The position numbers and the translations under genes are program-made. DNA of 64,000 bases from Hericium rajendrae (taxonomy: Eukaryota > Basidiomycota > Agaricomycetes > Russulales > Hericiaceae), in NCBI GenBank assembly GCA_033439255.1, contig CM065882.1, positions 2,666,001 through 2,730,000 of the forward strand, in the 5' to 3' direction. Below the pieces are notes generated by a model. The model ran no database searches. It saw only the letters and a list, made by a program, of their open reading frames with translations, and was not told the DNA's origin. Positions 1 to 64,000 of this stretch are shown here, piece after piece (within the stretch, counting starts at the first letter, position 1; every line of letters begins with the position of its first letter).

Positions 1-824
1 GACGACAACGCGAATCAGTCGCGAACCAGTCGCGAACCTTTCTGTGTGTCTTTTCTTTGAATACTTAGTGATGCCACTGACCGGAAGCTCAAAAATCTGA
101 CCCATCAGTGCTATCCAGGCCATAAGCGAGGTTCGCGCGAGCTCTTCGGACCACTAGGGCGAATCTTACAATATTCTCCCTCCATCAAATAGCCTTGTCT
201 GGCGATGGCCATTGGCTCGGGACATCGAACGAGTCCATCTAGGATCTGGTTCACGCCGTGATCGAGCAGACTGTGATAAATTCGCTCCCATAATGGAGCA
301 AGTAAGTTGATCACTGCGGCTTCTGGGCGGGTAGCCACTCGACGCTTGGACCCTAATGCTGTCAACTCAGCGAGACACGCAAAGCTCATGAAGCAAAGCG
401 CAGACTTTCTGGGCAATGTCCGTGTGGACGACAGTGCGTGAGTTTGTTTATCTCTGCGGCTGAAGGTCCATTTGCAGCATTGACTAGTCGGTCCTTCAAA
501 GCATCCGCTCACTGCAATAAGTGGCAACCAGTGAGGGTCCGACTGTTTGTGGGCTCACAATGCAGCAACAATACACTCGAAGGCAATGCCCCAGTGCCGC
601 CACGATCCATCGCTCGGTATGGGTAGCCACATTGGGTGGCCAGCTTTGCCACCGCTTTGAACGCAGGTTCAGTTGGACCTGCCGCCGCATGGCCTTGGTG
701 GCATGGCTTGAATCTTCATAGCGATGAGGCAAATAGATGACATGGCCGTCGTGCCCTGCTCATTTAAATAGCCTCATCGAAAGAGAGACTTTCCGACACC
801 ACACCGGACCGCGATTTGCAAGCC
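1..824. other. upstream stretch with no confident gene
   Basis: No gene can be supported here. An open frame on the minus strand at 111-527 (138 codons) contains a protein-like stretch, but I see no splice structure or recognised domain and its start is arbitrary. The last roughly 100 bases, with an AT-rich ATTTAAATAG at about 760-770, are probably the promoter and 5' leader of the gene starting at 825. Confidence 0.4.
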
Positions 825-2097
825 ATGCCAAACCCTCCAACTTTCCCTTTGTATCAGATTGAGTTTTTCTTCCATAGTGGTGGGAGAGCGCTACCCTTTA
901 TCAAGCAATTGCATTCTCCGCCTGAGACGGAGAACGCGCCGTCCACCTTCCAAGCTCATATACAGAGCCAGGCCGAGCAGGTCAGTTCTGAGCAGGACGA
1001 CTTTGCTCAGGCCGATTGCTGATACTTTGTTTGTTTCGAATTTAGGAGTTCTCGATCAGGTTTCGAAATTCTGGCTTGACATGTGTCGGCGTGGTTATTG
1101 ACTTGGACGGGCGGGCAATGTTACGTTGTGAGATACCGCCGAAGAGGACATGTCCGGTGTTCGGTATACCTCAGCCGGATAACAGAGTTATACCTTTCAG
1201 ATTTTCCAAGATAGGTTTCATAGGTGCGTTATAATGTGATTTGCACCAGTCAGTATGCTCAAGGATTTGTACAACAGATCCAGATGTCCAGCAACCCACG
1301 GCCCTCGCCAATCCCCGGAAAATCGGCACAATTACACTTCGTTTTCATGCTGTTGGTGCTCCTATTGTCGTACGTCCCCTTGAACACTCGCCAGCACCTC
1401 CTCTCGGTCCAACGACGATGGCGGAGACCATCAAGAATGCCGGACCTCATCATATCTCGTAAGCATTGTGATTTTCGAGGTTTGGTTCATCACCAACGTT
1501 TCCTTTGTTCAATTCCAGGATGACTGGAACAAGGACCATTCATCATGATATCCATGTTGGGTACCAGCAGCCAGGCCCGGATTTCTTAATCGCGAATATT
1601 AGATATATGCCTGAAGGTGCGCTCCTCTCATTCTTGGACCATGCCTTCCTCATCGATGTGATCGATCTGTAGAGCATCTGCGGGCAGATGGGCTTCTGGA
1701 GTCTCAACCCGGACCTGATTTCGGCATTGGATGGTATGATAAGAAGGGTATGCAGTCGCTTGCGGTAATACCTCTCTTCGTTTTCTGCTTTGTTGCTGGC
1801 TCAATGCGAATGTCTGCAGAATGCAGGTGCGGACATCCAACGCGCCCTGCAACATCTCGAGCACAATACGCCGTACGCTCCACACAACATGTGGGGCTAT
1901 GCCATTCCACATCACACACAGCGGGTCGGCACCTACTCCAGAAGCGATGCCGGTTCCCTCCAGGTCAGCAGAATTTACTGTCGATAATCCCGTTTTTACT
2001 GACATATTCCACACAGCTTGCCAGGCAGAATGTTGAACGATGCTGGCGCGAGATGCAACGTTTGCAACTGGCGGACCCCAGTCGAAGGCGTCAGTAA
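825..2097 (+). CDS. DUF7918-like hypothetical protein, 7 exons
   Basis: Function unknown. Seven exons splice into one 301-residue frame with consistent phases: 825-980, 1046-1223, 1278-1458, 1519-1616, 1673-1747, 1827-1963 and 2017-2097. The N-terminal part (EFSIRFRN, then GVVIDLDGRAM) followed by KIGTITLRF and a PLGPTTMAETIKNAGPHHIS segment resembles what I remember of the basidiomycete DUF7918 family: a beta-rich N-terminal domain, then a histidine-containing motif and an IRYMPEEHLRADGLL segment. The C-terminus is basic and helical (LARQNVERCWREMQRLQ). The start is the first ATG whose frame survives splicing. DUF7918 members are numerous and uncharacterised in agaricomycetes. The gene model is better supported than the family assignment, which is recalled and not searched. 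Confidence 0.65.
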
Positions 2098-2444
2098 GTT
2101 TCAGGCGAGTTGTTATGGCGAGGTATTCCTCAGCGACTATTCTCCATATTACAGTCAACTACGCTCGATGATTCTTCCATTCCTATTCTTGGTTTTCACG
2201 TCTTGTATAAGTAGCCATTGAGCAAATATGACATTTTCGCGAGTCGTAGCGTGCGAGTGACTGTGTTGATACTTACGAGGGTGGGCTTACGTGCGTGTAA
2301 CCTGCGCGTCATGCCGGCTTGACTTTGGGTGGCCTCCATCCTGCTCGGCGTCCTCGTGCACATGCCCGACATCGCCCTCCACTGACTCTTGTCTTCCACA
2401 ACGCGAGCTTATTTAGTTGAAGACGACGCAGTACCAGTCCAAGG

Positions 2445-5400
2445 ATGCTCATCGTGCGCATCCCGACGACGTGCAGCCCGCTTCTCCGCCAGCTCCGTTC
2501 GCGGCCGCTTTCTCATCCTCGGCCTGCCATCCTCTCGCACCGCTGTCGAACTTTCATCCCGCCATTTCGCTCATTTATATCCCCCACTCGACCTCTTTAC
2601 AATTCGCCTCCATCACAAGCTCCCGACAAAGCTCCCGACAAACCCTCACCGTCACCCGCGCCTCCCCGACCCTCCGACACTAGTTCCACTTCTTCGCAAG
2701 CAAGCGCAACTCCACCTTCGCGATCCAATGAACGCCCCAATATCCTTTCGCGCATTGTAGGAAGTCTCTCATTGTCTGTGGAGGAAGCAAGACCGTCAGG
2801 AGTGTCGTACAAAGCCTCCCTCCGCACTTTACTCTCCCTCGCTCGTCCCGAAAAGCGCACACTATCATTAGCTGTCGTATTCCTCCTGGTGTCATCTGCC
2901 GTATCACTCTCGATACCATTCACTGTCGGACGACTCATCGACTTCTTTACGGCCCCGAACCCGGTGCGTCATCGATCCACGGCGTCCAGTACACGACCAT
3001 GAGTCCTGACATGCCCTGACGTCTCGTAGGTAATCCCTCTTAACCTCTCGCTCGGAAGTGCATCTGCGCTGCTACTCCTGGTCTTTACTATTGGTGGCGC
3101 TGCGAATGCCGGCCGTGCATACCTCATCCGCATGTCCAGTGCGACCCTTTTCCTTTCTCCGTGGTCTAAGTCCCGTTTTAATGGCCTTTTTTTACCGCAG
3201 GCGAGCGCATCATCGCCCGTCTCCGGCAAGAGACTTTCAAGGCTGCTCTGCGGCAGGAAATCGAGTATGTGGAGCGCAACCCGGGCGAGGGAGACGTCAT
3301 CAGCCGGCTAAGCTCAGACACCGGTGTGGTTGGGAACAGGTGAGCATACTTTATCATTCGTGTCCGCTCTTCGGTTACAGCGTGATATTCCATATTCTAT
3401 TTTCTCCTTGACAGATGGTTCGGTGCTAACGCTCGTCTGCAGTATCACTCAAAACTTTTCAGATGGCTTGCGCGCAGTGGTCATGTCATTTGCTGGGCGT
3501 GAGTATTTGCATCTATGCGAAATGTTCCCTCCGTATTCGCTTGCTTTAATCCGAGAAACTGACATGTTTATCTGTGGTTTTATAACGCGCGTACAGTCGG
3601 GGCGATGTTCTATCTTAGCCCTCAATTGACGCTGTTCATGCTTTCCGTGGTGCCACCAATCTCGCTTGGAGCGGTGCGTTATCTAGTTGTATTTCGAGAT
3701 ATCAGAGCTGATCGAGTGCCTGTTTGTTCAATTTTTCCTCAACGGAATTCTTTTTGCATGGTTTTATGTATGCGCGCGCATATATGCGCATTTTTGCCAC
3801 TCCTGCTGCGACTCCGCACGGCATTTTCTGCTATCCAATGGTCTACTTGTTGTCATGGTGTTGCCACCCTTAGGTCTTCTACGGTCGCTACCTAAAGCGC
3901 CTTTCCACCAAGACCCAAGAGGCGCTCGGCGACATGACCAAAGTTTGCTCCTCTTTCCGTTCTCTTCTCTCTTACGACCCTCATATTCATTTCTCAGGTG
4001 GCACAAGAATCACTTGCTGCGCTTCGCACAATTCAGGCCTCGAACGCGCAGCCTCAACGGCTAGCGCTGTTCTCTGAGCGCGTCCTCTACGTGCTCGAGC
4101 TCTGTCGGAAAGAAGCAGTTGCTAGTGCTATATTCTTTGGCAGCACCGGCTGGAGTGGAAATTTGGTGTTACTGGGTTTATTGGGTTACGGTACGTGCAG
4201 GGTCTTTCGAAAAGTATGATTATTGGGTTAAATTCGGTATCTATTCAGGCGGCAATCTGGTCAGCAAGGGTGCAATTTCGGTGGGAGATCTGACGAGCTT
4301 GTTGATGTACACTGTCTACGTTGGTAGCGGTCTGCAAATGATCACGTACGTTGACTCGTCCTGCTCTCGCTTCCTTCCTCCCCCATCTCACCTCACCCCG
4401 TGCCGTCTAGGTCCTTCTTCGTTCGTCCCTCCCTTCCCATCATATCTGTGTAGTCTATACTAAGCCTCCGTAGACCTCGCTCATGCGTGGCCTCGGTGCC
4501 TCTACGCGGCTCTTCTCCCTCCTTGAGCGACGTCCCGCCGTTCCAGAAGATACTGGTGTGCCGCTTGACCCAGTTCGCCAGGGCCCGTTGCGGTTCGAGA
4601 ACGTCTACTTTGCCTACCCGAGCCGCGCAGGAGTGAATGTGCTTGAAGGCTTCGACCTCCAGGTCGGCGTGGGCGAGAGCATCGTCATTGTGTAAGTTGC
4701 ATAGCGCTTTCTCCCGGATGTGTGATTAATATGATGTGCGATGCAGCGGCAAGAGCGGGAGTGGAAAGTCGTCGGTTCTATCGCTGTTGCTGAGGTATTA
4801 TGACCCAAGCAAAGGCAAGGTAACATTCGATGGACAGGGTGCGTGTCATTTTGTCGTGCCTATGATGCTATGGATATTGAACACTTTCTGTAGACATTCG
4901 CGAATTCACCGTCGCCTCTTGGCGTAACACCATCGGCATTGTACCACAGGTACGTCGCCTTGCGTTTGCCCGACACAGATAGCGATTGACCCATGGAATT
5001 TGCGTAATACAGGACCCTGTCATGTTCACCGGCACGATCGCGTCGAACATCGCATTCGGCAGTCCGGATGCGACCCGTGAACAGATCGAAGCCGCCGCGC
5101 GCGAGGCAAATTGTGAGTTTGTCTGGGGTTTGCCGGGCGGGTTCGACACCGAAAGTAAGTCTTGCGCTGGCCCTTCTCCTCGTATGTGGCCATCTGACCG
5201 TCGACGATGAGTTTAGTCGGCCGGCTGAGCATGAGCGGCGGGCAGAGGCAGCGTCTCGCGATCGCGCGTGCGCTGCTGAAGAAGCCGGCGATTCTGGCGA
5301 TGGACGAGGCGACGAGTTCTCTGGATGCGGCGTCGGAGCGGCGGGTGCGTGGACTGCCTCTGCGCTGCGCTTTTTGTTCTGATCAGGATGCAGGTTAACG

Positions 5401-5787
5401 ACGCGATCGACAAGATATTGCAGTCGCGGAAGACGACGTGTCTCTTTGTCGCGCACCGGCTATCGACGATCGCGCGCGCGGAACGTATCGTCGTGCTCGA
5501 AGGTGCGTTTCTGCTCTCCTTTCATTGCATGTGCTGACGAAGAATTCTGTCCAGATGGCCGCGTGACGGAGACGGGCACCTACCGTCAGCTCGTGCAGCG
5601 CGAAAACTCGCGCTTCCGCGCCCTGATGGCGGCGCAGCTGAGCGCGACAGAGCTCGGTGCGGAGTCGACTGCGGGCACGCCCGAGCCGGAAACAGAGCCC
5701 AAGGAAGACGAGTCGGTGAAGGATGAGGCCGTGGTGGATGAGCCGCCGAACAGAGATTCTGCGCGGAGGGCGGATTCCATTTTGTGA
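2445..5787 (+). CDS. MDL1: mitochondrial ABC half transporter, Mdl1/ABCB10 type
   Basis: Predicted ATP-driven exporter of the mitochondrial inner membrane; the Mdl1/ABCB10 group is implicated in peptide export and stress tolerance. The first exon (2445-2963) begins with an Arg/Ser-rich stretch lacking acidic residues, typical of a mitochondrial presequence, then a first membrane segment ([19 protein letters not shown]) like that of ABCB10. More than ten short introns follow. The transmembrane part includes [20 protein letters not shown] and [15 protein letters not shown], conserved in this family. The nucleotide-binding domain shows Walker [10 protein letters not shown] (split by an intron near 4693-4745), the Q-loop IVPQDPVMF, signature [17 protein letters not shown], Walker [13 protein letters not shown] and the H-loop VAHRLSTI. 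One ABC domain only, so a half transporter expected to dimerise. No break was seen in the exons I followed. ATM1 is the main alternative; the N-terminal half fits Mdl1/ABCB10 better. Confidence 0.88.
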
Positions 5788-6229
5788 GAGCATGGACCAG
5801 GTATGGCTGTCGCAGGTAGGCAGACTAGTAGATTAATTATCGCAGTAAATTGAAAGGAGGAAGTTTTATCTACACAATACTAAATAGAACGGGGGAGACC
5901 CGCAGTTTATTCACTTCTCACGAAGCAGATGGCCTCGCGCCTGAACGAGATGGCGGTCAATCATTAGTGCTCCAGACGGTGACCATTATTACGCCTGATT
6001 TCTTAGCATTGCTGATAATGCAGATTTTCCAGTTGCCTTTCGAGCTTCTGGATGAGTACTCTAGATGGCAGTGAGGTTACACACCACTTAAAGTTCACGG
6101 ATTAAATTTTGCGTGCGAAGCAATGACCGTCATGACGCATGTGGACTAGTTACTCTTTGCAAATTCTCACTAGGTTCAACTGAAAGATCTGGATTGAAGA
6201 AATGTCAGTTCTCCCTTGTTCGCTAGCTC

Positions 6230-7891
6230 TTGTCTAACCGTATACTCACCGTTCCATTTAGGTCGTTGAGTAGCGAGGATTCCCTTCAGATCTCCCAGAA
6301 GGACAGTGAATCCCATCCTCCGGCCCAGACGAGTATCATTGCCACCTTTCCCAATGAACTGCTGCTCCAGTTCTTCACGATCGCCACGATCGTCGACATT
6401 CTGGCGGATTTCGACTTCAGAGACGTCTTATATCTCACCCATGTCTGCGCGCGCTGGCGAACGATCGCCTTGAATTACCCCATCCTATGGAACCAGCTTA
6501 GTAGCACCATGCCAGGGGACATCGCGCGGTGGTTTTTACGGCATTCCCAGGAGGCCCTTCTGCAAGTATATGTGGGAAGGGACTTCACAAATGCCTCCGT
6601 AAATGAAGACACCTCTCAAGGGATCTGCCACACTATCCTTGATGGCGTGCTTCGACAAGCCTCTCGTGTCGAGACGCTGTACCTGTGCCGGCCCATGAGC
6701 TACCTCTTTTTTCCAGACTCCGTACTGGATCCAGCATCTCACTTTACACACCTCCGATCGATCACTCTACGTTGTTTGGAGGCCGAGGGCACATGTGAAA
6801 TTTTGACTAACTATAGCGATCTCGTCTTTATTGCTCGCGCTCCGTCGTTATCGCACCTAGTTTTGTGGAGAGCGCGCATACATCCGTCCAAGACTGACAC
6901 TGACCGCAATGTCGATGCATCAGTCCTGTCTAACATCAAGCATTTGGAGATTGGTGGTGACAACGTCGGCTATTCAAGCCAGCTGACCACGTTGTATGCA
7001 ACAGGTCTTGGAAAAATGTCGAACCTTGTTTGTTTAGAGTTATCGTTCGGTGACCAGCCCGATGATAATGCGGATTGGTCGTCGACGGAGGCACTTGGAT
7101 CCTTTCCACGACTTACATTACTATCTATCATCGCCCCACCATCCATATGCATCTACCTTCTCACCACGATTATCACACCGCCCACCACCCGTTTGCGCAT
7201 TGTCTGCACACGTCCGTGGCCAGAGCCAAGGCCGCCACGACTTGGACACCTCATGACGCTCATCTGCTCCCGTCTCGACGACCACCAGAGGTTCCATAGC
7301 CTCGTCCTAGACGGATCCCAGGCATATTATTACCAGATCAGTGGATGGATGGAGGCTGGCCACGGTCTGTTCGGACATCATGCCTCTGCTGCCGACTCAC
7401 CGCATCTTGATTTCAAACTGCCGTGGCAGAAAGGCCCTCGCAGATGGGATTCCTATGCGAAGAGCGAGCTCGCTTCCTGCATGGAAGCTGCGAGGGATTC
7501 TTCGCTTGGCCATGTGGAAACCCTGACGATTCGAGTCTTGAAGAGCACGCAGACGGATTGGCCGTCATTTCTTCGCTTCGCGATCGGCGTGCGCGTGCTG
7601 AAGATATGGAGTAACGGGCTCTTATCGAAACTCGTCAATACTCTCTCCGTGAAAGGTAGCGAGGTGTTGCTCCCCACTCTGCGAAGTCTCCAAATAGCGG
7701 AGGGTACCGAGACTGTTCTGTCCGGAGGAAAAGCGGAGGCAACGGCGGCGGTCCTTCTTCGTTGTGTCAAGACGCGTAAAGACGCCGGCGTGCCTGTGGA
7801 TGAGTTGGTGTTTGAAAGGCTTTCGCCCGAGTTGCGAGAGGAAGTCGAGTCTAGCCCGCTCGTCGGCGCAACAAAGCTAACATGGCTCTAG
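6230..7891 (+). CDS. F-box domain protein
   Basis: Probable substrate-recognition subunit of an SCF ubiquitin ligase. An F-box lies near the N-terminus: FPNELLLQFFTIAT, then VCARWRTIALNYPILWNQL, a typical basidiomycete arrangement. The remaining roughly 450 residues consist of weak leucine-rich stretches (for example YLCRPMSYLFFPDSV and HLEIGGDNVGYSSQLTTLY), as in the large agaricomycete F-box families whose targets are unknown. The body is one long frame without introns. The start is unresolved: no in-frame ATG precedes the F-box. An ATG at 6202 is followed by intron-like sequence with a branch point and an AG at about 6261, but the phases do not fit by one base. A short upstream exon or a one-base error is likely. 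Confidence 0.8.
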   Translation: MSNRILTVPFRSLSSEDSLQISQKDSESHPPAQTSIIATFPNELLLQFFTIATIVDILADFDFRDVLYLTHVCARWRTIALNYPILWNQLSSTMPGDIARWFLRHSQEALLQVYVGRDFTNASVNEDTSQGICHTILDGVLRQASRVETLYLCRPMSYLFFPDSVLDPASHFTHLRSITLRCLEAEGTCEILTNYSDLVFIARAPSLSHLVLWRARIHPSKTDTDRNVDASVLSNIKHLEIGGDNVGYSSQLTTLYATGLGKMSNLVCLELSFGDQPDDNADWSSTEALGSFPRLTLLSIIAPPSICIYLLTTIITPPTTRLRIVCTRPWPEPRPPRLGHLMTLICSRLDDHQRFHSLVLDGSQAYYYQISGWMEAGHGLFGHHASAADSPHLDFKLPWQKGPRRWDSYAKSELASCMEAARDSSLGHVETLTIRVLKSTQTDWPSFLRFAIGVRVLKIWSNGLLSKLVNTLSVKGSEVLLPTLRSLQIAEGTETVLSGGKAEATAAVLLRCVKTRKDAGVPVDELVFERLSPELREEVESSPLVGATKLTWL

Positions 7892-8165
7892 TCATCTAAC
7901 TTACCTGGTAGGTCGTTTCTCTTGTATCGAGCAGAATTTTAGTTGATCGTCGATCTTGAAAGTTGTAGTGTCCCCGAGTCAGACTGTTTTATTTAATGAA
8001 CTTTGAAGATCCTTCGCAATCAATGAAGCTGCTGTGATTTTGGCCAGAGGCTCCGAGAAGTTTGCACACCGATGCAACTAATGATGATCGATATTTACGA
8101 AACAGCCCGTTCTCCTACAGGAGTGGTGGAGTCGAATAAGACCAAATTGCAGATGAATTAATTAC
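7892..8165. other. convergent intergenic region
   Basis: Spacer between the 3' ends of the F-box gene (+) and the Gep4-like gene (-). It is AT-rich and presumably holds both polyadenylation regions. No coding signal seen. Confidence 0.5.
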
Positions 8166-9269
8166 TCAATCGTTTCTGCGAGGCCTAATTTTGCTAACCA
8201 TCCATCCGAGACCTCCGAAAACCCAAGAACCTCTCGACTTTGGTACACTTTCGGGTTTTGTCTCGACCATAGATTTGATGAATTGTGCCTCCAAATTCCT
8301 CCTCTCCATCGCAGCATCTGGTATCCAACGTTCGACCGCCTTGACGACTTGATGTTCCACCCATCGCAACCCCATACTCTCCCGCTTCCACACACCAGTC
8401 GTCCATACTGCTAACGGCTCCACTCCTGTTCGCAATACCTTCATCTCCCCTCCCATGCCCGCTGAAAAGTGTTCGTCGTCGGCTGTCTGAGCAGGCTGGC
8501 TGGGCTTGGGAAGTCGTGCTAGACGCAACCGCCGTAATATCCGTTGCCATACGGAGGGCGGCTCGCCTAGGCGATGTGCGAGAACGACATCCGTAAAGAT
8601 GCGGTCGCCAATAAACACGAGTTCATGTGGTGCCAACGGAGATGGAAGAGAGGAGAAATAGGAGAGGATCGAGCGGGCACAGCCGTATGATGGTTTTAAC
8701 TTCGGGTGAAATAGGACGGGTACGCCGAGTTTGTGTCTGACTGATTCGGCCTACATTTTGGTGAGTTGTTGTATAAAAGCAAGACTATGTTGGACGTACC
8801 TGCAGTGCACCAGGATCAAGATAAGTGCCAGCTGAATTGCTCACAATGAGGACATTGTCTGACCCAAATGTTTCGCGACAATCCCGCCATGCGTCCTGTC
8901 CGAACTGGTGATCAGCACAAAGACATACGAAGGATACGCGTCGACTGACTCTAAGCTTTGGAACTAACGTGTCATCATGTGGAATGGTCTGTGTAGAAAG
9001 CATAAGACGATCACTTTATGCGAATAACAGCGAACATACCAAACAGTTGTCCTTGTCAAACACTGCGCCACGGTATCCCGCCCTCCGAAGTGCTGCAAAA
9101 TCAAGCTGGCGAATGTCTGCCTGCAGAAACCAGAATACTTAGTCAACAAAGTGGCTAAACGTCTTTGATACGAGTGAACGTCACCTGCAACGGAGACAGC
9201 TGGAAGTAGCAATCGAGGGCTAAAGAGTGCGTAGAACGGAACAAGAGTGCCAGGCAAATTGAAAGGCAT
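8166..9269 (-). CDS. GEP4: mitochondrial phosphatidylglycerophosphate phosphatase (Gep4 type)
   Basis: Predicted HAD-type phosphatase that dephosphorylates phosphatidylglycerophosphate in cardiolipin synthesis, on the matrix side of the mitochondrial inner membrane. After splicing the protein shows the Gep4 order: MPFNLPGTLVPFYALFSPRL, then DIRQLDFAALRRAGYRG, the HAD motif I DKDNCL, TIPHDDTLVPKLR, motif II-like VLIVSNSAGTYLD, the segment KLGVPVLFHPKLKPSYG, and motif IV VFIGDRIFTDVVLAHRLG. The first exon uses the ATG whose complement is at 9267-9269; introns lie near 9125-9185, 9010-9045, 8905-8955 and 8760-8800. The C-terminal extension of about 120 residues (basic, ending RPRRND) is longer than in yeast Gep4. 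It lies convergent with the F-box gene. No break was seen. Confidence 0.88.
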
Positions 9270-9638
9270 GTAGGGCGTTCCTCTAATGCGCAACTGAATA
9301 GACTTGAATAGTACTTGTCGGTTCCTAATGTCTCCAGACCATCTAAGCCTAGCAAGAGGGACACAAAGAGATGCAATGCGTCGTAAGAGAGTGAGTGCTA
9401 GCAAGGCCGGCCAGGCGCCGGGAGGACACGACAATATTTACGCGAGATATAATATTTTATGTAACCCGGTTATCGGCCTCAAAACCGCTCGAAATTGTGT
9501 AGTTTCAGCTTGGTTTTCAGCAACCACAATGCTGAACAGCCGTGTACGTGCAAATATGTATGGATACATAGTCATGAAAAATCGTAGGAACCCCGTCCAC
9601 CCATCGCGGACGACGGCCAAGTGCTAAGCCCATTGTCC

Positions 9639-12600
9639 TTAGGCTTTCTCCATGACCACGATCTCCGTGATTGACACTTTCTCCTTCTCGGAGCCATCGG
9701 AGTCTGGTTCGCGGCCAACTTTCTCGGCAGCCTTTTCCGTCAACTGTGCAACTGCCTCCGCTCCATCGAATAACCTATCAAAACGTGTTAGCTACCCAAA
9801 CCAGTGTATACTAGGACTCAGGAGTGCACATACGCGGCAGTCTCTTCGAGCGAGCGCTGTAGGAAGATGGTCAGACGCAAGAGATATCGACAGAAGCAGG
9901 AACTCACATGTCTGGTTTCGACGACGTAAAGATAGCAGAATACGGCCTCAAAAGCATTCCAGAAGACGTAGACGAGCTGAAAGGAGGATAAATTCCGGTA
10001 ACCATGTCAGTGCGTAGATCATACTCACATAGTACTTCCATCCCAGCCTAAATAATGTATGATAATTAGAGATGCTAATCATTGGCAGTCAATATCGAGA
10101 AAACGTACTTGTCCAGAGCGATTGGGTTCACATATCTGCATCAATTCGTGAGCATGATAAAATGGTGTATGATAAGCCACGGATACTGACTGGTTGAAGA
10201 TCAACGATACCGATACAGAGAAACCAAATACTGTAAAGCCTTTCGCGCGAATGGGATATGGTAAGGATCTCGACAGAGTACCTTTTCAAAAAATAAGATC
10301 CGCGAGAGGATGGATATTGAAAACCACGTACGACACGATTAAAGGTAGGAACGCGATCTAGAAGGGAAAAGTTAGTAAAAGTGGCGGCTCCTTGAGACAT
10401 GCCGAAGTAAACGTACGACGTCTAGATAATAAATATCAGGATTATCAGTCAAACATTGTGTAGATTTCAACAACAAATCTTTCACGTACAGGTGGCCGAG
10501 TGCAAGACTGAACGAATTTCGGCAAAGCGATAAGGGCGAAATCTGATGCTAATTTGGGAAATAAACTCACTGATCATTGCGATGACCGCATGAGCGGCTG
10601 CCTGATTGCCATGTTGAGCGTACATCGCTGTGCAAACCGTGAGGGCCGTCCATGTAAGCGTCATGCCTGTATGAATGACCAATTCTCAGCCGACTAACCA
10701 ATCAGTCAGTTGAGTGAGCCAGAAACGAACCGATAGTGGAGCTGATGAACAGTCTTCGACGCCCGAATCTGTCGCACAAGAAGCCGGCAGTCACGGCGAG
10801 GACCAAGCTCCAGACGTTCAATACAGCATTCTTGAGAGGAGAGCGGATTTGTTGTCAGCGATTATAACGAAGATGGATAGAGACGCTGCTCACGATGAGA
10901 AGTTGGATAGTAGAACTCGTGACTAGATATAAAAGCATTAATACGGTGGAAATACACATCATAATTCACGTCACCTACTTCCAATGCCGTCGAGAACCTT
11001 GTTCAGGTCTATGATGGCCATCAGTAAGCTCATGGCAGAAAACAATCAATGAGATTGAGACATACAGTACGAGCTGAAGGCAAAATATGTCAGCGTGCTT
11101 TTCCCGCAATAGAAGAAAGCAATGCTTACATCAATCCATTACCAGACCACTGGGAGAAAAAGGCGATGGCGATGATAATGCGCATCCGCTTCCTGTTCCC
11201 TGGAGTCTTGACGAGACTGAGCCAGCCAACATTGGCATTAACCTCGCGGTCAAGCTTATCTGCGGCCTTGATCTCTTCGTATTCATACTCGACAAGAGGG
11301 TCCTTCCTAGAATCACGCTGTCAACATGGGGCGCCTTGCGGAAGAAAACAAAAGCTTGCGTACTCATTTCCGCGGGCGTGGTAATAGGCAAGAATCCTCA
11401 AGGCTTCGGCATCTCTGTCATGTTATATATGAGCAAGACTTTTCATCTTTCATGCGAGTAGATACTGACCTTCCTTTGCTCACAAGCCAACGAGGTGATT
11501 CAGGCATGAACCAGATGAAAAAGATTTGGATGACTGAGGGTAAGGCTTGCAGTGCCGATGGGATGCGCCAGGCCCAACTGTTTGGGATATGGAAGGTACC
11601 GAAAGTCTACGGATTATGAGAAAATAAGTATGGGTTGTGAATCCTCTTGCATTCGAGGACTTACAGTCCACGCAGCGCTAGACGGATGAAAAGGCATAAA
11701 TAGGTTTCAATGTTTGAGGGGAATCATCCTGGACATACGTGATACTTCCGACGTTCCTAAGAGTGGTAATGCGTTAGTATGGAGGTCACTAACCCAACGG
11801 TAGTGAATGATCTTACCACAGCGTATTATATACCGATGTCAACGGTCCTCTTTGACTCGGATACGCGATTTCGGTGACCAACAGCGGAGCAGCAGAGTTC
11901 GCAAAAGTCAAACCAAAACCAATCAAAAACCTGGTTTATGCGATCATGAGCCTGGGATCTTCGGTTCAACGCAAGAGCATACCTAGCTCCAATGAACATT
12001 TCAACAGACTGAGATGCTGTCTGGACGACCGTTGCAGCCATCATGAAGATGATTCCGAACAGGATTGTAAAGCGACGGCCCATGCCGTCTGTCATGTACG
12101 GCACAAAAGGATAGCCGGCGAGAGACCCAATGTTCTTCACGAAATGAGCATTATGAATAGAAAGTGAAAGCGGAAGCCTAGCGTACTTGGATGGCATTGA
12201 GCAAACCCAGCTGGAACACGGGTGTTAGAGGTTATAATCGGAATTTGAGTATCCATAGGCAGTCCAGTCTCACCTTGGATCCAGTTGGGTAATTGAATGC
12301 AACTTTCCACTGGGTGACCGATTGAAGGCCATCTTGACTGAAGATCAATCCCCGAAGATAAATTGCATAGAAAACGTTGACGTACTCATCATACTTCCTT
12401 TATATCAATCATAGAGTGTTCAGAGCTGTATATCATCAGAACCGGATGCAAGGATGTAACATACCGTCATAGCCATTTGCAGAAGAAGTGATGAGTCTAA
12501 CAGCATGCCAGTCTTGTGAATGGTGCGATCCTCACATTATAATAGGCTACTTACAAGAGGGCTATCCAAAAATTTAGCTTGACAAGACCTAGTCCGTTGA

Positions 12601-12738
12601 ACATCAGATCACAGCACAGGGGAGCAAACCAGCGCCGCACGTACGCGAATTCTTCCACCACGGCCTCGAGGTGTCAATGAGGTGTGCATATGGAGTGTCT
12701 TTGGAAGAAGTCCTTTCAACTATTGGTGCACCACCCAT
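9639..12738 (-). CDS. MFS sugar transporter (hexose/lactose permease type)
   Basis: Predicted plasma-membrane proton-coupled sugar importer with 12 membrane segments, built from many small exons on the minus strand. The start MGGAPIVERTSSKDTPYAHL has the ATG complement at 12736-12738; next come LGLVKLNFWIALLLITSSANGYDGS (split by introns), SVTQWKVAFNYPTGS, then NIGSLAGYPFVPYMTDGMGR, whose DGMGRR is the loop 2-3 signature of sugar porters. GLTFANSAAPLLVTEIAYPS and the mid-protein PESPRWLVSKGR are also diagnostic. VGWLSLVKTPGNRKRMRI and IAIAFFSQWSGNGLM follow, and the tail EKEKVSITEIVVMEKA ends at 9639. The closest fungal group I recognise is the lactose permease/quinate-like sugar transporters; the substrate cannot be told from sequence. 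Exon borders in the C-terminal third (9780-10730) are less certain. Confidence 0.85.
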
Positions 12739-13970
12739 CGTGTCGCTGTCAATGCCTGTAAAATCAACAAGCTCGGATGGGATGTCGAGGCACGGATCTC
12801 CATTCTGACTGCAACGACACTGGCAGCATTATAAACGAGTCCAGATTTGAATGTGGCAGCTGCAGCGGAACGGCGGGAGAAGCGGGCCCGCGCCGGCAAA
12901 CCAAGCGGTCACAGGGAGGAGGCGCTAAGAACTGATTGTCCTGCAATGGACCTGTTCGATATACCAGAACCGCCGCACTTGCTCATTGGAAGACAAGGTC
13001 ATGCGAACGGGGAGTCTGCGGACGGAGAAGCGGGGAGTCGTTTTTTGTGACGTTTGAGGAGTAAACGGATTCGGTAAAGCACTGGAAGGGTCATGTGCGG
13101 ATGTGCGACCCAATTACCCCGCGTTACCCCGCATCCACCAGCATCTGGTCAACGCCTTCAACAGAGCTTCGGATAGCCATGGACAGCATCACGAGTGCAG
13201 AGGCGTGATTGTGGTACCTGCGGTCCCAGATATTGCATAGGAACGAACCTATCACGGCATGATGCCGTTGGACCTGATGAAGACACCACAACGCCTGATA
13301 ACATGCCGATCGACCGCTCGTCGTCGCATACCTCGAAGTCTGTGGTTGGCGTAGGAAATAAAAAGGGGAAACACGAGTAGAGGATCGTCAAGAACAAACT
13401 GGATTCCCACCTGCAAAAATAGAGATGCATGTGTTCCTCGCCGTATGGCGAACAAAGACATGGTATCAGCGATTCGGGAGATACGAAGGCAACGGCTGAG
13501 GCATGGTATAGCACCTATTTTCGATCAAGTCGCGGACGCTGTATTGAGAGAACTCGTACTGACTGGAGTGCTGTCATGCGGGACTAACGTCCACCTAACA
13601 TACCTCCCCTTTGGAAATGCCTACACGAGATTTGCCATATGACCATACAGTAAAACACGTTCTTCCGCTTCCTTCGCCGTCTTTGGAGGATTTTTCCCGA
13701 GGATTTAACCAGAGCGCTGGAGAGGTCAGGCGAGGCGTGCACCGCCGGAGAGTATTTCATGGTTCAAAAAACATAGTCAGATTGACAGAAGGCCATCAGG
13801 AAAGTATTGGGCAAAGATTGTCTGATGGCTGGCGTCGAAGTTGTAGATGGAAAAGGCAACTGATTTCCACGCCTTCACAGCGACGGCGAGGGCCGTTCGC
13901 CAACGCACGAAGTCACCACCCGCTTCGCCCGTACATATCCTGTCGCTCTCCTCTCCATTTTATTCGCATC
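12739..13970. other. divergent intergenic region
   Basis: About 1.2 kb between the divergent MFS transporter (-) and clathrin light chain (+). Short open frames exist on both strands (for example minus 13158-13514), but none has a recognisable domain or splice pattern. A GTTACCCCGC motif occurs near 13121-13131 beside a similar ATTACCCCGC (two near-identical units), a possible regulatory site. The last 100 bases are pyrimidine-rich, typical of a basidiomycete 5' leader. Confidence 0.45.
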
Positions 13971-14915
13971 ATGGCAGACTTCCTCGGCGGCGGCGACGAG
14001 ATCGACTTTGAACGCGCCGCGTCCGCCTTCCCCGACATCTCTCTCGATGGTGAAGGGGACATTCCTTCATTGCCCGCAGCCGCCCCACCCATCATCCCCG
14101 AAGCACATAGCGTCCCATTCAACCTAGACGCGCTCACGAGTCCACCACCCGTGCGCGACGTGAAGGTCACTGGAGACGACGACGGGGTGATTGAGAAGTT
14201 CGAGAACGAATTCCCCGACATTGACTTGCCCGCGGTGCGTAGCAACGTCATGCTCTTCCTTTCCGGAGCAGCATTTGACAAGTTCATGCTTTTCAGGAGC
14301 CGCCCGTGCAGCTCCCGCCGTCTCAGCCCTCATTTGGCGCGGCGTCGCCATTTGCGCCCAAGCCGCAGCCCTCTGCACTCTCGTCAACCCCCATTCTGGC
14401 GCAGCAGGTCGAGGAGGAGGAGCCGGAGGTTATCAAGTGCGCTTGTTGGTTCCTCGCCTTTATATTTTCCGTGATGACCGTTATATGTGCAGACAATGGC
14501 GAGAACGGCAAGCAGAGGAAATCAGAGGCGAGACGAAGCCTCGAAAGCCAAACGCCAGGAGACGATCAGCAAGGCGGAGCGTGCGATCGACCAGTTTTAT
14601 GAGGACTACAACGCAAAGCAGACGCGCCAGATCAAGCAGAACAAGTGCGTGTCTCTGCTCAAGCCCTCTTGATTGTTGCTCACATCCATGCCCCATGACA
14701 GGGAGGAGGAAGCTGTCTTCCTGGCCGAGCTCAACGAGAAGCTCTCGCAGGGCACGACATGGGACCGTATCTGCGATCTCATTGAGCTCCAGAATTCGCA
14801 GAGCAAGACGCTTGCACGTGCCGGTCCGGGAACGACTGAGCTTGGACGGTATCGCGAGGTGCTGCTGCGGTTGAAGCGGGAGGGGACCAGTGCTCCAGGA
14901 GCGGCTGGATACTAG
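13971..14915 (+). CDS. CLC1: clathrin light chain
   Basis: Regulatory light chain of the clathrin triskelion in endocytosis and Golgi/endosome traffic. Exons: 13971-14234, 14297-14436, 14493 to about 14644 and about 14701-14915. The N-terminus MADFLGGGDEIDFERAASAF is acidic and carries FENEFPDIDLP. The heavy-chain-binding helix runs QWRERQAEEI, then RDEASKAKRQETISKAERAI, DQFYEDYNAKQTRQIKQNK, and the C-terminus TTWDRICDLIELQNSQSKT and REVLLRLKREG ends GAAGY. All are hallmarks of fungal light chains. The two halves of the helix lie in different frames: after GAG GAA ATC at about 14521 one base seems to be missing before AGG CGA GAC GAA. Since both sides are highly conserved, a 1-nt deletion is the best reading, by assembly error or a recent mutation. 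Confidence 0.9.
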
Positions 14916-15358
14916 ACGCATGATGGTATTGCGTTGTATCGAATGTCTTTAATATGCATTCGGTAGACCCAAAATGCGCGATGCTATTCTTTGGATTCTT
15001 TGTCTCTACAATAGTTCTTTTTTTCTAAGACATATTACTGTGGAACCGGACACAGGCCTCATTTCTCGTTCATAAGGATCATATTTCCGCCTGGAAAGAG
15101 CTTCCTCGCAGCCTGCACTGCTACCACATGGCCATCGATAAACACGAACAAGAAAATATGATTGATATAGTTCACGCTGTACAGGTGTTAAAGGAAGATA
15201 ACGTACCTATGAAACGCAACACACGTCAGTGCAACGGGTAAGATGGATAACAAGGGCGCACTCACTATAGAGTCTTTTTAAAAACTCCAGAGTGACGTAC
15301 AATTCATGAAGATAAAGAGAAGCCGAAGAATAATCTACTTGGGAAAGATCCTCATGGC

Positions 15359-16647
15359 TCAAAGCTTCGAAACGGAAGGAGATGGCTTCACTGCAGTCGG
15401 GTCCGTAGAAGGAAGATGTGCCTCTGCCCATGAGATGCACTCCTCGCACAGCTTTTCCTTGACGCCATCGGGCTCGTTCTGCAGTTCGTGGTAGCCGCCC
15501 TGCAAATTGGACATCAGGATCAGTCGGTCGATGAGTGAAAGGGCGACCAGAGCGCATACAGGATACGGGGTGAATGTCTTGTCCTTGGCGGGCACTCTGT
15601 TGAAGAACTCTTCGGATGCATCGAATCGGTTTATCTACAAGGAACATTATTAAGGAGTGACGTTAAAGACGAGCTGTGACAGAAAAACCTTGTCGTCTGT
15701 GCCGTGAATGAGCAGAAGCTAAGCAATATCATCAGAGACCTATCACCAAGAGGAAAATGTAAAAACTCACAGGCAGATTCTCTGGCCAATTCTTGTAATC
15801 GCGCACTACCACGTTCTCACCCTAGCCAACATTCAGCAATATTCACCTGAGGCAAGATGAATACTCTACCCTGTTCAGCATATCATCTATACACCGCAGA
15901 CTTGCATATCGCTTTACGAGGGGATCCGTCTCCTGGTCTTTGACAATGGCCGGGTCGTGACATAGATACTGTGGAGGCCCGTTTCAGCAATACATGAAAG
16001 CTGTATAAAGCGCTACGCACCTCGTTATTCACCGACGCAGGAAAGACCTGGTTTGGCAGGACCGTCCTCACTTTACCGCCGACCCAACGCAGCAGGCTAT
16101 TCGGGGGATTTACGAGGCGCAACAGCGGGCTCGTCGAAATGACACCCGCCAGACGGTCAATGGTCGCCTTCTCCGGCGGCGCAGTCGTCCTCGTCGCAAA
16201 CGACAGCACGAGCGCCCCGCCCTGTCCGCCGCTCACCCTCAGCAGCCATCAGCACAAGCCCGAAACCCGCACGCACCATCGAATGCCCCATCAGAAATAC
16301 AGGCACCTCGCGCCCATACCGCTCGCTCGCGACCCCAATCGCCCACTCGATATCGCGCATCGCCTCCGCCTGGCTCGTGCGCCCGTAGCTCCCGGGCCCC
16401 GTGCCCTCCTTGTCGAGCGCGCTGCGCCCGAACCCGCGTTGGTCGAACGCGAGCACGGTGAACCCGCGCGCGGCCCACGGCGCGTGTGCGCATGCGCGTA
16501 GCGCGCGACATGCTCGATGAAGCCATGCACGAAGACGAGGACGCCGCGCGGCGGCGTCGGCGGCGCGTACGTGCGCGTGTAGAAGGGCGTGTTGGCGGGG
16601 CCGGTGAGGAAGGCCTCGGTGTAGGGCACGGGGGCGGCGTCGGTCAT
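15359..16647 (-). CDS. monoacylglycerol-lipase-like alpha/beta hydrolase
   Basis: Serine hydrolase of the monoglyceride lipase group (yeast Yju3 relatives), expected to cleave monoacylglycerols on lipid droplets or membranes. The start MTDAAPVPYTEAFLTGP leads to the oxyanion segment FVHGFIEHVARYA, then VLAFDQRGFGRSALDKEGTG. The nucleophile elbow GHSMGG is split by an intron at about 16239-16290. SFATRTTAPPEKATIDRLAG, the acid motif LLLIHGTDDK and the histidine motif PGGYHELQNEPDG follow, so Ser-Asp-His are all visible. It ends PSPSVSKL at 15359. Between HVARYAHAH and PWAARGFTVLAFD the frame changes at about 16485-16490, where the plus strand reads GTGTG: one extra dinucleotide (or one missing base) explains it. 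Either an assembly error or a disabling mutation; the rest is intact. Confidence 0.85.
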
Positions 16648-17448
16648 CGTCGTTCTAGCTGAGTTCGGAGGCGGGGGAGGAGCAGACGCGCTGCGCGCTC
16701 AAGTTATAAGCTGAGCCCATGACGGTGCCCGATCCACTAGTGCCAATTTGTTATACATGCCCAGGCTGCTCTGACGATCGTGCAGCACGAAATGCGCTCA
16801 TCATGATATGAAATGCTTAGCGTTTGAACAGGGTCGGAAACTCAACTTGGCAGGGGATGATTTGAATATTCTAACTTGGAAGTTATGTATGACAAGAGGG
16901 GAAGAAAGGAACTTGCAGGGTCGAATACAGGCTCAAAAATATGGGTGATATCGAATAGTACAGTATTACACGCATAAATGGTTCCAGCAGTCGAACGAAA
17001 CACGTACTTACTGCAGATGCGAATGAGGTATGTACCGAAGCAAATCCCAAAGCCAAAGCCAAAGCTAACAAACACTGTGATGACGAGAAGACTACGGGTA
17101 CGGGTGGGGGGCCTGGGGGTAACGATATGTATCTAGCACACAGACAAGCCACAAACGAATGGATGGATGGATGACGATGGCCTAACGCAACCATCGGATA
17201 TTACTGACCTGCCGAACTGCCTATCCTACGAACTATAATTGCACAAACACGGGCATATAATGAAATGGAATCGAAATGATACATGGGTCCCGCACGTTTT
17301 GTTCTGATTCCTTTGACTTCCTGACGCACCGCCCCACCCGAACCAAAAGGAACGCAAACCCGAAACCAATAGCCTGCCCACACGCGTCGACATCATAACC
17401 CACACACATCTCAAGCACCGGACGTCACAGTCCTCGCCCCGCCCGTTA
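16648..17448. other. intergenic region
   Basis: About 0.8 kb between the 5' end of the lipase-like gene and the 3' end of the OPT transporter, both on the minus strand. It should hold the lipase promoter (near 16650-16800) and the OPT 3' region. Simple GGATGGAT repeats lie at about 17160-17172. No coding signal is supported. Confidence 0.45.
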
Positions 17449-20400
17449 TCACTCCCCAACGGGCGTATCGAGAAGCGGCAGATTATTCCAATCCGCAGCT
17501 GTATGAGCGTAGGTAAGCCCAGGGGCGACGGGTCACAGGTCAGGAAAATCTTACTATTAGCGTAGACGTTGTTTCCCCACCAATTGAGATTGATCGTCCC
17601 GTGCTTTGGGAACTGGGCGGCCAGTCAGCAACGAAACACAGACGCTTGATGGGATGTGAACTCTCACCTGCAATGTGAAGAATATGAAAATCAGGGATAT
17701 CACAGTGCCTGGCACAGCGTGTCAGCTCCCTGGGACCCTTGAGACGAAAACAGATCGAAACACACCGCTATCGAGCCCCGCGCTCGTGACATAGTTGAAC
17801 TTGCTCCACCATGCAAAGTTGCGCTTGCGGATGAGGAACTGGAAGATGAAACCAACTGCGAACCATGAGGAGAAATTGATGCCTGTCGCGGGCGGGATGT
17901 AGGACACGCCATTGAGGAAGATCGGTGTGCTGATGACCTTCACCCACGACGTCGGGTAGCGCCGCTGCCATAGCCAGAATGGGATCGGCAGGAACGCGCC
18001 GACGATGATGGCGTACAGCTGCGGATGGTAGATAGACCCGTTGCCGAATTGCCGGCTTGGACCGATGAGACCCCTGCATGCAAAGAAAGATGTCAGCCAG
18101 AGACATAAGGGGAAAAAGAGTGAGCGGACGCACCAGATAGCAGAGGCAGTGAAGTAGACCTGGTTGTGTGGGCAAACGAGTTGGTCTGGTTGATCGGGCT
18201 CGCAGATGTCTTTGACATTGCTGAAGATCCACATTTTGACGCCGACCTGCAGAAATGCGGCCAAGACCGTCGCCACCAGTTGCACTGCGCGAAGGGCCCA
18301 TCAGCCTCATCCGATGCACAACTGCGTGAGACATACCAAGGAACGTGGCGCGAGGCGGCACTTTAATGTAATGTCCGAGCTTGAGATCCTGCACGAAGGA
18401 TGTAGCCTCAGTGAGCGTCTGGATCGAGTAGCCCTTGAAGACCTGCAGGAGCAAGAGTTGAAAAGCAGTTAACATTACTGTAAAAATAAAGAACTGACCA
18501 TGTTCGCAAGGGGATTGCCCGGTAACAGCGTTCCAGGAACGATTTGCGCGAGCAGATTCAGCGTAATCTGAAAAACATGCAGGGTCAGTATCAAAGCTAG
18601 TAAAATGACAGGTAAATGACGCACTCCTTGACCTGTCATCGCATAGATGAACCCAGACGGGAGGACATAGATGATTGGCAGGAGCACCGCGAGCAGCAGC
18701 GCCCACACTGGCACATTCGTATGCCACACCTACTGCACATCAGCCCAAATCCACCGAGAGCAGAGCACAGTGGACCCACCTCCATCCCCACAACCGCCAA
18801 GCAGAAGAAAAACACGAAGGCAGTGAGGTACCACCAATCCGGTACCTCGGGGTAATTGCGCATCAGCTTCGCGTGGATATCGTCCTTCTCGATTTTCATA
18901 CGCTTGAGGCCATTGAGAAGACTGCGCCCGTGGTAGAGCAGCGTGTGCACGATCACGCACGTCGAGAGCGTGAACGCGAGCAGGTATGTGATTGCGTACG
19001 ACGCAGGCAGGTATAAGGGCGAATAGTCGTTGTACGCCGTCAGGTTGAAAGTGTCGTCCTTCTGCATCACGCGTGAGACATTGTATACATTGCCGAAACG
19101 GTCGTATGGCTCATTCGCAAACATCGGGAAGTGCGCCAGGCTCCAGGCCTGCACGAGGGTTAGTGGGCCGTGTTATTTCGGGAAGAAAAGCGGCTCACGT
19201 TTGTGTAGTAAAGAATGGGCGTAAGGATCCAGTAGAAGATCACAAAGCCCACGAAGATGTGGACTTCGGCCCACCAAGGGATCATCAGGGGCGAGCCGAC
19301 CCAGGTGATGCGCGACCAGTCGAACGTGATGATACTCATGCCCAACCCATTCTCCACACCAAAGAGCTGGTTGAGCGGGATATTGTTCGGTGCGATCCAG
19401 CATACCCATGAGAATACGGATAATGCCTGGAAAAGATAGCCGGGGAGATAGAAGAAGAAGAATGCGCCGAGGCAGACGTAGAGGAAGAAGCGGTAACGCG
19501 TCACGCCCCCCGTGCCCTCGTCGTCCTCCGCGTGAAGGGTATTTAGCAAGGTGCACGCGACGAGATTCTGCGGCCACACCATGCTAGCGGGCCAGACAAG
19601 GAAGCGGCGACAGAGTCCTGCCAAACCAAAGCCAGTCGCCTGCGTTGCGAGGACAAGCACGACGCTGAACCAGAAGCCCATATCGTAGTTGTAGTACTTT
19701 TCTGACACGACAATCGCGTTCAGCGCGTACGGCGGGCCGACGGCAACGTTTGCCATGATGAAGACAAGCACGTGCTCCTTTATGTTCCACGGTCCTGGGT
19801 TGAACGAAAATTCGTATGAACCGAGGAAGCGCGGGAGACGGTACACCGTGATAGGCAACGAGAAGGCAGCAAACTTGCCGATCGGGTGCGCAACCAGGAG
19901 GAGCATTAGCGGAACAACGCTCGGTGCCGGTGCGCGGAAGTTGAAAAAGACGTTCATGGCACTGTAGCGGGTAAGAAAAGAGAGAAACGGGAATAAAGGA
20001 AAGAACTAACCTTCCGGTCATGCATAGAAGGAGTCCGACGACCCACATTCGTATTGTCATGGCTGGCATCTCGGGGTCATCGATGTTCGACACCGACGCG
20101 CGGACTTCAGGGAACGGACTGTCCTCCTCCTCAACTGTGTCAAAATCGAACTCCATCCTGGGGACCACCATCAATACGATGACTCGGAAAAAAATGAATG
20201 AGACCGACTTGATCGAACGCGAATCGTCTGCATCTACGCCCAAATCCTCCAACCCGCCTTCCAGCACGCTCGACCCTTCCGAGATGCCTGACGATCGCCG
20301 CTTTGCCTTGGGCATGTCTAGGTCCGGAGAGACGGCATCCTTGTCGGGGAGAGAGACATGGACTTCGCGGGAACTGACGCCGCTGGTTGGGGCGGAGACG

Positions 20401-20969
20401 GCGGCCGAGCCGTTCACCCTTCGCATGCGGTATGCATTGTCGGCACTACCTGTGCCTGGCTGCGAGGTAGTTGAGGGCGGAGACGGAGAATCGACGGTGC
20501 CTGTCAGCGGGACCTTGGACGGGCCTGGATCGGGAACGTAGGTGCGGGGCGAGTACGGGTCAAAGGTTGGTGATGGGTATGTAATGGGCGGGGACGTCGG
20601 GGAGAAGGGTGGTGGGGCAGTTGGGGAAGCGAGGTTTGCGGGAAAGTACTGATGCTGAGGAGACAGTTGAGGATTTAGAAATTGTGGGCTCGGCAGGGAC
20701 GAGATATGGGGAGCCTGTGCTGGCGGCTGGGGGGGCTGGGGCTGGGCAGAGGCATCCGCAGTGCTTGGGGGTAGAAAAGCAAAGACATCGTCGTCGTCAG
20801 AGTCCTCCTCCTCATCTTCCTCTTCGACGGAATAGTCCTGGGAATAAGCGGTATACTGAACCTCGCGATCAAACGGGACGTCGGCCTGGGGGAGACCAGC
20901 AGGGTCATTGTAGTCGCCGGTTGAGGTATAAGGTCGCGACGAGGAGGCCGTTGTCGGCCTGTGAGGCAT
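17449..20969 (-). CDS. OPT family oligopeptide transporter
   Basis: Predicted plasma-membrane proton-coupled importer of small peptides (or glutathione/metal-peptide complexes). The protein starts MPHRPTTASSSRPYTSTGDY at 20969 with a cytosolic Pro/Ser-rich and acidic region of about 270 residues, much longer than in yeast Opt1. The OPT core follows: SPFPEVRASVSNIDDPEMPA, then TIRMWVVG, the NPG motif FNPGPWNIKEHVL, GFGLAGLCRRFLVWPASMVW and the late motif GHYIKVPPRATFLG, equivalent to the conserved KIPPR. About 12-14 hydrophobic segments and several short introns are visible. The last exon reads ADWNNLPLLDTPVGE and stops at 17449-17451. An ATG further upstream in frame (21134) is possible, but the 20969 ATG is preferred because the sequence before it is leader-like. 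No break was seen. Confidence 0.9.
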
Positions 20970-23008
20970 GATGGGCGCACCAGGCGGGTGGTGGGAGGAG
21001 GAGGGGAAGGAGGAGGACTGAGGAGAAGGAGTGGGAACAGACGTGAAGCCGTCCAGGCACAAGATCAGGAACTCCCGCTTATCTAATCCTCCATATTCAT
21101 TTTCTGCTGGCTGCGTATCCTGACCTCTGACCACTCTTCGTGTATCTCGGTCCCATTGTCCTATTCATTGCCCACTCTCCTCCTCCTTTCCACCGCTGCG
21201 CATTCCCCCAAGAGCCTCACAAGCAACCACCCATTCGAGCGCCTCCCCCCTGCCATCGCGAGAATCACTGTGCCTGGCTGGCCTCTAATTCCTCCCTCAC
21301 GGCGCCCACGCCTCTCTCTTCGTTATCGCACGTCCGTCCGTTTTGACATTTCCCGACAGTTCGCTGCAGGGCCGCCTCGTGCCACGAATATACCAGCCAG
21401 CAGAGAACCGACAATCGCGTGCTGTCTTCATTGTGTGCAGACTCAACGCTATCTTTGTCAGGGCGGCGCCACAGGGCTTTTCGCTGTCGATCACTGCACT
21501 TGCCAAGGCACCAAGGTCCAGGCGTCTTTCCTCTCCTCCGGCGTCCGCGTCTGCAGCGCATTCTTGTGTCTCATGCCGTCCGCAACTCCCTGACTGCGAT
21601 GCTCGGCCTTCACGTAAAGTCTTTCTCTTGCGATCGGACTAAGGCTTGATGATCACTTCTCCGCCCTTGATCTTCGCCATCTAGCTTATCACTGTCCACT
21701 ACAGCACTTGTGCACTTGCTTTGATATCGTACTGACCGGGCTATTCAGTTTGACCAATTAAATTCAATACGCAGCTCGTGTTTCCGCCGGGAAGGATATA
21801 TAATGACCTTTCGCTCATACGTGGCTTTGAGGCACCGGCCAGTCGGATCTCGGAAGTCGTCTTACCGATCCACACAACCTGCAAGGAAACATGACATTCG
21901 TTATCGACCTTTAGGCTTTAGAATCTAATTTACCACAACACAGCGAACGTGCATCTACATGATCGACCTCTCCCAGTTTTTTTGCGGCTTCCTCATCACG
22001 GTCCCACGTCGCGGCCTTCCGCACGTCCACAAACGCACGCCTGCTCTCACTCCAACACTATTCTCAGCACCATTGATGACTGACCTCATTTCTAGGCTTG
22101 CCGCAGTGCAAGTCATCCAGTCCCACAGCCACCGGCGCACTTCAAGAACGTTCGTTTGCCTCCGGGCCAACGTCGGCACGGAGGCATTTTTTGCAGATCT
22201 GCTTCCGTGGACGTCGGCGCGGGCACTGGTTTGCCCTTCAATTTAGAGCGGCGACGGCGAGTGTGGCCAAGTTACCGCCAGCAGTTGCTAGGATCCAGAA
22301 CAGAATGGGATGTTGTCGTGTGCGTGCGGTTCGTGGGATGGGAAGTGTTGGTAGCCACCGACGTGGTCGGAGCCATGGAACATGTTTGGAAAATATGCAG
22401 TTGTATGCACAACAATCTGATGATGGGAATTCGTTGCAGGATTCGGAATGACATCCGTCTTATATCGCAATACAGTGCTTTCGGTGAAAGGACTGACAGA
22501 TGTGATGCCTGCGCATGCGTTAGCCTAAGAACAGAGGGAGCGCCTGGTCTCGTGAGATATGTATGACAGAGATGAAGGATTCTGGACCTCGAATGTCGAC
22601 TGTAGATCCTTCAAGATCCAGTCATTGTTAGTACAGAACGATTGTCTAGAGCGCTATTTGTTTGTGCCTTTTGAAAACGGTGTCCAGCCTGAGCTGGATC
22701 AGCAAGGTACGAGGGATAGTACCTTGGTCCGCCACCCCTAAAATGTGGCAAACAGCGTGATAGATGTCCAGTACCTGTTTACTTTGAAACATCTGCGAAA
22801 CATACCTTTGCATACATAACGTGGCATAATGTTTTGGTGGAGGTTATGCCAGCACCGTATAGGATATACGGTGTCAGCGGGACCACGCGGCCAACGCCGC
22901 ACGATGGGACCGCCGATGTCGGGCGGGGTCCTCCCATTATCCGTCGAGTCGCACAACACAAAATTTGGTCATCACAATATTTATACCCATCCTTTCGTCC
23001 CAGTAAAC
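20970..23008. other. divergent intergenic region
   Basis: About 2 kb between the OPT transporter (-) and the PARG-like gene (+). It presumably contains both promoters. Frames such as 22156-22566 (+) and 21955-22179 (-) are open but show no domain and no convincing introns, so I do not call them. A CAACACAAAATTTGG and TATTTATACC stretch at about 22951-22985 lies just before the PARG-like start and may be its core promoter. Confidence 0.45.
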
Positions 23009-23987
23009 ATGTCGAAATCTGATTTCTTCAAGCCTAGACAGCTCAAGAAAACCGGCAGCTCATCCAGCACCGGCGACGACAAACGCGCCAAGCGGACCGC
23101 CATCGCGGACGCGACGCTCGAGGCCCTCGAGCGCGGATCCTTCACGCATGAACACGTCGTCTACGACCTGAGCGGCGATCTCCAGACATTGCTGAAGAAT
23201 ACCTCATACTACTCGCCCCAGTCCATGCTCTCGGCCTGGTCCTCGAATGCCGCAAAGGCGTCGCTACCATCCACCACCGCAGCAGCAGACCACAGCGGAT
23301 ATCCATCCTAGAGATGTCCACGCTCGACGGCGCGCGCTGCTACACTCCGAGGCCCCTTCCTCGCCGCCCAGCAAAATCGGTGTGCTTAATTTTGCATCCG
23401 CGACGAAGCCCGGCGGCGGGTTCCTCACCGGCGCGCAGGCGCAGGAAGAGTCGCTCGCACGCGCGTCGACGCTGTACCCCGCCCTCACCACGTCCACCGC
23501 GCGCCAGTTCTACGCGCTGCACAAAGCGGATACGAAGCGCGGGTACTACTCGCACGCGATGGTCTACGCGCCCGGCGTCCGCGTGTTCCGCGACAACGCG
23601 GGCGCGTGGCTCGCCCGTACGCGGTCGACGTGCTGACGAGCGCGGCGGTCAACGCGGGGACGTGCGCCGGAAAATGGCGGCCGAAGACGGCGATCTCGAG
23701 GCGGAGGAGGCGAAGATCGCACGCGTGATGCGCGAGCGGATGGCGCGCGTGCTGTTTTTGTTCGAGCAGCAGGGCGTGCGGCGGCTCGTGTTGGGCAGCT
23801 TCGGGACGGGCGTGTTTCGCAACAAGGTGGACGTCGTCGCGGGCATCTGGGTGGACTTGCTTTGTGCGGAGGGCGCGCGGTTCAAGGGATCCTTTGATCG
23901 TGTCGTTTTTGCGATTTTGGGGCGGAGACGGTCATGCAGTTCGAGAACGTGTTTTCGGATCGTCTGGGCCCGGCCTGGAAAGCATAA
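23009..23987 (+). pseudogene. microbial-type PARG-like protein with several apparent frameshifts
   Basis: Related to the microbial poly(ADP-ribose) glycohydrolase-like family (TIGR02452/PARG_cat_microbial), which removes ADP-ribose polymers. The N-terminus MSKSDFFKPRQLKKTGSSSS starts at 23009. The diagnostic core is present: IGVLNFASATKPGGGFLTGA followed by QAQEESLARASTLYP (the GGG...QEE signature of the ADP-ribose site), RGYYSHAMVYAPGVRVFRD, YAVDVLTSAAVNAG, RMARVLFLFEQQGVRRLVLG, SFGTGVFRNKVDVVAG and a tail MQFENVFSDRLGPAWKA. These pieces lie in three frames: shifts occur near 23285-23335, about 23602, about 23661 and about 23918, most in G/C runs and each explained by one lost base. Either a recently decayed gene or a locus poorly resolved by the assembly; the conserved residues themselves are all intact, which favours the latter. 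Confidence 0.7.
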
Positions 23988-24222
23988 TTGCGGGTGCATG
24001 TATAATTGTCGTTTTGTGATGACGATCTTGATTTTTACTGAGCATTATCTCCGTCGCTACAGTTCTTCGTCCACATGAAGAACTATTACACGTCATAGCC
24101 ATCACTTCCTTTGTTCGATGTCACGATGCCGAGCGGGTTGATCCTCCTGAGTGGCCTCACGGTCCGCGCGTGTTGATTCGGCTGAATAACACGTAAAATC
24201 GAACGCCATTCTCAATTGACTG

Positions 24223-25227
24223 ATGGCAACGGCTCTTGTTCTGACTGCCATGGACTCTGGATGGGTTCTTCCTGATCCTGACCTTGACGATCCGGAACGT
24301 ATTGTCAAGGCCTCTGGCACAGAGGAGACGATCAACAATGCCATTTTGCGGCATCCTGAATACTATTTCGACGACGGCTCGCTTGTAGTTCTGGTGCGCA
24401 GCTCATATGTCATCCTCCTCGATTAGAAGAACTCACACAGATCTTGGATTCCAGGTCGAGAACGTCCTTTCCGCATCTTCAACTCCACCTTGACAAGACA
24501 TTCACGTTTTTTCTACGAACTCTCCAGTTCTTCTTCTCGCCTTCCCGGTGAAGCATGCGACGGCACATCTGACGCGCGCCCACTCAAGATCGAAGGCATC
24601 TCCGCCCTCGACTTCGAACGCCTCCTATCTATCCTGTACCCAGCGTCCGTCCTCAGCCGCCTTCGTCTGCCTTCTTCATGCCCTCTGATCGTCTCCGTCT
24701 CTTCACAGTCACATCGGCGTGGAAACGACCATGACCGCAGATGAATGGACCTCCGTGCTGCACCTCGCCACCCAATGGCAGTTCGCCGACATCCGCACGC
24801 TGGCGATCCGCTCGCTGCAGGCGCTGCCCCTCGATCCGCTCGACAAGATTGTCCTCTCGCGTGAATACGGCATCGGCACGCGCTGGACCCTCGATGCGTA
24901 CGTGGAGCTGTGCGAGCGGCCCTCACCGTTGTCCATCGAGGAGGCTGGCCGCCTCGGACTCTTGAAACCGCGACGCGGGTCGCCCAGCTGCGCGAGAAGC
25001 TCGTGCGGCGCAGCGTCAACGCGGGCCAGACGCGCGTGGAGGTGCTATCGCGGCGGAGCATCGAGGGCAAGGGTCTGCCGTCGGGCATACCGATGGGGCA
25101 TGCGCGGCGGAATTCGCTGCCTGCACATCTACGCTCGCCGCCGCCGAGCCCGGGCCGCCAGCGGCTGCCGGTCGTGCTGCGGCTCGCGGCACAGACGTTT
25201 GGACTGGACATGTGCGAGACGAATTGA
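24223..25227 (+). CDS. BTB/POZ domain protein 1 (two apparent frameshifts)
   Basis: First of three paralogous BTB proteins here; fungal members of this kind are of unknown function, while BTB domains often dimerise or bind cullin-3. The N-terminus carries ILRHPEYYFDDGSLVVLV, then an intron (24394-24454), then VENVLFRIFNSTLTRHSRFF, an intron after LYP (about 24643-24710), ADEWTSVLHLATQWQFADIR, TLAIRSLQALPLDPLDKIVL and ETATRVAQLREKLVRR, ending LDMCETN. The block HPEYYF-DDG-VE-VLFR-...-LA-QWQF-LAIR-LE is shared with the other two copies. The frame shifts at about 24468 (T-run, one base short between VENVL and FRIFN) and about 24962 (CTCT, two bases too many before ETATRV). The gene is either newly broken or misassembled. 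ATG 24223 precedes an alternative ATG at 24250. Confidence 0.7.
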
Positions 25228-26459
25228 GTAGTTCTCTGGTGTGTTTGATGTCTTCTGTTCTTTTCATGACGATACGAGGCAAATGACGCGATGACTGTGA
25301 TCTGCTGTGCTGCGGGATACCTGAGTGACCCAGATTCGTCGCAGAGCTTTCCCGACTGGACCATCTCGACGGGACACATACGCGTTCCGAACTCATACAA
25401 CGCCGTTTCACATATCGCGGTTCTTGTTGCCTCTCGTTTCCATTGTCCGTTCGGAAAGGTGATTCCCCGCCGAGTCAACCCGCTGATGACACGCTTATTG
25501 TTATCAGTCCCACCCTGATCATGGAGCCTATCCAAGGATGCCGTCAACTCCTGAGAGAATGGAGTTCGCCGCAGCGCTCTTCTTGCTATGTTGGGTGCGA
25601 ACGGGGAGATAGAAGGCCTGTCCGGAGGCTTCCAACCCCGCGGATGGTCAGATACTTCCCGCCTCGACTTCAGCCATGCGTGCTGGATCGTGGACTGCGC
25701 CGCAGGCACGAAGCCGAGAACGCGAATCTGTCTGCTGCGTCGAAGCGGTCTTGGGCTTGGGATGGCTGCATCCCGGGGCGGCAGGGCGTTTCGGAGAGCG
25801 TCGCTCCAAGTTGAGGACGGGTGGGCTGCTTCCAAAAGCTAAGTTACCTGTCATATCGGTACATCCGTGGGAGCTGGGGCCGGCGTCCAGCGCCGTCTGT
25901 ATTACGCTGAAAAGTCGAGAGATAATTTCCGTAGCATCGTGGTGCGGCGCGGAAATTACGATCAGGCTGGCGGATTGTCGATTTGGTCGTCTCGTCGCTT
26001 GTTGCACATATGAATCTCGACATAGTCCGCCGAATTTGCGGATATCTGCGCGGCGACGTGCCACGATTGGAAGGACACGTGTTGCTCGGCACCCAGAGCA
26101 GCTGTGATCGCCGCTCGCGACCCAGATCAACGCAGCGACACGCTGCAGCCTCGAGTTGCTCTGCTGGCAGTATCACGCCCATTATCATCCTAAACCGGGT
26201 GGTAACATGGATGCGGGTACGTACGTATCAGCGCAGTCGCCCGCATCTTCCACGAGGCGCACATGTGGACAGTCCTAATGCGCCATTCTGCATTGAGATG
26301 CAGTGAACGATTCTCTTGACAGACTCGGTAGCTTCTGTTAAGGAATTCGAAGGCTTTCGTTCACTCGATCATATATATAGTGAGTGATCACCATTGCTCT
26401 TGCCCACATTTCTTCTAATCTCCTGTCACTGGCAAAGACCCTTGCGAGTGGCGACAACC
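25228..26459. other. intergenic region between BTB genes 1 and 2
   Basis: About 1.2 kb. Open frames on both strands lack any domain. The last part has ATATATATAGTGAG at about 26370-26384, a likely TATA region for BTB gene 2, about 85 bases before its start codon. Confidence 0.45.
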
Positions 26460-27647
26460 ATGCACAGAATCCAGCCACCACTTTCCCCGGTCGGGTCCCG
26501 GTGTCAACGCCGGCATCCCGAGTACTATTTAGACTCAGGGGACATCATCTTCCTAGTAAGTGGTGAATTCAAATTTCAAGGATCTCGCGACGTTTTCGGC
26601 GTTGATGACCATACAGGTGGAAGACATCCTTTTTCGTGTACACAAGTACTTCTTCCTTAGAGAGAGCGAAGAGTTTCGGAAGGGCCTACCACACCCCCCG
26701 CTCCCCGGGCAGAAAATACTGGGAGCGTCGGACGACAACCCGTTTCCGCTGGACGATGTATATTCAGATGACTTCGCGAGATTCCTTTGGGTTTTCTACA
26801 ATCCGTAAGATTCACTTTTTGATCACGTACAGTTGTGCTCATGTTCGCTTAGAGAGTACTCGTTTGAGGGGGTCACAGTCGAAGATTGGTGCAGTATACT
26901 GATGCTTGCGCATCGATGGCAGTTCCCAAAAATCCATGCCCTCGCGATCCGCGAGCTCGAGAAATTGGAGATCGGCGCCGTCAAGAAGATTCTCATCTAT
27001 CACGATTACGCGGGCCCTGAACATCTTCTTATTCCCAGCTACACCCTCCTGACACTGCGAGATGATCCTCTGAGCATGGAAGAGGGGAGAGCCTTGGGAC
27101 TTGAAGTTTCATTGCATATTGCAAAGGCGCGCGAGGCTGCTCGTGGCCAATCCGACGAGACGGGCCAGAGAAGTGCTGGCCCGGTTACCCTTGAAGATGG
27201 TGATCTGGAAGACCTGGTTATGGGTGTCTTCAACGTCACAGATGCTTCTCCAACAGATGGCAACTCGACGACACGACGGCCGAAAAGCTCCACATCCGTG
27301 AGTGACTGCATGTCCATGTCCTTCGGCGCTGGGGTCATTGCCTGACTTGTACATCTGGTGTCATCTTCGGGCTCACCTAGACTTCGGGCTCACCTAGACT
27401 TGTTTCACAGCACAAAGTCCCGATCATTTCGCAGCCGAATGGTGCGTCGACTAACGGCGGACACCACAATTCCGAGAAACCTGGTCCCGACGCGCAGTCC
27501 GGGGACAGTGTCAAGTTCGAGCCCAAGGCCGGCAACGAGGCGAAGACGTCAGCTGGAAAGGGAGGCAACCCGTCGGGAAAGAAAGGTAGGACATATTTTG
27601 GGGATGAGCTCGAGATACTAAAGTCTAATGTCGTAGGCTCCAAGTAG
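26460..27647 (+). CDS. BTB/POZ domain protein 2
   Basis: Second BTB paralogue, reading cleanly through its exons. MHRIQPPLSPVGSRCQRRHP leads to EYYLDSGDIIFL, an intron to about 26617, VEDILFRVHKYFFLRESEEF, the loop DNPFPLDDVYSDDFARFLWV, an intron after FYNP (26805-26852), EYSFEGVTVEDWCSILMLAH, RWQFPKIHALAIRELEKLEI, the conserved HDYAGPEHLLIPSYTLLTLR and DLEDLVMGVFNVTDASPT. An intron at 27298 to about 27409 leads to a Gly/Asn/Lys-rich tail SHKVPIISQPNGASTNGGHH, and a last intron of about 44 bases leaves the end GSK at 27645-27647. Strongly similar to BTB gene 3 along its length and less so to gene 1. The molecular role is unknown. Confidence 0.82.
27363..27398. repeat. short tandem duplication in an intron
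   Basis: A 17-base unit CTTCGGGCTCACCTAGA occurs twice head to tail inside the third intron of BTB gene 2. A simple replication-slippage product, with no coding effect. Confidence 0.8.
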
Positions 27648-28487
27648 GCTTTGACCTGTCGCTTTGGCCGATGTAAGTTGGCTTCGCGGGATGCTTGACG
27701 ATGCGGAAGTAGAAGTCCATCCACGTTCGTCTCGGAAGTACTCGCCTCGGACATCGTTGCGCATATGCGATTGTTTCATCTTGTCGTGATCTCTTTGTAT
27801 GTGTACGCAGTCTTGGATTTCAGTTTCTTTGATGTTGTCATATTGTACTTTATCAGCATCATCCATGTCTGTACTCTCGCGTTTGTATTTCTGTACGTGT
27901 GTCATGTTCTAATACGATGAGCATTTTGTGCATCGTGTCCTTGTAGCCGCACTCCCATTAAACTTGTTTGTCCAGTAAAATACTGAATTATCCCGCGCGC
28001 AAAGAACTCTCGGAACTACAGTACCACTCTGGGTGACAGTTCAAAGTCGGATCCTCCTAGGATCCTCGTGTTCTAAATGCTCGAGATCGGCGTCCTTCCG
28101 ACATCTACGATTTCCATATTCGATTGTGGGTGCGATAAGTGCTCCTGGATGGGTCGAGTGATCTGGGTCATTTGAGCTGCTCAGACTGCGCTCTTCACAA
28201 ATTCGTAATTTCTGTGCATGATTGTCTTACGATCACGACGAGTTATATCTGATCGGTCTTCCTCGACATGGTCTGCCCTTGCCCTATTCTTCGGGAAGTA
28301 CATGTGTCAGGGTTTCATACCTTCCATACCTCGAGTTCCCATCGAGCCGGCCCTCGAGGTGGGACTCGACTATTGACTATTGTGCCGTGTACGTGTAGAG
28401 CATCTCGTCAAAATGCCTGCAGGGCGCTTGACAAACAGTGAACTGGCAACGTTATGTACAAGGGCAAACACAGTGTTCTCCGACGTA
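27648..28487. other. region upstream of the transposon (former BTB gene 3 promoter)
   Basis: About 0.84 kb between the BTB gene 2 stop and the transposon. Before the insertion this sequence lay directly upstream of the TATA box of BTB gene 3, so it probably holds the original upstream elements of that gene. An inverted repeat ACCTCGAG (28328-28335) and CTCGAGGT (28353-28360) could be a regulatory palindrome. No coding signal. Confidence 0.5.
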
Positions 28488-28511
28488 CTGTACCATTTCG
28501 ATCGGTTCACC
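28488..28511 (+). repeat. left terminal inverted repeat
   Basis: 24 bp starting CTGTACCATTTCGATCGG and ending TTCACC. It matches the reverse complement of 33499-33522 at 23 of 24 positions (an A/G difference at position 22). It follows directly on the TA duplication. Confidence 0.95.
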
Positions 28512-28620
28512 ACCCCCTTGTGACTGTGACAGGGTGCGGTGAATTTATGGCTTCACCGGACTCCAGTTGTGACTGTGACCTCATCATAATTTGGCCATCA
28601 TGGTGATTTCACCGGGCCGG
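28506..28620. repeat. left subterminal repeat block
   Basis: A 13-bp motif TTGTGACTGTGAC occurs at 28518-28530 and again at 28567-28579. The hexamer TTCACC (or its complement GGTGAA) occurs at 28506, 28538, 28552 and 28608. Repeated subterminal motifs of this sort are often transposase binding sites in other DNA transposons; that role is inferred here. Confidence 0.75.
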
Positions 28621-28957
28621 TAAGAAGCACAGCCGGAGATCTCGATAGACTTTTAAGTTTTGATCACTGCAGGTCAGTCGGCGATGCGACCTGCTATGTG
28701 GACCCACATTTCGTGCTTGTGTGTAGGGCATAATAACGGAGTAAGTACCTGCAAATAAACTAGAAATCATAAGTTTAGCTTCATATAATGATGCTATGAC
28801 CTTTTCTATGTTATTTTAAAGACGGAGTGACCAGTACCTTACTGCCGCAATCATATTCAGCCATGTTGTTGTCGGAGCATCCCGACTTATTAGTTTTCAA
28901 GTTTTCGGCGCGTAAGCTAGGAGCTTGCACCATAGCCTTGACTGCGAAGCCTCTGCC

Positions 28958-31900
28958 ATGGCTGATCCAACTCTCCCATTCAAACACCCATCTCTCGAGA
29001 TTCCCCCAGATGTCAAAGATTTTCTACTCCCTAGCGCAGACCTCTCCGTCCTTGAATTCATTCAATTTCCCCTTCCCATCATCACAAAGTCCTCAGCAAA
29101 AAGGGCTGCCATTGATTTCTTTAGTCATGAAGCTGTCAACTGCGAAATCTCTACGATCATTCAGAAGATACCAACCCCCTCACAGAAAATAATTGTGGAC
29201 CTGGCCAATGCCTGCGATGCTCTCATAAGAGCTGGAAGCACGTCTCTTGTCTGCACACACATTCCGTCAGCCTCCACTCGACGACTGCCGTTGTGGACCA
29301 TCGTGTACTGGGCCGAAGTGAACCAGCTTCAGAAGGATCGAGAACCATGGATACGGGCAGAGGATGCACTGCAGAAGCGGAAGAGAGTCTGGGAGAAGGC
29401 AAAACGGGGTCAGACGTCTTATCCTATCATCGAAGAGGTCTATGACACATTATCCACCTTACCGTGGTCTGGCGCCATGCGGGGATTTGATAGGGAACCA
29501 CTACAATCGCTTGCGACGTACACAATCCCGACGGCATGGTTCTCCGAAGTTCACCAACTACAAATGCTCGAATTGCTGCGTCTAGATATGACGACTAGCG
29601 AGCGGCGCTTGCAAATCGAACTTGAGAATCTGGAGTTCATCAAGAAAATGAAACAAGCTTACCACGAAGACCAGTTGAATTCCGAATCGTATGGCGTCAG
29701 TCGCGAGTTCTCTCGTTTGCGAGGTGTAGGCCAGGCCCTTGAAGCTGGAGAACGCGATGCAGTGGCTATGATGATGAATGTTGAAGACTGCCATTGGGTG
29801 ACAGTTGTCGTAGACTTCAAGCAGTCGCAAATCTTATACGGTGATCCGAAGGGCTGGATGATCAAGGACGACCTCCTGGAAGCACTTCGCTGGTGGACAT
29901 TCTATCATACTGGCCGCATATTTGTTTTCAATCTCCTAGAAAGCTCGCATCAAAAGGACAATCATAGCTGCGGGCTTCTTTCATTCAATAGCCTTGCTCA
30001 TTTCTGCTTACCTGACCGTCATCCTCTTATTGATATTGGAACTGTTGCAGATGAACGTCTTCGAGTCCTGCTTCGAGTGGTACAACGTCATCTTGATCCG
30101 GTGAGTTGATGCTTTCTGTGATAGACATGAGTAGAGCTGACTGACTGGGAACGTGTTAGACATTTGAAGTTGCGAGTCATGGATTTCAATTTACCTTTTC
30201 ATCACCACTGAAGAAGGTCTTCTATACGGAACATGCGTCAAAGAGTTCGCTATCGCAGGACAATGATGAAGTTGGACCATGGGATGGAAGCGCAAGCCAA
30301 GATCACCTGGAAGGTTTCTCATCTGATGCGGGGTTTGACATACCACTGGAGTCCGAGGCGATGTCCTTACGATCCATGACAAGCGACGTCTCATCTGTCG
30401 GCGACAACTCAAATGAGTCATCAACTCTATCGCAAACAAAGAAGCCTACATTCTTGCGCCGAGTCCTGCGGCGCGTGTCATCTCCGATCAAGACGGTGGG
30501 CAACGATCCTGGACCATCTATGAGACGGGCAAGTTCTCCCCGGTCAACGCAGTCCACTCCACTCCATTACAAAAGTGTTACGGCCAGCAATGCCTCCAAC
30601 TCGTCTTCGTCGGATAGCCTGCCCTCTCGGATTGCATCCAGTCATCGAAAGCCAAGGCCTTCTGTGTTGTCGGACCAATCTGCTGATGCTGACGTGGCCC
30701 CTGCGAGCGTGAAATCCAAGCGCATGTCGTCGGACCAATCCGCTGATGCTGACGCAGCCCCTGCGAGTGCGAAATCCAAGCGCATTCGCGTCAGTTCAGC
30801 AATCAACACTGCTTTAAAAGAAGCTGCTAGTGACGCACCAAAGGGGCTGATGCGATGGCTACACAAGGCTAGCCCAACACAGCGTCGTGCGCAGGTTGAT
30901 CGCGCTACAGAGGAGAGTCAAGAGTTCTTCGCAGAGAATCAGGTCCGCGAACAAGAACACAAGGAACGGAAGCGCGAAGAGAAGCGCGAAGATGCCAGGG
31001 TTCGTCAACAGAAGTCCCGGCAGGCCAAAAAGGTTCAAGAAATTGTCATTGGGACTCGTAGCCCAAACGGCACCAAGCGTAAAGGGAAAGTAAGTGTCAA
31101 TAGCAATGCCCCAAAAGGATTGAATACTCACGCATTTCACAGCAGAAAACAGTTGATGACCTTCGAGATGACACAAGCAAGAGGCCGAAGCTAGACGTAG
31201 CTGAGCTTTCACGTCCAGAGCGTCGCACGAGAGACCGCTTGAGGACCCAAAACCGCAAGCCACAGGGCCGTAAACGCCAGAAAGAACAGAAGAGCGCGGT
31301 CTACATAAACTGGCATACCCCTTTCCTTTGGAACCAGATTGATGCTGCGCAGAAAGCAGTCAGAAGCTGGAGCCCAACAGAGATTTGCAAGTACCTAAAG
31401 AATAAAGACTCTACCACATTCGCCAAGATTTCGCGCGAGACTCTACGCGCCTGGATCGACCGCCCTGATAATGAAGCACCACGATGGTCAGAAGCGGCAA
31501 TTCGCATGAACGAACTAGGAAATCACCAAGCGGAAGGGAATCGAGGCGGTCGACGGGGGATCTTGGTATGTGGTGCTGCATGATATCCAAATATGGTGTT
31601 CTGATTTTACCATAGGCCCGTCACCCTGATGTAGTCGAAGCAATCGTGAAGCGGCTTGAGGCGTTGCGTGCTGCTGCAGCTCCAGTCAGTCTTGTCACAG
31701 TGCGGGGTGTGGCTGTCGCATCGATCCTGCACATGCGGCCTGAGATCTTCGAGGAGAAGATATCAAAAGACGGCTCGAGCTTCCGATGCTCTGACTCTTA
31801 CCTTCGTCAATTTCTGCATGGAAATCTCAACTGGTCAATAAGGCGTTCAACACAAGCGGGTCATAAATTACCGGACAACTGGGAAGAGCTGTGCGAACGG

Positions 31901-33214
31901 GCATTCTTGCGGATGGCTTGGACTGTCAAGGAGGAAGATGTCCCATCTGAGCTGGTAGTCAACAGCGATCAGACGCAAATGGTTTATGCGCAGGGCTCGA
32001 ATGTAACCTGGGCGAAGACAGGATCAGATCAGGTCCCCGTCCTTGGTCAAGATGAGAAACGTGCATTCACTGTCGTTGTGTCGCTATCCAACAGTGGGGA
32101 AATGCTGCCGTTCCAAGCCATCTACAGTGGTAAATCAGTTCAGAGTTGTCCAAAAAAGTCTGCTGCATGCTACAATAAAGCAATCAATGCTGGATTCCGA
32201 TTCGAACCTTCAAAAACTACGACGTACTGGTCCAATCACGAAACGATGCACAGCCTTGTCGACCATATCATCGCACCGTATTTCACGAGGCAGAAGCGTG
32301 CTCTTGGGCTTCCGGACTCACAGAAATGCATCTGGCAGATCGACGTGTGGTCAGTACATCGCTCCAAAGAGTTTCGATCATGGATGAAAAAGCATCACCC
32401 GACGATTCTGCTTCAGTACGTGCCTGCAGGCTGCACCGGTGTTTTTCAAGCTTGCGATGTCGGAATGCAACGGATCTTCAAGCATTCTTGCAAGCGATCC
32501 TATCACGAGGATGTAGTCACTGACATTCTTGGACAAATTGACAACGGCGCCGAAACGATCAAGATTGACAAGACCGTCGGTCTCCTGCGCGATCGGAGCG
32601 TCGTCTGGTTATGGACCGCTTGGGAAAACCTGAACAAACCTGACATTGTGAAGAAGGTAAGCCACATCTCAACTCTACAACGAGAAAGACTTACCAGTTC
32701 TCAGGCCTTTGAGATGTGCCGAGCGGGCGACTTCAACCTGTCGTACGAAAGCTTGACGAGCCGCGCTGCCCGTCTGAAATTGAACGGACTCAAAGAGTCC
32801 GACCCCGAGTTCCATGCGGAGATAACGAGGACTGCGTACAACGATGACAGTGTCCCGAAGGCATCTGAGGAGGGGCTGAAGGAGGATCAAGAAAATTTGG
32901 GTGTGGAAGACGACAGCGACCTGCCTTGTGAGGTCGTGTTGGCCGCGATGATGCAGCAAGACATTCCCATGCCTGTCAAACTCAATGATGAAGGCGCTCT
33001 CGCATCAGGCGCCCTCGCCGAGGACATTACCGACTTTGACGCCGATCCGGAAGGCTTTTCTGATGGCACCGAGCGCATGCACATTGACGACGATACCGCT
33101 CCCGGTGAGCAACCCGAACGCAAGACAGACGACTCGGAGGCACTACCTAGAGGGCGAGGGCTCCGAAAGAAGATACCCAACAGCTTGTACACTGATGAAT
33201 TCTGGAGGCACTGA
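28958..33214 (+). CDS. Ulp1-type protease / DDE transposase fusion protein (1,364 aa)
   Basis: Exons 28958-30100, 30160-31089, 31143-31565 and 31616-33214 join in phase 0 into one frame. Residues about 1-400: a C48 (Ulp1/SENP-like) cysteine protease domain, with His279 in DCHWVTVVVDF, Asp296 in YGDPKGW and Cys338 in DNHSCGLLSFN. The His-Asp spacing of 17 equals that of yeast Ulp1. Residues about 400-690: a disordered Ser-rich region with a 20-residue tandem repeat, then a basic Lys/Glu/Arg helix. Residues about 745-825: an HTH-like DNA-binding segment (SWSPTEICKYLKNK, then ISRETLRAWID). Residues about 840-1150: a DDE_1/pogo-like catalytic core with Asp950 in VVNSDQTQMVYA, Asp1075 in WQIDVWSVHRSKEF and Asp1113 in VFQACDVGMQRIFK (38 residues apart). 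An acidic tail ends YTDEFWRH. The protein should cut and paste the element; the protease may process the fusion or remove SUMO/ubiquitin-like tags. The last is inference. Confidence 0.85.
30661..30780 (+). repeat. 60-bp in-frame tandem duplication in the transposase linker
   Basis: Two adjacent 60-bp units encode SDQSADADVAPASVKSKRM and SDQSADADAAPASAKSKRI. The copies differ at a handful of positions, so the duplication is older than the insertion. It lies in the disordered linker between the protease and the transposase halves, where length change is likely tolerated. Confidence 0.85.
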
Positions 33215-33424
33215 TACCACCGCAGCGGCATAGATGGCCATGTCGGATGAGTTATGGAGCTGTCTCAGACGAGGCTACGCTGATACCGCACAACACATCT
33301 GAATTTGCGGCATGTGGTCCAGACAGTGCATATACATACACCATAAATATGTACATGACCGCAGTCGTACAAAATGACCATAAATACCTACGAAAAGCTG
33401 ATTTTTTCAAGGACTCAAAACCAA

Positions 33425-33498
33425 TTCACCCCGTCCCGCTGTGACCTGCAACATGGGTCAAATTTCGCCTTCACCAGGACCCCCTGTGACATGTGACC
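33425..33498. repeat. right subterminal repeat block
   Basis: TTCACC occurs at 33425-33430 and 33470-33475, and GTGAC-type motifs at 33440-33445 and 33484-33498 (CTGTGACATGTGACC). These match motifs at the left end. The GTGAC units keep the same plus-strand orientation at both ends, so they are direct and not inverted. Confidence 0.65.
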
Positions 33499-33522
33499 GG
33501 CGAACCGATCGAAATGGTACAG
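33499..33522 (-). repeat. right terminal inverted repeat
   Basis: 24 bp ending GATCGAAATGGTACAG, the inverted partner of 28488-28511, followed at once by the second TA. Confidence 0.95.
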
Positions 33523-33530
33523 TATATAAG
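33523..33530 (+). promoter_or_regulatory. TATA box of BTB gene 3, at the transposon junction
   Basis: TATATAAG lies 115 bases before the BTB gene 3 start codon and in front of a pyrimidine-rich leader. Its first two bases are the right-hand TA target duplication of the transposon, so removal of the element and one TA would leave the same TATATAAG in the original locus (flanked by CGACG at 28481-28485). The core promoter survives, but its upstream sequence is now the transposon end. Confidence 0.75.
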
Positions 33531-33644
33531 CGACGGGGGCGGCCTCGTGCATCCAACACGTGTAGGCTCATTTTCTTCCCTTAACCCCCGTCTCTTACTC
33601 TTACTCCTTCACCACATACCCTCTCTCGCCTTCTCGATTTCATT

Positions 33645-34814
33645 ATGGCTTCATTGTCTGCGTCACCTGTTGCTGAACGTGTTCTTCGTCACGACTTGTA
33701 CTACATTCAAGGCGGCGATGTCATCTTCCGCGTACGTTATTCCATTTGACGCGTCTTCTGTGGGCAATGTTGACGATCATTCGATCCAACAGGTCGAAAA
33801 CTATCTCTTTCGCGTTCACCGATATTTCTTTGTTCGCGAGTCGCCTTATTTCCGAGAAAAACTTCCCCATCCCGCACCTCCGGGTGAGTTCAGCAAGGGC
33901 AAGGAGGATTCGAACCCTTTCGTCCTGGAAGACGCTCTCAGCGTTGATTTCGCACGTTTCCTTTGGGTTTTCTACAATCCGTACGTACCATATTTCTTTG
34001 AATGCGATGACAAGGCTGACCCACATCTAGCAAATACTCAATCTACCATGCCAACGTCGAGGAATGGACGTCGATCTTGAAGCTCGCCCACCAATGGCAA
34101 TTCGCGGAGATCAAGTCACTCGCCGTTCGCTCCCTGGAGGAGCTGGAAATCAACGCTGTGCGGAAGATCGTCATCTACCACAGTTATGAGATCGATCGCA
34201 ACTTGCTGCTCCCCTCATACACTGCGCTGACGACGCGCGAGGAACCCATCACGATCACCGAGGGCAAGGAGCTCGGATTGGAGACGTCGCTGCAATTGGC
34301 ACGTGCTCGCGAGGTCGCTCGCGGACCCAAATCACCCGCTGGCCTGTCGTGCCCGTCGCCCGTCAGGGTTGGTGCAACCGACCTGGACGTCCTGATCAAG
34401 GATGTCTTCGAGCTGCCACCTCGCGACGTCGCCGGCGTTATCCTCAAGGGCCCCGCGCCGCCCGCAAGCGCGACTCCCGGTGGCGTCGCCCCCAGCACAC
34501 CGACGACGAACGGCCACTCGACGCTGGCGAAGGGCATGGTGGGGGCACAGGCTGCAGGCCAGAACTCCTTTCGGACTCCACCAGGTGGATCGGTGATGAG
34601 TGCCTACTTACGCGCTTCTTCTAATGCTGACTTGTCTTGTCCCCCAGCAGCCAATGGTGCCCCCAATGGTACCGCCGCCCCCAACGGCGCCGCCCCAACA
34701 GCCAATGGAGCCGCCAACACCAACGGCAGCGCCAATCCCACCGCTAACGGTAATGGAAATGCAAATGGGAACGCCAACGCCGCTGGTCGCCAGCAGGCCA
34801 ACGGCCGGAAGTAA
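33645..34814 (+). CDS. BTB/POZ domain protein 3 with Asn-Gly-rich tail
   Basis: Third BTB paralogue. MASLSASPVAERVLRHDLYY leads to IQGGDVIFR, an intron (33732-33792), VENYLFRVHRYFFVRESPYF, DSNPFVLEDALSVDFARFLW, an intron after FYNP (33980-34030), KYSIYHANVEEWTSILKLAH, QWQFAEIKSLAVRSLEELEI, HSYEIDRNLLLPSYTALTTR, TSLQLARAREVARGPKSPAG and a DLDVLIKDVFELPPRDVAGV segment shared with BTB gene 2. The C-terminus is low-complexity (ANGAPNGTAAPNGAAPTANG and onward), ending QQANGRK at 34812-34814. Third-base variation in the Asn and Gly codons supports this reading frame. A 55-nt intron-like stretch at 34593-34647 would, if removed, shift the frame into the long downstream coiled-coil frame, so a second, much longer product is possible. 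Confidence 0.83.
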
Positions 34815-34875
34815 GGCGCAGGATCCGCCGCCGCCGCCTCCAGGGCCCCAGGAGGAGCAGGTGAACACGCGGCTG

Positions 34876-37800
34876 ATGAACGGAGGTGGGGCAGAGGATG
34901 ATGGTGCGAAGTTGTCGGCAGCGGGAGGGCCCGTGGGGAGCGAAAATTCACTTTGGTTACGGAGGGCAGTGGGCGAGCCCATCAGGTCCGGGGCGAGCCC
35001 GCAGAGGAGAGAGGAGACGGAGACCGGAGCGGGAGGGAGGACGGAGCTGCCGTCGTCGACGCAAGGCGCCTCGAGGAACCAGATAGTGCCTGCAAGGAAG
35101 GACGACCTGAAGATCGTCACGGAGTCCTCACGCGAACCTAAAACCCAATCGCAAGGTCGTCCGCCAAAGGCAAAGGATCACCAGAGCCAGAGCAGGAGCA
35201 GTACTTCGCGGTCGGGGCTCTTCGGCTGGGCCGGTGTTCTTTTGGGTGGGGGTGACGACGATGCGCTCACATCGCCCGACGAGCCTGAATATTCAGCGGT
35301 GGCCGACGAGAGTCCCATGGTCGGCGGCTGGCCTGCGAACGTCAATCGACCCAATCTCGGCCGCGATCTGGCCAGGGAGAAGGAAGAGCAGGCTCGAGCT
35401 GAGGCAGAGGCGAAGGCAAAGGCGGACGCAGAGGTCAAGGCGAAAGCCGAAGCTGAAGCGAAAGCCAGGGAAGCCGAGGCAGCTAGGGTCAAGGCGGAGG
35501 CTGACAAGAGAAAGGCTGACGAACAGGCGGCGGCGGCGAAGAAGGCGGAGGCGGCGGCGAGGAAGAAGGCAGCGGATGAGAGGGCGAGACAGGAGGCCGC
35601 GAAGAAGGCCGAGGAGGACGCGAAGGCTGAAATTGCGAGGAAGAAGGTGGAGGAGGACAAGAAAAAAGCTGATGAGGCGGCGGTCACGAAGGCACAGCAG
35701 GAGGCCGAGAGGAAGGCGCGCTGACGCTGCTGCAAAGCTCAAGGAGAAGGCGAAGGAGGCCGCAGCCAAGGCCGACGCGGATAAGAAGGCCAAGGAAGAA
35801 GCTGCGGGAAGAAGATGGAAGAGGAGACGGAGAAGGCTGCTGCTGCGGAAGCTGAGGCGAAGGCGAAAGCTGAGGCGGAAGCTAAGGCGGAGGCAGAGAA
35901 GAAGGCGGAGGCGGACAGGAAAGCGAAGAAGGCCGCGGACAAGGCTGAGGCCGACGCTGCCACGAAGGCTAAACGAAAGCTGATGCTGATGCGAAAGTCG
36001 AAGCGGAGGCCAAGGCGCTGATAGAGAAGAAGGTGGAGGAGGCCGACAAGGCGAAGGAGGAGGCTGACAAGAGGATGAAGGAGGCAGCGGACAAGGAGGC
36101 TGAGGCTTCCGCGAAGGCTGCTGCCGAAGCTAAGGCGAAAGCTGCTGCCGAAGCAATGGCTCGGGCGGAGAAGGAGGAGGCCGAGAAAAAGGTGAAGGAG
36201 GAAGCCGAGAAAAAGGCGAAGGAGGAAGCCGAGAGGAAGGCGAAGGAGGAAGCAGAGAGGAAGGCGAAGGAGGAAGCAGAGAGGAAGGCAAAGGCTGAAG
36301 CTGAGGCGAAAGCCAAGGCGGAGGAGGAGGAGGAGGAAGCAAGGAAAACGAAGGAGGCGGCGGCGGAAAAAGCTAAGTCAGAAGCGGAGGCGAAAGCCAA
36401 AATCGAGGCTGACGCGAAAGCGAAAGCTGATGCTGATGCGCAAAAGGCTGCTGACGAGGTGAAGTCGAGGGACGAGGCGCGGAAGGTGCAGGAGGCTGAA
36501 GAAAAGAAGAAGGCCAAGGAAGACGCTGCCAGGAGGAAGGCCGATGCGGACGCAGAGGCTGCCCGGAGGTCCGAGGCTCTGGTTGCTGAGACACGGAGGA
36601 AGGACGCCGAGGTGAAAAAACTAAACGCTTCGAGAACTTCTTCAGGTTTGTTTCCGATGAAGTCTACATACCTAGTAGTCGCTAACCGTCATTTGCATGA
36701 AGGTCTCGCCGTCGAGTCCAAGGCCCCTACAGGGACTTCACCAGCCGGACAACAGTCCAATGCTTGGAACAAGTCTCCGCCGGCGGCGCCGACTGTCAGA
36801 AATGCGGGCGCAGCGGAGAGTCCACCCACTCCCACGACGTCCTCAAATCCATGGGCAAGGCCGCCGAAATGGGGTAAAGCTCTGTCCTCACTTTCGAGCG
36901 TGGCTAGCCAAGCGGTCAGCCACATCACTGGGTCCCCTTCTCCTCCAACCACTCCCCCAGTCACGAGTCCTCCGTCTGCATCCCCGAACGAGAGGACCAG
37001 AACCGGTCAACCTCCGCCTCCGAATACCAATACCAAAGCCACCACTAGTACTTCCAATGCGTGGGCTGCCGCCGTCGACGTCAACGCTCGTCCGCCCACC
37101 CTTGCTCCACCCAAGTCCACTTCCAGCGCCACGGAGCCTGCTGCAGGCAAGCGCAACGATGAGCAACCGCCACCGCCACCGCCACCTGCAATGGCCGACT
37201 CCTCCAAGAACACCTCCGATAAGCCTGTCGCCGCCCCAGCCCAGAGTGCCGAACAGCCCGAGACGAAAGCAGCTAAAGCCGACGACAAACCAGCCAAGGA
37301 GCCTAGGCCCGCAACGCAGGGTGCCGATAGACCTGCGGAAGGCACGGCGAAGGTCGACGACAAGATTGCGACCGACGCTGGCAAGCCTGTCCAAGCCGCC
37401 GCGAATGCTGGCGAAAAGCCTACGCCAGATGTCGTCGAGAGCACTGAAATCCCCGAGGCGGGATCAGCGGAGGAACCCGCTGCAGACGTAGCCAAGGACG
37501 CGGACGCTGCCAAGGACGCGGATGCAGCCGAGGACGCGGCCAAGGACACTGACGCAAGCAAGAATGCGGACGCACCCAAGACCAAGAGAGCAAACGCGAA
37601 AGCGTCTGTTGCCTCTATCAATCCTGCTGCCGCGGGGGGTAACCAGCCTAAAGACGAGCAGGTCGTCGATACTCCGGTCATCCCGACACTTGCACGGGTT
37701 GGTACCGCTGAGAACGACAATGACTCTGCGAGCGAGGCAGGCGGTGGCGGAACGATGAGTAAAACCGCCAAGAAAAGGCAGAAAAAGAAGGAGAAGGACG

Positions 37801-38195
37801 AGAGAGAAAAGGCGGAGAGGGAGAAGGCGGGGAGGGAGAAGGCGGCCAAGGGTAAGACGAACAGTCCGTGCTCCGAGTCTCGAATGGATTTGAACACCGT
37901 AGATATTGCGCAGGTAAAGCATGAAGTTGAGGCTGATGACTCTGTCTCGGTGACTCCTTTGCTTGATTCTGGTTCCGGGGATGATGTTGTTGACACCGAG
38001 CAAGATAGTTGGGGCTGGGAGGACGAGGATGGAGATGCGGAAGAGGGCATCCTCTCGGGTGTAAATATGGATGGCAAGGAGACCAGGGTGGAACGGGACG
38101 GCAAGCTCGTGGACGTGAATACGGGCCTGCCGACTCCCGCACCTCCGCCTGCACCTGCAGATGATCTGCCTGGCGGTAGCATGGCTACCGCCTAA
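34876..38195 (+). CDS. long Ala/Lys/Glu-rich coiled-coil protein (or C-terminal part of a BTB fusion)
   Basis: Function unknown. The first part contains GLFGWAGVLLGGGDDDALTS and DESPMVGGWPANVNRPNLGR. From about 35370 to 36620 a TolA-like charged helix follows, built of EAEAKAKA, EEAERKAK and related heptads. It is predicted coiled coil of about 400 residues. Next come Pro/Ser/Thr-rich parts with two Asn-x-Trp boxes (SNAWNKSP, SNPWARPPKWGKALSS), an acidic-Ala repeat (KDADAAKDADAAEDAAKDTD), a basic stretch KTAKKRQKKKEKDEREKAER and a tail DSWGWEDEDGDAEEGILSG ending GGSMATA. The coiled-coil frame shifts three times (about 35715, 35805 and 35968), each mended by one base in a short run. Likely introns lie at 36647-36703 and 37854-37914. 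The frame is open upstream to 34600, so the true start may be an exon of BTB gene 3; ATG 34876 is only the first in-frame ATG after the BTB stop. Confidence 0.55.
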
Positions 38196-38765
38196 TGACG
38201 CGACGACTGACGACTGCTTACGACTGACGAGGCATGTGTGTAGAGCTGTTGTCACCTCGTCTTCTGTGCTATTGGTTGCATGATCGGCGGGTGTAGCTTG
38301 GTTCGGCATGGCATGTATCCCTTGCACGTCACTGTACGACTTACATGCTTCATTACATTGGCGTTTTCGTGGATTGCGGACATGGATACCTCGCAGGCAT
38401 AGATTGTAAATACTACCATTTGATTTGATACCTATTTTTCATTGTGGATTTTTGGTGGATTTAGATGTGAATACTGTACGATCTTTACGAATGGTTCATG
38501 ATCAGGACGCTGCTTGCCATCTTGTGTCTGACTGTGCGGTCGGGCATTCATGCTCGCTGTTACATTTATGTTCAATCAGCGTAGATGGTCAAAAAGACCT
38601 GTAAATGCCTCAGGTATAAGCAGCTGAACATAGACATGCGAACAAAATCAATAGAGTTGGCTGCCTGCGGTCAACCGCCCATGTGGCTTGCGCCTCACTA
38701 GCTGCAAGCCGTATGGAAAGACACGACGATGACGTGCCGGCCGATCACGACGTGAGCTAAGATCA
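38196..38765. other. convergent intergenic region
   Basis: About 0.57 kb between the 3' ends of the coiled-coil gene (+) and a small minus-strand gene. AT-rich (for example TTTCATTGTGGATTTTTGG near 38437). No coding signal. Confidence 0.5.
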
Positions 38766-39195
38766 TCACTGCGGAGGCGCATTCGAGTGTTCCTGTATCT
38801 CTTGTTGTACTGGGCGGGATGGGAAATGAGCAACGAGCAACGCAGACTGAAGCAAGCTTACCTCTTTCCAAATCTCTTCTGTCCCACTTCTCAGTTCCTT
38901 CCCTCTCCATCTCCGTTTCCTGTCTCCCAAACAGAACCTCCTTCCATCCAATGTCGTCTTCCTCTTCTCTCCGCGATTCGCCCTCTCTTCCGAGCTTCCT
39001 CAAACGTGCGACCTCAGCATCTGGAATCCGCTCGCCGGCCTGGAATCGCGCTCTTAGATCCTCAAGGATGGAGATTTGCGCGCCAACTTGGCGCTGCTGT
39101 GTTTCTGCGGTGCGGCGCTGCCAGAGGAGATGGACCGCGAGTGAGCTGAAGGCGATAGAGTAGACGAGCTCGGGGATGTAGCGGCGCGACGCCAT
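38766..39195 (-). CDS. small single-pass membrane protein of unknown function
   Basis: Not recognised. Two exons. The first runs from 39195 down to the donor GTAAGC near 38865: MASRRYIPELVYSIAFSSLA, then VHLLWQRRTAETQQRQVGAQ, a helical ISILEDLRARFQAGERIPDA segment, EVARLRKLGREGESRREEED and WDRRDLER. The second exon (38766-38809) adds VQQEIQEHSNAPPQ. One hydrophobic segment near the N-terminus precedes a coiled-coil-like charged region of about 90 residues. Positive residues before the hydrophobic stretch and the small size recall mitochondrial inner-membrane assembly factors, but this is only a guess. The splice restores a clean end. Confidence 0.65.
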
Positions 39196-39692
39196 GCAGG
39201 CGCAAGAGAAGGTGGTTAGGCGCCCGACGAGGCTGAGGCTAGAGCCTTGGTCCTGGTGCCGTCAGACAGCCCGTGCATTTGGCGAGCCTCGGCAGTCTGC
39301 GAGCGCTATTTTAGCCTCTAGCGCACCAAGATCCCGGGCATCTATACGACGATCCTTCAGTGGCGATCTGCATTGCACTGCGCATCAAGTTGAATACAAT
39401 CCGTCGTGTTCAGTTCGCAGTCAACGACAATGGCATCACTCTGCTCTGTAGACATCCCCTGTAGGCGTGCAGCTAATCACTGGGGGCAGTGTTGATGTGT
39501 TGATGTGTTCGGGTGGGCAACATCGTGGGAAATGATGCAGATACCTTCCATTGGAAAACGCCTGCCTCGAACAGAACGCTTCAACCATGTTCTGTAGTCA
39601 CCGTAGCCGACTCGTCCCCATCAAGGGTGGTTGACCTCCCCATTTTGCTCTTCCCTCCTGTCATCACCGGCCGTCGACAGCTCGCTCGAACG

Positions 39693-40609
39693 ATGTCGGG
39701 CCCAGAGGCCCTTGAAAAGGTATGTCTACTCTCCCAATCGTGCGCTGGGGTAAAGACGTTTGACGTTCTCATAACATCTGACACGTAGATATTCGAGAAG
39801 CTGGAGGCTGAGAGCGAGCGACGCGCGCGGGCACAGAAGGAGGAGGATGACGAGGCTCGATCAATACCAGGCAAGCTGCCAGACTCGACGAGCTCGTCGA
39901 CCATGAAGCGAAATCCCCGCCGGACTAGCATATCTGTGTCCCGCTTCGGACAAGTGCGTATGCGCGCTGTTCTGTATATCTAGCCGAGCTGTACTGACTG
40001 TGTGCGTCAGATGGACGACCCGTCGAAAAAGGCTGCGTTCAGCGTCCCGTCTACGCCCTCATATTCCGCCAGTACCTCCTTTTATCAGGCTCAGGCACAT
40101 GTACGTCTCATAAGTCTGACTGATGCACGCAGGAGTCACTAACATGGCTGATCTTGCTATAGTCGCCCAGCTGTGACTCCTTAATGTCTAACGGCTCCGT
40201 TGACTCAGGACATCAAAAGGAGAGCGAACACACGACGCAAGTGCTCCGCATCGCAGGGAAGCAAAGCTTGTCACGTTCGGTTGGCGGCGCACTCTCCCGT
40301 ACCCTGAACCGCTCTCGCTCCAAAGCCAGCCTCACTTCTTCCGGCATCGACCATCCGAACGTTGTCATCGGCGTGATCGTCGAAGAGAAAACTGCCGCAG
40401 CCTCATCCGGGGAACAGGAACGTTTGGAAACTGCGAGAGCCTATGGTCCGAGCTTGAAGGACAAGCCGTCACGCCATACGATCGCCGGTGGCGAAACTGA
40501 CAACCCGGATGCCGGCTGGTTGTTCAGAGCCAAGGGCCTGAGCAAGAAGGTCAAACGACGCAGCCTTGCACTACTGTCATTCTCTGGGTCAACAAAGGCG
40601 GAGCAATGA
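39693..40609 (+). CDS. Ser-rich protein of unknown function, 4 exons
   Basis: Not recognised. Exons 39693-39719, 39789-39953, 40011-40100 and 40163-40609, all phase 0, give 242 residues. MSGPEALEK is followed by an acidic helix IFEKLEAESERRARAQKEED, then a basic Ser/Thr-rich region (NPRRTSISVSRFGQMDDPSK), SPSYSASTSFYQAQAH-like sequence, RSRSKASLTSSGIDHPNVVI, GVIVEEKTAAASSGEQERLE and a basic end GLSKKVKRRSLALLSFSGST. No membrane segment or domain. Many RxxS sites suggest a phosphorylated regulatory protein, but this is inference. Confidence 0.7.
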
Positions 40610-41346
40610 TTCTGCTTCGTTGCTTCAACTGGATTTCCTCATTATCTATCTCGCTGCGTCCACGCATAGATCTCTATCCTATTTATTTCATGCATCGCAT
40701 CTCTCGCACATCCATCCCCATTGGTCTCATACATTGCAGTTCTGGTCGCTGCTTCCTAATCGCTCCATTCATTTGTCATTGTCGCTGTCGCCGACATCTG
40801 CGTCTCCATCGCATTAACACCGTCTCGAAGTCGTACGCACTCACAACACACACTTCCGTACATTCTGTAACCTTCTATTATTGGGCTTTTGTCTTCCTTT
40901 CGTGTCTTCGATACGTTGTTATGTCGGCATGCAATGAAGACGTGCCTTCGCAGGAGTTCTAATTGTGAGCGCGCGGCCACGTGATGGCGGACGGGGGATA
41001 CTCGCTTGGCGGAGGTTGCCTTCAGGGTCCGAAGACAATTGACAATTGTGTGCGCAACACAATTGCAGGGTCGCGTCTAACCATCTCCAGCAGTTCAGCC
41101 GTAATTGCACACTGCTCTGCCGGTCTGATCTCCCGATAGCGGGTCACAGATGTCGATGACAGCCCGCGCTTGCGACACATATAAGTAAGTCATCTTTCAC
41201 GACAAGATGGATGGAAGCTCGAAGCTCTCCCAGGCGGTTGAGTTATCTTGCCCCTCCCTATATCCACTAACCACTCCCCATCCGACTTGACGTCCACTTT
41301 CTTTGGCCCATCTGCTCTCTACATTGGGTCAGGCATCATTCACGAT
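40610..41346. other. intergenic region
   Basis: About 0.74 kb. The first part is pyrimidine-rich 3' sequence of the upstream gene. AATTGACAATTGTGTGCGCA and CACAATTG near 41035-41065 form a cluster of CAATTG palindromes, possible regulatory sites of the next gene. No coding signal. Confidence 0.45.
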
Positions 41347-42586
41347 ATGCACGGCCCCTTCACGGACATCAACAACATCATGGCGAACCTGGACGCACAG
41401 GACCTAAAGCGCCCACGCTCGACGCACACACTCTTAGCACTGCAGCCTATGTCCCAGGACATATCACGTCGCGCGAGCGAAGTTGTCGCTCCTCATGTAC
41501 GTTGACCCTCCAGCTCCAACTCAGACATAATCCTGATCCCGCCTCCAGAGACATCGCTCCCAACGAAGATCACCAAAGGGCCCCCGCAGCCGCGCAGCGT
41601 CCGACACAATCAAGTACCCTTACCTGAACGACAGCGCGGACTCAGATCTGTCGAGTGCGTACCGTCTCGGTTTTTCATTCACAACCCCTCCTTTGTCATC
41701 GCCCTCGATCGTGATCGCAAACGCTACCGAATGCGAACCGAGCTTATACAAATCGCAGGTATCAGGACCGTTGATCTCGCCGACCTCGCTAGCATCTGGA
41801 GCACGGAGTCCGAGACGCCCTCGAGCGCGCCCTCGTCGTCATCCGGCGCATCCACTTCGGTCTACGCACGCTCGTCGCTGTCGATCGCTGTCCCGGACCG
41901 CCCGAACTCGCCCGCGCAAGCCGACCTGGATTCCGCGCATCAGCACGACTCCCTCGAGTTCGACCCGGAAGCTCTCGCCGCGCTCGACGCGCAGCTGCTC
42001 GAGAGCCCACAGGACGCGTTCGCCGCGATGTGCTGGACTGCGGCGACTGGTGCGGAGCGGGATGCCGAGGACACGCTACAGCACAGGCGATCCCGAATCC
42101 ACGCATGCAGGCCGGAGAGCATGGGTCTAGAGCACCGGCATTCGCGCTCCGAGGGGGACTTGCTTGGGACGATGGGTCTGGACGCAGGCAGACCATGGGC
42201 GCCGGAGCCAATCGATGAGGCGGAGGAAGACGACGAGGAAGACGTCAGGTTCGCTAAGATCGTGAGTAAACTCCCATCGGATCTCGGCGCGCCATTATTA
42301 ATTTACGCCCTCCGTCATGCAGCCGTCACGAGACGATTACGACCCGGACACGCCAAGCCTGCACGCGTCCGCGTACACGCAGAAGTGGCTCCCCGATCCA
42401 CACGCGTTCTTCTCGTTCGTCGCGCTCGACGCGCCGGCGTTCCCGATGAACCATGCGGACGACGCGGTGCACTTCTTCCCGCAGCCCATCCGGCACGCGC
42501 GGACCAAAAGCATGGGCGGCCTGCGGCAGTTCGTCGCGGGCCTCCCTGCGCGCCTGAATCTGCGCGCCGGTCCGCGCACGTCGTGA
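41347..42586 (+). CDS. hypothetical protein, 4 exons
   Basis: Not recognised. Exons 41347-41496, 41549-41654, 41759-42261 and 42323-42586 splice into one 340-residue frame. MHGPFTDINNIMANLDAQDL is followed by RHRSQRRSPKGPRSRAASDT, IRTVDLADLASIWSTESETP, a Ser-rich stretch, SLEFDPEALAALDAQLLESP, QDAFAAMCWTAATGAERDAE, acidic DEAEEDDEEDVRFAKI and the C-terminal YDPDTPSLHASAYTQKWLPD followed by PHAFFSFVALDAPAFPMNHA. It is probably disordered with short conserved motifs. The start is the first ATG whose frame fits the first donor; an intron-like acceptor at 41758 fixes the third exon. Confidence 0.65.
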
Positions 42587-43903
42587 CGGGCGCGGAGTTA
42601 CGTTGTGTGTCGCTGATGCTGATGGATGGGCGATGCCGCGGCGCCTTGGGTGACGCCTCGTTGTTGATGTAGCCCGCGGAGATGTGGTCCGCCTCGTGTC
42701 GGATGTGTACATTGGATGTCTGGTTGTCATCTATCGGGGATGCGTATCCTAGACCTGCTGTGGTCCTTCGGGTTGTGCTGCGCCGGCGCCGGCTCGTATG
42801 CTGGTGCTTCATTTACTTATTCTGTAGTTGTTAACATGCGTTGCTGCTTAACCTTCCCTTGTCAGAAGTCGTTTCCAGTCATACCGTAACGTTACGATAC
42901 TGCCTAGTGCTAATGTGATGACGCTGATCGATTGATGAATCCCCAGGGGCTCCTGTCGGCCGCGATATAGCTCAGAGCATATTTAAAAGAGGTCCAGAAT
43001 CAAGTCGAGCCGACACGTTCTGGTGCTATGGTGACGCAATCTTCACACAGCTATGATAGACAGACTGTCGCTGTAAAGTGTTGTTGACCCATTAGACCGC
43101 TGCTGAACAAAGTCCTTCCTTCTTCCAAGGCACTCGGCGTCCTGCCCATTTACTTCCGTTTACTTCCGTGGGAGACCATAATTATGTGGCGGTGACCCGG
43201 GCAGGCAGATTTGATCCGGAGCTCAGAGTGACTTCATCTTCATTTATATTCATTACGCCGAAGGCCGAGAGAGTGACCTGGTGATATTCCGCGCTTTTTC
43301 ATCTCTGAACCTCTAAAAATATAGCGTTTCATGATTTTCTTTTGAGCATAAGGACAAAAGCATCAAACATGATGTACGCTGCGAGTGTGCACCGTCGCGG
43401 ATGATTTTCCGTGGCTAGCCCGACTTGATAGCATAAACTGTCATGCATCAGGCCGACCCGTTTGTTTCACCGAATAAAAGATAAACATTACAGTTCAAGT
43501 GCAGTTAATGACGTTACTTCGCCCTCTCCGGCTCAAGATAAGGATGATTTTGGTCACGAGTGAGCTCCTCTCGGTGGCGTTGACAGGCATGCAATCAGAA
43601 ATCTGCATAATTTCGGGAACTGAGTGGACACAGTACTCATCACCCTCGCATGCCGCACTGGCGTAGAATATTCCATAGCTAGATATGGTGTTCTTTGACA
43701 AACAGTGCTCATAAATCTGCAAGTACTATGGCGAATTTCGGGCCCAAGACGGTATGTATACATCCTGTCAGTGTTACAGACACCAGATCGTCCGCCATAC
43801 TGCCGCCCGAAGAAAGATAAAAACAGGTTCAGCATCCTCACGTCTTCACATCCGGCTCTCTCCACTGGATGAATTCGTAGTATAGGCCTCGGGACTCACC
43901 ACG
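42587..43903. other. gene-poor region
   Basis: About 1.3 kb with no supported gene. The sequence is AT-richer than its neighbours. A CATATTTAAAAG at about 42979-42990 looks like a TATA element, but no gene follows it. Minus frames at 43495-43865 are open without any domain. Confidence 0.4.
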
Positions 43904-44480
43904 TTGTTCGAATCATACCGCAATGAGCCTATGTGCATTACCACATACAGAGCGATACAGCGGAATTGGACAGGTCAGCCACCCCTGCCATGCCGTTGGC
44001 AAGTTGGGATAGATCGGACTGTGCAGAGGCTAGATGTCCAGTACGAAAGAATCCGCAACTACCTTAGGGGTAAACTTTGTCTAGCTTCCCTTAATGTGCC
44101 TCAGAGAATCCTTGATGTAGGATGAGCGAATTTCTATATTTCAACGTCAGGATCGACGCCGCTCAAGAGAAACCGTAAACTCACCTAGTTCCGTAGCGCA
44201 CGTTCAGGTGTATGGTTAATCAACTGCCTCGCGCGGGTTCGCTGCGGAAACCCGCTCACGTCCGACAGGGCCACGCAAGATGTTCCTGACGTCGAAGTCG
44301 TGACCGAGCCCGAGCTTTCGTGTCACTGTCTCTAAACGCTCCCTCCGAATACGAGAGTTGAATGTATGGTCATCACTGTGCCATTTCCATCCGAGCCAGG
44401 GGTCTTCAATATCATACACGTCCGCTCGTGATCTGCCATGTACGTGATCATATCCAGAACGACTGTCTTCTGCGTGAGGT
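43904..44480 (+). pseudogene. decayed SAM-dependent methyltransferase, copy 1
   Basis: Fragments of the same gene family as the next entry. RLDVQYERIRNYLRGKLCLA and SLNVPQRILDVG (44023-44125) match the N-terminal part of copy 2 and end at a stop just where the SAM-binding glycine motif should continue. Further on, pieces such as FPSEPGVFNIIHVRS (about 44383-44430) correspond to LPFKPGTFDVVHVRF in copy 2. The region between holds stops in all relevant frames and the C-terminal half is missing. An old, truncated tandem duplicate. Confidence 0.6.
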
Positions 44481-44780
44481 CAGCAACGGACATTAGGGAT
44501 GACCACCTGTCCTTTCCCCCCGAGGAGGGATAAACCGACTCTCCACACCACATTGTTGCCACCACCCTCGCAACTCGCTCATATGTCTTCGCTTGTAGCA
44601 ACATCCACGGGAGGAAGGGGTTCTTCGTATGGGTTTCAGGTTTATCGCATTGCTGCTCAATCCACGCTGGCTTGTTGACCCCAAGCCTCGCCTTTTCCTG
44701 CAGAATGGTACGGAGGAATGAAAAGGTCAGTCGCATGTGCTGTTTTGCTGGCAGGTTGGAACAAATCAGACTCTTCACAG

Positions 44781-45861
44781 GCTCGATTACCAGTACGCTG
44801 CGATCCGAGATTACTTCGGGGGCAAGCTCTGTCTGGCGCCTCTTGGTGCGCCCTGAAGGATTCTTGACTTAGGGTGCGCATCTATATGCTCTTTAATCCG
44901 ACGCTGCCTGTTCACAAGAGACTACGCACTCACCTGACTCTGCAGCACAGGGTCTGGCGCTTGGTAAGTTGGCCGCCTATCGTACATATGGGCGCAGAAA
45001 GCTGCACACGTCTGGCAGGGCGATACATGCTGCGCAGGAATTCCCTGAAGCCGAAGTCATGGCGGCAGATATTGAGCTGCTCCCTTCTCGGTATGTTTGA
45101 CCATGCCCGTTACCATGCGGCATGGAGAAATCCAAGCGCTGACATGGTTGTCTCCAGACCACTTCCTCCGAACATGAGTTTTGAGCGTGTTGATATCACT
45201 ACCCCGCTCCCATTTAAGCCGGGGACTTTTGACGTCGTACACGTCCGCTTCGTGATCTGCCATGTGCGTAATTGCTTCTGTATGTTAGTACGCTCGGTGG
45301 TCTTCACGCCTCCACAGCTTTCTCACGGAGACACGGCGCTAGCCCGCATAGCTGAGCTCATAGCGCCTGGAGGCTGGCTCCTCATAGAAGAGATGAACGC
45401 CCCCGAGTATATAGATGGCGATGCACCTGGAGTGAAGGTTATGTTCGCAGCATACCCTGAGTATATGCGGACGAAAGATCAAACCCCGGAGATCAGCCGC
45501 ACGCTGGAGCAACAGATCCGCGGGCTCGATGGGTTCGACGAGGTCAACGTGGAGACCATCTCGGTTCCTCTCGGTGCGGCTGTGGACATGCCAGGTGAGC
45601 ACTGCCAGGATCATTCTGGGGACATTACTGCATCTGAACGTGGAATTGACGTCGCGCTTACAAGATCCGACCTTGCATGGACTCGGCGCAAGTCCTCACG
45701 CGCTCATTCATCGATGCGTACACGGGCAAGATGTCTGATGCTGCACGTCAATTTGGGATCACCGAGGAGATGCAGAAGAAGTCCGCGAGGAGGCAGCCAC
45801 ACGCTCATGGAAAGGCAAAACAGTGATGATCTGGACATGGTCGCGCAAGCGGTCTGAATGA
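44781..45861 (+). pseudogene. LaeA-like SAM-dependent methyltransferase, copy 2, nearly complete
   Basis: Class I methyltransferase of the LaeA-like type common in basidiomycetes; target unknown. Spliced pieces read LDYQYAAIRDYFGGKLCLAP, then RILDLGTGSGAWAIHAAQEF (SAM motif I across two introns), PEAEVMAADIELLPSR, PLPPNMSFERVDITTPLPFK, PGTFDVVHVRFVICHV, ARIAELIAPGGWLLIEEMNA, RTLEQQIRGLDGFDEVNVET, SFIDAYTGKMSDAARQFGIT and WKGKTVMIWTWSRKRSE. Two defects are visible: an in-frame TGA just before RILDLG (about 44860) and a one-base shift near 45770 before VREEAATRSWKG. The 5' exon is not certain. With the decayed copy 1 beside it, a dying tandem pair is the best reading, though single-base assembly errors could also explain this copy. 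Confidence 0.65.
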
Positions 45862-45963
45862 GGTCTAGGCCGCAGTGGGTTCTATGAGAGCTAAATATAC
45901 TCGAGTATGTATATCTCGAAGCGGTCATTAGCATGCAGGGTGCAAGTCGACGGGCACAACTCA

Positions 45964-46726
45964 CTATGCATTCTTGATAACGGGACCACTCGTCCACCGT
46001 CCCACCGGACTCTGAGGCACAGACCTCCGAATATTCCACATCGAAATGAAACGATTCTGTGCACTTTGTGCATCCAAAGGCAGTCCGTCAATCTTCGCCC
46101 GCGTCAAACCCACCCACCAATGACCCCGCAGACCCTGCACGCGCAAGATAAGTTCCGTATTGTCGCGGCCCGGCGAGATCTCTGTTTTACGCATCGGGAT
46201 GAGCACACCGTTGTTGCGGGATTGATGCACGCCCTGGACGAATAATTGGCGCTTGCTGGGCGCGGATGGCAGCGTGACGATATCTAGTCGGCGTACGATG
46301 CGCGAGCGACCAATGAGGAGGGCGGAAGCGAGGCCGACGCCCGTGGTGAGATGAAGCGCGCAGAGACCGGCACGCTGCCAGGTGGGCCGGAGAGGCGTCG
46401 CGTCTTCAGTTTGGGAGTCTGATGGGGAGGATTTGGTTTGGGAGGAGTCTGCACGCTCAGTCCATTTGCGCCAGGTCAATTCAGTCATGGACGAGCTGTG
46501 GGACGTAGACGCTGGTCAGCGTGGACTGTAGCACTGACGAATAGAAGGCGTTGACCGACGTCACGAGTAAATCTGCAGCTATGAGTCCCCATGTCAATCT
46601 TGCCCACCATGGTGGACTCCTTTCGTAGAATGGGCTTTTCTTGAGCAAGTCGAGAAGCAGCTCCACATCCGGAGTGTTTTTGGACCGGGTGAGGAAGGTG
46701 CGAATACGGTTGAATGTCGAGGACAT
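45964..46726 (-). CDS. TMEM223-like membrane protein
   Basis: Probably a mitochondrial two-pass membrane protein; human TMEM223 is linked to cytochrome c oxidase biogenesis. Exon 1 from 46726 reads MSSTFNRIRTFLTRSKNTPD, then ELLLDLLKKSPFYERSPPWW and the first membrane segment TWGLIAADLLVTSVNAFYS. A 43-nt intron (GTCAGT...CACAG, about 46500-46542) restores the frame into SSSMTELTWRKWTERADSSQ, then TWQRAGLCALHLTTGVGLAS (second segment), RSRIVRRLDIV, FVQGVHQSRNNGVLIPMRKT and LILRVQGLRGHWWVGLTRAK. The order of a two-helix unit, an RSRxVRR segment and a small beta domain resembles TMEM223 but similarity is weak, so the family is tentative. The gene itself is well supported by the clean splice. Confidence 0.6.
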
Positions 46727-47252
46727 GAGCGTCGCAAGCCTATAAACGCAGTCGGCTGACAGATAACCTGCGACGTTTGCGAGGTGATGGTCGATCCAAA
46801 CCTACGAGGGATAGAGAGCAAGGAGAGTGACGGTCCAAGGAATTTCAATTCAATCACAGACAGACATCAACCTTAACCCTGCTAGCCCGGGATCGCGTCG
46901 CGTCGCGTCTGTCCAGACAGTGCCCAGACGCCTAGGCTGCTGTGCCACGGATGATGCTCGGGATGGCCGTCTCAATATTGGGGCATTTTTGAGAGGACAG
47001 GGAAACGGGAGGTCTCGCTATGGTTAAAGATAAAACAAATGAATGAATGGTGTTTAATTGTTCATGACATAAACTGTATGCAACTCTCAACTCTATATTT
47101 ATTCGCCTTCCCCAATTCCCGTAGCAATGCTAGGTTCCAGACAAGGATGCAAAACTTAACCATCCTGTGCGAGTTATTGTTCATTCTCCTCCACCCAATA
47201 ATTGAAAACCTAAATTATTGTCGGACCCATGCAGGTCATGGTGTGCCTTGAA
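46727..47252. other. intergenic region
   Basis: About 0.5 kb between the 5' side of the TMEM223-like gene and the 3' side of the laccase gene, both on the minus strand. AT-rich 3' sequence with several AATAAA-like motifs on the minus strand. No coding signal. Confidence 0.45.
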
Positions 47253-49758
47253 TCACTGGTTGTTGTATGTAGGGCAGAGCTGGTCCCAAGCGTCTGTGAA
47301 GAGAAGCATCAGCATCGGCTTATCTTGAAAGAGATATAGTCATGCCCGTTGGGATATTCACAGCAGCGGTATCGCCAATGTCTTCCGCCATGACGACCGC
47401 AAAGCCACTACAGAAAGAGGGTGAGTATTACCGCATGACATTGCTGAGCCATGAAGGAAATTTACGCTTCCAGATGCCAGTCAATGTGGCTGCCAACGCG
47501 AGTCAGCATCATGGGACGAAAGAGCGACAGAGCAGACGCACCAATGCAGGAACCACGGGCCGGGGTTGTTCGTTTCAAACCGGATCGTCACGTTGTCGGT
47601 CGTAGTGGTGCCGATGTTGACAGTGTCGCGCCAGACGGGGTTCTCGTAGTTGGTAACATCCGAGCCCGCACTACGAACGACCGCGAAATTGTGCTGCTCG
47701 CAAGTCAGCTCTGTGCCTTCGCTGTGACGACCAAAAGAGACATACACCGTGCAGGTGAATGGGGTGGGCGCCGCCGGCGACGCCGCCGGGGATGTTAATC
47801 TCAACGCTCTTGTTCAGGTCGAGGCTGTATAAGCTGCCCGAAGGCAGCAGGGCGCTCGCATTCTGGGTACCACTGAGAATCTGGAGGAGCACGGGGACGG
47901 TGGGAGAAACCCAAGGATCGCCGTTGACAGTGAACTGGGTGCCGGTCTAGTATCACGATCAAGCGCATAATCAGCTGCGAGCAATTTATTTGCAAAAATG
48001 GAAGACACATACAAAGGCAACGTCCAGCTCGATGTTGATGTCCGCACCTCCGGGCTGAGCCAGTCCGGGCTGATAAGATAGCGCATTAGGATCACAATTA
48101 ACGGAATGATGTGGACCTGGAGGTACGGAGCGGAGCGCTTACCGCTGGTTGGGCGACGAGAGGCTATATGAAGGCCAAAAGGTACGTCAGATCCGCAATT
48201 AAGGCTGGACGGAGATAAGATAAGGCGCCTTACGCGGAGGACAGTCTCGTCCATGGGTGCAGTGCTGGTCGTCTGAACGGTGGTCGGGTCGACGCTGTCA
48301 GCCCCGGCGTAACGGAGAATGGCCATGTTGGTTCCGCCGGTGAACGTCGTAACTCCTGCGCTCGGCAGCGCGCGAATCCCTGCAAATTTCGAGAAATCAG
48401 GAAAAACCGGTTTAAACGCTTTGGAAAGACGGACAGTAGTTGTCGACAGTCTGATTTGCGGTGAGCTGAGGTATGATTATTCCATTTAGATGAGCACATA
48501 ATTTGTTCAACTCGGGGACGCACAATGAAAGAGTATCTCTGGCCTGCGGGAATATCAAAGTGTTGAGTCAGTGTGTGGGTATAAGTTCGCCGTACTCACT
48601 GGCGTAGACTTGAATTGAGTCGACATCGTACGGCTGCACAGATACTCCATCAACCTCGATGATAGTGAACGTATGGTTGTCGATGGTGAAGATGTAGTTG
48701 GGGTCGCAAGCAATGTTGATCAAACGCATACGGTATCTGGAAGCCGTGGTCAGCAACAGGGAAGCGACGGAAAAACAAACAACTCACCGCTGACCAGCAG
48801 TCACGGACACAACCGCGAGGGGTGATGACGATCCATCAGCCGCGCGGCCGAGCCCGTTGATCACGTTAGCATCGACAGCCCTATACATTGGTGAAAAATT
48901 GCACAACAATGGAAGATGCCGAATTCGGCAGACGTACGGTACAATGCCCGCTGAGGGCGCAGGAATATGGTACCTAGTGAACTCGTATGAGAAGATGTCT
49001 AGCTTAACGGAGAAGCAAATTCACCAGTCGGCCAAGGTGATGATGGTCGAATCTGAGGAAGGACATAAGTAAAAGGGGAACTGAGGAGGAATGGAACAAA
49101 AAAAAAACACCATCGTCAACGTCATACAAGTCCTTGTGCGGGTCATCCGGATCGTAAATGACGAGGGGACCACGCAGGCCGTCGCAGTACTGCGTAGACA
49201 GATGAGAGTGATACCAGAAGGTGCCGGCTTGATCGGGAACGCTAAAATTGTACAAGAACGAGTCATCGGGAAGGATGGGGCATTGTGTGACGAAGGCCGT
49301 GCCGTCCATCTGGTTTGTGCCGTACTGGAACAGACCATGCCAGTGCTGCAAACGGACATAAGACTCCGACACCATGAAAGGCAATAAAACTTACTATCGT
49401 CGTACTCGTCAACATAGACGTGTTCGTCAATTCATCGATGACATTGATCTGGAAATTGTCCCCCTGCATCAAGGGTCAGTGCTCGCCCTCGAGATGATAC
49501 TGCTTTACGATTACATGCCTTATTTCCTGAGATGGTTGGGCCGGGGAAGACGCCTTCAGCGACGACAGTGCTGTGGAGAGGACGTCAGAGACGGGCGGTA
49601 AGCTATACTCCTGCTAACGCTACTCACTCGCGCACGAAACCGTCTGGGGAAAGCTGAGTGTTGACTATGTGCAGGTCGGTCACCGGCCCTATCGCTGCGA
49701 GGGTCATCCCTGCTCCAATGACGGAGACCAAAGCAGAGAGAGTCTTCGATAGCAGCAT
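47253..49758 (-). CDS. laccase (multicopper oxidase)
   Basis: Secreted benzenediol:oxygen oxidoreductase, acting on phenols and lignin. About ten short introns. The N-terminus [20 protein letters not shown] is a signal peptide, then [19 protein letters not shown]. The four laccase signatures are present: L1 [18 protein letters not shown] with VTQCPI, L2 [21 protein letters not shown]3 HPIHLHG (intron here) [10 protein letters not shown], and L4 [19 protein letters not shown], assembled across two introns. All ten copper-binding histidines and the T1 cysteine are accounted for. The residue ten after that cysteine is Phe, as in high-redox-potential laccases. The C-terminus [12 protein letters not shown] carries the usual last cysteine. 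It stands alone; no other lignin gene is nearby. No break was seen. Confidence 0.92.
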
Positions 49759-52365
49759 CGTGTAAGTTGGTGCTTCGAGAGAAGAGGAGAGCAGAGGGTG
49801 AATGGGCTCGAACGGTGGGTTCGATGGTCTGGTAGAGTCACTGTATGGCCTCTTTATACTGCGCCAATTTCGCGCGAACTTGAAAACCTGTGTATTTCTT
49901 CGAAATAATCAGAAACTGTTTAATAGCTGGGAATGCAATCAGGCACACCGGGTTTAGAGAACATCAGACGCTGCGCGCGAACGGCAGATGGATCCTACGA
50001 TTCGGGTCCGCGACCGGGATCGCGAGGCACCAAGACATTGTACCACAATGGTTTCGACCTAGCGAGCTGCATGCATTTCTGACCGTACAGCACTTGTGGG
50101 CATCCCACTAAGAGGGCGTTGGCGACACTGTCAGGCTGAGGCTGCGCGAACTGTGTCACCGTCACTGCAGGGCCGTCGATAACGTAGCCTGATGTACAGA
50201 TGAGCAGACAATGATGACCTGCTCAGGGAGAAAATTAGGGCGCTTGACATCGTGGGACGCGGCCGATGCTCGTGCGGTCGATAATGTATCGCCTTCTGCA
50301 AACCGCAGACGGCGCCGAGAGCAGGGGCAGAATAGCGCGTCTCAAAGCTGCGGACAGCAAGAGAGCCTGCATCGACACTAATTGTGTGATGTACGTCACC
50401 AATCACAGAGCGTCTAGTACCTAAGGCAGTGTCGCAACATTTCATTCCCGGCTCCGCAGGTTGAACGGCAAGGAAAGCTTGCGTACGACAGTTGGAACAA
50501 GGTCGGGTCATATGGCGAGACACATGGCAAGCAAGTCTCCCATATTGCTCGGTCAGAGTTGCGGGCTGACAGCAGTCAGTGTCACAGAAAGTTCGACCGC
50601 GGCGACTAAGGAATTGATGAGTACGAGATTACAACACAAATAGTGCCCATGAAAACATGAACCCTGACTTTACTGAAGAGGTCCTCATAAGTAAGCAACA
50701 TGAGTCCTGTCTATGTCCCATAGCACCCCTGCAAGGTCGAGACTGGCCTTTCGTGTTCAGAACTGTTGAAGCCGGAGTTGCAGTCTACGAAAACGAACAC
50801 TTCTTTGTACGATACCGTGAGACCGTCGCGGAGTTGAGCAAGCGTACGGCATCTTCCGCGTATTTGGCACCCACGTCTTCATCTTCATCCGAGGGCCGTT
50901 CACTTCCTCCTTCCCTCCCTCCGTGTGTCACCCGCATTTCACGTTCATTCGTCCAATAACGTTGCCTGAACATGCGCAGCAATGTGGGATATGTATACTT
51001 ATCTTTCGTGTTGGAAATGATAGGAAACACCGTCGGAACCACCGGTATGTTTGAGCAGCGCTTCGGGACAGTATACTTATATTGCCTCAACTGATTCGTG
51101 ATCTTTCAGGTACAGCGATCATCGGACAATCTGCGTTGTTATTTCTCAAATATACGACATACACGCACTCAGATCTGCATTCCTGAGTGTCTGAGATTTC
51201 CTCACTGTGGCCAATTTTTGTCGAAGCAGACCTCCCAGTCATCCTGCTCTGAATATCGTAGAAATTGGGGATGATTGAATACGTGATCACTAGTTCCTGT
51301 GCACGTATATACGGCCAGAATACTTCTCGGAGCACAGGAGGATCATCTCGATCCATCCCCCCACGGGCCACAAGCCACAACAAGCATTCCGACCATCGCA
51401 GCATCTGCAGAGGCCTACGGCTTCTTCAATCTCAAAGTTTGCCAGACGGCATCATCTCTGGAACAACCGGTCGTCTCGAACGGCAGGTTGTTGGCCCAGA
51501 AGCAAGGCACTTTCGAAGCCGCAGTTCCATGACTTATCACATTTACGTTGCCCAGCTTGCTCATGCGGGCGTCGGGCTTCGGGTTGCTTCAACACCCGCA
51601 TCAGCCATATGGAGATGTTCCAGGGTTTCGTTGTTAGGTATGTTGTTCAGCCGTGTAGCTCTCTGCGGAACGTGGTTCACAAGTTGACTTGGGGTGGCAC
51701 GGCTGAAAGCGAAGCGTAGTGGTCCTTGACCTTGATACCCACACCGCTGCCCATACAAGCACGCGCGAAAAAGCCGCAATGGGTTGGTATAGGTGGGACG
51801 TTGGATCGGATGTGCCGAAGTTGAGCAATCCATGAACGTGGTGTCAGGGTTGTGGCGATGACCTCATACGGGAGGTCACGGCCGAAAAGCGATGTTGAGT
51901 CGTACCGGCTGCGGATCTGTGCTGGCACTCTGTATGGTTTCTTCCTCCTAGCATCAAATCGTACTGCTTACTACCTTTTCTGATCGCCGTGTATGAGCAG
52001 GAAAATTTCCACCACCATCGTTCATCTCCTTCTAGGCCAGATGCAAGCATCCCGCGCAATCGTGGCATTATATTCCCAAGTGGATAAATGCCTTCCTGCG
52101 ATGGTCGGACAACTAGGGGCCTACACTCATTTGCTATGCAGAACTTGTGCTGCGGCGTTCCTAGGACTCCTCTGTTGCATATTCCACAGGAGACTGACTT
52201 GGTAATTCAGGGCATCTCACATTCTCCTAACGTGAATGCCATGACTCTAGTTTCCTCAGCTTTCGGCAGCCGGAAATCTCAGCTGCATATCAAGGCCTTC
52301 GCATGGACAGAAACGCAGGTTTTATTTCCCCTCTGCCCCATAATCACCAATCCTTAGAACCCATC
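49759..52365. other. gene-poor region
   Basis: About 2.6 kb. The first 200 bases before the laccase start are its promoter. Frames such as 51265-51687 (+) and 50131-50523 (-) are open but carry no recognised domain or splice pattern. The composition is mixed and looks like degenerate sequence. Nothing else supported. Confidence 0.4.
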
Positions 52366-52672
52366 ATGTCGCTCAAAGTCTTCTCCGTACTCTGCGCTTT
52401 GGTTGCCGTTGCTGCAGCCCTGCCTCAGGCGAGTCAAAGGGCCCACTGCGCGCTGTCGTGTTCACGCGTACTCACCTTTGATTCAGGCGGATGTGAACTC
52501 GAGCGTGGTTGCTGCGCCATCAAATTCGTCCGCTAGCTCTGACCCGGTCATCACTGCGACCCGCGTCTTGGAGGAGCTCGTTGACACGAAGCCCTTCATC
52601 GTCACCACGACGCAGGTCCTCATTTGGACCCAGTTCCCGCCGACGACGCCCTTGCCGACTGTTGCGGCGTAA
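52366..52672 (+). CDS. small secreted protein with a GC-AG intron
   Basis: Not recognised. Exon 1 (52366-52428) encodes the signal peptide MSLKVFSVLCALVAVAAALP followed by Q. Exon 2 (52487-52672) encodes ADVNSSVVAAPSNSSASSDP, VITATRVLEELVDTKPFIVT, TTQVLIWTQFPPTTPLPTV, ending AA. The mature part is about 62 residues, without cysteines, with possible N-glycosylation sites (NSS). The intron starts GCGAGT after CAG and ends in a pyrimidine stretch plus CAG, a good GC-AG intron. Unspliced, the frame would end after 57 codons with a Cys-rich tail, so two products are possible. Such proteins are common in fungal secretomes. Confidence 0.6.
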
Positions 52673-54889
52673 GCGCACAGGCGAAGCACCTTAGGTACAG
52701 CCCAACATCTCTGTCTCTGTACACTTCGTTGCCGCCGCTTATTGCCCGAGTGATTCTGTCAGATCCTTACGGCGTCGGTCATGAATCGCGATGGCGGTGG
52801 TCGTAGGCGAAGGAACTCATCTTAAGTTGGATAACGTTAGCCTCGTTTGGTTGTACGAAATGAAGTGGTGACGCCGTATTATGTGAACTACACCGCCGTC
52901 CTGGCCGAAGGTTTTGAAAAGGTCCCGGCAGGAATCTTCCGAGATTATGTCACGAGCTTGCCAGGATGTGGCACGAAGCTGCTGGGCAGTCAATCGCAGG
53001 GGTTAGAAAACTGTTTTTGAAGACGTAGCTCACTGATAGCTGTAGCTGAAGCTGTCTAGCATCTTTCCGTCCTGTGGCGGAAGTTTCATGGATTCCGGCT
53101 TTTGGCCCGGCTCCTAGCAGCAGCTTTGAATCATGGTTCTTAAAGCACACGAAAGTGTGTCATAAAAGCAACCTGTATTTACATGGAAACTCTACAAAGG
53201 TACTATCAACATCAATGTACTATGGAGACAGCTATCACGACATCAACGTTGAAGGTCGTGCACCGATCGTCGCATGGGAGTGCACGCGATGTCGCGAGAA
53301 GGTGGTCGTAGAGTGGTGATGCAGATGACGTTGAGATGCGAGTGCAGTGTCTCACGGCGAAGGGAGGGTGGGGGAACGGCGAGACGTGGCGCAGAGAGCA
53401 CATTGTTGGCGATACTGGGGAGCCGAATACGAATATGATTAGTGCAATACGAGCATGAACAGAGCCTCGAGCACGGATAGCATGCTGAGGTGCAGGATCG
53501 AGGGCCCACATGAGTACCAAGATCCCGAGAACAAAACAAAAACGAGTGGATCAGACTCGGTGTCCCAGAGTAGACCCAGAGTCCCAAAGAGAGTCCAAGC
53601 CCATCCAGAGGATACAGTCCAAGACAGAACTAATAGCGAGACAGAAAAGAGAGCGAGTTGCGCCTCGACAGGGCGACGAGTCCAGTGGCCAGCTGGCCAG
53701 CACGTCGATACCGTTGAGGTGACAGCGAGGGAGAACGACTTAGCAAAATATCGTTGCTGTCGCTGCCAGCGACAGGGTGACATAAGCGATTGCTTCCGCC
53801 ACCGCCCGACTTCAAGTGGGCAAGTCAAAGCTTTCACTGGGCTTTTTACGAGGAGCTTTCAGGGATCTATTGAGGAGGCTCAAGACATCACTATATCAGA
53901 TACATCAAAGCTTTCGTGAAAAAGATTTCTACTAGACTAGCCGTCGCTTCCACGAATCAATTACGAAACTCGCTCCCGAAGCTCGCGTCGGGAAGCATCC
54001 CCGAAGCTTGAACCTGTTTGGCGGTGTATAGAAAAATGAACCGGGATGCGTGACGCCTGTGACGTCCATCTCCAGTAATTTCTGCGATTTGCGTGTCTTG
54101 GACACAGCACACTCTTCTTTTCCCAGACGTTCATATCGCGGCCGTGCTGTGTCGTAAGGGCTATGTCACTGTGAGTGGGGAAGATTTGTCCCATTCGCCC
54201 GCCACTCACGACATCCGCTGCATCGCCTTGGTATGCTAGGTTAAAGACCAAAGGCCCGCCGCTTGCCTTCGTACCTCTTATGAGCAGTTTCTGCAAAACA
54301 GAGCTCGACAGTCGTAGAACCGGCGACGGCATGCCGGCTCCCCAACTTGCAGACGCAGCGCGGAGTTGAACTTGTCGTCGACCGTGGTATCTCGCCATCG
54401 CAGATCGCACGCGATCGCAGATCACGATTTGCCAAATTTTTGTCCTGGATGAACCACGAGGAAATATGGTTGTACGGTGGTCATCGAGGCTCTCGCTCGT
54501 CCTAGTGAGTTTATTCAAGATTTAGCATTGACAGTTGCGTGAGTTCACGATTGTGCATGTGAAGGATTAGCTTCGTACAGCCGTCGAACGTCGAGGCCTT
54601 GAGAATCCACGTTCGTTCCTGATCTCGATCGTGTATTCTTGGCTCACAGGGCGGTGGCATTTTGCGTCGGCTTCACGTCGCTGAGTATATCATCTAGGTC
54701 CTTGATGCTGGCGAAGGCGGGATGTCGAGGCACCGACGGACTTTCTTCCAACTTCCAATGAAGTGGAATCTCCGGGCATCTACTGTGCCTTGAGTCTCGA
54801 CGATGCAAGTTTACATGCCAAGGCGACTTCAGTCCGTATCTTTCTTGTCTAGAAACAAGCCGATGCTTTTAACCTTTCCTCAGCTTGGC
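52673..54889. other. gene-poor region
   Basis: About 2.2 kb. No frame shows a domain. The minus frame 53961-54518 (185 codons) is the longest, but it has no splice context and its translation looks like composition only. Polypurine stretches (GAGAACAAAACAAAAACGAG near 53528) occur in the middle. Confidence 0.4.
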
Positions 54890-55770
54890 CCTGTGCCGAA
54901 GAACGGGTCACCGAACATGCCTCGAGTCCGCACAAATCTCGATATGCACAGCTTCTTCGATGCTCGCGATTCAGAAGGGTGATCAATCGGGCTGTCATGC
55001 TGCAACCTTCGTGGGGAGAGCCGCGGCCGGCAGCGTGAGCATGCGAGGCTTATCGCCTTACTTGTGTACGCCATGCGGAGGCGCCTGTCATCTCGATATT
55101 CAGTCGCTATCTTTACTGACTTCTTACAGGCACGCCGAGGGCGCTCTCAGGGTAAATGTAATGCTTTCCACTGATGATCGCGAAGACGCGGATATCATAG
55201 TCCTTAGTTGGTCACATAGAAAATGACGATATTCGTCGCCGGGCTCTAGCCAATCTTTTTCACACCTACATCGACAAGCTATTACTCCAGTCAAGGACCT
55301 GGGAGTCTCAGGAATTCCAATAGTGGCCGGCGACGGTGTTTAATGTCATTGTCATCCAATTTTTGCTGCATTGTTGGAGTATCCCGATGGACAGGTAACT
55401 GCACAAAGGGCGAACTGGATCATGAACTCATGGGGAGCAACATGTTTTGTAAAGCTCGTGATTTGGATGCTATCCTAGATGCTCTTGCTCGTGCAAATGA
55501 GAGCCCGATCGCATTTGTTGAAGTATGCAACAACCCCTTGCTACAGAGTAAATGAATTCTAGAGTTATCAATATTGCATAGAATTCGGTGATTCCTTCGG
55601 AGAATCACTCTATGATATCTGTGGAATCAAGACAAATCTATTTCCTTACTCCTTCATGCAAACTTGGTTGAGTACTGCACTGTTTGTTCAGAGACTCGGT
55701 AGTATCAATGTCCTCCGCACCAATTACCCTTTTCGGCTAAAGTTTGACCGGAACCGGTTTTCTTGATGCT
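54890..55770 (+). pseudogene. degenerate coding relic of unknown family
   Basis: Several protein-like stretches in different frames on the plus strand: INRAVMLQPSWGEPRPAA, ALANLFHTYIDKLLLQSRTW, WPATVFNVIVIQFLLHCWSI, GSNMFCKARDLDAILDALAR, ANESPIAFVEVCNNPLLQ and, after an apparent 34-nt intron at 55551, KFGDSFGESLYDICGIKTNL, FPYSFMQTWLSTALFVQRLG and SINVLRTNYPF. They follow one another in the order of a single spliced gene but are separated by stops. I do not recognise the family. Probably an old inactivated gene. Confidence 0.4.
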
Positions 55771-56883
55771 AACGACCGTTTTGAGAGCCGGGAATGCTCA
55801 AAATGATGTCCTTTTTGCTTACAATTAGATGGGCAAAAAGTTATATGAGGTGAATCTGTCCTTTAGTGAGGCTCTTCTGCTCAGAATCGCCGGCACCGGC
55901 CGGGTTCTCACGCTTCGGGCGTCTATGATTACTTACAGTTACAGTATTCTCTACCCAGTCTACGCAGCAATAGTATATGGTCAACATAGCGATGTACTTC
56001 TCTGGACTGTGTATACGTCCGATGATGCACGCTGTGCCCATGTTTTCGTTTTCGTGAGTTCGAACTCTGCAGCTGTCGATGCTGCGATGGCGATGGGAAC
56101 ACCGTGGTCACTAACGCTGAGCGCTTGAGCGGACAGAAACATCCTCTGAGGAAAGGAAGCGACCCGACGAAAATGAGAATTATCATTTCGGAGGACGCGT
56201 TTCTCGCCCATACTTAGCACCTTCCTTCCCGTTAGCACTCCGTTGTGAGGCTGAGCCATGAGTACGCCTGTTTCTGCTTACATCTAGCTGCTAAGGTTGC
56301 TCAAGCTAAGTACGATCAGACTCGACAAGTAGGACAACGCTCCGTCCGTCTCCACGCAGCTTTACTTCAGTAAGCGCGCGCGATTGAATGAATAAGTCAA
56401 ACCAATGACTGACTTGAGGGTTTTGAGATGTGATTCGACGGCGCCGCAATTGTACTGGCCATGTTTACGCTTAACGTCTTTCACCCTGGCTTCCTGCTTG
56501 GTCACACCCCGGCCTCCTCGCGGGATATAGACATCGAAGAGAAACCCGCCAAGCCTTCGCTCGCTGACAATGAGTAAGAATCTGAACAGTGAACGGTATC
56601 TAGTGCACTGGATCCCTGAGTATTATGGACTGGTTGGTTCTTTGCATCATGATGACCCCCCCTTAGACTAGAATATATTCTACCCAATACCACGCACCAC
56701 GCTGAACAGTCCTTGTTCTGGTGGTTTTGTAGACTGTGCATGACATACCCACATGATCTGCTGCTCTGTTTGTCGATTGTTAGCCAAGCTGCTACTCAAC
56801 AACCATAAAGAATAACATGCGATAAAGAGCGCAGAAACTGGTCCCAGGAGCGCTCAACGATTAACAAGCTTTTTATCAGCCTG
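55771..56883. other. gene-poor region
   Basis: About 1.1 kb of AT-rich sequence. Short frames on both strands have no recognisable content. The right part is the 3' flank of the GH28 gene. Confidence 0.4.
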
Positions 56884-58736
56884 TTACAGTACAGATCCCG
56901 AAAGTGACGCCGCATTCCCCATCACGTTCACATTCTGACACGTGTATGTGGCCGCGCCATCCACCGTTGGTGGTCTGACGAAGGCAATCAAGCTCTGAAA
57001 ATACCATCCTAGACATCTGAATGACTTACGATAGGTCTATGTTGTTCAGGTTGATATCGGAGCAACGACCATCGGGCGAACAGCTCAGAGATGCCACGAC
57101 CGACTTCTCAGAACCAGATGATGTCCCCGTGATGCTGAAGACTGGTCAGTGACACCACGTACAGACAGCCACAATTAGAATAATCGACATACTTGGTGAA
57201 CCATACGTCCTGGATGTACGTATTTGAGGGAACTGGGCGCACGCCGCTGCATCCGTCTCATAGCACTGTGTGTCAAGTGAGCTTCCTTCAGATCACTGGG
57301 TACAGCAGATATCATCTACCTGGTCGATGATGATCGGATTGTCGACGCTCGTCTCGACGAAGCCGTCGAAGGTGATGTTCTTGACGATGCCGCTTCCAAC
57401 GTTCGGGCCGGCCCAAGCCTTGATGCGCGCACCGTTTCTGCGCGTTTGAGATCTGAATGTTGCTAATGAGGATAATGTGAATTAAGATGAAGTTCAGACT
57501 GAACAAACTGGGTATACTGACGTTGATGTCACGTTTTCGACGATGTCAAATATGCCCGGATATTGTCCTAGCGAGCCGACGGATATCCCGCTATCCGGCG
57601 AAGGTTGTGAGACATGTGAAATGCGTTCTAAGTCCTGATATAACACGTACTGTGAGCCATTACAATGCAAATTAGACACGAGGATATTTGTTGCATCTTC
57701 AAGTTTGCAGAGCCGTTGAATACATTGTGAGCACGAATTACATTGAGACAAACTCACTGGGCTTGAACGAGACGCAGTCATCGCCATTATTGATGACCGA
57801 GTTCTTGACCACTACATTGTCGCTCCGGTATATGTCCCATCCGTCTGTATTCGCAATGGAACTTTGTGATGTTGAGACGGCGTTTATGTGCAGATTGTCA
57901 TATGTGACGCCTTTGCTACCGTAAACCTGCGAGACACAGTCTTACATGTCTGGTATACACAATCAAAACAGTAGCACTTACAAGGTTGAACCAGAACGGA
58001 CTATTGACTTCGTTGATATTCCGCACTGTTACGTCGGCGCCTTCGAAGACAGTCAAGATGATCGGGCGCTGTAGGGTGCTGTTGGATCGACTGTAACGCC
58101 ATGCTCAACTTGAGTTACTGCACGAGAAGGTCAGAAAACACACAATGCATCCCACCATGCCTGGAATCAAGTTCGTGAGTGACAGTCAATGAAAGTGAAG
58201 CGTTCAGGCGAAGACGCACCTGGCCAGTTCCGTCGAGCGTGCCGCCGCCGTCGAGGACAATACCAGTTCCTCCCAGGATCCAGAACGTGGACGCATTTTG
58301 GAAGTCAAAGAAAAAGCATTCTGACGGAAAGCGCCACTGTTAGAAGCGAACACAAATAGACTGAAAGATGATATACCCCAGTCCAGTACGGAATATCATC
58401 CGTAAACTTGATAGTACCTTCCAAATTCTAACAAAGATGATATTCAAATATATGATCGCAAAGTAGAAGAAGTCGAGGGCGTACGATGTGTTTATTCCGA
58501 AGGCCGGTCATGTTCAAGTTCGAGCTTATGTTGAGCGTCGTATGTTTGGGAATGGTAACAGTATCGCAGTCGCGCACCGCTGCAAGGAACATGGGCGCAT
58601 CATCTCGTCCACGGCCGGCTGCTGTCAAGGTACGTGTTAGACATGCACTAGGGGGACGCTGGCCTGTAGTGGGGCTAGCTCTAAGGCAGAGACAACAGAG
58701 GGCGAGGCCTAATATTGTCCAGAGGAGCGGAGCCAT
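56884..58736 (-). CDS. GH28 exopolygalacturonase
   Basis: Secreted pectin-degrading enzyme that removes galacturonic acid from chain ends. The start [20 protein letters not shown] at 58736 is a signal peptide. After introns the chain reads [77 protein letters not shown], the catalytic [12 protein letters not shown] and [32 protein letters not shown] (the GHG motif, restored across an intron at about 57588-57646), the substrate-binding [14 protein letters not shown] and [16 protein letters not shown]. Asp residues of NTD and DD, the His of GHG and the RIK triad are all present. [11 protein letters not shown] is typical of exo- over endo-acting members. About eight short introns, no break seen. 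A slightly longer start at 58790 is possible. Confidence 0.9.
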
Positions 58737-60249
58737 AATGAAGTGAAGTGAAGCTGGGCTTGACGTCGTCATACCATGTCTGACGGACATGTTATAGCGC
58801 AGGCCAGGAGCGCTTGGTGGCCACGAGAATCCACGAGACAGACGGCCGTGTGCGCATGATGCGTTGATGGCTGGTCATCATGATGGTCCGCGGGCCGGCT
58901 AGTGCAGGTCCAAGTGTGGCCAACAATGTTAATGACACGCGACCCTACTAACGCTCCTGTCCGGAAAGCTCGGTATGCAAATATCATCGTCACAAGGGGG
59001 AGAAGCCATCGAGTGCAAACATAGCATACCACACATGGGCAAGTGACCGGAGGACATTGCACATGACGAGGGAAGATGCACAGAGCTCTAGCAGATGCCG
59101 AGAGAAGTCGCATCCTGACATGGTACGCTTGGGAGTATTGTTATATGAGAAAATACGTCTGCATTCGCCGCTTAGCAGGGACGCCGAAGTATGGTCACTG
59201 GTCATGTCGATCAAAATATTTTTGTCAATAGCAAATGGGATATCGGCAGCAATGAGAATACCAAGAAGCGCGCACAGAATCAATCTCTCTGTATGATAGA
59301 GGCATGATGCAATGGAATGTGAACAACCTTACGGATTCGGCCCGCGAAGATGCAGCAGCTCGCGAGACTGCCACGGAATAAGTACCTCTGGAATTTAAGG
59401 AGACGGCTTTTCAGATGATGGTTCGATAGCCGCTTATGTAGAGGACTGACAAACTAAGGAGCTGGTGAGTGCATATTGCCGCCATGGAGGGAAGATATGT
59501 ATACATACGGGCACGCTCAGTTGCTAGCACGCCGGAGATACGCGACCTACTCGAGGGACTCAAGTTTGACGAGGCAGACGCCATACTTCCAGAGACACAG
59601 CAATCGACAATGGCTGACTGATCATATCATCGATAAAGAAGTACTGCGCACATCTAGATGCCAATATGGATGGATGGACGGAGGTACGAAATCTTGGCGA
59701 GAAAGGCACGACGCCGACTGCGGTCAAGAGAAGTCAATCACGCCCTCCAGCTGCGCATGAAGACTACAGATGCCAATATCTGAGGATACTTTCAAGGATC
59801 ATACCGTTATATAGACTTACATAGGCACTCCGAGAGAGAGATATGGGGGGTTTTTCCTTCTCATGCGTGCTGAAGGCGGCAAGGCGTGGAAGCAGGCTCA
59901 AAGGCCGAGGAATTAAGACGAGGTCATGGTCCTTCAATGGATAAAGCACTAACGTTGCCAGCGTGCCCATGTTGTTTCGCGGGATGAATCGAAGGCAGGT
60001 GCAACCAAGGAGCTCGGTGCCGCCGTACGTCCCTGGACGTGAGATATAGTTGATTGACTCGCTGCATTTGGCAGCTATTTCCTGATTTGGTCTAAGCGAA
60101 ACACGTCGCGCCACCGCGCAGTATTGCGCAGTCGGGAGCCATATGTCTCGGGCGCCTTCACCGCGTCAACTTGCCATAGCATCCATCGTGTTATTTAACC
60201 CTCTATCAATGAGAAGCATGCTCAGCATTTCCTCTTGCCTCTCTTCACC
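58737..60249. other. divergent intergenic region
   Basis: About 1.5 kb between the GH28 gene (-) and the DUF7330-like gene (+). Two copies of CAAATATGG-like sequence and ATGGATGGATGGACGG near 59669-59684 are simple repeats. No supported coding sequence. Confidence 0.45.
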
Positions 60250-61927
60250 ATGATCGTCGTCGATCAGTCCACGCCCTTGCGGAAGGGCCTCGATGAACCT
60301 GCAGAAGCACCGGCGGGCCCCCCTCCACCTGCTTATCCAGGGTATCAGGCCGTAACCCAGCACCCTCAACCACCCCCGTCTCTTGTCACCATACATGTTA
60401 ATCACCGGCCGGAACCCGCACGAAAGCGATTCTGCAAAGCGCTTCTCGCCGCAGTCCTCATATGGATGCTTGCAGGCATCTTCATCCGGTCTTTCGTAGA
60501 GCTCGTGATGCATCGACACCGGCACTCCTCCTGGGATGATTGGGTGCGTTTTGTTTCCGTCATGCTGCCTTAGCCGAAAATCTGATGTGGTTAGCATGTT
60601 GAACAGGATGGCAGAGAAGACGGTGGCTGGCCAGGCAACATACCAATCCCCATCGAAGGCGATGAAATCGTTGTCGATTGTGTGCACGGCCATCAGTGGA
60701 CACCGATTGGTCTCGAACCTGGCCATTCCTATCCACCGAACTACTCGGCGAAGACGGAGTTCGACCTTCCCATCCACTCTGATCTTCTCTTTCTCCTGTC
60801 GCGCGGCTCGCTCGCTAGCGGAAGTGTCTCCGTCGTCCAGGATCCCAGTCTCACCGACGAGGATACTGTGAAAGCATCGTTGGTTGTCCACTTCCACTCA
60901 CGAACGGCTCTCTCGCGATCAAAGGTGTGCCGCCTTCAACGCGGGAACAACGAAAATGGCGTTGGCATCTTTGTGCGTTTTTTCGGTCGCGTAATGGATT
61001 GGCTGCATGCTCATAACAATGTAGACTGCCAAATGGAACACCCCAAGGCAGGCTGATCGCTTGCGCTTTGAGGTAATTCTTCGTCTGCCCGTCCGTTCGG
61101 AGCCGTTCTATATACCGGCGCTAGAGACGAGCCTTCCGTTGTTCAGCCATTCTTTCGACCGGCTGGACGAAGCCTTCGAGTTTGGACATCTCTCTCTCAA
61201 AGGGACAAATGCGCCCATCACCATCGCGGTATGTGGGCACGGTTTTGCTTAATGCGTTATGGGGCTTATCAGCATTGCAGTCTGTTCTCGTTGGGAAGGC
61301 CGATATCACAACCACAAATAGTGGAATTCGCGGCGTCTTCAATTCGTCGGGCACTTTGGACCTCATAACCACCAACGGCTATATCCACGTCGACGTTTCT
61401 CTTTACAACTCGAATTACGCTGATTCTTCTGTACTCAACATGCGCACCACGAACGGGTAAGCCGAAATCGCTGGCCTCAGTCTCTTGTGTCTTACCTAGG
61501 ATCCCACAGCCCTATCTCGTCGCACGTGGACCTGTTTTCCAACGCATCATCCAGAACGATAGGCATCTTCCACGTCACTGCCCAAACAACCAACGCCCCC
61601 CTTGAAGTTGTCTACGGTGCGCAGCCGGTCGACTCCTTCCTCAACTTCAACGCGCAGACGACCAACTCGCCTGCGACCGTACAGCTCCGCCCGGAGTATG
61701 AGGGCCTATTCGTGCTGTCGACGACGAAGCTCGCGGCGAACGTCCATGCGAACACGACTGCTGTGGACCCAGCGGGGCGCGGGCGCACACGCCGTGTGGA
61801 GTGGCACTCCGTGAGCAGGAGAGTGGTCAAAGGGTCCGCGTCATGGGTGCCTTCTGACCGTGAGGTAGAGCAGAAGGGCTCTGTGTCGGTGTCGACTACC
61901 AACAGCCCTGCTTGGCTGAGTGTCTAA
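60250..61927 (+). CDS. DUF7330-like single-pass membrane protein
   Basis: Function unknown; basidiomycete family of membrane-anchored proteins with repeated Thr-Thr-Asn motifs. Exon 1 (60250-60543) has a Pro-rich cytosolic N-terminus (GPPPPAYPGYQAVTQHPQPP) and one membrane segment ALLAAVLIWMLAGIFIRSFV. Exon 2 starts at 60607 (DGREDGGWPGNIPIPIEGDE) and continues through EFDLPIHSDLLFLLSRGSLA. Later exons carry TAKWNTPRQADRLRFEVILR, ITTTNSGIRGVFNSSGTLDL, ITTNGYIHVDVSLYNSNY, FHVTAQTTNAPLEVVYGAQP, FNAQTTNSPATVQLRPEYEG and KGSVSVSTTNSPAWLSV. The five TTN repeats suggest a beta-helix or beta-solenoid outside the membrane. Introns keep the frame, including the acceptor after CCCACAG at about 61512. 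No break seen. Confidence 0.78.
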
Positions 61928-62143
61928 TCTGTCCATCTTTATCTAATATGCTTCATCTGTACGAAATTTGTTGTAATCTACGCATACCCTGAAATCTACT
62001 CTTCTTTTCTGTTATCGATTCGTCTTTTCCGCTTATTGATCTATCGAGAGGCAAATCAAGTCACGTGGCTTTACGCCTTGGCTATGAAGCTCGAGGCGTG
62101 GTTTCAGCACGGCAACGCTCTTTCCCCACATCCACCTTCAAAA

Positions 62144-62830
62144 ATGGTGCGAAACTGCCCTTACAGCTCCTATAGCGCCGTTGGCTGACCATCCTTCACT
62201 AGCTTCCACTATCACTGCTAAATGCAGCCCAGAACAAACCCATGGTACGCGTCTTGCCTTGCCCGTCCTCCAGCGGCACCCGACTGACCACTTCCCCTAC
62301 CCCAGCTGGTCGAGCTCAAGAACGGCGAGACATTCAATGGCCATCTTGTGAACTGCGATAACTTCATGAACATTACGCTGCGGGAGGTGTATCAGACGAA
62401 TGCGGACGGCGATCGTTTCTGGAAGGTCAAGGAGTGCTACATCCGCGGGAGCACGGTGCGTGTTACGCTGTGCTGTGGCGCGCTGGGGCTGATCATGTAT
62501 ACACACACTGTGTTTGATTCTAGATTAAGTATTTGCGCGTGCCAGATACGCTGTTGGATGCTGTGAAGGAGGAGCAGGCGCGCGCACGCGAGCTGGGGAA
62601 GAGTGCGCGTGGCGTTGGTGGGCCGGGCGGCAGAGGTGTGTTACACGATCCTATCTGCATGCTTTCACGCTGACTTGATCTGTACAGGACGGGGAGGACT
62701 TCCACAAAGAGGCATGTGTTGTGCTGTCTGGCTTTTGCTCATGGCTGATTGGTTTTCTTGTGCTTTAGGTCGGGGAGGTGCACGCGGCGGTCCGATACGC
62801 GGGATGCGGGGACGTGGTCGGGGGATGTAA
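62144..62830 (+). CDS. LSM4: LSm4, U6 snRNA-associated Sm-like protein
   Basis: Subunit of the Lsm1-7 (mRNA decapping) and Lsm2-8 (U6 snRNP) rings. Exons: 62144-62146 (the ATG alone), 62203-62244, 62306-62455, 62524-62635, 62688 to about 62711 and about 62770-62830. The product reads [15 protein letters not shown], then [20 protein letters not shown] (Sm1 motif), [40 protein letters not shown] (Sm2 motif) and a Gly/Arg-rich RGG tail ([20 protein letters not shown]) ending RGRGM. The Sm fold and RGG tail identify LSm4. The last intron has a GC donor (AGAG then GCATGT) needed to keep the RGG tail in frame. Confidence 0.92.
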
Positions 62831-63213
62831 TGCTTGACTCTATGATGACGGTGTGTTGTGTCCATACTCTAGTGTTGTTCTTCTAGATCCTGTTTAATGG
62901 AGCCGGTTGATCGCTCGTGCCTGCGTCCTGACGATACCGTACACAGTAAGTACTATCCCCTCTAGGCTTGCAAGATGGATCTGACTCGGAAGATAATCGC
63001 AAAACGATGTTGATAAAATGATGTACAGAATCTGATAGTTTTATGGGTGGTTTGTATATACACCAACTGTGAGCAAGAATACTCTAGCATGCCCGACATG
63101 ATCAGCACATCAAACCCAGCCATCGTGAATCATGTCCTCTACAACCTCAAACAGCAACTCATATTGTCCTCCCTTCCTCAATCTCCTGATCCATGATCCC
63201 TGAAATCACACCG
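62831..63213. other. convergent intergenic region
   Basis: About 0.38 kb between LSM4 (+) and the partial gene on the minus strand, presumably holding both polyadenylation regions. Nothing else seen. Confidence 0.5.
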
Positions 63214-64000
63214 TCAGCACAAGATCCAGGCGCTGTCGGCAGACCGCACGCGTACCGTGTAGTGCTGCGGCCCCATCGAAAGCGTCCGGATCCGCGAGCC
63301 CTTGCGCAGCATCAGTGCCTCTGCATCTCTCTTCCCGAAGCGTGAGGATGGCGAGTTGGGCGAATACTGCCCGTAACACGTTGACGAGCTGTCAACTGGG
63401 ATCCAGTGGACATGCAGCTTGAGGATGCGCAGGTTGCGTGCTTTCGCGATGGCGTGCTCGACAGACGCCTACCACCAGCATCGTCAGTCGAAAGCCCTCA
63501 GATGGCATGGAGGAATAGAACGAACTGCATCGGGACTGGCAACGCCGCACGACAGCTCCTCCAGCTGCGGAAACAACGTGCACAGGCACTCCACGTCCTC
63601 GAGCGTCAGCTGCGTCATATTGACCAGGAAGCGGCGCAGCGTCGCGCCATGCGTGCGCGCGAGCGAGAGCAGGAAATGACGCGGGATCTGCGTCTGGCCC
63701 TGCGTCGAGAACGCATTGAGCGTGAACGTCTCCAGCGACGCGTGCGGGATCAGCTGGCGCAGCCACACCCACAGCTGTTGCGGGCCCTGCAGGTCGACGG
63801 AGCTCGTGCGCACCGTTAGCGACTGCAGGCGCGGCATTGGGTCGTCGGACGGCCGCAGGATGCCGCCACCGAGGTATTCGGTGTCGAGCGAGATGAGGTT
63901 GGGCAGGTACGTGAGGATGTCGGGGATGGCGGCGCTCGGGCGCCTTTGAGGCGTAGGTCGCGCAGGAGAGGCAGCTGGGAGAGGACGGAGATGAGGATGG
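63214..64000 (-). CDS. C-terminal part of an F-box/LRR-type protein (runs off the window)
   Basis: The gene continues beyond base 64000. Read on the minus strand from the edge: ISLDTEYLGGGILRPSDDPM, PRLQSLTVRTSSVDLQGPQQ, LWVWLRQLIPHASLETFTLN, RHFLLSLARTHGATLRRFLV, NMTQLTLEDVECLCTLFPQL and EELSCGVASPDAVR, then, after an intron ending near 63463, ASVEHAIAKARNLRILKLHV, HWIPVDSSSTCYGQYSPNSP and RKGSRIRTLSMGPQHYTVRV, with a stop at 63214-63216. The succession of leucine-rich strands is like that of agaricomycete F-box proteins; the F-box itself would be outside the window. The donor of the last intron is not clear. Confidence 0.6.

Follow-up and report, generated by a model that had tools for sequence, protein, structure and literature searches.

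An apparently intact TA-flanked transposon of Hericium rajendrae with an Ulp1-like protease part and a DDE_1-type transposase part in one reading frame

Does a single gene at this locus join an Ulp1-type protease to the transposase of a DNA transposon, and what could such a protein do for the element? We analysed the whole surrounding stretch of 64 kb (the window), for which a preliminary description had proposed a fused gene of this kind. Feature coordinates are collected in Table 1.

Element ends and gene structure

The element spans 28488-33522 (5.04 kb) and is bounded by 24-bp inverted ends with TA outside each. The left end, CTGTACCATTTCGATCGGTTCACC, recurs as its reverse complement at the right end with 1 mismatch in 24 positions. 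This was the sole 24-bp inverted pair with one or no mismatch in the window, the search output consisting of four overlapping offsets of the one pair, each in both directions, and 20 shuffles of two-base blocks yielded none. A 20-bp core of the end occurred twice in the window at three or fewer mismatches, against an expectation of 0.02. The ends and TA dinucleotides originally described were confirmed. Inside each end lie two direct copies of the motif TTCACC-N7-10-TGTGAC, which occurs nowhere else in the window (4 copies, 0.04 expected; four were reached in 0 out of 100 shuffles), a chance figure that looks better than it should, the pattern having been chosen once the repeats had been seen. 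The window contained no second copy of the element, and Rfam and tRNA scans of it gave no match. Judged by these sequence features, the element is apparently an intact DNA transposon and probably autonomous. Its CpG observed/expected ratio was 0.956, compared with a mean of 1.059 (sd 0.061, minimum 0.952) for overlapping 5-kb windows that included the element, and its TpG ratio was 1.26, compared with 1.09 and 1.14 in the flanks; this hints at methylation decay but is not strong enough to rely on.

Starting at the ATG at 28958, the three-intron model (exons 28958-30100, 30160-31089, 31143-31565 and 31616-33214) gave 1,364 codons with no internal stop, and its three phase-0 introns of 59, 53 and 50 bp were as first described. 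Short GT-AG introns with branch-like sites interrupt the open frame. The last exon of this model also holds a 48-bp GT...CTTAC...AG stretch that keeps the frame if retained; its splice signals suggest that it is probably a fourth intron, in which case the protein would have 1,348 residues. Codon usage, scored with each exon held out in turn, was positive in the exon's own frame alone among the six frames for all five exons, including the linker exon. When the linker exon, which carries a 20-codon in-frame duplication at 30665-30784, was cut into 186-bp pieces, the test became weaker and two of the five pieces were not clear. The sequence supports placing the protease-like and transposase parts in one frame inside the apparently intact, TA-flanked element.

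Table 1. Features of the element, in window coordinates
Feature	Position	Strand	Basis
Left TA target-site duplication	28486..28487	.	Sequence inspection
Left terminal inverted repeat, 24 bp	28488..28511	+	Inverted-pair search, shuffles, core search
Subterminal motif copy 1, TTCACC-N7-TGTGAC; 6-bp overlap with left inverted repeat	28506..28524	+	Pattern search
Subterminal motif copy 2, TTCACC-N10-TGTGAC	28552..28573	+	Pattern search
Exon 1 (residues 1-381), ATG to end of C48-like part	28958..30100	+	Translation, profiles, codon usage
Ulp1/C48-like catalytic region (residues 195-345)	29540..29992	+	Pfam PF02902, weak 7fiu alignment
Codons of His279; Asp296; Gln332; Cys338	29792; 29843; 29951; 29969	+	Residue mapping
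Intron 1, 59 bp, two CTGAC branch-like sites	30101..30159	+	Splice signals
Exon 2 (residues 382-691), Ser-rich linker and Lys/Arg/Glu-rich stretch	30160..31089	+	Translation, codon usage
Intron 2, 53 bp; fusion depends on this join	31090..31142	+	Splice signals
Exon 3 (residues 692-832), first half of presumed helix-turn-helix DNA-binding region	31143..31565	+	Translation; HTH_32 weak
Intron 3, 50 bp	31566..31615	+	Splice signals
Exon 4 (residues 833-1179), second presumed DNA-binding half and DDE_1 domain	31616..32656	+	Profile, translation
Codons of Asp950; Asp1075; Asp1113 (exon 4)	31967; 32342; 32456	+	Residue mapping; Asp950 assigned by eye
Probable intron 4, 48 bp, in frame if retained	32657..32704	+	Splice signals only
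Exon 5 with stop (residues 1180-1348), acidic C-terminal tail	32705..33214	+	Translation
Subterminal motif copy 3, TTCACC-N9-TGTGAC	33425..33445	+	Pattern search
Subterminal motif copy 4, TTCACC-N9-TGTGAC	33470..33490	+	Pattern search
Right terminal inverted repeat, 24 bp	33499..33522	-	Inverted-pair search, shuffles, core search
Right TA target-site duplication	33523..33524	.	Sequence inspection

Protease-like and transposase parts

The Peptidase_C48 profile (PF02902) scored 21.4 bits on exon 1, 23.3 on residues 201-381 and 19.9 on the full 1,348-aa protein; the Pfam cut-off of 20.7 was therefore passed on the trimmed segments only. The match covered residues 195-299 with the exon 1 query or 213-302 with the segment query, so that Gln332 and Cys338 lie beyond its end. 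The residues proposed earlier as a triad (His279, Asp296 and Cys338, with Ulp1-like spacing) are present at the stated positions, and Gln332 can be added to them, the H-D spacing of 17 and the Q-C spacing of 6 being those of yeast Ulp1. Among five solved-structure rows the best was the ULP_PROTEASE chain of 7fiu (a weak match, E=0.012), whose alignment extends to residue 344 and pairs the four residues with H, D, Q and C; the remaining four rows looked unrelated (E 0.45 or more). Single-sequence structure models were uninformative (mean pLDDT 32.9 and 34.1), and NCBIfam matched none of the three protein segments.

For DDE_1, the scores were 22.4 bits on 31616-32656, 21.1 on 31616-33211 and 21.3 on the full protein, of which the first alone exceeded the Pfam cut-off of 22. 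The match begins at residue 984-985; Asp950 precedes it and was assigned by eye. Asp950, Asp1075 and Asp1113 occupy the positions originally given, and the 37 residues between the last two make the triad DD37D. Both profiles that had been put forward as a check exceeded their cut-offs on trimmed segments, although both fell below them in the full-length protein. Reversed exon-1 and exon-4 proteins, used as controls, gave no match at E up to 10, and we regard the profile support for both domains as real and above chance but marginal.

None of the pogo DNA-binding profiles (CENP-B_N, HTH_ABP1_N, HTH_Tnp_Tc5, BrkDBD and HTH_psq) matched, and HTH_32 reached E=0.011 on the presumed DNA-binding region, with 16.7 bits against a cut-off of 33.7. 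Solved structures gave no row for the DDE exon at E up to 5 and two unrelated rows for the DNA-binding segment (E 0.93 and 1.1). The label "pogo-like" stood in part: the marginal DDE_1 match, the TA and the D-D-D triad agree with it, whereas the lack of a pogo DNA-binding profile match and the combination of DD37D with TA, unlike Fot, do not. Grouping by domain, TA and triad partly supports an element of the IS630-Tc1-mariner/pogo kind that would insert at TA by cut-and-paste.

Comparison with known transposons and search for relatives

In a survey of the pogo superfamily (PMC7386202), pogo elements share with ours the TA duplication (in some families TAA or TAAA), inverted repeats (at most 40 bp in pogo), a DDE_1 domain and three catalytic Asp residues. 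The element's spacing of 37 compares with a range of 29 to 56-59 and falls in the Lemi and pogoR ranges, and its length lies within the 1.2-5.2 kb of the superfamily. By contrast, its protein of 1,348 aa (1,364 if intron 4 is retained) lies outside the 300-977 aa reported for pogo transposases, a range rather than a strict criterion, because of the protease part and linker; the N-terminal C48-like part is a further difference (PMC7386202). A DNA-binding domain was likewise undetectable in the Mover family in that survey. Fot, the pogo family that this survey records in two classes of Basidiomycota, is almost entirely DD35D, with TAA duplications in 341 out of 385 cases and TA in FotC and FotD only (PMC7386202); our element, with DD37D and TA, does not fit it.

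The preliminary description had taken Ulp1 passengers to be usually separate genes and the fusion hence to be new. This overstated the novelty, because Ginger1 transposases have an Ulp1 or OTU domain at the C-terminus (PMC2836005), and proteins that combine Tnp2 and ULP1 domains have been reported from rice (PMC2528002). In Ginger1 as in our element, one protein unites an Ulp1 domain with a transposase of the DDE type; unlike our element, Ginger1 has a Gypsy-integrase-like transposase, a C-terminal Ulp1 and CCGG/CCGT duplications, and was described from animals (PMC2836005). The TA duplication, together with the absence of any integrase-core profile from the Pfam matches with E of 1 or less, spoke against Ginger1 membership. 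Plant CACTA, MULE and VANDAL KIU/VANC systems likewise place an Ulp1 domain on a DNA transposon, but with transposase families other than the one here (PMC2528002, PMC13317346). KIU, which bears the Ulp1 domain, is one of three genes in its MULE group and separate from the transposase; what the KIU/VANC system recognises are short motifs that lie in noncoding parts of related elements, and we count this as a likeness to our element. VANDAL elements encode Ulp1-bearing anti-silencing proteins (VANC), and the same 2026 review calls the function of Ulp1-like proteases in plant elements unknown (PMC13317346).

A C48 peptidase is also encoded by CryptonF/CryptonS elements, being known in CryptonS as an additional protein; Cryptons, however, use a tyrosine recombinase instead of a DDE transposase, and the C48-bearing ones come from oomycetes (PMC3212892). 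KDZ and Plavaka are DNA transposons of Agaricomycetes with an extra enzyme thought to counter silencing, but this is a TET/JBP dioxygenase rather than a C48 protease (PMC12730594). KDZ (Zisupton) membership requires an 8-bp duplication, whereas our element has TA only. In the text of PMC12730594 that was covered, no word starts with Ulp1, protease, peptidase, C48, Mariner or pogo. Among the titles and abstract starts listed by open-access literature searches, there was no C48 domain fused to a DDE_1, TA-inserting transposase. The arrangement looks like an undescribed variant, the protease-transposase pairing itself being known in other transposon groups.

Peptide-pattern scans (two of bacterial/archaeal genomes and three of viral contigs) confirmed no relative, nor did a scan of viral contigs with the DNA of the element ends; these bacterial, archaeal and viral collections are not meant to include fungal genomes. 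Two viral-contig loci (L001 and L002; tblastn 4e-5 and 7e-5 against candidate stretches only) were rejected as phage-like chance matches because their frames resemble phage terminase, portal and head genes and share a DQTQMVYA stretch. Agaricomycete protein sets commonly include similar DDE_1 and Ulp1-like proteins, and unnamed relatives therefore probably exist.

Possible role of the protease and competing explanations

With moderate confidence, we read the locus as an apparently intact and probably autonomous pogo-kind transposon encoding one protein, in which a disordered linker and then a DNA-binding region would connect an Ulp1-like (C48) cysteine protease to a DD37D DDE_1 transposase. 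The transposase half would bind the inverted repeats and the four subterminal motifs and would cut and paste the element. Because it is tethered to the transposase, the protease could act at the element's own ends, stripping SUMO or SUMO-like tags off the transposase itself or off chromatin or repair proteins of the host, and this would weaken silencing or help repair. Ideas published for Ginger1 (PMC2836005) and for VANC of VANDAL (PMC13317346) point in the same direction, and an effect on SUMO-based silencing, as suggested earlier, is plausible. More tentatively, and with distinctly less confidence, the element may represent a fungal family outside the described pogo families, whose subterminal repeats guide a transposase with a fused SUMO-type deconjugase to the element's own ends; local removal of SUMO marks that silence the element or block repair would then let one protein both move the element and counter its silencing. 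Ulp1-like proteases recur in unrelated transposon groups (Ginger1, MULE, CACTA and Crypton). With both parts in one chain and few defined end motifs, this compact element would allow a single protease-dead mutant to probe whether SUMO removal aids movement, repair or escape from silencing.

The fused frame could instead be a gene-model artefact, with protease and transposase made from separate transcripts or starts. C48 is an additional protein in CryptonS (PMC3212892) and KIU is one of three genes (PMC13317346), and the in-frame Met codons 502, 570 and 612 could each start a transposase that includes the DNA-binding part. However, no stop separates the domains, and exon 2 is free of stops over 310 codons (chance about 1e-6) and, taken whole, looks coding in that frame. 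After Met612 the next Met is 813, and a transposase with the presumed first helix-turn-helix would therefore still depend on exon 2 and on the splicing of intron 2; we consider two products unlikely. Cleavage of a single chain by its own C48 part, freeing the transposase, had also been suggested. C48 proteases cleave beside Gly-Gly, and their viral relatives process polyproteins into mature products. Yet the sole Gly-Gly (826-827) would split the presumed DNA-binding region, the sole [MIL]xGxG site (254-258; the adenovirus protease consensus) lies within the protease part, neither falls in the 382-734 linker, and no ubiquitin-like fold is apparent ahead of either. Self-processing is disfavoured on these grounds, and we regard it as very improbable.

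Somewhat less improbable than either is that the protease part is a passenger, a captured piece of a host Ulp1-like gene that movement does not need. Transduplication of Ulp genes has been reported in plant MULEs and CACTA elements (PMC2528002, PMC13317346), and the Pfam C48 match is partial and weak. Against this, none of the four catalytic residues has been lost and the local spacing among them is retained, the protease part lacks stops, and its exon scores as coding under codon usage trained on the other exons. The single copy in the window would fit a tamed host gene that retains old transposon ends, which we hold to be the least probable of these explanations. Tamed transposon genes usually lose their ends, whereas here the nearly identical inverted ends, the TA duplication and the subterminal motifs are all present.

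Boundaries of the element

Direct inspection bore out the 24-bp inverted ends with one mismatch and TA on both sides that a preliminary description, made from sequence alone, had claimed for the DNA transposon at 28488-33522. The two ends differ at one position, and TA flanks both outer sides. They form the only 24-bp inverted pair with one or no mismatch in the window, and no such pair arose in 20 shuffles of the window in two-base blocks. The 20-bp core of the ends matched the window at the two ends only (three or fewer mismatches; 0.02 expected), and joining the flanks in silico gave an unbroken site with a single copy of the duplicated TA. With its ends unique in the window and absent from the shuffles, and with a clean joined site, the element is therefore real.

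The pattern TTCACC-N7-10-TGTGAC occurred four times in the 64-kb window, always on the + strand and twice inside each element end, copy 1 overlapping the left inverted repeat. The expected number was 0.04 and none of 100 shuffles (0/100) gave four, a figure that is flattering because the pattern was picked post hoc. We infer that the four motifs are candidate binding sites of the element's protein.

The CpG observed/expected ratio in 28488-33522 was 0.956, versus 1.059 (sd 0.061) over 5-kb windows, and TpG was raised, possibly as a mild trace of cytosine methylation.

Features of the transposon and its proposed gene
Feature	Position	Description
Element end, left	28488-28511	24 bp, inverted copy of right end, TA adjoining
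Exon 1	28958-30100	
Intron 1	30101-30159	
Exon 2	30160-31089	
Intron 2	31090-31142	
Exon 3	31143-31565	
Intron 3	31566-31615	
Exon 4	31616-32656	
Probable intron 4	32657-32704	48 bp; GTAAGC at start, CTTAC near end, TTCTCAG last
Exon 5	32705-33214	
Element end, right	33499-33522	24 bp, inverted copy of left end, TA adjoining

Gene model

The previously claimed frame of 1,364 codons with three phase-0 introns was open as described, from the ATG at 28958 to the stop at 33212-33214, but its length probably needs revision. From the splice signals alone, we think that 32657-32704 is a fourth intron, giving a protein of 1,348 residues; as its 48 bp are a multiple of three, its retention leaves the frame open. 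Introns 1-4 measure 48-59 bp, and each contains a branch-like site (CTNAY) placed 11-19 bases before its 3' end.

As a coding test, we computed a codon-usage score, holding out each exon in turn and comparing six frames. The proposed frame scored above zero in all five exons (0.063 to 0.107), and the other five frames were negative in each. Exon 2, which has 310 codons without a stop (chance about 1e-6), was also scored as five 186-bp pieces in the three forward frames. Three of the five clearly favoured the proposed frame; at 30346-30531 another frame was slightly ahead (0.065 vs 0.058), and at 30532-30717 the proposed frame was slightly negative, yet above the other two. The linker, the exon 2 region that follows the protease part, contains an in-frame tandem duplication of 20 codons (60 bp; 30665-30784) whose copies are 90% identical.

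Exon 2 offers Met502, Met570 and Met612 as possible starts of a separately made transposase; beyond 612, no Met follows until 813, within the presumed DNA-binding region. A separate start in exon 2 would therefore still require the intron 2 join, and one chain carrying both parts appears to be the simplest reading.

Protease and transposase parts

In profile searches, both proposed domains passed the Pfam cut-off in trimmed segments but fell below it in the full protein. For Peptidase_C48 (cut-off 20.7 bits), exon 1 scored 21.4 bits and the segment of residues 201-381 scored 23.3, whereas the full protein stayed at 19.9. Its match stops at residue 299-302, leaving the catalytic Gln332 and Cys338 uncovered; these were assigned by inspection and by a weak alignment (E=0.012) to the solved ULP_PROTEASE chain 7fiu, in which His279, Asp296, Gln332 and Cys338 lie opposite H, D, Q and C. 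The spacings, 17 from His279 to Asp296 and 6 from Gln332 to Cys338, are those of yeast Ulp1. DDE_1 (cut-off 22 bits) reached 22.4 bits on exon 4 alone; the longer stretch 31616-33211 gave 21.1 and the full protein 21.3. The match includes Asp1075 and Asp1113; Asp950, upstream of it, was assigned by eye, completing a DD37D catalytic triad. Reversed-sequence controls of the exon 1 and exon 4 proteins gave no profile match. The region around residues 745-905 contains two stretches that resemble the paired helix-turn-helix halves of a pogo-type DNA-binding region, but HTH_32 was the sole helix-turn-helix profile matched, and weakly (E=0.011).

A pogo survey describes elements of 1.2-5.2 kb, transposases of 300-977 aa, TA duplications in most families and wide triad spacing (PMC7386202). 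Fot, the pogo family reported there from Basidiomycota, is nearly all DD35D and mainly TAA, unlike the DD37D and TA found here (PMC7386202). The triad ranges of Lemi and pogoR would admit DD37D; Lemi is DD29-42D with TA, but the fungal Lemi species that the survey names by group are all Ascomycota (Saccharomycotina, Pezizomycotina) (PMC7386202). The element thus agrees with the broad description of the pogo superfamily, a tentative placement, and does not fit Fot.

The fusion had been called unfamiliar, which was too strong. Earlier reports already describe Ulp1 fused to a transposase in Ginger1 (PMC2836005) and Tnp2+ULP1 proteins in rice (PMC2528002), so an Ulp1-transposase fusion as such is not new. 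Among the mostly open-access papers listed, as judged by titles and abstract starts, none showed an N-terminal C48 part joined to a TA-inserting transposase of the DDE_1 type.

Binding and cutting of the element ends is probably the task of the transposase half, as in other TA-inserting DDE enzymes, and the protease half probably strips SUMO or a similar tag. Self-cleavage by the protease part, also proposed in the preliminary description, is less likely: the protein has a single Gly-Gly and a single [MIL]xGxG site, both wrongly placed for it. Our preferred reading, by analogy with published cases, is that SUMO-type marks are taken off locally, where the element ends lie. A DNA repair role during transposition is a published idea for the Ulp1 of Ginger1 (PMC2836005); plant VANDAL elements encode a VANC-type protein that bears Ulp1, short motifs in related elements being recognised and hypomethylation induced, and the precise Ulp1 role is called unknown (PMC13317346); and TET/JBP enzymes, believed to act against silencing, occur in fungal elements (PMC12730594).

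Insertion site and neighbouring genes

The insertion site is a TA within TATATAAG. This TA sits about 120 bp (33523-33645) upstream of the next gene's presumed ATG (33645), so the core promoter of that gene may have been interrupted by the insertion. Three related + strand regions (24469-24961, 26614-27231 and 33490-34640; protein identity 32-66%) look like members of a local BTB-type gene family; no Pfam match was found in the two frames tested. The element sits between two of the three.

Two adjoining similar stretches at 43997-45854 (blastn 68-71%; protein 41% over 46 residues) are perhaps a tandem duplication, and one is methyltransferase-like (Methyltransf_23, E=1.7e-5, under the profile's cut-off). 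The region 34600-38195 has long open stretches that are low-complexity and Ala/Lys/Glu-rich, with many short tandem repeats, and a portion of an oligopeptide transporter (OPT) gene lies at 19160-20002 on the - strand (Pfam E=2.6e-72).
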